A stretch of 34,119 nucleotides of DNA. Origin: Terriglobia bacterium (GTDB taxonomy: Bacteria > Acidobacteriota > Terriglobia > Bryobacterales > Bryobacteraceae). Position numbers and translations under genes: made by a program. The stretch spans positions 1-34,119 of the forward strand of contig JAJPIT010000120.1 of NCBI GenBank assembly GCA_021324615.1. The letters run 5' to 3'. Under the pieces are notes generated by a model. The model saw only the letters and a list, made by a program, of their open reading frames with translations. It ran no database searches and had not been told where the DNA came from. Position 1 is the stretch's first letter. Every line of letters starts with the position of its first letter. Positions 1 through 34,119 of this stretch are shown piece after piece.

Positions 1-52
1 GCGGGTCTCAACGCAGCGCGCCGGTTCAGGCGGGAAAACTTCTCATGATCCG

Positions 53-961
53 TTAGTTAAGCCGGTCGTTTAACATCGCCGCCAGCCGGTATCCGGCCAT
101 GGCGACCCGGGCCTTGGCGACCTTCCGCGCGTTTTCCATATAAGACTGCGGTAATCGGACCGGATGTTCCCGCGAACCGGTTTCATTTCCGAATGTGTAG
201 ACTTGGGCGATGGCGATTTTGGCGCTCTCTTCGATCCATTTCCTCGGATTTTTTTCCATTCTTCGCGGAGGCGGATTCTCCGCCACCGCTTCCGCCGCGA
301 ATTTCGTGACATAGGCGACGGAGTTCTCGCGCCCGCAAGCCGAGTCCCACAGCGCATGCAACGTCTGACCCGGCATCACGAACACCCGATTGCCGCCCTG
401 GTCGCTTCCCTCGGCCGATTTGAGGAACCGGCCGATGGAGTGCAAGGGCTGATGTACATCCCCCACGATGTGCTCAAACCAGGGCAAATCGTAGACTTTT
501 TGCGCTTCGGAGGCGCGCTTCAGCTCGCGGATCAGGCGGGGCAACTCGGAGAGCGCGCTGGGCGGCGGCTGTTTTTGGATCGGCGCGCCGTCGGGAGCGT
601 ACGGGGTGTCATAGTAGTGCCAGTTGGTGTGGCGGCGCATATCGGGAAAGCCCGGAAGCAGCGCGGTCGGGACGGCGTTCTGCCGCGTGTCGTCGTAGAA
701 GCGCCGGTCGCCTTTAATGAGGTCGGGCCAGACGGCGGCCATCATGAAGGCGAACCGGGCGCGCGCGGCGGGCTCCTCCGGCGCGCCGCGCGTCAGGATG
801 GATTCGTAATCGGGATGTTTGCGCAGCAGATCATCGACCCGCGAGCGCGCCCTGGGAGTCAAACGGTCGTAGGCGATGACGGCGACGACACTGTGTCCGG
901 TCGCGTCCCAGGCCGAGGCCGTGAGGGAGAACGTGCAAAGCAGGGTGAGCAATCGGCGCAT
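53..961 (-). CDS. Exported S1/P1-family nuclease
   Basis: Predicted zinc-dependent single-strand nuclease/3'-nucleotidase of the S1/P1 family, acting outside the cytoplasm. From the ATG at 961 (302 aa) there is a classic signal peptide, MRRLLTLLCTFSLTASA, followed by mature WDATGH. In this family the mature N-terminal Trp and the nearby His are zinc ligands, which strongly supports both this start and this cleavage site. Other expected ligands are visible: WPD, NWHYYDTPY, HIVGDVHQPLHS (H-x3-D-x3-H pattern) and LHALWDS. An in-frame GTG at 982 would add seven residues before the signal peptide and is less likely. Neither start has a strong Shine-Dalgarno (SD) sequence. It lies 54 bases downstream of the NTF2-like lipoprotein gene on the same strand, so co-transcription is possible. 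A role in scavenging phosphate or nucleotides is inferred from the family. Confidence 0.9.
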   Translation of the reverse strand: MRRLLTLLCTFSLTASAWDATGHSVVAVIAYDRLTPRARSRVDDLLRKHPDYESILTRGAPEEPAARARFAFMMAAVWPDLIKGDRRFYDDTRQNAVPTALLPGFPDMRRHTNWHYYDTPYAPDGAPIQKQPPPSALSELPRLIRELKRASEAQKVYDLPWFEHIVGDVHQPLHSIGRFLKSAEGSDQGGNRVFVMPGQTLHALWDSACGRENSVAYVTKFAAEAVAENPPPRRMEKNPRKWIEESAKIAIAQVYTFGNETGSREHPVRLPQSYMENARKVAKARVAMAGYRLAAMLNDRLN

Positions 962-1015
962 GAATAAGACAGCATAGCCCACTCCGGCGGGGCGGCGGCG
1001 CGATCTTCCCGCTGC

Positions 1016-1549
1016 TTACGGCTTCGAGTTTAAGTCCGGCTTTCCTGTTTCCAGGTCCACGGGGAAAGAGACGTGCTCGTGAACGACGAGCCACTTGCCG
1101 TTGATTTTCTTGTAGACGTCGGTCACGCGGACGGTCAGATCCAATGGCTTCCCGTCCTTACCGGGGCCAACGGTGCGGAAGAAGCCATGTCCATAGGCGA
1201 GATTCCCCTCGCCGTCCACCTTCCAGTCGCTCACCTCGGCATGAACGTCCTTGGGATAAGCCGCGAGAAAATTCTCCCAATCCTTTCTAAAGGCCGCGGC
1301 GCCGACATACTGCCGCGGGGGAAGCGCGTCGAAGACGATCAGGCTCTCGTCCGGAGTGTAATATGCCATGATTCCGTTGAGATCCTTGGCATTGACCGCC
1401 GCGACCAGGCGCTGCACCGATGCTGTAATTTCGGCCTGATCGTTCGCGAACGAGTTGCCGGCTTGAGAATTGCCCGATTGGGAACAAGAAGAGACGACGA
1501 AGCAGGCCACCACGGCGGCCGAAGCTGGAAGGCAACTGGGATATCTCAT
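1016..1549 (-). CDS. NTF2-like (SnoaL/DUF4440-type) lipoprotein
   Basis: 177-aa predicted lipoprotein. The ATG at 1549 is chosen because GAAAGGA sits about 10 bases upstream and the product then begins with a lipoprotein signal (MRYPSCLPASAAVVACFVVSSC, lipobox VSSC). A longer in-frame reading from 1624 adds an unlikely 25-residue leader. The rest reads as one NTF2-like/SnoaL fold: a start such as 'ITASVQRLVAAVNAKDLNGIMAYY', a middle 'YVGAAAFRKDWENFL', then beta-strand-like segments ending 'DVYKKINGKWLVVHEHVSFPV', typical of DUF4440/SnoaL_3 proteins. These often bind small ligands or act as steroid-isomerase-like enzymes, but no specific substrate can be assigned. It follows larB by 79 bases on the same strand. 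Confidence 0.8.
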   Translation of the reverse strand: MRYPSCLPASAAVVACFVVSSCSQSGNSQAGNSFANDQAEITASVQRLVAAVNAKDLNGIMAYYTPDESLIVFDALPPRQYVGAAAFRKDWENFLAAYPKDVHAEVSDWKVDGEGNLAYGHGFFRTVGPGKDGKPLDLTVRVTDVYKKINGKWLVVHEHVSFPVDLETGKPDLNSKP

Positions 1550-1628
1550 CGTTTCGAGATCCTTTCTTTTCGTGAACCGCGCTTCCGACGGGGTGAGTAT
1601 ACGCCCCCCGGCAAGGGGAATCAAGGGT

Positions 1629-2375
1629 CTATAGCCGATTGATCAGGCTGGCCGCATAGCCCGCGCCGAAGCCGTTATCAATGTTCACCACGGTCACATT
1701 GCTGGCGCAACTGTTCAACATTCCGAGCAGCGCGGCCAAGCCTTGGAAGTTTGCTCCGTAGCCGATGCTGGTGGGCACCGCGATCACCGGCGCGGCGACC
1801 ATGCCTCCGACGACACTAGGCAGCGCGCCTTCCATTCCCGCGCACACGATCACCACGCGCGCCGCGGCCAGGCGGTCGCGATTGTGCATCAGGCGGTGAA
1901 TTCCAGCGACGCCAATATCGGCGATCAGATCGACCTGATTGCCCATCGTTTCCGCGGTAATTTGGGCCTCCTCGGCTACCGGCAGATCGCTGGTGCCGGC
2001 GCAGACCACCGCGATGGTCCCCTTGCCGTGCAGCGTTCGATCGCGCCACACGCGAACCACGCCCGCGGTGGGGAAGTGCTCGGCGTCGGGATGCTCACGC
2101 TGGAGCCGTGCGGCGGCTTCCGGCGTGGCCCGCGTAATCAGGACATTGTTCGCCCGGGCCAGCAGCGCCGCCGCGATCGCCGAAATGTGATCCGGCGTCT
2201 TTCCCAACCCGAACACCACTTCCGGCATGCCGTGGCGGAGCGCGCGGTGATGATCGACTTTGGCGAAGCCGATATCTTCAAACGGCAGATGGCGCATTCG
2301 CTCCATGGCCTGGTCGACCCCGGTGGCCCCGCTCCGCACCTGCTCAAGCAGCGCGCGCAACTGTTCCTGATCCAT
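1629..2375 (-). CDS. larB: LarB, pyridinium-3,5-biscarboxylic acid mononucleotide synthase
   Basis: LarB carries out the first step of nickel-pincer nucleotide (NPN) cofactor synthesis, carboxylating and hydrolysing nicotinic acid adenine dinucleotide in the cytoplasm; NPN serves lactate racemase and related LarA-type enzymes. The 248-aa product has the family's usual length. It carries the N-terminal segment '[24 protein letters not shown]' and a C-terminal PurE-like domain: '[17 protein letters not shown]', '[10 protein letters not shown]', '[18 protein letters not shown]' and '[11 protein letters not shown]'. The start is the ATG at 2375 ([10 protein letters not shown]). The in-frame extension to 2471 would run over the aceE ribosome-binding site, has no family resemblance and is rejected. 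No larC, larE or larA is visible in the window, so this is an orphan copy here. It is divergent from aceE across a 95-base gap. Confidence 0.9.
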
Positions 2376-2448
2376 ACGGTTTGAGGATAACAGCGGCAGT
2401 GGGACGGTGCTCCGGCCCCGGTCCTGGTTGCCCCGCACTCCCGATGGC

Positions 2449-2466
2449 GGTAACTTGGAGGTTACC
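2449..2466 (+). promoter_or_regulatory. Hairpin enclosing the aceE Shine-Dalgarno
   Basis: GGTAAC (2449-2454) and GTTACC (2461-2466) are exact reverse complements separated by TTGGAG. The strong SD of aceE, GGAGGT (2457-2462), lies in the loop and right arm, eight bases before the ATG at 2471. A six-base-pair stem here could modulate access of ribosomes to the SD. Regulation is inference only; the inverted repeat itself is plain in the sequence. Confidence 0.4.
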
Positions 2467-2470
2467 CCCA

Positions 2471-5149
2471 ATGTTGAAAGCCAAAGTTCAAGCTCCCGAC
2501 GATCTCGATCCCCAGGAAACCTCGGAGTGGATCGAAGCCCTCGATCAGGTGATCGACGAGGTTGGGCCGGACCGGGCCAATTACCTGCTCGAACGGTTGA
2601 TGGAGCACGCCGCCAATCTCGGCGTGCAGCCTCCGTTGCGCTGGAACACGCCCTATATCAACACCATTCCGCCGGAAGAGGAGGTTGCCTACCCGGGCGA
2701 CCGCGCCCTGGAGCGCCGCATCAAAAGTCTGATCCGCTGGAACGCAACCGCCATGGTGGTGCGGGCCAACAAGTACGATCCCAACATCGGCGGGCACCTG
2801 GCCACGTATGCATCGGTGGCGACGCTGTTCGAGGTCGGTTTCAATCACTTCTTTCACGGATCGTATGGCGATGAGGCCGGTGATTTTGTCTATTTCCAGG
2901 GCCACGCCTCGCCCGGCGTTTACGCCCGCGCGTTTCTCGAAGGACGTCTGAGCGAGAAACATCTGGAAAATTTCCGGCATGAACTGCGCGAGGAGCCCGG
3001 GCTGTCCTCCTATCCGCATCCCTGGCTGATGCCGGACTTCTGGCAGTTTCCCACCGTATCGATGGGCCTGGGCCCGATCTGCGCGATCTATCAGGCGCGT
3101 TTTCTTAAGTATCTGGAGAACCGCGGAATCATCCCGCACTCCCCGCGAAAGGTTTGGGCTTTCTTAGGCGACGGCGAGTGCGACGAGCCGGAAGCGCTGG
3201 GAGCACTGACCCTGGCCTCGCGCGAAAAGCTCGACAACCTGATCTTCGTGGTGAACTGCAATCTTCAGCGCCTGGACGGGCCGGTGCGCGGCAACGGTCA
3301 TATCATTCAGGAGCTCGAAGCGGCATTTCGCGGCGCGGGTTGGAATGTCCTGAAGGTGATCTGGGGCAGTGGCTGGGACGAGCTGCTGGCGCGCGACACC
3401 ACCGGCCTTCTGCTCAAGCGGATGCACGAATGCGTGGATGGCGAATATCAAGCCTTCCGCGCCATGAACGGCGCTTATATCCGCAAGGAATTTTTCGGCA
3501 AATATCCTGAGCTGCTCAAGCTGGTGGAGAATATGACCGACGACGAGATCTGGGCGCTGCGCCGCGGCGGCCACGATCCGGTGAAAGTTTTCAATGCCTA
3601 TAAACGCGCCGTGGAGACCATTGGCCAGCCGACCGTCATCCTGGCGAAAACCGTGAAAGGCTACGGTCTGGGCGAGGCGGCCGAAGGGCGCAACACGGCG
3701 CATCAGGCGAAGAAACTCGGCGCGCCGGACATGATGAAGCTGCGGGACCGCTTCGAGCTGCCTCTGGCCGACTCGGTCGTCGAGCATCTCGACTTCTACC
3801 GTCCGCCGGAGGATTCCCCGGAAATGGTTTATATCAAGCAGCGCGTGCAGGCCATGGGCGGGCACGTTCCGGCGCGGCGCGTCAAGCCGATCCAGCTTAC
3901 GGCGCCGGCGCTGGAAACGTTCCAGGATATCCTGGCCGGTTCGCGCGGGCGCGAGGCATCGACCACTTCGGCCTTTGTCGCTATTTTGAAGAATCTGATG
4001 AAGCATCCCGAGCTGGGTAAGCTGGTGGTGCCGATCATTCCCGATGAAGCCCGCACCTTCGGCATGGAATCCCTGTTCCGGGACTACGGCATCTACGCCA
4101 GCCAGGGCCAGCGCTATAAGCCGGTGGACGCCAATGTTCTGCTGTATTACAAGGAGGCGCAGAACGGGCAGATTCTGGAGGAAGGGATCACCGAAGCGGG
4201 TTCGATGGCCTCCTTCACCGCGGCCGGATCGGCCTACGCTACTGTGGGCGTGCCGATGATCCCGTTCTTTACCTTCTATTCCATGTTTGGCTTCCAGCGC
4301 GTCGGCGATCTTTGCTGGGCGTTCGGCGATATTCGCGGCAAAGGTTTTCTGATGGGCGCGACGGCGGGACGAACCACTCTGCTCGGCGAGGGATTGCAGC
4401 ATCAGGACGGCCATAGCCCGGTTCTGGCCAGCACCGTGCCGACCTGCGCGACCTATGATCCGGCCTATGCTTATGAACTCGCGGTGATTATTCAGGACGG
4501 CATCCGGCGAATGTACCAGGAAAACGAGGATCGCTTCTACTACATCACGATCTACAACGAAAACTACCCTCAGCCGCCGATGCCCGAACAGGAGGGCGTC
4601 CGCGAGGGGATTCTGCGCGGGATCTATAAATACCGGGCCGCGGCTGAGGGCGAAGCGGCGGTCCAGTTGTTCGGCAGCGGCTCCATCCTGAACGAGGCTC
4701 TGCGCGCGCAGAAGATCCTGGCCGAACGCTACCAGATCCCGGCCGACGTCTGGTCGGTGACCAGCTATAATGAGCTTCGCCGCCAGGCGCTGGCCGTGGA
4801 GCGGTGGAACCGGCTGCACCCGTCCGAGGAGCCTAGGACGCCGTACATTGTGGAGGCCCTGCGGGGCGCCCACGGTCCGATCATCGCTGCGACGGATTAT
4901 ATGAAAATGGTTCCGGACCAGATCGCGCCGTGGCTGCCGGGGCGGCTCACCTCGCTTGGCACCGACGGGTTTGGCCGTAGCGAGAATCGCGAGTATCTGC
5001 GGCGGTTCTTCGAAGTCTCCGCCGAGGCGATCGCTCAGGCGGCGCTTTCGGCGTTGGCCCGTAGCGGCGCGATCCCGCCCAAGAGAGCGGAAGTGGCGAT
5101 CGCGGAACTGGGGTTCCATCCGGAAAAACGCGATCCATCGCGGCTATAG
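2471..5149 (+). CDS. aceE: Pyruvate dehydrogenase E1 component, homodimeric type
   Basis: Thiamine-diphosphate-dependent E1 of the pyruvate dehydrogenase complex: decarboxylates pyruvate and reductively acetylates the lipoyl group of E2. The product is 892 aa, close to the 887 aa of E. coli AceE. The ATG at 2471 ([11 protein letters not shown]) is chosen for its perfect GGAGGT SD eight bases upstream; the in-frame extension to 2381 is unlike the family. Hallmarks are the active-site segment GHASPG (about residues 144-149), the ThDP motif GDGECDEPE (233-241) with [14 protein letters not shown] (262-275), and C-terminal transketolase-type segments such as '[19 protein letters not shown]'. No E2 or E3 gene adjoins it. 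The next gene, facing it, is a YjbQ-family gene, a family credited with weak thiamine-phosphate-synthase activity. Confidence 0.97.
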
Positions 5150-5176
5150 CTGCCTGGTCCAGCCAGATGCGGCGCT

Positions 5177-5596
5177 TTATTCGCCGATAATTTTCACTAA
5201 TACGCGTTTCCGGCGGCGGCCGTCGAACTCGCCGTAGAAGATCTGCTCCCAGGGGCCGAAATCCAGCTTGCCGCCGGTGATGGCGACCACCACTTCGCGC
5301 CCAATCACCTGACGTTTCAGGTGCGCGTCGGCGTTATCCTCGCCGGTCCGATTGTGCTGGTATTGGGAAACGGGCTCATGCGGAGCAAGTGATTCCAGCC
5401 ATCTTTCGAAATCCTGGTGCAATCCCCTCTCGTCATCATTGATGAAAACCGAAGCGGTGATGTGCATGGCGTTTACCAGGGCGAGCCCCTCGCGGATGCC
5501 CGATTGGGCGACCAGCGATTCGATTTGCGGCGTAATGTTTACAAAACCGCGGCGGGCGGGAATCTCCAGCCATAGCTCGTGGCGGTAGCTCTTCAT
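5177..5596 (-). CDS. YjbQ/UPF0047 family protein
   Basis: 139-aa single-domain protein of the YjbQ (UPF0047) family. The diagnostic blocks are present: '[21 protein letters not shown]', '[13 protein letters not shown]', '[19 protein letters not shown]' and the C-terminal '[24 protein letters not shown]'. Members form compact trimers; some have secondary thiamine-phosphate-synthase activity in vitro, but the physiological role is unsettled. The ATG at 5596 has AGGAG seven bases upstream. The gene converges on aceE with a 27-base gap, so the two are not co-transcribed. Confidence 0.93.
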
Positions 5597-5705
5597 GCCA
5601 ACTCCTGATGAATCAGCGGAATAAGGACGATCCTGGGAGCAGGGCCGCGGTCCGGGGGCGGTTGACGCCGCCGGTCACGGATCTGCTACACTCATCCGAA
5701 GAACG

Positions 5706-7361
5706 ATGCGACGCCCCGGAAACTACCGCGTCCCGGCCGGGCTGGCGGTCGCAATTGGCGCCGCTGTATTGGCCAGTTGCGCGCTCACCACTCCCAGACC
5801 TCAACAGTTCCGCAGCTTTTTCGCTCCGCCGCAGAACCAGCAGCCCCCGGTCAACAACGAAGAAACCATCCCGGAGCCGCCGCGGCTGAACGGGGATCCT
5901 TACGGCAATGAGATGCCGTCGATCCCCGGCGGGATTCGGGATATTCCGCGCCCCAACGACTCGGATTTTTTGCTGAAGAGATCCAATGACCGGTTCGCGG
6001 CGGGAAAGCAGGCGTTTGAGGAAGGCCGCTTCAAGGACGCCCGCCGGGAGTTTGACCAGGCCATCGAGTTGCTGCTGGCCGCTCCGGAAAACGTTCCCGA
6101 CCATCCCGCCATCGAGCGCCGCCTGGAAGATCTGACCGAGACGATTTACCGCTACGACCTGGACGAGCTTGCCGCATCCGAGCCGGACGATCCGGTGTCC
6201 TACGATCAGGCCCCGCGCGACCGCGTTCTGGAAATGACTTTTCCGGTGGATCCCAGCCTGCGGAACAAGGTCCTGGAACAGGTTAAGGCCACCGCCTCGC
6301 AGTTGTCGCTGGAGGAGAGCGACGCCGTGGTCGGCGCCATCCATTTCTTTTCCACCGAGCGGGGCAAGAAGATCGTGGCCGCGGGACTTCGGCGGCAGGG
6401 CCGCTACAAGGAGATGATCGAACGGATCCTCGCCGAGGAGGGTCTGCCGCAGGAGCTGATCTTCGTGGCGCAGGCCGAATCGGGATTTTTGCCGCGCGCC
6501 ATTTCCAATAAATCGTGCGTCGGCCTGTGGCAGTTCGCCAAGTTCCGCGGCCGGCAGTACGGGTTGAACCAGACTCCGGCCACTGACGACCGTATGGACC
6601 CGGAAAAAGCGACGCGGGCCGCCGCGCGTCACCTGCACGATCTCTACGATCACTTCGGCGACTGGTATCTGGCGCTGGCGGCCTACGATTGCGGTCCGGC
6701 ATGCGTGGATCATGCTGTCATGAGAACCGGTTACGCGGATTTCTGGACCCTGCGCCGGCTCAATGTCCTGCCCAAGGAGACCGCCAACTACGTTCTGGTG
6801 ATCCTGGCCATGACCATCATGGCCAAGAACGCCAAGGATTACGGCCTGGATGGGATCGATATGGACCGGCCGGTGGAGTTCGATACCATCGAACTGCAGA
6901 CGCCCACGCATCTGGCGCTGATCGCCGACGCCGTGGACCGCCCGATTAGCGAGCTGAAGGAACTGAACCCGGCGCTGCTGAAGCCCGTCGCTCCGGCCGG
7001 CTATTCGCTGCATGTTCCGAAGGGTACGGTGGCGGCGGTGGAGTCGGCGTTCGCGGTGGTACCACCCGGCCGCCGCGCTTCGTGGCGCCTGCATCGGGTG
7101 CAGGATGGCGAAACGTTCGCCGCGGTCGCAAAACGGTATAAGGCCCAGGTCGAATCGCTCGCCGCGGCCAATCATCAGACGCTGCCCGAACCGGGAGAGT
7201 GGATGGTGGTGCCGGTCTCCTATCCGGGGGATCGTCCGGCGCGGCCGGCGGCGGCGCACACGGCCGCCCGGCGAAAGACCGCGGGGCATCGCAAAACGAC
7301 CGCGGTGGCCCGGGGATCCGGCAAGCCTCAGACGCACAGCGCGTCCGGCAGCGAAGAATAG
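5706..7361 (+). CDS. LysM-containing lytic murein transglycosylase lipoprotein (MltD-like)
   Basis: Predicted outer-membrane-anchored lytic transglycosylase that cleaves peptidoglycan glycan strands. 551 aa: lipoprotein signal with lipobox LASC (Cys25), a Pro/Gln-rich linker (about 26-85), a helical repeat-like region (about 90-240), then the SLT catalytic domain. The catalytic Glu is E258 in 'AQAESGFLPRAIS', followed by 'CVGLWQFAKF' (family consensus is close to 'GLWQF') and 'DWYLALAAYDCG'. Two LysM-like segments follow (about 398-440 and 455-500, the second 'HRVQDGETFAAVAKRYKAQVESLAAAN'), then a basic Ala/Arg/Lys-rich tail. The extra Cys residues around the active site (Cys271, 329, 333) are unusual for MltD. 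The ATG at 5706 has only a weak GAAG upstream. MltD-like is an assignment by layout. Confidence 0.9.
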   Translation: MRRPGNYRVPAGLAVAIGAAVLASCALTTPRPQQFRSFFAPPQNQQPPVNNEETIPEPPRLNGDPYGNEMPSIPGGIRDIPRPNDSDFLLKRSNDRFAAGKQAFEEGRFKDARREFDQAIELLLAAPENVPDHPAIERRLEDLTETIYRYDLDELAASEPDDPVSYDQAPRDRVLEMTFPVDPSLRNKVLEQVKATASQLSLEESDAVVGAIHFFSTERGKKIVAAGLRRQGRYKEMIERILAEEGLPQELIFVAQAESGFLPRAISNKSCVGLWQFAKFRGRQYGLNQTPATDDRMDPEKATRAAARHLHDLYDHFGDWYLALAAYDCGPACVDHAVMRTGYADFWTLRRLNVLPKETANYVLVILAMTIMAKNAKDYGLDGIDMDRPVEFDTIELQTPTHLALIADAVDRPISELKELNPALLKPVAPAGYSLHVPKGTVAAVESAFAVVPPGRRASWRLHRVQDGETFAAVAKRYKAQVESLAAANHQTLPEPGEWMVVPVSYPGDRPARPAAAHTAARRKTAGHRKTTAVARGSGKPQTHSASGSEE

Positions 7362-7442
7362 CGCCAGCGCCGCTAAAAAACTCGGGCCGTCCATTTCGAG
7401 TGAAAAATGTTTGGAAGCAACTCCCCCTTGGACACTTTTTCC

Positions 7443-7471
7443 TTGCCTTCCCGCACAAAGGCGAATATTCT
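7443..7471 (+). promoter_or_regulatory. Candidate sigma-70 promoter of the histone-like gene
   Basis: TTGCCT (7443-7448) and TATTCT (7466-7471) are separated by 17 bases; each matches the -35/-10 consensus at four of six positions. The stretch is markedly AT-richer than its surroundings. A start near 7478 would give a leader of about 28 bases containing the strong GAGGAGG SD at 7491-7497. Predicted from sequence only. Confidence 0.45.
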
Positions 7472-7505
7472 AATTTTTGATTACGCCTGCGAGGAGGCAG
7501 ACTGA

Positions 7506-7904
7506 ATGGTAGATTACCGATTCACAGCCGAGGATGACGATCTCGATGATTTCGAGGAAGGCGCCACGTTGAATGTAGAAGACGACATGGGCGACTACGA
7601 GGAGGAAGAAGAATCGACCGTCACCGAGGTGCCGGCCGCGCCCGCACCCGCACCCGCGGCGGCGACGCCGGAAGAGAAGGCGCCGGCCGAGAAAAAGCCG
7701 GCGGCCAGGGCTTCTGCGGCCAAGAAAGCACCCGCGAAAAAAGCCGCGAAAAAGGCTCCCGCCAAGAAAGCGCCCGCCAAAAAGGCCGCCAAGAAAGCTC
7801 CCGCGAAAAAAGCCGCGAAAAAGGCTCCCGCCAAGAAGGCGGCCAAGGCCGCGCCGAAAAAGGCGGCCAGGAAGGCGGCTCCGAAAAAGAAAGGCCGGAA
7901 GTAA
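7506..7904 (+). CDS. Histone H1-like Ala/Lys/Pro-rich protein
   Basis: 132-aa protein in two oppositely charged halves. Residues 1-40 are strongly acidic (Asp/Glu-rich, including a run of Glu). Residues 41-60 are an Ala/Pro linker. Residues 60-132 consist of AAKKAPAKK-type repeats ending KKKGRK. The basic tail resembles histone H1 C-terminal tails and bacterial AlgP/HctB-like proteins, which bind DNA through PAKKA repeats. The acidic head is unusual and could be a protein-interaction or self-neutralising segment. The ATG at 7506 has a strong SD, GAGGAGG, nine bases upstream. The gene has its own candidate promoter and a strong terminator, so it is probably monocistronic and well expressed. 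The repeat region contains an exact DNA duplication, described separately. Confidence 0.8.
   Translation: MVDYRFTAEDDDLDDFEEGATLNVEDDMGDYEEEEESTVTEVPAAPAPAPAAATPEEKAPAEKKPAARASAAKKAPAKKAAKKAPAKKAPAKKAAKKAPAKKAAKKAPAKKAAKAAPKKAARKAAPKKKGRK
7731..7837 (+). repeat. 69-bp period internal duplication in the Lys/Ala tail
   Basis: A 38-base block at 7731-7768 recurs exactly at 7800-7837, an offset of 69 bases (23 codons), keeping the frame. Exact identity, including at synonymous positions, suggests recent unequal recombination or slippage rather than only amino-acid constraint. Confidence 0.85.
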
Positions 7905-7913
7905 TTTCAGGCG

Positions 7914-7945
7914 AACGGCCGGCCCGGATCGCCAGGCCGGCCGTT
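7914..7945. terminator. Strong bidirectional terminator-like hairpin
   Basis: AACGGCCGGCC (7914-7924) pairs perfectly with GGCCGGCCGTT (7935-7945) around a 10-base loop: an 11-bp GC-rich stem followed by TTT/GGTTT on the plus strand. It lies between the stop codons of two converging genes (histone-like gene ending 7904, minus-strand gene ending 7951), the ideal place for a shared terminator. Confidence 0.75.
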
Positions 7946-7950
7946 TGGTT

Positions 7951-8172
7951 TCAGTCCTTTCCCACCACCGCGCGGCACCGCTCGAAGAGTTGAATCAAGA
8001 CCTCCACCTGCTCGTCCGGTGTTTTCGGGGGCTTGCCCCCGAATCCGGCGCCGGCGGACGTTTTGCCAACGCCGGTGGTCACCGAAATAAAGCGCATCAG
8101 CTCCAGGGCGACTTCATCCTTGCTCATCGGCGGCCGCGAGGCGGCGCTGGTTTGTTTTTCTTCCTCAGTCAT
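7951..8172 (-). CDS. Small conserved-looking protein of unknown function
   Basis: 73 aa, not recognised. Soluble, no signal peptide. The N-terminus is acidic and polar (MTEEEKQTSA), followed by a helical segment 'KDEVALELMRFISVTTG', a glycine-rich linker 'GKTSAGAGFGGKPPKT' and a second helix 'PDEQVEVLIQLFERCRAVV'. Two helices joined by a flexible loop suggest a small helical protein or an adaptor. The ATG at 8172 has only a weak GAGA upstream. It is divergent from the HipA-like gene with 38 bases between start codons, and ends at a shared terminator. A partnership with the HipA-like protein is possible but unsupported beyond position. Confidence 0.6.
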   Translation of the reverse strand: MTEEEKQTSAASRPPMSKDEVALELMRFISVTTGVGKTSAGAGFGGKPPKTPDEQVEVLIQLFERCRAVVGKD

Positions 8173-8210
8173 ATAATCTCTAAGTTACCTGTGCCGCCCT
8201 ATCCTTGCCA

Positions 8211-9065
8211 ATGCCGGTTGATGCGCGCCTTCTGATCCGCAAAATGCGCGGCGGAGCGCAGTCCCATCTCGTGGAAGCTTCCGACGGAAACTTCTACGTG
8301 GTCAAATTCCGCAATAATCCGCAGCACCGGCGCATTCTGGTGAATGAGTGGCTGGCCTCGGCGTTTCTGAACTATTTGGGGATTTCGGCGCCGGAGGGCG
8401 CTCTGGTGCGCGTGACCGAAGATTTTTTGCGGGAGAACCCGGAGGCGTATTTTCAGCTCGGCACGCGCCGCGCCGCAGTCGAACCGGGCTGGCATTTCGG
8501 CTCGCGCTTTCCCGGCAATCCAGCGCGGCACGCCGTCTATGACTTTTTGCCCGATTCGCTGCTCGGCGACATTCAGAATCTGCACGATTTCCGCGGTGCG
8601 CTGGTTTTCGACAAGTGGATGGGCAATGCCGACGCGCGCCAGGCGATTTTCTTTCGCGCGCGCTTGAAAGAGTGGCTCCCCGGCTCGACCGCGCACCCGC
8701 GGCGGTTGGGTTTTGTCGCGCAAATGATCGATCATGGCTATGTTTTCGGGGGCCCGCACTGGAGCTTCGCCGATTCGCCGCTGCAAGGCTTGTATTTCCG
8801 GCCCATGGTGTACAAAGATGTGCGCGGCCTCGACGATTTTCAGCCCTGGCTCGATCGCGTGATGAATTTCCCGGAGGAGGTGGTGGATCAGGCCATAAAA
8901 CAGATCCCGCCGGCGTGGCTGGAAGGCGATGAGGCGGAGTTCGTGGCGCTGATGGACCGGCTGCTGGCCAGAAGAAAGAAGGTTCCGGACCTGATCGAGG
9001 CGGCGCGCCGGGCGCGGGACAATCCCTTGGGGCACTGGCGCGGCGCGATGAGCGGCGCCGTTTAG
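8211..9065 (+). CDS. HipA-like kinase-fold protein (HipA_2 type)
   Basis: 284 aa from the ATG at 8211; a TTG two codons earlier (8205) is an alternative. It resembles the HipA-like kinase family found outside hipBA toxin-antitoxin operons. Visible elements (numbered from 8211) are a glycine-containing N-terminal loop 'RGGAQSHLVEASDG', a candidate ATP-binding Lys32 in 'FYVVKF', a candidate catalytic-loop 'FDKWMGNADARQAIF' with Asp134 and Asn139, and 'MIDHG' with Asp174 in the place of the metal-binding Asp. The C-terminus is helical and basic. There is no HipB-like DNA-binding partner adjacent. Substrate is unknown; HipA itself phosphorylates glutamyl-tRNA synthetase. No clear SD precedes the start. 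Confidence 0.75.
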   Translation: MPVDARLLIRKMRGGAQSHLVEASDGNFYVVKFRNNPQHRRILVNEWLASAFLNYLGISAPEGALVRVTEDFLRENPEAYFQLGTRRAAVEPGWHFGSRFPGNPARHAVYDFLPDSLLGDIQNLHDFRGALVFDKWMGNADARQAIFFRARLKEWLPGSTAHPRRLGFVAQMIDHGYVFGGPHWSFADSPLQGLYFRPMVYKDVRGLDDFQPWLDRVMNFPEEVVDQAIKQIPPAWLEGDEAEFVALMDRLLARRKKVPDLIEAARRARDNPLGHWRGAMSGAV

Positions 9066-9124
9066 CGGCCGGAGCAGCCAGGATGCTGTACGGCGAGTCC
9101 TCCACGCGGCGCGAAAAAGTCCTG

Positions 9125-11857
9125 CTATTTCTTCACGATCGCTTCGATCGCCTCCAATTCCTTGCCCGCCTCCGACCACTTTCCCTGCGCCGCCAGCGAC
9201 TGATAACGCTCCAGATGCTGCCGGATTTCCGTGATCCGCGGATCGCCGGGCGGCGCCGCGGCAGAGGAGACGCTCTGCGGCGCGCCCGCCGCCGGAGGTC
9301 GCAGCGGCTGCGCCTGCCCCTGCTGCACGGCCTCCAGGTCGGCGATCGCTTTCTCGTAGGTGTCGTCGTAGATCAGCGTGTTATCGACCACCAGCGCGAT
9401 TTTTTTCAACTGCGGCATCCGCGCCTGCGCCGCTTGCAGATAGATCGGCGCGACATACAGGAAGGTATTGTCGATCGGCAGAATCAAGATCTGACTGCGC
9501 AGCACCTGCGAGCCCTGCTGGTTCCACAACGTCAGGTCTTTCGAAATGGTCTGATCCTGATTGATCATGGCCTCCACCTGGATGGGGCCGGGAATAATCT
9601 GCTGCTTGGGCAGATCGAGAAAGACGATCTCGCCCAGATGCGCACCGTCACAGCGCGCCAGCATCATGGCGATCAGATTTTGCTTGCCGCGCGGCGTGAA
9701 CGGAATGGTCAGCATGAACTCCGGCTGATCGCTGCCCGGCACCTTCGCGATCATGTAGGTTGGCGGCACGGTTTCCGGCTGCGCGCCTTGCGAGGTGGTG
9801 AAGCTGGCGATATCCCACATGTCGGCGCGATTGTAGTAAGACTCCGGATCGCGCATGTGGTAGGTGCGATAAATTTCGGCCTGCGTGCGGAACAACATCT
9901 CCGGCGCCCGGGCGTGCGCGCGCAGATCCGCCGGCATCTGCGAGGCGGGCTGGAACAGCGTGGGGAACAGGCGCGCGTAGGCCGCAATCAGCGGATCATC
10001 CGGATCGAAGATGTACATGTGGACATCGCCGTCGTAGGCGTCGATGGTGGCTTTCACCGAATTGCGGATGTAGTTAAAGCGGCCGATGCCCTCCAGCGAC
10101 ACGTCGCGCGAATAGGGGTGGGCGTCGCTCGTTGTGTAGCCGTCAACCATCCATACCAGGCGGCCGTCGGCGGTGATGACCAGGTACGGATCGCTATCCC
10201 AGTGAATGAATTCCGCGAGCGTGGACAGGCGTTCCGTTACGCCGCGGCGGATCATCATCCGGCTGTCGGGCGTAAGCTGATTGGTCAGCAGAATATTCCA
10301 GTCGCCTTCGGCGAGCGCGGCGATCCCGCGCATCCCTGAAGCGGACATCGGAAATCCGCCGCGGCCGTCATAATGATTGGTCACCTCGCCCGCGGCGGAC
10401 GGATAATCGAACTCCGGCTGCGCGGTGTCCACAAAAACCGGATCGTGAGACGTCTCGCCGTAATAGATTTGCGGCCGCGTGATCTTCAGGCTCGGCGTGA
10501 GCACCTGGACCGGCGCATCCTTCACCAGAAGCACCGGAAGTCCCTCGGCCGTGATCCGGTTGGCCTCGGCCAGGGCCAGGCCGTAGCCGTGCGTGAAAGT
10601 CAGGCTGTAATTGATCCAGCTTTGCCCGGCGGCGCCCAGCGAATTGAGATCCAGCTCGCGCGGGGCCAGCAGCGTCTGCCGCAGTTGCCCGTCGATCTGG
10701 TATCGGTCCACGTCGATATCGGCGAAAGTGTAGGGGCGCAGCGGCTGGATCTGCTGCATGGTGTCGCGGAACGCCCGCCAGTCCCACAGCCGCACATTGC
10801 CGAGCAGCGCGCGATTGCTGGCGAAGTCGATGCGGCCGTCGGGCTGGGCGTTGAATTCGATTTCCCGCGCGCGGCGGTCGATGCCGTAGGCGGCGCGCGT
10901 CGCTTCGATGTGGCGCACCAGATACGGTTTTTCGAGCACCAGCTCATTGGGCCGGACGTACAATCCGTTGACCAGCGCCGGCGCGATCCAATCGATCACC
11001 AGCACGATGGCGCAAGCCATCGCCAGCTTCCGGCGGCGCAACAGGACCAGCAGCGCCGCCAGCGCCGCCGCGCCGGCCTTCATTGTTTGCAGCGGCAGGC
11101 TGAGTTTTTGCTGAACATAATCGATGCCCACCATCAGATTTCCGTGGTCGGATAGCAGCAGATCGTAGCGGCCCAGCCAGAACACCACCGCCAGCATGAA
11201 CAAAAACACCGCGGTCATTCCCGTCAACAATCCCGATTCGAGCCGGCCGAGCACGCGCAGTTCGCGCAAATCGATCTCGGCGCGCGTCGTAAAGCCGGGA
11301 AATTCGCGCCGGATCTGCCAGCCCCGCGCGGCCAGGTAATACGCCAGCGCTCCGGCCAGCGCGCAGGAGGCGGCGAAATTGATCAGCATGCTGTAAAACG
11401 GCAGATCGAAAAAGTAAAATCCCAGGGGCTCATCGAACACCGGATCGCGCCACTGGTTTGCGACCGCGATTCCATGGCCGCCGAAATAGCGCGCCACCGT
11501 CCAGCCGTCGATCGCCGACACCGCGATGATCAACGCCACCAGCGCGACCGCCAGCGTGATAACGCGGAAATAGAAAGGATGCTCGCGCAGGTATTCGCCG
11601 GCGTGCCGCACCCCGCGCGCGTGCGCGATCCACAGCACCGCCAGCACGATGATCCACGCCGCGGTGCCGGGAGCGTACCGGTAAAACGACATCAGCAGCC
11701 AGGCCGGCACCTGGCCGAGCTCGCGCCACCACAGATAGTCGAGGACCACGCCGCAGATCGAGCGGCTGAAAATCAGCAGGAGGATCATCGCCGCCGCGAT
11801 CCACAAAAACGGCGCGCGGCTCCTTTTGGGACGCGGGAACGATTTCAGGCCGGCCAC
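9125..11857 (-). CDS. UPF0182 family large membrane protein
   Basis: 910 aa, the normal size for UPF0182 (PF03699). The N-terminal third is a bundle of about seven transmembrane helices (for example 'FLWIAAAMILLLIFS', 'AAWIIVLAVLWIAHA', 'VITLAVALVALIIAVSAI', 'MTAVFLFMLAVVFWLG'). A long soluble, presumably extracytoplasmic, region follows with family blocks such as 'AGQSWINYSLTFTHGYG', 'IYYGETSHDPVFVDT', 'EFIHWDSDPYLVITADGRLVWMVDGYTTSDAHPYS' and 'FTPRGKQNLIAMMLARCDG'. The C-terminus is a short helical tail. The biological role of the family is not established. The start is a GTG at 11857 without a clear SD; only 19 bases separate it from the divergent gene at 11877, so either promoters overlap coding sequence or one start is misplaced. 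Confidence 0.93.
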   Translation of the reverse strand: MAGLKSFPRPKRSRAPFLWIAAAMILLLIFSRSICGVVLDYLWWRELGQVPAWLLMSFYRYAPGTAAWIIVLAVLWIAHARGVRHAGEYLREHPFYFRVITLAVALVALIIAVSAIDGWTVARYFGGHGIAVANQWRDPVFDEPLGFYFFDLPFYSMLINFAASCALAGALAYYLAARGWQIRREFPGFTTRAEIDLRELRVLGRLESGLLTGMTAVFLFMLAVVFWLGRYDLLLSDHGNLMVGIDYVQQKLSLPLQTMKAGAAALAALLVLLRRRKLAMACAIVLVIDWIAPALVNGLYVRPNELVLEKPYLVRHIEATRAAYGIDRRAREIEFNAQPDGRIDFASNRALLGNVRLWDWRAFRDTMQQIQPLRPYTFADIDVDRYQIDGQLRQTLLAPRELDLNSLGAAGQSWINYSLTFTHGYGLALAEANRITAEGLPVLLVKDAPVQVLTPSLKITRPQIYYGETSHDPVFVDTAQPEFDYPSAAGEVTNHYDGRGGFPMSASGMRGIAALAEGDWNILLTNQLTPDSRMMIRRGVTERLSTLAEFIHWDSDPYLVITADGRLVWMVDGYTTSDAHPYSRDVSLEGIGRFNYIRNSVKATIDAYDGDVHMYIFDPDDPLIAAYARLFPTLFQPASQMPADLRAHARAPEMLFRTQAEIYRTYHMRDPESYYNRADMWDIASFTTSQGAQPETVPPTYMIAKVPGSDQPEFMLTIPFTPRGKQNLIAMMLARCDGAHLGEIVFLDLPKQQIIPGPIQVEAMINQDQTISKDLTLWNQQGSQVLRSQILILPIDNTFLYVAPIYLQAAQARMPQLKKIALVVDNTLIYDDTYEKAIADLEAVQQGQAQPLRPPAAGAPQSVSSAAAPPGDPRITEIRQHLERYQSLAAQGKWSEAGKELEAIEAIVKK

Positions 11858-11876
11858 GCTTTTAGACTAGCGTGTT

Positions 11877-12224
11877 ATGCTCATGCCCATGAGGACCATC
11901 TTCTTGCTGCTCCTTTCGGCCGTCCTCGGCCTGGCTGCCGACATCTCGGGAAAATGGACGTTCAACGTGGTTCTGGACGCGGGCAGCGGCTCGCCCACCT
12001 TCGAGTTCAAGCAGACCGGCGAGAAACTGACCGGAACCTACCACGGCCAGTTCGGCGAAGCGCAGTTAAGCGGAACAGTGAAGGGTGACCGGGTCGAGTT
12101 CAGCTTCGGCGGGCAATTGGGCACGGTCGTTTACAGCGGCACGCTCGAGGGCCCCAACAAGATGAAAGGAACTTGCGACTACGGCGGACAGGCTAAGGGA
12201 ACCTTCACCGCGACAAAGGATTAG
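11877..12224 (+). CDS. Small exported beta-rich protein, unknown function
   Basis: 115 aa. The signal peptide is clear (MRTIFLLLLSAVLGLA, cleavage before ADISG). ATG codons at 11877, 11883 and 11889 are all in frame; the last would give the most typical signal peptide. None has an obvious SD. The mature part is a run of short beta strands: 'ISGKWTFNVVLDAG', 'PTFEFKQTGEKLTGTYHG', 'AQLSGTVKGDRVEFSFG', 'TVVYSGTLEGPNKMKGTCDYG', 'GTFTATKD'. The pattern resembles small lipocalin/avidin-like barrels, but no ligand can be proposed. It is divergent from the UPF0182 gene and is followed by a possible 38-aa membrane peptide. Confidence 0.75.
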   Translation: MLMPMRTIFLLLLSAVLGLAADISGKWTFNVVLDAGSGSPTFEFKQTGEKLTGTYHGQFGEAQLSGTVKGDRVEFSFGGQLGTVVYSGTLEGPNKMKGTCDYGGQAKGTFTATKD

Positions 12225-12248
12225 CAGATCCTGCTACACTTTTAAAAA

Positions 12249-12365
12249 ATGGCGCTTGCCGTTCTGCTCTTGGTATTTCTCGTGGTCATTGCCGCGGTGG
12301 TGCTGGCCGCATTCCCGCCCCATCGCGTCGCCGAGTGGCTCACCCGGGGCGGCCGGAAAAAATAG
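12249..12365 (+). CDS. Putative 38-aa single-pass membrane peptide
   Basis: A short ORF below usual length cut-offs. It reads MALAVLLLVFLVVIAAVV then LAAFPPHRVAEWLTRGGRKK: one hydrophobic helix of about 20 residues followed by a short amphipathic basic tail, so the tail would sit in the cytoplasm by the positive-inside rule. An A-rich stretch (TTTAAAAA) precedes the ATG, with no SD. It lies 24 bases after the small exported protein gene on the same strand and faces msrA. Its last codons fall in a 37-bp repeat shared with the msrA 3' end, which weakens the case that the tail is ancient. Composition supports a real peptide, but no homologue was recognised. Confidence 0.4.
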   Translation: MALAVLLLVFLVVIAAVVLAAFPPHRVAEWLTRGGRKK

Positions 12366-12454
12366 CTACTCCCCCGTACACATCTAAGTCCTATCTCTGC
12401 ATTCAGCATAAATATCTCGGGGCGGCTCGGAAAAACAGCTATTCCCCCGTCCAC
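12345..12454. repeat. Imperfect 37-bp direct repeat at the msrA 3' end
   Basis: Copy A (12345-12381) and copy B (12418-12454) start 73 bases apart. They differ by one T indel, one base in an A-run and three substitutions. Copy B covers the final codons and stop of msrA (Trp-Thr-Gly-Glu-stop on the minus strand). Copy A still encodes Cys-Thr-Gly-Glu-stop in the matching frame, so it looks like a tandem duplication of the msrA tail plus its downstream sequence. Confidence 0.75.
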
Positions 12455-13074
12455 AGCTCCGGAAAATCGCGTTTAAGCCGGCGCAGCTTCGGCAGATCGT
12501 TAAACATGATGTACGGATTCGACCGGTTGTGCTCCAGATAGTGCTGATGGTAGGCTTCGGCCGGGAAAAATCCCTCGGGCAGCGGCGCCACCTCGGTCGC
12601 GATTCGGCGCTTGAAAATCTTCGCTTCATTGAGCTGCCGGATGTACGCCTCGGCCACCCGCCTCTGCTGGTCATTGAGATAAAAAATCGCCGAGCGGTAC
12701 TGCGGCCCTTCGTCCGGCCCCTGCCGGTTTCGCTGGGTCGGATCGTGCGCGACAGAGAAAAATATCTCCAGCAGCTTGCCGTAGGAGATCCGCGAAGGAT
12801 CATAGATCACCTCCACCGCTTCGGCGTGGCCGGTCCGCCCGGTTTCTACGCGTTCGTACCGCGCGGTTTCGCGGGTTCCTCCGGCATATCCGGAGATGGC
12901 CTGCCGGACGCCCGCGACATGATCGAAAACCGCCTCCACGCCCCAGAAACATCCGCCGGCGACGATGGCGATGCCGGTCGGTTCCGGCTCGGGAGGATCG
13001 AGGAGCGGCGCGGGAAACGATGCTGCGGCGCGGGAAAAGGTCGCAACGAAAATCGTGAAAATCGTTTTATACAT
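12439..13074 (-). CDS. msrA: Exported one-Cys peptide-methionine (S)-S-oxide reductase
   Basis: MsrA reduces methionine-S-sulfoxide in proteins. The 211-aa product has the catalytic motif GGCFWGVEAVF (Cys42) and the family blocks 'GYAGGTRETARYERVETGRTGHAEAVEV', 'DPTQRNRQGPDEGPQYRSAIF' and 'AEAYHQHYLEHN'. It starts with a signal-like sequence (MYKTIFTIFVATFSRAAASF), pointing to the periplasm. Cys42 is the only cysteine in the protein, so the usual C-terminal resolving cysteines are absent and it should work as a one-Cys enzyme relying on another thiol donor. The ATG at 13074 has GAGGA about six bases upstream. No msrB is adjacent. Confidence 0.95.
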   Translation of the reverse strand: MYKTIFTIFVATFSRAAASFPAPLLDPPEPEPTGIAIVAGGCFWGVEAVFDHVAGVRQAISGYAGGTRETARYERVETGRTGHAEAVEVIYDPSRISYGKLLEIFFSVAHDPTQRNRQGPDEGPQYRSAIFYLNDQQRRVAEAYIRQLNEAKIFKRRIATEVAPLPEGFFPAEAYHQHYLEHNRSNPYIMFNDLPKLRRLKRDFPELWTGE

Positions 13075-13248
13075 TGAAGTCCTCGAAAGTCCTCATTTTC
13101 GTTTACGATGCAATGAATTTTGCGCGCCGGCGTAACATTGGCGTCCGGCAGACGTATATATAGATGAGCGAACAAATACGGCGAATCAACTCCCGCGGCC
13201 GCCGCGGAACGCCTTAATATACCGTTGCTCATCAAGGAGAACTCCAGA

Positions 13249-13587
13249 ATGAAGAAACTTTTAGTCACCTTTGCCACGCTTGCGCTCGCACTGGCGAGCG
13301 CCGCCGACAAAACCTATCATGTCACGCTGAGCCAGCCCGCGTCCGTCAATGGGACGGAACTGAAGCCGGGCGATTACAAGGTCCAGGTGGAAGGCGATAA
13401 AGCGGTTTTCAAGATGGGTAAGACCGTGGTCGAAGCTCCGGCGAAGATCGAAACCGCCGAGCACAAATTCACCACCACACAGATCGCCATCGATGATGCC
13501 GGCAAACAGCCCAAAATCAGCGAGATCCGCATTGGAGGCACCACCACTCGCCTGGTCTTCTCCGGCTCGGCCGCCGCGGGCCAGTAA
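13249..13587 (+). CDS. Small exported protein, unknown function
   Basis: 112 aa from the ATG at 13249, chosen for AAGGAGAA upstream and the clean signal peptide MKKLLVTFATLALALASA. An in-frame start at 13225 would place eight polar residues ahead of it. The mature protein begins 'ADKTYHVTLSQPASVNGTELKPGDYKVQVEGDKAVF' and continues with strand-like segments ending 'ISEIRIGGTTTRLVF'. The 'L-x-P-G-x-Y-x-V' element recurs in small periplasmic proteins of soil acidobacteria in my recollection, but no function is known. A 174-base AT-richer divergent region precedes it and a rho-independent terminator follows, so it is probably a single-gene unit. Confidence 0.8.
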   Translation: MKKLLVTFATLALALASAADKTYHVTLSQPASVNGTELKPGDYKVQVEGDKAVFKMGKTVVEAPAKIETAEHKFTTTQIAIDDAGKQPKISEIRIGGTTTRLVFSGSAAAGQ

Positions 13588-13608
13588 AACGTAATCTCAA
13601 TTCATCGG

Positions 13609-13648
13609 CGCCGGCGAACCCGAAAATTACGGGCCGCCGGCGTTTTTT
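13609..13648 (+). terminator. Rho-independent terminator
   Basis: CGCCGGC ... CCCG (from 13609) pairs with CGGG ... GCCGGCG (to 13642) around an AAAATTA loop with a small internal bulge, followed by TTTTTT (13643-13648). It stops the small exported protein gene that ends at 13587; the opposing metallo-hydrolase gene ends at 13658. Confidence 0.85.
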
Positions 13649-13657
13649 GTTCCACGA

Positions 13658-14587
13658 TCACTTCCGGTAGTGAAACTCCTGCCCGACCTCGCGCAGCGCG
13701 ATGCGGTGTTCGGCGCCGCCAGCCGCCTCCAGCAGTCTCTCCATGGGCTCGCCCCGCGGTTCCCGGCTTAATTCAAACGTCCGGTGATGGACCGGAAGAA
13801 TAAACTCCGCGCCCGCCTGATCGGCCATCGCCAGGGCCTGCTCCGGATTGCAGTGGACGCGAATCCACGGATCGTACGCGCCAATGGGCATGATCGCCAG
13901 ATCCACGGGCCTGCTCGACCGCACCGACGCGAAGACGCCCGTGTAGGCGGTATCGCCCCCGAACAGAACGCGGTGCGCACCGGCTTCGATCAAATATCCG
14001 TTGTAGGAACGATAATGATCGCTGCGCATCCGCGCGCCCCAGTGATTCACTTCAATTGCGCGCACCAGCGCCGGTCCCACGCGCGCCGATTCGTTCCAGG
14101 CCAGCTCGCGAACCGAGCCGTACCGGCCCACGCGCAGCAGATCGCTGGTGTTTGACGCCGTGATCACGTGCGTCTGGCGGTTCTCCAGCCTTCGCAGCGT
14201 CGGCAGATCGAAATGATCCATGTGCGCGTGCGAGAGAAGAATCAGATCCGGCCGCGGCAACTCCTCCATCGCCAGCGCCGGCGCGATCAGCCGTTTCAAG
14301 CCAACCGTCATCAACCCAAGATTGATTCCGATGCGCGTGGAAAGCACCGGATCGGTCAGAATCGTGAATCCATCGATGCTCAGCAGCACCGTGCTGTGGC
14401 CGATCCAGGCCGCGCTGAGGCCCGTTTGCGGCCACCCGGCGATCCGCGGGCGATACGCCGGCGGTTCCACTTCACGCCTGAAATCTTCCCTGAGGCGCCG
14501 CCAGAAGGCGGGCGCGGCGCGGCAGGCAAACACGGCCAGCCCGGAGACTCCCGCGGCCCTGGTCAAAATACTTCTTCTTTTCAACAT
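13658..14587 (-). CDS. Exported metallo-beta-lactamase-fold hydrolase (UlaG/NAPE-PLD-like)
   Basis: 309-aa member of the Lactamase_B_2 branch of metallo-beta-lactamase-fold hydrolases. The N-terminus 'LKRRSILTRAAGVSGLAVFA' looks like a Tat-type signal (twin Arg then a hydrophobic stretch), implying export of the folded metalloenzyme. The metal motif is HAHMDHFD (His120, His122, Asp124, His125), preceded by 'WIGHSTVLLSIDGFTILTDPVLS', with later ligands in 'NHWGAR', 'VLFGGDTAYTG' and 'LPVHHRTF'. The layout matches NAPE-PLD-like phosphodiesterases and UlaG-like lactonases; the substrate cannot be assigned. No strong SD is seen at the ATG at 14587. It is divergent from the membrane protein gene at 14664. 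Confidence 0.88.
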   Translation of the reverse strand: MLKRRSILTRAAGVSGLAVFACRAAPAFWRRLREDFRREVEPPAYRPRIAGWPQTGLSAAWIGHSTVLLSIDGFTILTDPVLSTRIGINLGLMTVGLKRLIAPALAMEELPRPDLILLSHAHMDHFDLPTLRRLENRQTHVITASNTSDLLRVGRYGSVRELAWNESARVGPALVRAIEVNHWGARMRSDHYRSYNGYLIEAGAHRVLFGGDTAYTGVFASVRSSRPVDLAIMPIGAYDPWIRVHCNPEQALAMADQAGAEFILPVHHRTFELSREPRGEPMERLLEAAGGAEHRIALREVGQEFHYRK

Positions 14588-14663
14588 CCCGATCGGCGGG
14601 GCAACGCTGCTTGATCCGGCAACCTCAAGACACGCGGGGATTCAGTGTTATAAACGTTCTTTG

Positions 14664-15362
14664 ATGGCCTTTGGCGCGGAAAAGCCCCGCTTCCGTGAGC
14701 GTAACACGCGGATCTATCGCCTTGCTCACTGGCCCATCTGGATCTTCGTTTTCTTCATCGCCCCCGGGCCGCTGACCTTCGATCTGTTCAGCCGCGGATT
14801 CGATTCGCGCATGGCCGCCTGGCTGGCCGCCGTGCTGCTTTTCACCGGCATCGCGGGATGGCGCGGGCGGCTTCCCGGAGTCGAACCGCGCCCGTACATC
14901 CTGCGGTTCACCGAAGATAAGCCGAATCCGCTGTACCGCCGCGTCTGCTATACCGTCGCCTGGAGCGATCTGCTCGCCTTCGCCGCCCTCAATCTGTGGG
15001 GATTGATCTACGCCGCCGCCACCGGCGCCTGGCGATTGCGCCAAATTTACGACCACGCCTATTTTCCGCTGGCGATCGCGCTATGGCTGTGCGGCGCCGC
15101 CGGCATTCTCCCGCGCGTCCGCACCTCGACCAAAAGGGAGGGCTCCGAACGCCGTTACTTCTACGGGACCGTCTGGGCAATCTGCGCGGCTCAAGTCGTG
15201 CTCGGCCTGCTTTGGAAAATCCTGCCGCGAACGCATCAGACTGATCTCATCAAGCTGGCGGTTTTCGCGGGTATTCTCGCTGCCGCCGGCTGGATGGCGC
15301 GTTTGGGCAAGTTGCCGCGCACGCGCCGGATCGCGGCCGGAGAATGGGCGGTCTCCGATTGA
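14664..15362 (+). CDS. Multi-pass membrane protein, unknown function
   Basis: 232 aa, not recognised. It has about five hydrophobic segments: 'WPIWIFVFFIAPGPLTF', 'MAAWLAAVLLFTGIAGW', 'SDLLAFAALNLWGLIYAAATG', 'YFPLAIALWLCGAAGILP', 'WAICAAQVVLGLLWKI' and a weaker one near 'LIKLAVFAGILAAAGWM'. A soluble loop between them carries 'LPGVEPRPYILRFTEDKPNPLYRRV'. The open frame extends upstream to 14220 antisense to the metallo-hydrolase, but family-like sequence begins only at MAFGAEKPRF, so 14664 is taken as the start. The last 19 bases overlap the alpha/beta-hydrolase gene, suggesting translational coupling and a shared role. Confidence 0.75.
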   Translation: MAFGAEKPRFRERNTRIYRLAHWPIWIFVFFIAPGPLTFDLFSRGFDSRMAAWLAAVLLFTGIAGWRGRLPGVEPRPYILRFTEDKPNPLYRRVCYTVAWSDLLAFAALNLWGLIYAAATGAWRLRQIYDHAYFPLAIALWLCGAAGILPRVRTSTKREGSERRYFYGTVWAICAAQVVLGLLWKILPRTHQTDLIKLAVFAGILAAAGWMARLGKLPRTRRIAAGEWAVSD

Positions 15363-16360
15363 TCTGGGTGCTTGCGTTGTTCGCCCTGGCCTTGCTTTCG
15401 GGCTGGATCTATCAGCGCCGCGGCGCGGCGCGCGATTCGCAAAAATTCCCGCCGCCCGGCCGCATGGTCGATGTGGACGGCATCCGGCTGCACGCCCATT
15501 TTAGCGGAGTCAAAACATCCGGGCCCCTGGTGGTTTTCGAAGCCGGCATCGCGGCCACGTCTTTAAGCTGGGCGCTGGTTCAGGACCAGATCGGCGAATT
15601 CGCGCGCGTTCTGAGCTACGATCGCGCCGGCCTGGGCTGGAGCGACCCCTGCCCGGCGCCGCGCGCCGTTGCCCGCCTCGCCGATGAGCTTCGCCGCTTG
15701 CTTGCCGCAACCGGCGCGCCTTCGCCGCGCGTCATCGTCGCCCACTCCTTCGGCGGATTGATCGCGCTCCACTACGCCGCGCGCTTCCCGGACGAAGTCG
15801 CCGGGCTGGTGCTGGTCGATCCGGTGGGCGTCTCGGAATGGGCCGCGCCCTCGAAATCGCATCGCGCCATGCTCCGCCGTGGAATTTGGCTGGCTCGCTG
15901 CGGGCAGGCCCTCGCCTCGGTGGGCGTGGTTCGCTTCGCGCTCGACCGGCTGGCCGGCGGCGCGCGGCGGCTCCCGAAAATGCTCGCCCGCGCCAGCAGC
16001 GGGCGCCGGGGACAGGCATTCCTGGAACGGATGGCCGGAGAGATTCAAAAACTCCCGCGCGAACTGTGGCCGCTGGTTCAGTCGCACTGGTGCGATCCCA
16101 AGTGTTTCGGCGCGATGGCCGCTTATCTGGCGTCTCTTCCGGAAAGCGCCGCCGCCGTTCTCGCCGGGGTCCAATCGATCCCCGCCCCGCTGATCGTCCT
16201 TTCCGCCGGAAACGCCAGCGCCGCCCAGCGCGCCGACCATTTTCGCGTCGCCGCGCTTTCGCCGCGGGGCCAGGTCCGCATCATCGCCGGCGCCAATCAC
16301 TGGATCCAGCTCGATCGCCCGGAGGCGGTGGCCGGGGCGGTTCGCGAACTGCTTTCCTGA
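15344..16360 (+). CDS. Membrane-anchored alpha/beta hydrolase
   Basis: 338 aa. An N-terminal hydrophobic segment (LIWVLALFALALLSGWIY) gives a membrane anchor or uncleaved signal, followed by an alpha/beta-hydrolase domain. Key points are 'VVFEAGIAATSLSW' (oxyanion-hole region), 'VLSYDRAGLGWSDP', the nucleophile elbow AHSFGG with Ser135, and the likely catalytic His319 in 'IAGANHWIQLDRPEAV'. The nucleophile elbow begins with Ala instead of the usual Gly (A-x-S-x-G-G). Substrate unknown; small-molecule esterase or haloalkane-dehalogenase-like members share this layout. The ATG at 15344 lies inside the end of the preceding membrane-protein gene, with GGAG immediately upstream, so the two are probably coupled. 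Confidence 0.88.
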   Translation: MGGLRLIWVLALFALALLSGWIYQRRGAARDSQKFPPPGRMVDVDGIRLHAHFSGVKTSGPLVVFEAGIAATSLSWALVQDQIGEFARVLSYDRAGLGWSDPCPAPRAVARLADELRRLLAATGAPSPRVIVAHSFGGLIALHYAARFPDEVAGLVLVDPVGVSEWAAPSKSHRAMLRRGIWLARCGQALASVGVVRFALDRLAGGARRLPKMLARASSGRRGQAFLERMAGEIQKLPRELWPLVQSHWCDPKCFGAMAAYLASLPESAAAVLAGVQSIPAPLIVLSAGNASAAQRADHFRVAALSPRGQVRIIAGANHWIQLDRPEAVAGAVRELLS

Positions 16361-16453
16361 CGCCACAACCCGCTTTTCGGCGCCGTATTTAGCCTCCGCA
16401 GGCTAGCGATCGCAGTCCCTTCGTCTCGTCGAATGAAGTAGGAGTAAGTCGTA

Positions 16454-16942
16454 ATGAAATTCTCAACTCTCTTTCTTTCCGCGGCGCTCGGAGTGGGAAT
16501 GCTGGCCGCGCAAACCGCCACTCCGCCAGTCAGCGCCGCTCCGCAGGAAAACACGCAACGCACCGGACGGCAGAGGATGCTCCAGAGGCTCGCCTCGGAC
16601 CTGAATCTGACGCCGGATCAGCAGGCCAAGGCCAGACAAATTTTCGGCGAGTCCTGGCGGCAGCGCCGGGCGATCGCGCCCCAGCTCCGCGAGGAACGCA
16701 AGGCCATTCTCACGGCGATCAAATCGGATAACACCGCCGAGATCGAGCGTCTAATCCAGCGGAATTCGCAATTAAACGCGCAGGCCGCCGAAATTCACGC
16801 CAAGGCGATGGCCCGGTTCTACGCCATCCTGAATCCCCAGCAAAAGGCGAAGATGGATCAGAAGCTCGCGCGTTTGATGAACCCGATGGCGCCCGCCCGC
16901 CATGCGCGCCCGTCCGGGCAGCCCTCCGGCAGCCGCTCCTGA
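16454..16942 (+). CDS. Spy/CpxP-like periplasmic protein (copy 1)
   Basis: 162 aa. Signal peptide MKFSTLFLSAALGVGMLAA with cleavage near AAQ. The mature part is largely helical with LTxxQ-type motifs: 'DLNLTPDQQAKARQI' and 'ILNPQQKAKMDQKL', characteristic of the Spy/CpxP chaperone and metal-stress family. The C-terminus is Pro/Arg/Ser-rich. Members act as periplasmic chaperones or sensors in envelope stress. TAGGAG lies upstream of the ATG, at the long end of usual spacing. It is followed 69 bases later by a paralogue. No two-component or sigma-E gene is next to the pair. Confidence 0.82.
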   Translation: MKFSTLFLSAALGVGMLAAQTATPPVSAAPQENTQRTGRQRMLQRLASDLNLTPDQQAKARQIFGESWRQRRAIAPQLREERKAILTAIKSDNTAEIERLIQRNSQLNAQAAEIHAKAMARFYAILNPQQKAKMDQKLARLMNPMAPARHARPSGQPSGSRS

Positions 16943-17011
16943 TTCGCAGATTTCGCGTGTAATCCGGGCGGGGAGAGCACGCGTCAGGGAGAGGGAAGGA
17001 GAACAGACCCG

Positions 17012-17464
17012 ATGAAGGTTTGGCAAATCGCCCTCTCTCTGCCTCTTGTAGCATCGCTTTGGGCGCAGCCGCCGCAAGGCCGCCGCGGCCCCGCGAATCT
17101 GGAGAACATGCTCGCTCAGCGCTTAGGCCTGAACGCCACTCAGCAGAACATGTTGCACACCGCGCTCGAAGAGGAGCGGACGCAGATCCGGGGAATGATG
17201 CAGCAGAGGCAGGCGCTGCATCAGAGCCTGGTGGAAGCGATCAAGGCCGGCAACGCGGACCAGATCGACCAGGTAACCCAGCAGATCGCCTCCCTTGATC
17301 AACAAAGAAGCGCAATTCACGCCAAGGCCATGATGAAGTTCTACTCCGGGCTCACCGCCGATCAGAAGACCAAGGTCGGGCAGAACCTGGAAATGCTGCT
17401 CGGCCCGGGCCGCCTCGGCGGCGCCGCGCTGGCGCGTCCGCGGCGCACCCCGCCGCCCCAGTAA
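17012..17464 (+). CDS. Spy/CpxP-like periplasmic protein (copy 2)
   Basis: 150 aa. Signal peptide MKVWQIALSLPLVASLWA then QPPQGRRG. Helical, Gln-rich mature protein with 'RLGLNATQQNMLHTAL' and 'GLTADQKTKVGQNLEMLL' in place of the LTxxQ motifs. It is clearly paralogous to the gene before it: both share a central 'IHAKAM-x2-FY' block followed by a degenerate LTxxQ. AAGGAG precedes the ATG. Same strand and short spacing suggest an operon; the pair likely arose by tandem duplication, with divergence in both tails (this one ends in a Pro/Arg tail). Confidence 0.8.
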   Translation: MKVWQIALSLPLVASLWAQPPQGRRGPANLENMLAQRLGLNATQQNMLHTALEEERTQIRGMMQQRQALHQSLVEAIKAGNADQIDQVTQQIASLDQQRSAIHAKAMMKFYSGLTADQKTKVGQNLEMLLGPGRLGGAALARPRRTPPPQ

Positions 17465-17477
17465 TGGCCTGAGCCGG

Positions 17478-18371
17478 CTACGCGCTCAGATTGACCAGCA
17501 TCTTGTAAATCTGCTGTAGCGTGGCCCGGTCGTCAGCGGTGAACTGGCCAGCCTGCGCTTCCTGCTGCTGCTGCAAGTCGGTGCGGATCACGCTCACACC
17601 CATCAGCCCCGATTGCAGCATCTCATTCGGCAGCAGGTTTCGAACCGGCATCGGGCGCGGCGGGCGGGTATCGTTGAGCCCCGTCGGCGCCGGCGTCGCC
17701 ACCCACACCGGACCGTTCGCCGTGATCTGCCATTTTCCGGGCGCCCCGACGCCGTTGGCGTTCATCTGCGCCAGCAACTGGCCGGCATTGCACAAAATGC
17801 CGTTTACGTAAAAATCCCAGATCCGCCGCGGCTCATCGGCCGGATAGATAATCGGGAACGCCGCGTTGCCTGTCTCCTCGTTCAGATCGGTGCCGCCAAG
17901 GGAAGCCATCAGCGCCCGCGCATCCGCCTCCAGGCTGAGATAGGCAGGATTGATCACGGCTCCTCCGCTGGTGGCGTCCGTCGGGGCGATGGTGTAGGGC
18001 GGATAGGTCACCGCCCCCGGCAGATTCACCGAAGCGGCCTCAACAGCCGGGATCGTCAGCGGGACGATCTCCCAGCCGCTGGAGCCCGCGCTGACCACAT
18101 TGTAGGTCGCGGTGTTGGCGGGATTGGAAGTATCCACCGTCGTGTCGAACCAGCTTTTGGCCGGCCGCGTCGGATCCCACGCCGGAGCTTGAACGCCAAA
18201 CGCGGCGAGATAGCTCTGGCGGGTATAGGAAACAAAGAGCGCCAGCGACTGGATGCCGTAGCACTCCAGATCCGGCTGCGCGGGAATTACGGGTTGGCTG
18301 CTTGGTGTCATGCAACCGATGTGTCGCACGCCGCGGCTGGGACCGCCGCCGGGCTGAATCGCCAACGGCAT
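17478..18371 (-). CDS. Protein of unknown function (second gene of an unknown pair)
   Basis: 297 aa from the ATG at 18371; a TTG at 18380 is an alternative. Not recognised. No signal peptide or membrane helix; soluble. Notable segments are 'ECYGIQSLALFVSYTRQSYLAAFG', 'PAKSWFDTTVDTSNPANTATYNVV', 'AYLSLEADARALMASLGGTDLNEETGN', 'RRIWDFYVNGILCNAGQLLAQMNANGV', a Pro/Arg-rich stretch 'DTRPPRPMPVRNLLPNEML' and a C-terminal helix 'QFTADDRATLQQIYKMLVNLSA'. The composition (Ala, Asn, Pro, few charges) is typical of secreted or structural proteins, yet no Sec signal is seen. It follows another unknown gene by 45 bases on the same strand, probably as an operon. Confidence 0.6.
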   Translation of the reverse strand: MPLAIQPGGGPSRGVRHIGCMTPSSQPVIPAQPDLECYGIQSLALFVSYTRQSYLAAFGVQAPAWDPTRPAKSWFDTTVDTSNPANTATYNVVSAGSSGWEIVPLTIPAVEAASVNLPGAVTYPPYTIAPTDATSGGAVINPAYLSLEADARALMASLGGTDLNEETGNAAFPIIYPADEPRRIWDFYVNGILCNAGQLLAQMNANGVGAPGKWQITANGPVWVATPAPTGLNDTRPPRPMPVRNLLPNEMLQSGLMGVSVIRTDLQQQQEAQAGQFTADDRATLQQIYKMLVNLSA

Positions 18372-18416
18372 GATTCCCAAACCTGTTGCGCACCCTTCCC
18401 GGGCGGAAATCCCCTG

Positions 18417-19034
18417 CTACGAACCAGCCGACTCGCCCTTGAGCCACATCTCGGCCACCGGATCCGCCGCAATGTTGGTTCCGTTGGCGAACGCGGTGCT
18501 TACTTGGATCGATCCGGCCGGCGGGCGGTTGGGATTGTAGGAGTCTTGCCCCGGCATCGTAACGCCCGGCGCGACTCCCACGGACGGCTGAAGCGCCGAA
18601 GGAACCCATGTGTAGCCCTCTTCCTGCCGCTGGATCATGGTGGCCAGCGGGTCCCAGCCCCAAACCATGATCGGAACGTCGATCGAATAGCCTTCGCTCG
18701 CAAGCTGCTGCGCCAACTCTACTTTCTGATCGTCCGGAGCATACCGCAGCGCCTGTACCGCGGCCGGCTGCGATGCCCAATAGGCATCGGTCGGGGTTTC
18801 CGAGCTGGTCGCAGGCGGCGCCGGCGCGGCCGTTTGCGCGGCGGGTACCACCGCTGTTCCAGCGGGCACCACCGTCTTACCAGTTTGGGACCCATTTTCG
18901 AACAGTTCCGCGACGGTCTTCACCGCGGAGCTGAGCTGTTGCGAAAATTCGGGATTCGAGTGCGTCTTTATCGTCCTGGCGTTAATGAACTTTTCGGGAT
19001 TTACCAGGTGCGCGGCGTTACTTCCGATCAGCAT
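18417..19034 (-). CDS. Protein of unknown function (first gene of an unknown pair)
   Basis: 205 aa, not recognised. No signal peptide. Residues 1-50 are helical ('SNPEFSQQLSSAVKTVAELFENG'). Residues 52-82 form an Ala/Pro/Val/Thr linker. Residues 83-150 look like a compact domain: 'AYWASQPAAVQALRYA', 'DDQKVELAQQLASEGYSIDVPIMVWGWDP' and 'MIQRQEEGYTWVPSAL'. The tail is Pro/Asn-rich and ends 'DPVAEMWLKGE'. The ATG at 19034 has GGAGG upstream. The Trp- and Tyr-rich middle domain with a flexible linker suggests an extracellular or surface-exposed protein exported without a Sec signal, but this is inference. Confidence 0.6.
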   Translation of the reverse strand: MLIGSNAAHLVNPEKFINARTIKTHSNPEFSQQLSSAVKTVAELFENGSQTGKTVVPAGTAVVPAAQTAAPAPPATSSETPTDAYWASQPAAVQALRYAPDDQKVELAQQLASEGYSIDVPIMVWGWDPLATMIQRQEEGYTWVPSALQPSVGVAPGVTMPGQDSYNPNRPPAGSIQVSTAFANGTNIAADPVAEMWLKGESAGS

Positions 19035-19078
19035 TGGCGATCTTGCCTCCGCTGCCGGAACTGCACGCCGCGGGCCAG

Positions 19079-19909
19079 TTACTGAGCGGCCGGGGGCGCC
19101 CCGAATTTGATGGTGATCGGCAGAACGCGATCGAACGGCTCCGCGATCAGCCGCAGCGTGAAGGAGGCGGGCGGCTGCGGCGCTTCCTTGGGATCGAAGC
19201 GCACTTTGATTGTCGCCGTTTCGCCCGCCGGCACGTCGGATTTGTCGAGTTCGGCGGTCAAACCGGGCATCTTCGCCGTCGGATCAAGGTAAATCTTGAT
19301 GGTTCCCCCTTCGTTGTTGTGAAAAACAATCTGCTCCGATGAGGCTTTGTCCAGAGGAAGCACCAGCTCCGTCTTATCGAGCACGGGCTGCTGCTGTTGC
19401 TGCTTCAAGATCTCTTGGGCGCGGCGCCTCAAAGCTTCCGGGCTCAGATCGGGGGCGTTTTGCGCACCGCCGCTTCGGGCGACACTCGGATCTGAAGGAC
19501 CCATCGGCGTCGCCCACCTGCTGCGCTGATCTTCGTACCACACCCACTTGCCATCCTCGATCTTCCATTTGGTGTGCATCGGGACGGCGACCACGGTCTC
19601 CGGAAAATCATAGCGGGGTTTCCAGATGCGCTGGCCGGTCAGATCGACTTCGGCATGCGTGTCGTCGATGAATTTGATGCTGTCGATCTTGAAGGACTTG
19701 AACTGCACTTTTTGCGTGGCGAAATAATATTCCTTGGTGTCCTCGGCCACCATCTCATAGGCCTTGCTGAACTTGCCGTCCACGTGGTACTGGAAAAATT
19801 CATTCACGCGGGCCCGCAGCGCCTGCTCGGCTTCGGGCGAAGGCGTTTTGCTGTCGGATTGGGCAAATGCGGCGATAGGCAAAAGAAGCCATGCGGCGAA
19901 AGAGCGCAT
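19079..19909 (-). CDS. Exported protein with C-terminal Ig-like region
   Basis: 276 aa from the ATG at 19909, chosen for its excellent AAGGAG SD and the signal peptide MRSFAAWLLLPIAAFA (then QSDSK). An extension to 20005 is rejected. N-terminal half: 'RARVNEFFQYHVDGKFSKAYEMVAEDTKEYYF', then strands ending 'TKWKIEDGKWVWYED', resembling NTF2-like/SnoaL-type folds. A Gln-rich helical linker (about 170-195) follows. The C-terminal third, 'SSEQIVFHNNEGGTIKIYLDP' to 'VPAGETATIKVRFDPKEAPQPP', resembles DUF1573/HYDIN-type Ig-like domains. Function unknown; periplasmic or surface scaffold is plausible. Confidence 0.8.
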   Translation of the reverse strand: MRSFAAWLLLPIAAFAQSDSKTPSPEAEQALRARVNEFFQYHVDGKFSKAYEMVAEDTKEYYFATQKVQFKSFKIDSIKFIDDTHAEVDLTGQRIWKPRYDFPETVVAVPMHTKWKIEDGKWVWYEDQRSRWATPMGPSDPSVARSGGAQNAPDLSPEALRRRAQEILKQQQQQPVLDKTELVLPLDKASSEQIVFHNNEGGTIKIYLDPTAKMPGLTAELDKSDVPAGETATIKVRFDPKEAPQPPASFTLRLIAEPFDRVLPITIKFGAPPAAQ

Positions 19910-20057
19910 ATGAATCTCCTTGTTCAGGGTAGCATCCGGCCGAGGCGGGTTACAGCCGTTACAAAGTTGACGCAAAACCCCGTCCCCGCGTGCAAGATTC
20001 CCCACTCCGCGGAGATGTTGAAACGGAATTCAAGCCAAAAGGGGCGGATTTTTCGAA

Positions 20058-20792
20058 TCAGCCCCGCGGTTCCCGTTTCTGACGCCGTCTTCTCCACTCG
20101 AACAGCACGATTCCCGCCGCCACGCTCACGTTCAGCGACGCGATCCCGCCCGACATCGGAATGCGCACCAGAAAGTCGCAGTGCCGGGAAACCTGATCGT
20201 GCAGGCCGCGGCCTTCTCCGCCAAGCACGATGGCCGTGGGATCCGTATATTCGATCTCGGCGTATTCCTGCCTGCCGCGCTCGTCCAGGCCGTAAATCCA
20301 GTAGCCGCGCTTCTTCAAATCTTCCAGAGCACGATTGATATTCCCCACGCGCACTACCGGGAGATAGGCCAGCGCGCCGGCGGCGGCTTTGGCGGCCACA
20401 TCGGTCAGCGGCGCGGCGCGGCGTTCCGGGATCACCACCGCCGCGGCGCCAGCCGCCTGCGCAGTCCGAATAATCGCCCCGAGGTTGTGCGGATCCTCGA
20501 CGCCGTCGAGAATTACGTGCAATCCTCGCTGCGCGGTGGTTTCTTCAAGCGTCGCGTATTTTTCGACGGCTCCGAACGCCACGACGCCCTGATGCGCGGC
20601 GGTGCCTGCTGCGCGATCGAGCGCCTGGCGCGTCTCGAAACGCAACGGGATGCCGCGCTCCCGGCACAGATCGATCAGTTCCTGTAGCCGCGGACCGCCG
20701 GCTCCTTTCGCGATCAAAACACGGTCAATCGGACGGCCCGCGCGCAACGCTTCCCGGACGGGATGGATTCCGGCCAGCGGAGACATTATCAT
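20058..20792 (-). CDS. rlmB: TrmH/RlmB-family 23S rRNA 2'-O-methyltransferase
   Basis: SpoU/TrmH-family SAM-dependent methyltransferase; RlmB 2'-O-methylates G2251 of 23S rRNA. 244 aa, the usual size. The N-terminal substrate-binding part 'GIHPVREALRAGRPIDRVLIAKGA' is followed by the three SPOUT motifs with the trefoil knot: 'HNLGAIIRTAQAAGAAAVVIPERR', 'AIVLGGEGRGL' and 'RIPMSGGIASLNVSVAAGIVLFEW'. ATG codons at 20792 and 20786 are both possible (M-I-M). No SD is visible. It is divergent from the MerR-like gene with only 11 bases between start codons, so the two promoters must overlap the opposing genes. Confidence 0.93.
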   Translation of the reverse strand: MIMSPLAGIHPVREALRAGRPIDRVLIAKGAGGPRLQELIDLCRERGIPLRFETRQALDRAAGTAAHQGVVAFGAVEKYATLEETTAQRGLHVILDGVEDPHNLGAIIRTAQAAGAAAVVIPERRAAPLTDVAAKAAAGALAYLPVVRVGNINRALEDLKKRGYWIYGLDERGRQEYAEIEYTDPTAIVLGGEGRGLHDQVSRHCDFLVRIPMSGGIASLNVSVAAGIVLFEWRRRRQKREPRG

Positions 20793-20803
20793 AAGGGTAC
20801 GTC

Positions 20804-21229
20804 ATGAGCGCGCCTCGAAACGCGCCGGGCTCAAAGGGCGACCCCAAAGGGACCCTTCCGACGCTCGAAATCCCCGATAAGCTTTATTTCCGCATCGGGG
20901 AAGTCGCGCGTCTGGCCGGCATCAAACCGTACGTGCTGCGATTCTGGGAAACCGAGTTCCCCTCGCTCGGCCCGCGAAAATCGGGCACCGGCCACCGTCT
21001 CTACCGCCGCAAGGACGTGGAGTTGGTGCTGGAAATCAAGCGCCTGCTCTATGAGAAGCGGTACACCATCGAGGGCGCGCGCAAAATGCTCGAATCGCGG
21101 GGAAAGACGGAGCCACGGCCCGCCAAATCGGCCCGCGCCAAGGCGCAGGCGGCGCTGTTTGACGATTCCGCCTCGATCCTGGAAAACGTGCGTAAAGAGC
21201 TGCAATCGCTGGCCGAGATGTTGAAATAG
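20804..21229 (+). CDS. MerR-family transcriptional regulator
   Basis: 141 aa. A short basic N-terminal extension (about 1-26) precedes a typical MerR winged helix-turn-helix: 'YFRIGEVARLAGIKPYVLRFWETEFPSL', 'RLYRRKDVELVLEIKRLLYEKRYTIEGARKML' (about 29-97). The C-terminal part is an Ala/Lys linker and one helix 'SILENVRKELQSLAEMLK', too short for a separate effector domain and without metal-binding Cys residues. The subgroup with 'LRFWETEFP' is widespread beside housekeeping genes; its targets are not known to me. It sits 97 bases upstream of flbD, and the likely sigma-28 promoter lies in that gap, so it need not be part of the flagellar operon. Confidence 0.9.
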   Translation: MSAPRNAPGSKGDPKGTLPTLEIPDKLYFRIGEVARLAGIKPYVLRFWETEFPSLGPRKSGTGHRLYRRKDVELVLEIKRLLYEKRYTIEGARKMLESRGKTEPRPAKSARAKAQAALFDDSASILENVRKELQSLAEMLK

Positions 21230-21259
21230 ATACAACCGTTTTCCGGCTCCGGCGCACCC

Positions 21260-21286
21260 TCAAATCCCGGCCCCGCGCGCCGATAA
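21260..21286 (+). promoter_or_regulatory. Sigma-28 (FliA)-type promoter before flbD-motA-motB
   Basis: GCCGATAA at 21279-21286 is an exact match to the FliA -10 element. Fifteen bases upstream, TCAA (21260-21263) matches three of four bases of the TAAA -35 core, at the canonical TAAA-N15-GCCGATAA spacing. Transcription should begin near 21293, giving a leader of about 34 bases ahead of the flbD ATG at 21327. Confidence 0.75.
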
Positions 21287-21326
21287 GGCCCCTTTGAGGG
21301 ATCTCCCCGGCGGGAGCCGCTCCGCG

Positions 21327-21530
21327 ATGATTCAACTTACACGCATTAACCATATCCCCCTGATTCTGAACGCGGACCTCATCGAACACATCGAAACGAC
21401 GCCGGACACGGTCATCAGCCTGACCAACGGGCAGAAATTCATGGTGCTCGAATCGACCCAGGAGATTATCCACAAGGTGATCGAATACCGCCGCTCGATC
21501 CAGCAGCCGGCGCCGGAGACCAAAGAGTAG
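21327..21530 (+). CDS. flbD: FlbD-family flagellar protein
   Basis: 67-aa small protein of the FlbD family (not the Caulobacter FlbD regulator), a family that co-occurs with motA/motB in many Gram-positive, spirochaete and acidobacterial genomes. The sequence 'MIQLTRINHIPLILNADLIEHIETTPDTVISLTNGQKFMVLES' with 'IIHKVIEYRRSI' at the end is typical. The start is the ATG at 21327 with GGGAG about 10 bases upstream; the in-frame reading from 21294 adds 11 unrelated residues. Its stop is immediately followed by the motA ATG. Its exact molecular role is not established. Confidence 0.88.
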   Translation: MIQLTRINHIPLILNADLIEHIETTPDTVISLTNGQKFMVLESTQEIIHKVIEYRRSIQQPAPETKE

Positions 21531-22424
21531 ATGGCCGAGGCAATCAAAGCGGACACAGCCCAGCCGCCCAAGGCCGGAAAAGCGAAAGCCAAGGCCGGCG
21601 CCCGGGTGGATATCGCCTCGATCGGCGGCCTGGGGCTCGCTTTCGGCGGGATTCTCGGAGGCTTGCTGATCGAAGGCGGCAAGCTGAAAGATGTGGCGCA
21701 GTTCACCGCCGCCATGATCGTGCTCGGCGGCACCATCGGCGCGGTGATGATCTCGACGCCTCTCCCTGTGGTGATCGGCGCGGCCAAACGATTCGCGGGC
21801 GTATTTTGCGACCGCCACAAGCCCATGAACGAAGTGCTGGAGCAGGTGATCGGCTACGCGACCAAGGCTCGCAAGAACGGGCTGGTCTCGCTCGAACACG
21901 AAGCCGAACAGATTCAGGATCCGTTTTTGAAGAAAGCGTTGAATCTGGCGGTGGATGGAACGGATTTGCAGGAGCTGCGCAAAATGCTGGAGCTGGAAAT
22001 GGAGATCGAGGAGCAGCACCTCGAAGCCGAGGCCAAAGTCTTTGAAAGCGCGGGCGGCTATGCGCCGACCGTGGGCATCATCGGCGCGGTGCTCGGCTTG
22101 ATTCAGGTGATGAAAAATCTGGCGAATATCGAGGAGGTCGGCCACGGCATCGCGGTGGCGTTCGTGGCCACCGTCTACGGCGTGGGCGCGGCGAACCTGC
22201 TGTTTCTTCCGGCCGCCAGCAAAATCAAGGCGCGCTTCGCCGAGGAGACGCACCGCAAGGAACTGATCGTCGAGGCCGTTTCGGGAATCGTCGAGGGCTT
22301 GAACCCCAAACTGATCCGCATGAAGCTGGAAGCCTTCGCTCCGCCCGGACCGGCAAAGAAGGCGGCCGCCGCGAAGGAAAATGCCGGATCCGCCAAAGCC
22401 AAGCCGGAAGCGGTGAAGGCCTAG
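21531..22424 (+). CDS. motA: Flagellar motor stator protein MotA
   Basis: MotA forms the ring of the MotA5B2 stator and couples ion flow to flagellar rotation at the inner membrane. 297 aa with four hydrophobic segments: about 28-48 ('IASIGGLGLAFGGILGGLL'), 57-78, 178-198 ('APTVGIIGAVLGLIQVM') and 206-228. The conserved 'GGYAPTVGIIGAVLGLI' and the cytoplasmic loop with charged helices 'QELRKMLELEMEIEEQHLE' match the family. There is an Ala/Lys-rich N-terminal extension of about 25 residues and a similar C-terminal tail not seen in E. coli MotA. The ATG abuts the flbD stop and motB starts two bases after the motA stop. Confidence 0.95.
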   Translation: MAEAIKADTAQPPKAGKAKAKAGARVDIASIGGLGLAFGGILGGLLIEGGKLKDVAQFTAAMIVLGGTIGAVMISTPLPVVIGAAKRFAGVFCDRHKPMNEVLEQVIGYATKARKNGLVSLEHEAEQIQDPFLKKALNLAVDGTDLQELRKMLELEMEIEEQHLEAEAKVFESAGGYAPTVGIIGAVLGLIQVMKNLANIEEVGHGIAVAFVATVYGVGAANLLFLPAASKIKARFAEETHRKELIVEAVSGIVEGLNPKLIRMKLEAFAPPGPAKKAAAAKENAGSAKAKPEAVKA

Positions 22425-22426
22425 CG

Positions 22427-24264
<1,838 letters not shown>

Positions 24265-24277
24265 CGGGCTCCCGTAT

Positions 24278-25675
24278 TCATGCCCGGCGGCTTCCGGATT
24301 CAGCAGGCCGCAAGAGGTGTTTTTGCACCTTGCCCAGGGCGTTGCGCGGCAGTTTTTCGATCACTTCGAAGCGGCGCGGAACTTTGAAGGACGCCAGATT
24401 TTCGCGGCACCGCGCCTCCAGCTCCGCCACCTCTACCTCGCGCGCCAGCACGATATAGGCCACGGGGACCTCGCCGCGCAGGCGGTCCGCCGCGCCGACT
24501 ACCGCGGCCTCGGCCACTTCCGGCTGCTCCATCAAAAACTCCTCGATCTCCCGGGGATAAATGTTAAAGCCTCCGGAGATGATCAGATCACTGCGCCGTC
24601 CGCGGAGGGTGTAGTAGCCGTCCTCGCTTCGCTCGGCGAGATCGCCGGTTTTGAACCATCCATCCTCGAAGGCGGCGCGCGTGGCGTCCTCGCGCCTCCA
24701 ATATCCGGAAAATACGTTGGGACCCTTGACCCACAGCTCGCCCGTTTCGTCCAGGCGCACGGAGACTCCGGGCAGCGGCAGCCCGACCGTTCCCGCGCGG
24801 CGCTCGCCCGCGTAAGGATTCGAAATATTCATGAGCGTTTCCGACATTCCGTAGCGCTCTAAAATCGTGTGGCCGAAGCGCGCGCGAAAATCCTCGAGCA
24901 CCTGCGCGGGCAGCGGCGCCGATCCGGAAACGAACAGCCGCATCTTCGCCCCGATGGCCCGCGCCGTCTCCGGCGGCGTCTCGAGCAGGCGGACGTACAT
25001 GGTCGGCACGCCAAAAAACAAAGTGGGCTCGAATTGTTTGAAGTGATCGATCGCCGTGGCGTGATCGAAGCGTTCGAGCAGGCGCATGCGGCATCCGGAG
25101 ATGAGCCAGCAATGCACGCCGTTGCCGAGCGCGTGCACATGAAACAGCGGCAGCGCCAGCAGGAACCGGTCGCGCTCGGTGATCTGCCAGCAGGCCGTCA
25201 GATTCACGCCGTTGGCCGCAAAATTGTTGTGCGAAAGGATGGCTCCCTTGGAAGCGCCGGTGGTGCCGGAAGTGTAAACCAGGGCCGCCGGCGCGTCGCC
25301 GTCCAGATGCGGAAAATTCGCGGCCGGCTCGGTTTCCGAGCTCAGCCCGGCCAGATCCTTCTCGGTGACGAAAAGCTTCGGCTCCGCGTCGGACAGGATG
25401 TGGGAAACTTCGCGCCCGCGATACAGAATATTGACGGGAACGAAGATTACGCCCAGCTTGACGCAGGCCAGAAACAGATCGATCATCTCGATCCGGTTGG
25501 CAAGCTGAACGCATAAGCGATCGCCCTGCGCCAGCCCGCGGTTTTGCAGAGCGCGCGCCATGCGATCGGCGCGGGCGCCGATCTCGCCGAAGGTGTATTC
25601 GCGGCCGGCCCATTCGAGGCCGGCGATATCGGCGCGAGCCTTTATCGAAAGATCGAAGAGTTGATTGAGGTTCAC
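24278..25675 (-). CDS. AMP-forming acyl-CoA synthetase, MatB/ACSF3-like
   Basis: 465-aa ANL-superfamily enzyme that adenylates a carboxylic acid and transfers it to CoA. Core motifs: 'YTSGTTGASKG' (134-144), 'ERYGMSET' (273-280), 'GWFKTGDLAE' (339-348), 'RRSDLIISGGFNIYP' (360-374) and the catalytic Lys449 in 'PRNALGKVQK'. The short length and 'NISNPYAGERRAGTVGLPLPGVSVR' closely resemble malonyl-CoA/methylmalonyl-CoA synthetases (MatB, ACSF3), so a dicarboxylate substrate is likely but not certain. The start is a GTG at 25675, 12 bases after the stop of the M1 peptidase, so the two are probably in one operon. It converges on gap with a 13-base gap. Confidence 0.85.
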   Translation of the reverse strand: MNLNQLFDLSIKARADIAGLEWAGREYTFGEIGARADRMARALQNRGLAQGDRLCVQLANRIEMIDLFLACVKLGVIFVPVNILYRGREVSHILSDAEPKLFVTEKDLAGLSSETEPAANFPHLDGDAPAALVYTSGTTGASKGAILSHNNFAANGVNLTACWQITERDRFLLALPLFHVHALGNGVHCWLISGCRMRLLERFDHATAIDHFKQFEPTLFFGVPTMYVRLLETPPETARAIGAKMRLFVSGSAPLPAQVLEDFRARFGHTILERYGMSETLMNISNPYAGERRAGTVGLPLPGVSVRLDETGELWVKGPNVFSGYWRREDATRAAFEDGWFKTGDLAERSEDGYYTLRGRRSDLIISGGFNIYPREIEEFLMEQPEVAEAAVVGAADRLRGEVPVAYIVLAREVEVAELEARCRENLASFKVPRRFEVIEKLPRNALGKVQKHLLRPAESGSRRA

Positions 25676-25687
25676 GGGATTTCCCGG

Positions 25688-27445
25688 CTACCTTTCATCG
25701 CGCGCCGCTTTGGCGATCTCCGGTTCCGGGTCGGAGGATAATTTGGAAATCAGGTCCGGCGCCGGGACCTTGGCCGCGCGCAGATCGTAGGCCAGCAGCA
25801 GGCGCTCCGCCGCGGTGAGCCGCGGCAACGCCCTTTCAAGCATCGGCGCCTGCTGCGCCGTCCATGCGGTTCGATAATAACCGGACGCCCCCGAATTCAG
25901 GTAAAACCACGCCGCGCAGGACTTCAGGGCGATCTCCGCGCGGGGTTTATCGATCACGGCGCAGCCAGACCCGCCATCGCCGCGCCAGCACACGGGAATC
26001 GACCAGTTGTGCGCCTCATTCGTCTGCCGCACTTCGATCCGCGGCTGGCCGTCGCAGTGCATTTCGCCCTGCAAAACCGGAATGCCGGTCTGATTCAGAA
26101 ACGAATCCATCACCGGCGCCGGATCGATACCGGCGGCCCCGCCAAGCGAGGTTTCCAGATCCGCCGTAGTAGCGTTGGCGAATTCATGCTTCTTGAGGTA
26201 ATCGCGCAATCCCGCCTGCATCTTAGCCTCGCCGAGCCATTCCTCGACCATCCACAGAATCGCCGCGCCTTTCTGATAGACGATCTGGCTGTAGACGTCC
26301 TTCATCTCTTCGCGATTGTGCATGATCACCCGGACCGGACGGGTGCGCGGGGAATCGTCCATGGCCATGATGCGCTCGCGCGCGGCGACGGCGGCCAGAT
26401 GCGCCCGCGCGGGCGGTTGAAACTGGTCCATGATCTTGGCCGAGAGCCAAGTCGCAAAGCCTTCGCTGAGCCACACGTCATCCCAGTCGGCCTGCGTCAC
26501 CAGATCCCCGAACCACTGATGGGCGATCTCGTGCGATTCGACCGAGCGGATCGCTCGAATTTTTTCCGGCGTGTCCTGGTCCGGCGCGGCCAGCAGCCCT
26601 CGCTGGCGATAGGTGATCAGGCCGGGATTCTCCACCGCGCCGAAAGCTCCTTCCGGCAGCGCAAGGTGATCCAGCTTGCCGAAGCGATATGGCATGCCGG
26701 TGTAAGCTTCAAGGCGCGGCAGCACGTCGACCGTCGCCTGCGCCGCCGCGCGCGCCTCATCGCCCAACCCGCGTGGCGTGATCACGCGAATCGGAGTGCC
26801 ATGCCCGGCATTGGCGCCCTTGAAAACGTCAAACGGCCCGACGGCGAAGGCGACCACTTCGCTCGGCAGCGGTCTGGTCTCGGCGAAGTGAATCGCGTGC
26901 CCGCCGTTTGCTTCCGGTTTGTCGCTCACCTCGCGCCCGTTGGCGAACGCCTTGTCGCCAGCGGGCGCGTGAATCGTCAATTCCCAGGGCGCTTTGAAAC
27001 GCGGCTCGTCGAAACAGGGAAAGGCACGCCGCGCGTCGATCGGTGTAAAAGTGGTGAAGACATACCAATCACCGCCGACCTTTTTCCGATACGGTCCGAC
27101 TACGGATTTCTCGTCGAGCTTGCCTTCGTAGCGGAGGGAAACCGAGACCCGGCCGGGTCCGGCCGGCGAATGCAGGCGCACCTGGAGAAATTCTCCGTCG
27201 GGGTTCAGGCCGGCCGTTTCCCCGTTGACGGAAGCTTCCGAAGCGGTGATGTCCTTCGCCTCAAGCCAGATTTCCTGCGTCGGCTTGCGGAGCTCAACAT
27301 CGATCCGAATCCGGCCCTGAAAAGATTCAACAGACGGGTCGATCCTCAGATCGACGGTATACTTTTTCGGGATCACATTCCCTGGAAGATCGAAAACCGG
27401 AGCGGCGCTAAGCAAGCTCGCGCAGAGAAGAAAGCCGAGGCGCAT
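25688..27445 (-). CDS. Exported M1-family (gluzincin) aminopeptidase
   Basis: 585-aa zinc aminopeptidase of family M1, predicted periplasmic because of the signal peptide MRLGFLLCASLLSAA. The zinc motif HEIAHQW (His305, Glu306, His309) and the third ligand Glu328 in 'WLSEGFATW' are intact; the exopeptidase motif reads GAVEN (269-273) instead of the usual GAMEN. A catalytic-domain Tyr lies in 'MKDVYSQIVYQKGAAI'. The protein is shorter than many M1 enzymes (about 850 aa), with only a short C-terminal region after the catalytic domain, comparable to leukotriene-A4-hydrolase-sized members. It is the first gene of a two-gene minus-strand operon with the acyl-CoA synthetase. Confidence 0.93.
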   Translation of the reverse strand: MRLGFLLCASLLSAAPVFDLPGNVIPKKYTVDLRIDPSVESFQGRIRIDVELRKPTQEIWLEAKDITASEASVNGETAGLNPDGEFLQVRLHSPAGPGRVSVSLRYEGKLDEKSVVGPYRKKVGGDWYVFTTFTPIDARRAFPCFDEPRFKAPWELTIHAPAGDKAFANGREVSDKPEANGGHAIHFAETRPLPSEVVAFAVGPFDVFKGANAGHGTPIRVITPRGLGDEARAAAQATVDVLPRLEAYTGMPYRFGKLDHLALPEGAFGAVENPGLITYRQRGLLAAPDQDTPEKIRAIRSVESHEIAHQWFGDLVTQADWDDVWLSEGFATWLSAKIMDQFQPPARAHLAAVAARERIMAMDDSPRTRPVRVIMHNREEMKDVYSQIVYQKGAAILWMVEEWLGEAKMQAGLRDYLKKHEFANATTADLETSLGGAAGIDPAPVMDSFLNQTGIPVLQGEMHCDGQPRIEVRQTNEAHNWSIPVCWRGDGGSGCAVIDKPRAEIALKSCAAWFYLNSGASGYYRTAWTAQQAPMLERALPRLTAAERLLLAYDLRAAKVPAPDLISKLSSDPEPEIAKAARDER

Positions 27446-27569
27446 GCTTTACGATTATAGGACGAGTGCCGCGCGTGCCCATTCCGCCCGGCGAGTTGCG
27501 GCGCGGCCTAGATACATAACGATGCTGCCGGCTGAACTTCTTTACCAGCTCACTTGTGGACACTAAATT

Positions 27570-27590
27570 ACCTGGATCATGTCTCCAGGT
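27570..27590 (-). terminator. Possible weak terminator overlapping the speA stop
   Basis: ACCTGGA (27570-27576) and TCCAGGT (27584-27590) form a seven-bp stem with a seven-base loop that contains the speA stop codon. On the minus strand the stem is followed by AATTTAGTG rather than a real U-tract, so termination would be weak. Between here and the M1 peptidase start (27446-27569) I see no other signal. Confidence 0.25.
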
Positions 27591-29511
27591 AGGTATAGCC
27601 GTTCAGTCCCTCCTCATAAAACTTGAGGAGCATACCGGACTCCTCATAGCCGATGCGTCCTTCGCGAACAGCAGCCTCGACGTCTTTGCGGAATCGCTCC
27701 AATAGCGCTTTCGATTGGAACTGCACGTAGTCGAGCACCTCGCGGACCGTATCGCCCTGAATCACCGCGTCCAGCACCACCGCGTTGCGCTCGTCCAGGC
27801 GGACGTGCACGGCGTTGGTGTCGCCGAACAGATTGTGCAGGTCGCCCAAAATCTCCTGATAAGCGCCCACCAGAAACGCGCCGAGAAAATACGGCTCGCC
27901 GTTGAACGGATGCAGCGGAAGCGTCTTCTTCACGTCGCGGCGGTCGATGAACTGGTCCACCTTGCCATCGGAATCGCAGGAAATATCGCCTAAAATGCCA
28001 TGCCGGAACGGCTCTTCGTCAAGCCGGTGAATCGGCATGATCGGAAAAAGCTGCTTCACTGCCCAACTGTCCGGCAGGCTTTGAAACAATGAAAAATTGC
28101 AGAAGTAAGTGTCGGAAAGAAGGCTGTCCAGGCCCTCCAGCTCTTCCGGATAATAGTCGAGCTCCTTGGCCAGTTTCTGAATCTTGCGGCAGATCACCCA
28201 AAAGATGCTCTCCGCCCAGCTTCGCTGCTGCAACGGCAGATATCCGAGGCTGAACAGATTCAGCGCCGAATCGAGCGCCTGCTGCGCGTCGTGAAAACTT
28301 TCGAGAAGATTCTTGCTGCTGAGCCCGCGCAGCGTTTCCTTCAAATCGATCAGCGGCTGCTCGACGTCGTCGGGAATATCGGGCGACGTTTCGGCGTCGC
28401 CGAACCCGGTGACGCCCAGAACGTTGAACACCAGCACGCTGTGATAGGCGGCGATGGCGCGGCCGCTCTCGCTCACGATGGTCGGATGCGGCACCTCGGC
28501 TTCGTCGCACACGCTCTGGATGTGGTAGACCACGTCGTTGGCGTACTCTTGCAGCGTATAGTTCACGCTGGACTCGAAATCGGTCTGCGAGCCGTCGTAA
28601 TCGATTCCCAGTCCCCCGCCGACGTCCATGTACGATAGTCCCGCGCCGGCGCGCTTCAACTCGACGTACACGCGAACCGCTTCCATGACCGCGCCCTTGA
28701 TCTGCCGGATATTGGTGATCTGGCTGCCCAGATGGAAGTGCAGAAGCTGGAGGCAGTCCTCCATGCCGGCGGCCTTTAATTGATCGAGCGCGCGCAGAGC
28801 TTCCGTCACCGTCAGGCCGAATTTCGAGCGATACCCTCCGGACGATTTCCAGCGTCCCGACCCGCGGCTGGCCAGCTTGATCCGCAGCCCGATCACCGGC
28901 CGCACGCCCACGCGCGCGGCGTGCTTCTGGATCAGATCCAGCTCGGTGTATTTCTCGACGACGGGAATAATGCGCCGGCCGATTTTGGCGGCAAGCATCA
29001 CCATCTCGATGTACTCGTCGTCCTTAAATCCGTTGCAGATGATCGGCGTCTCGTTGTCGGCGATGGCCAGCACCGCCAGCAGCTCCGGTTTCGAGCCGGC
29101 TTCCAGGCCGAACTTGAACGGGCGGCCGTATTCAAAAACCTCCTCCACCACTTCCCGCTGCTGATTCACTTTGATGGGATAAACGCAGCAGTAATCCCCC
29201 TTATAGTTGTGCTCGGCGATGGCGTTTTGGAACGCCTGGTGCATCTCCCCCAGCCGGTGCTGCAAAATTTCGCCGAAGCGCAGCAGGATCGGCAGCGAAA
29301 TGCCCCGTAGCTGGAGATTGTCCACCAGTTGCTTCAGATCGATGGCCCGGTTGGCGTCCTTATTCGGATGCACCCAGATGTGACCGTTGGCGCCGACCGA
29401 AAAATAGCCCTTGCCCCAACTGGCGACATCGTACAGCTCGGCCGCCTCCGCGGTCGTCCAGCGATCGGCCGGCTCACGGACCGTCGCGCCATTTGTCAGA
29501 ACAGTAGCCAT
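27577..29511 (-). CDS. speA: Biosynthetic arginine decarboxylase
   Basis: PLP-dependent fold-III decarboxylase converting arginine to agmatine, the first step of the agmatine route to putrescine and spermidine. 644 aa, close to E. coli SpeA (658). Landmarks are the PLP Lys114 in 'CVYPIKVNQQ', 'RFGEILQHRL', 'LHFHLGSQITNI', 'YMDVGGGLGIDYDG', 'SESGRAIAAYHSVLV', and the C-terminal 'LDERNAVVLDAVIQGDTVREVLDYVQF'. The start ATG at 29511 follows an A-rich leader with no good SD. No speB or aguA is in the window. A 134-base intergenic region precedes it. Confidence 0.96.
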   Translation of the reverse strand: MATVLTNGATVREPADRWTTAEAAELYDVASWGKGYFSVGANGHIWVHPNKDANRAIDLKQLVDNLQLRGISLPILLRFGEILQHRLGEMHQAFQNAIAEHNYKGDYCCVYPIKVNQQREVVEEVFEYGRPFKFGLEAGSKPELLAVLAIADNETPIICNGFKDDEYIEMVMLAAKIGRRIIPVVEKYTELDLIQKHAARVGVRPVIGLRIKLASRGSGRWKSSGGYRSKFGLTVTEALRALDQLKAAGMEDCLQLLHFHLGSQITNIRQIKGAVMEAVRVYVELKRAGAGLSYMDVGGGLGIDYDGSQTDFESSVNYTLQEYANDVVYHIQSVCDEAEVPHPTIVSESGRAIAAYHSVLVFNVLGVTGFGDAETSPDIPDDVEQPLIDLKETLRGLSSKNLLESFHDAQQALDSALNLFSLGYLPLQQRSWAESIFWVICRKIQKLAKELDYYPEELEGLDSLLSDTYFCNFSLFQSLPDSWAVKQLFPIMPIHRLDEEPFRHGILGDISCDSDGKVDQFIDRRDVKKTLPLHPFNGEPYFLGAFLVGAYQEILGDLHNLFGDTNAVHVRLDERNAVVLDAVIQGDTVREVLDYVQFQSKALLERFRKDVEAAVREGRIGYEESGMLLKFYEEGLNGYTYLET

Positions 29512-29645
29512 TGCATTTTTAGTGTGCTTCCATTTGCCCCGGAGGGCAAGTGCAAAAGGACTGCTGTCCCCACTTTTTTGAAAATTTTTCGCGCTTCGGC
29601 CCCATGACCGCGCCGGACGCCGCCCGCGCCGTCCCGGCAGCCCGC

Positions 29646-30095
29646 CTATTCGATCCGCTGGTAGGTGGCGAAGGTCACGCTGGTCGTCTTGCCCTCGGCG
29701 TCCTGATGCATGTAAATAATGCCGAGCGTGTTGTGATCCGGCGATAACACGTTCGTCAGGATCTGCGTCACCCGCCCGTTCTTCTTGTACACGATCTCGT
29801 TCACCGCCGGGCTGAGCTCGCGCACGGCTCCCGAATCGGCGCCCGGGTTCCCGGTGATCGGCTCATCCTTGCCGTCGAAGTTGGTCACGTAGCCCCATTC
29901 CGACTTGACGCCTTGCCGGTTCACCGACTCAACCGTGATCTTCATGCCATGATCGCCGTAAGGCGCGTACGTCATGATGTTCGATTGTGGCGCCGGAGCC
30001 TCCGATTTCAGTTTCCATTTTCCAAAGCGCGGAGTCGGGTCCGCGGCGAACGCCAGGGCGGCGCTCATCGACACTGCCAGCAAAAGGTTTCGCAT
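29646..30095 (-). CDS. Small exported protein, unknown function
   Basis: 149 aa. Signal peptide MRNLLLAVSMSAALAFA then ADPTPRFGKWKLKSEAPA. The mature part is rich in predicted strands: 'IMTYAPYGDHGMKITVESVNRQG', 'SEWGYVTNFDGKDEPITGNPG', 'NEIVYKKNGRVTQILTNVLS' and 'LGIIYMHQDAEGKTTSVTFATYQRIE'. 'G-x-W-K-L' openings and 'DGKDxPITGNP' are shared, in my recollection, by small secreted proteins abundant in acidobacterial genomes; no function is known. It follows the paralogue at 30120 by 24 bases on the same strand and is probably the last gene of that operon. Confidence 0.78.
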   Translation of the reverse strand: MRNLLLAVSMSAALAFAADPTPRFGKWKLKSEAPAPQSNIMTYAPYGDHGMKITVESVNRQGVKSEWGYVTNFDGKDEPITGNPGADSGAVRELSPAVNEIVYKKNGRVTQILTNVLSPDHNTLGIIYMHQDAEGKTTSVTFATYQRIE

Positions 30096-30119
30096 AGAAA
30101 CCAGCTTACTGCCTGCCGC

Positions 30120-31094
30120 TTACTTTTTGTCGGTGCGGGATTCCATGCGCCGCGCGCCGCCCATGATGTCCTGCATGGCGTAGTTGCCCTCATGGCAGGC
30201 ATATTCGTAGACGGGGCCGGCCGTGGCCAGGAACGGATACTCCACCGTCCAGGGGCGCGTGAAGGTGGCCGGATCCTCCATCGTCGCACGGTACAGAATC
30301 GTGTTCGCATCGACGCGCTGGAATCGCTCGATCACGTGCAGGTTCTCGCTCGATCCGTGGAAGCGGACTTCCGGCCGGAAGTTCGTGGTGTCCACTACCA
30401 GCGTGTCGCCCTCCCAGTGCCCGATGGAATCTCCCAGCCACTTCTTCACGCCGGAAGCGTCGTGCTGCTGGTTCATCCGGATCACACGCACATCGTGAAC
30501 CATCTCGACCAGGATCATGATCGTATCCGGCGTCTGGACGATCTGATAGTTGTTGTTGTAAAGCACCGGCAGCATCGGCGGCCCCGCCGTGGAGCCGAAG
30601 CCGATCAAGCAGCGCTCCGATAACGGCCGGTTCTTCACATCATCGAAGTTGAAAAACTCCCGCATCTCCTCCGCCATGCGCTTCTTCGCCGCATCGGTGA
30701 GGGGCGGAACGTGGCCATCCGGCGGATCGATGATGAGCGAGGTGCGCTTCACTCCATCGACGCGCGCCAGCTCCGAACCGCGGTCGAGGAACAGGGCGTT
30801 GTATCCGCCGGTTCCTGCCGAGCCCGCCGCGCGAATGATTTTGCCGTCCGAAGCGCCGTCCTCGGCCTTCAGGTCCTGGGCCTCGGCCTGTTCCCACTGC
30901 CTGGCTTCCGCATCGCTGATCGTCAGAGACTTGTACTTCGCCGGCCGTTCCAGCGGGGTGAGCGTGGCGTTGGTCCACACTCCCTGAAGATCCGGATGAC
31001 CGTCCGGGGTGCGGGGTATCGGCGCCCTTTTCTGCGTCTGCGCAAGCAGGGCGAGCGATGCAAACGGGATCAGGGCAAGGAAGCGAAGTTTCAC
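30120..31094 (-). CDS. Exported 'PDGHPDLQGVW' family protein, paralogue 1
   Basis: 324 aa from a GTG at 31094, chosen because GGAGG lies seven bases upstream and a signal peptide follows (KLRFLALIPFASLALLAQ). The in-frame extension to 31202 crosses the promoter and operator and is rejected. It shares with the gene at 31660 the N-terminal 'PDGHPDLQGVWTNA' element and a C-terminal half with 'MVHDVRVIRMNQ', 'WLGDSIGHWEGDTLVVDTTNF', 'HVIERFQRVDANTILYRATMEDPATFTRPW'. I know this as a frequent uncharacterised secreted family in soil acidobacteria. The fold looks beta-rich and the role is unknown. An operator-like palindrome and TTGACA lie upstream. Confidence 0.85.
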   Translation of the reverse strand: MKLRFLALIPFASLALLAQTQKRAPIPRTPDGHPDLQGVWTNATLTPLERPAKYKSLTISDAEARQWEQAEAQDLKAEDGASDGKIIRAAGSAGTGGYNALFLDRGSELARVDGVKRTSLIIDPPDGHVPPLTDAAKKRMAEEMREFFNFDDVKNRPLSERCLIGFGSTAGPPMLPVLYNNNYQIVQTPDTIMILVEMVHDVRVIRMNQQHDASGVKKWLGDSIGHWEGDTLVVDTTNFRPEVRFHGSSENLHVIERFQRVDANTILYRATMEDPATFTRPWTVEYPFLATAGPVYEYACHEGNYAMQDIMGGARRMESRTDKK

Positions 31095-31136
31095 CGGAGA
31101 CCTCCTACCTGTTGGCGTACCACGCTTACCGGCGTC

Positions 31137-31155
31137 TGTCAACCGACCGGTCGGT
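31137..31155 (-). promoter_or_regulatory. Operator-like palindrome and -35 box of paralogue 1
   Basis: A perfect 14-bp palindrome, ACCGACCGGTCGGT, covers 31142-31155. On the minus strand it runs directly into a consensus -35 TTGACA (31142 down to 31137), sharing one base. The matching -10 at 17-base spacing (TACGCC, 31119-31114) is poor. The same palindrome recurs at 32479-32492. Short CCGG-centred palindromes of this kind are typical of TetR-family operators; the cognate regulator is not in this window. Confidence 0.65.
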
Positions 31156-31205
31156 CGAAACACAGCAGGCCAAGCGGGCCAGGCGGCTTTCCCGCAGGGC
31201 AAAAA

Positions 31206-31631
31206 CTATTTCTTGTCGTCCTTCTTCTCGTCGTATGGCGCGCCGGTGCCCTGCGAGCCCAGGAACAGCTTCTGCCCGTCAGGCAGCGTAATATCGCGGC
31301 CGTTGGCGCGATTGGAGCCATCCTTGGACTGGTAGCCGTCCACGATCACTTTGGTCCCGATGGGGATCGTGTTTTTGTTGAAGCCGCGGCGCAACAGAAC
31401 GTTCGGGCTGCCCGCCTCAACCATCCAACTGGTCACCTTCCCGTCCGGCCCGGTGACGTCCACATGGATCCAGGAATGCGGGTTGATCAATTCCACCTTG
31501 GTCAGCGTCCCTTCCAGGTGGATCGGGGTCTTGGCGTCAAACTCCGCCGCAAAGGCGTGATGCGCCCACGCCGGCGCCGCCGCGCCGATCAGTCCCGCGA
31601 TCCCCAACACCACCGCAAGCTTGCTGCTCAT
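31206..31631 (-). CDS. Exported DUF6152 family protein
   Basis: 141 aa. Signal peptide MSSKLAVVLGIAGLIGAAAPAWA then HHAFAAEFD. The rest matches DUF6152: 'TPIHLEGTLTKVELINPHSWIHVDVTGPDGK', 'MVEAGSPNVLLRRGFNKNTIPIGTKVIVDGYQSKDGSNRANGRDITLPDGQKLFLGS'. The mature N-terminus carries a His-His pair and the protein is small and beta-rich; a metal- or haem-related role has not been shown. AAGGAG precedes the ATG at 31631. It lies between the two paralogous exported proteins on the same strand (28 bases after the upstream one), so it is part of the same unit. Confidence 0.9.
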   Translation of the reverse strand: MSSKLAVVLGIAGLIGAAAPAWAHHAFAAEFDAKTPIHLEGTLTKVELINPHSWIHVDVTGPDGKVTSWMVEAGSPNVLLRRGFNKNTIPIGTKVIVDGYQSKDGSNRANGRDITLPDGQKLFLGSQGTGAPYDEKKDDKK

Positions 31632-31659
31632 GTCGTACTCTCCTTGCTCTTCAGTCTAC

Positions 31660-32439
31660 TTATTTCGTCGGCTTTTTGCTGTACTGCCCGTACATCAGTT
31701 CTTCCACAAACTCGACGCACTTAAAATCCATCAACTGTGCGTTCTTTTCGACGTGCCGGTACAGCGGCATGCTGATCTTCCAGGGCCGCGAAAACACTTT
31801 CGGATCCTCTATGGTCGCCTCATACCACAGCACTTCGGGACTACGCAGCGTGTAGCGCTCCACCACGTGCAACTGATCGCTGTGGTAGTTCCCCGAACGG
31901 TCAAACCAGGTCCGCTCATCGAGCCCGGTCACGTCCACCACCAGCGTATCGCCTTCCCAGTGTCCCACCGACTGGCCCATCCAGGTATCGACCGGCGCCG
32001 GACCCGGGTCCTTCAAAAAAATATTGCGAAAGGCGCCATCGTACTCATAGGCAATCGCGATCTCCCTGTCGCTTTGAAAAATCTGGAAGGGATAAGGCAT
32101 GTAGGTGGCGCGCGGAACGCCGGGCAGATAACAATAAATCTCTGGATCCAGCTTCAACCGGTTCTGATAGTTCTGCTTCCGCTTTTCCAGCGCCTCCGGC
32201 CTGTAGGGAATCTTGCCGCCTTCGACCACGCTCAAGCCGCCTGGTTCGGCTCCTTCGGCTCCCAGGGCCAGCACCGGTCCGGCCTGCGCATTGTGATCTT
32301 CCAGATCCCAGTTGGCGGTGTTCATCGCCTGCCAGATTCCGTTAAGATTGGGATGCCCGTCGGGACCGCGCGGCGGCTTGTAAGTCGCCTGCGCTGCCAG
32401 GACCACCGGCAGCAGCGCAGCGAGGATCCACGTTCTCAT
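31660..32439 (-). CDS. Exported 'PDGHPNLNGIW' family protein, paralogue 2
   Basis: 259 aa. Signal peptide MRTWILAALLPVVLAAQ. Shares 'GPDGHPNLNGIW', 'SVGHWEGDTLVVDVTGLDERTWFD', 'LHVVERYTLRSPEVLWYEATIEDPKVFSRPW' with the gene at 30120, but lacks some of that gene's central region and has 'DPEIYCYLPGVPRATYMPYPFQIFQSDREIAIAYEYDGAFRNIF' instead. The ATG at 32439 has no SD and the predicted transcription start lies only a few bases upstream, so the message may be leaderless. It is driven by the promoter with the second operator palindrome and is followed by the DUF6152 gene. Confidence 0.85.
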   Translation of the reverse strand: MRTWILAALLPVVLAAQATYKPPRGPDGHPNLNGIWQAMNTANWDLEDHNAQAGPVLALGAEGAEPGGLSVVEGGKIPYRPEALEKRKQNYQNRLKLDPEIYCYLPGVPRATYMPYPFQIFQSDREIAIAYEYDGAFRNIFLKDPGPAPVDTWMGQSVGHWEGDTLVVDVTGLDERTWFDRSGNYHSDQLHVVERYTLRSPEVLWYEATIEDPKVFSRPWKISMPLYRHVEKNAQLMDFKCVEFVEELMYGQYSKKPTK

Positions 32440-32449
32440 ATCCGAGTAT

Positions 32450-32492
32450 CTTTTAGCAAACCCGCCCGCCTATGTCAAACCGACCGGTCGGT
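32450..32492 (-). promoter_or_regulatory. Promoter with operator-like palindrome for paralogue 2
   Basis: On the minus strand: perfect palindrome ACCGACCGGTCGGT (32479-32492), immediately followed by consensus -35 TTGACA (32478-32473), a 17-base spacer and -10 TAAAAG (32455-32450, four of six). The expected start is near 32443, about four bases before the ATG at 32439. The palindrome is identical to that at 31142-31155 and overlaps the stop codon of the upstream haem protein gene. Confidence 0.75.
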
Positions 32493-33784
32493 CAGCCTGG
32501 GCGGCGTTCTCCCTGCCGGAGGACCACGCCCTGGCCCGTCTGCTGAAAATATGCAGGCAAATTCGGCTTGGTGTCGCGCAAAATTTCTAAAATCGCCCGC
32601 CGGTCCGCGGCGGAAATCCGGGCGAACCTGGGGCTTTGATCCTGCCCGCTCAGCACCTCATACAGCCGGCGATAAACCCTGCCGCGCACGGCATCCGGCA
32701 GCGCGTCGAACTGCGCGCTGTAGATTGCATAACTGAGCGGATACCGGAACAGCCGCGTGCGCAGATCGAAGTCGCGCAGGGAACGGCCCTTGCGGTCGCG
32801 CGGCCCGCGCTCGGGAAACGTCCGGGTGAACGTGGACGCGCCTTCGATCGGTTCCCGAAGCGGCTCTTCCTCGGCAAAAAGCATGTACGCCACGGTATCC
32901 TCGGTCTCCGAGCGGAGCGTCTGCTCATCGGCGCCCATCCGCGCCAGCCACCCCAGGCGCGTGAGCAAGTTCTGCATCTGGGTCTGATGCTCGAACGTCA
33001 TCAGCGCCACGATATCGCTTAAAGGCGTCAGATAACCGGCCGGATTGAAAAACCGCGCCAGGCTCGTCAGATTCTGCTTTCCTTCGTTGTCGAGCGTTTC
33101 CGGCTCGGCCGGATCGGGCGCCACCGAATTGGCGCGGTCCCGCTGCTCGCCGCTTTTGGCCGTGATGTACCAGCCGCCCCAGCGGTCCTCGAATCTGGTC
33201 CGGTGATCGGTGATAATGGCGCCCAGGCGCTGCGGCTCCCCCAACGGGTTGGGAATAACGGAGCCGACGAACATTCCGGGCACGCCATTGGTGGCCGCCC
33301 CGCGATGGCAGTTCAGGCACACCTGCGGGCGGTTAAATACCGGCTCGCCGGAACTGCTGCGAACCACGTCGTAGAAAATCACTCCCTGCCGGGGATCGAG
33401 CGAGGCCAGCTCCACGCCAGTGCCGCCGCGAACCCATCCGGCGGCAACGTCGTCCGTGAAATAAATCGCGCGCGGATTCCGCGGCGAGATTTTCGCTGCT
33501 TGAAAACTTCCTTTCGCGAACGGCAGCGCTTGCGAATTCGTGTTGATGCCCAGATTTTCGAGCAGGCTCGGGAGGTAACCGAGGCCATCGTCGCGCCAGG
33601 CAAGTTTCCTTTTGCCGGCGTCGATTTGCCGGATGAGCCGCGAAACGGGATCCTCCAGCGACTGCGCCGGCGTCTGGAAATAGCCAATCGCAGGGTGGTC
33701 TATCGGTAAATCGCTTTTGTAAATCTGCGCCGGACAGGTTGCAGCTCCGGTGGCGATGATCCACCATGCGAAAAAAGCCCGCAT
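32492..33784 (-). CDS. Exported mono-haem c-type protein, unknown function
   Basis: 430 aa. Signal peptide MRAFFAWWIIATGAATCPA then QIYKSD. One haem-c attachment motif, CLNCH (Cys156-His160), with a candidate distal Met171 in 'VPGMFVGS'. The N-terminal part includes 'HPAIGYFQTPAQSLEDPVSRLIRQIDAGK' and 'YLPSLLENLGINTNSQALPF'; the segment after the haem carries 'PLGEPQRLGAIITDHRTRFEDRWGGWYITA'. The C-terminal half is helical. It is far longer than a simple cytochrome c, and I recognise the layout only as an uncharacterised secreted haem protein of soil bacteria; electron transfer in the periplasm is the natural inference. It is upstream of, and on the same strand as, the paralogue/DUF6152 group. 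The ATG at 33784 has only a weak SD. Confidence 0.82.
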   Translation of the reverse strand: MRAFFAWWIIATGAATCPAQIYKSDLPIDHPAIGYFQTPAQSLEDPVSRLIRQIDAGKRKLAWRDDGLGYLPSLLENLGINTNSQALPFAKGSFQAAKISPRNPRAIYFTDDVAAGWVRGGTGVELASLDPRQGVIFYDVVRSSSGEPVFNRPQVCLNCHRGAATNGVPGMFVGSVIPNPLGEPQRLGAIITDHRTRFEDRWGGWYITAKSGEQRDRANSVAPDPAEPETLDNEGKQNLTSLARFFNPAGYLTPLSDIVALMTFEHQTQMQNLLTRLGWLARMGADEQTLRSETEDTVAYMLFAEEEPLREPIEGASTFTRTFPERGPRDRKGRSLRDFDLRTRLFRYPLSYAIYSAQFDALPDAVRGRVYRRLYEVLSGQDQSPRFARISAADRRAILEILRDTKPNLPAYFQQTGQGVVLRQGERRPG

Positions 33785-33924
33785 TTCAACTCGCTCGCAA
33801 CTCTATCGTCGCGGAGCCCCGGCGCCGGGCAAGCAGACACCGGCCCTGGTTGTCTCCGGCCCGCGGCCCCGGCATTCTGTGGCGCTGCCGCGCAGCCGCC
33901 ACGAGAGCGATGATCCTGCCCAGC

Positions 33925-34119
33925 CTACTTTCCGCCCGGGAAGAAGCGGCCTGCCGGGATATCGGGGATAAACTTAACTTCCTTCATCCCGGAGGCGACG
34001 GCCAGGGCGTCCAAAATATCCTTTTCGGCCTGCTCTTCCTTGGTGAGCGGGCGGTCATAGATGCTGGCGCTTGAGGCGACCACGCACTGATCGGACCGGC
34101 AGTTGTGCGAATTCGCCGA
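33925..34119 (-). CDS. C-terminal part of a gene cut by the window edge
   Basis: The minus strand is open from the window edge to a TAG at 33925, giving the last 64 residues of a protein. It begins SANSHNCRSDQCVV, continues 'ASSASIYDRPLTKEEQAEKDILDALAVASGMKEVKF' and ends 'IPDIPAGRFFPGGK'. The mix of a helical, charged stretch and a Pro/Gly/Phe-rich tail looks like a real protein end. The family is not recognised. Between this stop and the haem-protein start (33785-33924) there is a GC-rich hairpin at 33879-33902 without a T-run. Confidence 0.6.
   Translation of the reverse strand, partial: SANSHNCRSDQCVVASSASIYDRPLTKEEQAEKDILDALAVASGMKEVKFIPDIPAGRFFPGGK

Follow-up and report, generated by a model that had tools for sequence, protein, structure and literature searches.

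The window, by which we mean the whole stretch of DNA analysed here (34,119 nucleotides, contig JAJPIT010000120.1 of a Terriglobia bacterium of the family Bryobacteraceae), contains a cluster of five genes on the minus strand. A gene for a 430-aa protein (32492-33784) lies upstream of the gene for an exported protein, PDGHP2 (31660-32439), and 28 bases past the latter comes a gene for a DUF6152 protein (31206-31631; PF19649, E-value = 1.6e-34). Then follow a second exported protein, PDGHP1 (30120-31094), whose start codon is probably the GTG at 31094, preceded by AGGAGG, and, after a 24-base gap, a small exported protein of 149 aa (29646-30095). The DUF6152 gene probably belongs to the PDGHP2 operon, and the gene for the 149-aa protein is probably co-transcribed with PDGHP1. 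PDGHP1 and PDGHP2 are 34% identical, which bears out their description as paralogues in an earlier reading of this DNA made from the sequence alone (hereafter the sequence-only reading).

DUF6152 is the only Pfam family found among the five cluster genes. The PDGHP proteins and the 149-aa protein matched no Pfam or NCBIfam family, and no solved relative of the PDGHP pair was obtained below an E-value of 0.5. A structure prediction of PDGHP2 from two window sequences reached a mean pLDDT of 46.7, and no paper on DUF6152 turned up in a full-text literature search. The genus is rich in PDGHP proteins, which seem greatly expanded in some members: eight of them have more than 100 first-pass candidates each, and the genome G013 has 194 and 251 (43 and 36 scored, respectively); the present genome and that of the relative G010 have five each. 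Elsewhere in the window, two genes of the LTXXQ/heavy-metal-resistance family are arranged in tandem (16454-16942 and 17012-17464).

The perfect 14-bp palindrome ACCGACCGGTCGGT occurs exactly at 31142-31155 and at 32479-32492; the second copy has one base in common with the stop codon that ends the 430-aa gene upstream. The next-nearest matches, at 6861 and 27330, have three mismatches and are the only others in the window at up to three. Read on the minus strand with their flanks, both copies give GACCGACCGGTCGGTT. Each directly precedes, on that strand, a TTGACA hexamer, as the sequence-only reading had stated: the -35 box of the PDGHP1 promoter (31137-31142) has base 31142 in common with the first copy, and that of the PDGHP2 promoter (32473-32478) abuts the second. 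There are no further TTGACA hexamers on either strand of the window. At a spacing of 17 bp follow the presumed -10 hexamers, the weak TACGCC for PDGHP1 (31114-31119) and TAAAAG, with TGC before it, for PDGHP2 (32450-32455). The placement of the palindrome relative to TTGACA is equal within 1 bp at the two promoters, and the putative operators are centred at about -41.5 and -42.5. Both are short dyads in or beside a core promoter, as expected of TetR operators.

A generic sigma-70 scan of positions 29600-33900 scored no promoter, probably owing to the poor quality of the two presumed -10 hexamers; by eye, the place of the PDGHP1 hexamer is taken in relatives by TATCTT (L092, L095) or TATCCA (L094). 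Two terminator-like matches were obtained, and the palindromes are not among them, so that we discarded a reading of the palindromes as intrinsic terminators. About 10 bases separate the presumed -10 hexamer from the start codon of PDGHP2, with no clear Shine-Dalgarno sequence between 32439 and 32478, and its mRNA is possibly leaderless or near-leaderless.

The two copies are also the sole exact copies in the whole assembly (3,936,149 bases in 127 contigs, all searched; 99.3% complete), which extends the earlier claim of their absence elsewhere in the window. With an order-2 model fitted to the window sequence, 0.038 exact copies are expected per assembly, and the probability of at least two is 7e-4. 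The sequence-only reading held a chance duplicate in the same geometry to be very unlikely. The repeat taken by itself is a roughly 2% event: some perfect 14-bp palindrome was present twice in 6 of 300 simulated windows. The weight therefore rests on the geometry and on the genome-wide uniqueness. Perfect 14-bp palindromes are about as frequent in the window as in the simulations (8 in total versus a mean of 6.0), the six others occurring once each, at 1440, 3922, 4699, 26402, 27146 and 30368.

Both window sites are identical to an experimentally tested operator of a TetR-family regulator. The same 14 bp constitute the PaaR operator of the promoter PpaaA in Burkholderia cenocepacia, which was tested with mutated reporters (PMC2770484) and was restated with a gel-shift follow-up (PMC9493321). 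PfmR (TTHB023) of Thermus thermophilus binds the similar site CCTACCGACCGGTCGG with a KD of 0.3 nM, and an earlier PfmR consensus is quoted as TACCGACCGNTNGGTN (PMC7022988). Both PaaR (PMC2770484) and PfmR (PMC7022988) act as repressors. Moreover, the complete 16-mer GACCGACCGGTCGGTT is found in a genome of the same family (locus L016) in the promoter of a TetR gene, the product of which belongs to the TetR_C_28 subfamily and exhibits the recognition helix SKGGLTHHF; a neighbouring gene is TolC-like by eye.

The sequence-only reading saw no regulator gene at the locus. Indeed, a whole-genome TetR search places none on the contig of the window, and Pfam searches with 26 reading frames of the window, a set that excludes those at 24278-25675 and 27577-29511, detected no regulator domain. 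The genome has four TetR_N genes, the next match having an E-value of 0.07. One of them, L024 (contig C87, 40949-41563), encodes a 205-aa protein with a TetR_C_24 domain and the recognition region LTKAGIYHYI. Its nearest solved chains are 5K7F (E-value = 6e-44), which we take to be AibR of Myxococcus xanthus, 3DCF, and 3VPR (E-value = 1.7e-30). The chain 3VPR is named as PfmR (PMC10636190), and the genome thus encodes a homologue of the PfmR/AibR group. The other three proteins, L021, L022 and L023, have recognition helices different from that of L024. The best upstream motif matches of these three genes have 5 or 6 mismatches, that of L024 itself having 6, and L021 has a palindrome of its own, CAATCGTACGTATGATTG.

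No copy of the palindrome was found before the L024 gene or before its orthologue in G010 (L272). An autoregulatory copy before the regulator gene is usual in the PfmR/AibR group, not universal. The promoters of L024 and of the G010 orthologue have an element TTGACAATT...TTGTCG in common, and since the L024 promoter has this element and lacks the palindrome, L024 may use a different operator. In full, the element reads TTGACAATT-N-TTGTCGTAAGCTCCGGCTTT in both genomes. L024 is flanked by a PMT_2 gene and by a gene for an outer-membrane beta-barrel protein, rather than by acyl-CoA genes.

A search for L024 homologues across 395 genomes of the phylum, in which the motif played no part (E-value<=1e-25), yielded at least 82 matches in 67 genomes, with at most seven candidates scored in most genomes. 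We examined the 29 best homologue loci outside the present genome, one per genome, a set that leaves 52 further non-own matches aside. The motif was present with at most two mismatches within 300 bp before the HTH in 25 of these 29 loci, twice exactly. At the same loci the reversed motif was found 0 times, and about 200 palindromes with shuffled halves gave a mean of 0.03 and a maximum of 1. Before other TetR domains the motif occurred in none of 35 entries (21 distinct). Since 14 of the 29 loci come from one genus, the count by genus, 11 of 15, is also given. The homologues without the site are L300, L303, L316 and L322. Among four homologues at 43-44% identity, L273 and L274 have the site (their neighbours are LeuA-like by eye), and L275 and L276, with the same recognition helix, lack it. 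When these four, L024 itself and its G010 orthologue are included, 27 of 35 have a site, the misses being the four loci just named from the 29, together with L275, L276, L024 and L272.

The homologue sites give the consensus TACCGACCGGTCGGTA, with a preference for TACC...GGTA. Both window sites read GACC...GGTT; they match the consensus exactly in the core and imperfectly at the flanks, with outer bases G...T in place of T...A, which, like the missing copy before the L024 gene, counts against L024 as their reader. A weight matrix of the homologue sites scores the window sites at 23.3 and 16.9, against a training range of 15.4-28.9 and a next score in the window of 10.2. Five of the homologue loci, with clear reading frames (L298, L299, L301, L302 and L321), were sent to Pfam, which identified genes for acyl-CoA dehydrogenase, ETF or AMP-binding proteins next to the regulator gene.

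The association is also seen when starting from the palindrome. An L024-like gene is present in 27 of the 39 genomes containing the exact 14-mer versus 40 of the 356 without it, a genome-level figure inflated by shared ancestry; counted by genus, the proportions are 14/25 and 30/187 (Fisher p = 3e-5). The exact 14-mer stands just before TetR genes at L243 (LTKPGLYHYI), L246 (LTKAGIYHHI) and L247 (LTKAGLYHHI). It is often not near a TetR gene: where it lies next to TGAC in named genomes, a TetR HTH was detected at most 300 bp downstream in 5 of the 119 loci listed (random rate 0.9%), a count made with a small home-made HMM that found 15 TetR frames, of which only the recognition helices were used.

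Two further observations concern these genomes. At 14 of 14 loci from 14 genomes of another genus of the phylum (g99; L257-L270), the exact 14-mer occurs in the conserved context CTCTACCGACCGGTCGGTCTGTTACACTG, at L257 between Sir2-like and MoxR-like genes as judged by eye; the small HMM detected no TetR domain at these loci, and each genome has an L024-like TetR gene elsewhere. In addition, single frames of about 440 or about 680 residues with two TetR HTH domains were found (L279, L281, L285, L286, L290 and L292), in the genomes G013, G018, G019 and G020. These resemble the tandem TetR proteins of the Mce3R type.

PDGHP and DUF6152 genes are kept together in five relatives of the same genus: G005 (locus L093), G011 (L097), G015 (L092), G016 (L094) and G017 (L091), the last with the PDGHP2 and DUF6152 part of the cluster. 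The DUF6152 gene lies beside that of PDGHP2 in L091, L093 and L097, and near it in L092 and L094. Of the five orthologous promoters of PDGHP2, three (L091, L092 and L094) have TTGAC[A/T] and TGCTA[A/C]A at a spacing of 17 bp, and lack the palindrome; this -35/-10 layout was not seen in L093 and L097. Given this palindrome-less core promoter in orthologues, the palindrome looks like a lineage addition upstream of an older promoter. Lack of conservation of the palindrome before orthologues, named with the sequence-only reading as an outcome that would refute it, was indeed observed and speaks against its local regulon: at up to two mismatches there is no copy in 58 homologue loci from relatives (L026-L054 and L056-L084, some overlapping) or in nine longer stretches from relatives, and two longer stretches from the present genome, which bring those scanned to 11, added no site. 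The exact 14-mer is absent from the 22 other members of the genus, in which 15 one-mismatch sites were counted versus 43 for the reversed pattern.

The five relatives with the cluster or a part of it have no L024 homologue at E-value<=1e-15 and no exact 14-mer, and their cluster stretches contain no site at up to two mismatches; L024 could be missing from the assemblies of G005, G015, G016 and G017 because these are 79-93% complete. G010 carries L024 at 90% identity. Its best PDGHP2 match is 98.5% identical to another paralogue of the present genome, on contig C13, so that G010, judged from PDGHP2 alone, apparently lacks the cluster. Among the genus genomes compared, the cluster and L024 occur together in the present genome only, and the operators likewise. 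It looks as if such operators arise only where regulator and target genes meet. This co-occurrence, seen in one genome, would explain why the sites are not conserved, and we read the joint absence of site and regulator in relatives, whose assemblies are partly incomplete, as a lineage-specific operator gain.

The interpretation of the palindromes as TetR-family operators, proposed in the sequence-only reading, is supported by the identity with the PaaR operator (PMC2770484), by the similar PfmR sites (PMC7022988) and by 25 of the 29 homologue loci, and we hold it with high confidence. L024, which is unlinked to the cluster, is with a probability of roughly 60% the reader of both palindromes and would act as a TetR repressor. 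As the best reading overall we propose TetR repression of the acyl-CoA type, exerted at operators that this lineage has acquired.

The sites could be read by another TetR protein, namely L022, L023 or the product of an unassembled gene such as one like L016. The occurrence of the window 16-mer in the promoter of the L016 TetR gene fits this alternative, as do the several TetR subfamilies whose genes sit behind the 14-mer. We consider it rather unlikely, given that the assembly is nearly complete with four TetR_N genes passing the cut-off, that L021, L022 and L023 have other recognition helices with upstream matches no better than 5 mismatches (a point weakened by the 6 of L024), and that L021 has its own palindrome. 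A LacI-type regulator can practically be dismissed. LacI-type sites also often exhibit a CG-centred palindrome, in keeping with the CCGG-centred symmetry seen here, but a search of the assembly for LacI genes gave no match at E-value<=0.001, while the control search was positive in 9 of 14 known genomes.

Activation instead of repression deserves consideration on account of the geometry, because a protein centred at about -41.5/-42.5 would occupy the class II activator contact position on RNA polymerase. The weak -10 hexamers and the promoter scan without a scored promoter agree with a need for an activator. However, the two -35 boxes match TTGACA perfectly and stand at a 17-bp spacing, the core persists in three orthologous promoters that lack the palindrome, and the characterised readers of such sites, PaaR (PMC2770484) and PfmR (PMC7022988), repress; activator sites are therefore very unlikely. 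Only slightly less probable still is a repeat read by no protein today, arisen as a by-product, for instance of a short gene conversion between paralogous promoters. The flanked genes are indeed paralogous and the orthologous promoters lack the motif, but the identity does not extend beyond the 16-bp block and the -35 box, the neighbouring bases differ, and the block is a known operator (PMC2770484). Pure chance, for all that the simulations produced repeated palindromes, is highly improbable in view of the genome-wide uniqueness, the location of both copies at the only two TTGACA boxes of the window, and again the identity with a known operator (PMC2770484).

Under acyl-CoA-type repression by L024, a TetR dimer bound to either 14-bp site would lie over the neighbouring -35 box or close against it, and would thereby deny RNA polymerase access to the promoters of PDGHP2-DUF6152 and of PDGHP1 with the 149-aa protein gene. 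A ligand of the acyl-CoA type, suggested by analogy to PaaR, PfmR and AibR and by the genes neighbouring L024 homologues, would release the repressor. The release might extend beyond the cluster to genes with weaker sites, one for an acyl-CoA dehydrogenase and two for Oar-like outer-membrane proteins.

These additional candidates lie on other contigs, and the 'small local regulon' of the sequence-only reading is for this reason probably wrong. A site with two mismatches is located 18 bp before the start of the acyl-CoA dehydrogenase gene (C117:58515). Another weaker site follows the TTGACA-TATAAA promoter of an Oar-like outer-membrane gene (C75:177), and a third precedes the TTGACA of another such gene (C75:72636); G010 has a one-mismatch copy in the promoter aligned to the latter. 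The C117 site and two PfmR sites (PMC7022988) have ACCGACCGGTTGG in common. The three sites were chosen after looking, and their number is not above background: the assembly contains 24 further sites at up to two mismatches versus 49 for the reversed pattern, so that the weaker sites could be due to chance. By a crude test, 22 of the 24 overlap mechanical reading frames of at least 150 codons on either strand, as do two of the three candidates.

We tentatively envisage, as a possibility well short of an even chance, a newly wired acyl-CoA-responsive regulon. Among the compared genomes of the genus, the only one that combines the PDGHP2-DUF6152-PDGHP1 cluster with a PfmR/AibR-like repressor may have acquired two identical, perfect operators, placed alike in the two promoters. 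A family of secreted proteins would thereby have come under a switch of the fatty-acid type, along with an acyl-CoA dehydrogenase and Oar-like outer-membrane proteins. If this is true, PDGHP and DUF6152 proteins help to take up or handle lipids or other substrates activated with CoA. This would be a first functional hint for these exported proteins, for which we found no described function, and it yields a testable regulator and a testable ligand class for their genes. The operator and the regulator class are already known. What is new, to the extent of our literature search, are the target genes and their wiring, which is apparently recent.

Among known systems, the NemR-type operator invoked by the sequence-only reading is a poor match. 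The NemR box is a TAGACC-N4-GGTCTA dyad; like the present sites it is a G/C-rich TetR palindrome, but it differs in sequence and spacing. The outer TA/TA is absent at both window sites and the dyad centre differs, and the solved chains closest to L024 are 5K7F, 3DCF and 3VPR; we thus abandoned the comparison. AibR (5K7F) is the closest solved relative of L024, with MTKAGLYHHI in the recognition region versus LTKAGIYHYI. It differs in that it regulates isovaleryl-CoA synthesis, according to the title of the paper describing it.

PfmR is likewise a sequence relative of L024 (3VPR), and PfmR sites such as CCTACCGACCGGTCGG have most of the core in common with the window 14-mer; in contrast to the situation described here, they often lie over the transcription start, and the targets are enzymes of fatty-acid and phenylacetate metabolism (PMC7022988). 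PaaR (BCAL0210) differs in that the Burkholderia site lies between the -35 and -10 boxes, whereas the window sites adjoin the upstream side of -35, and in that the genes controlled in Burkholderia are those for phenylacetate, as opposed to exported proteins without described function here. The likeness lies in the identical 14 bp, in a TetR-type repressor acting at a site in the core promoter, and in the control of several separate gene clusters by one regulator (PMC2770484).
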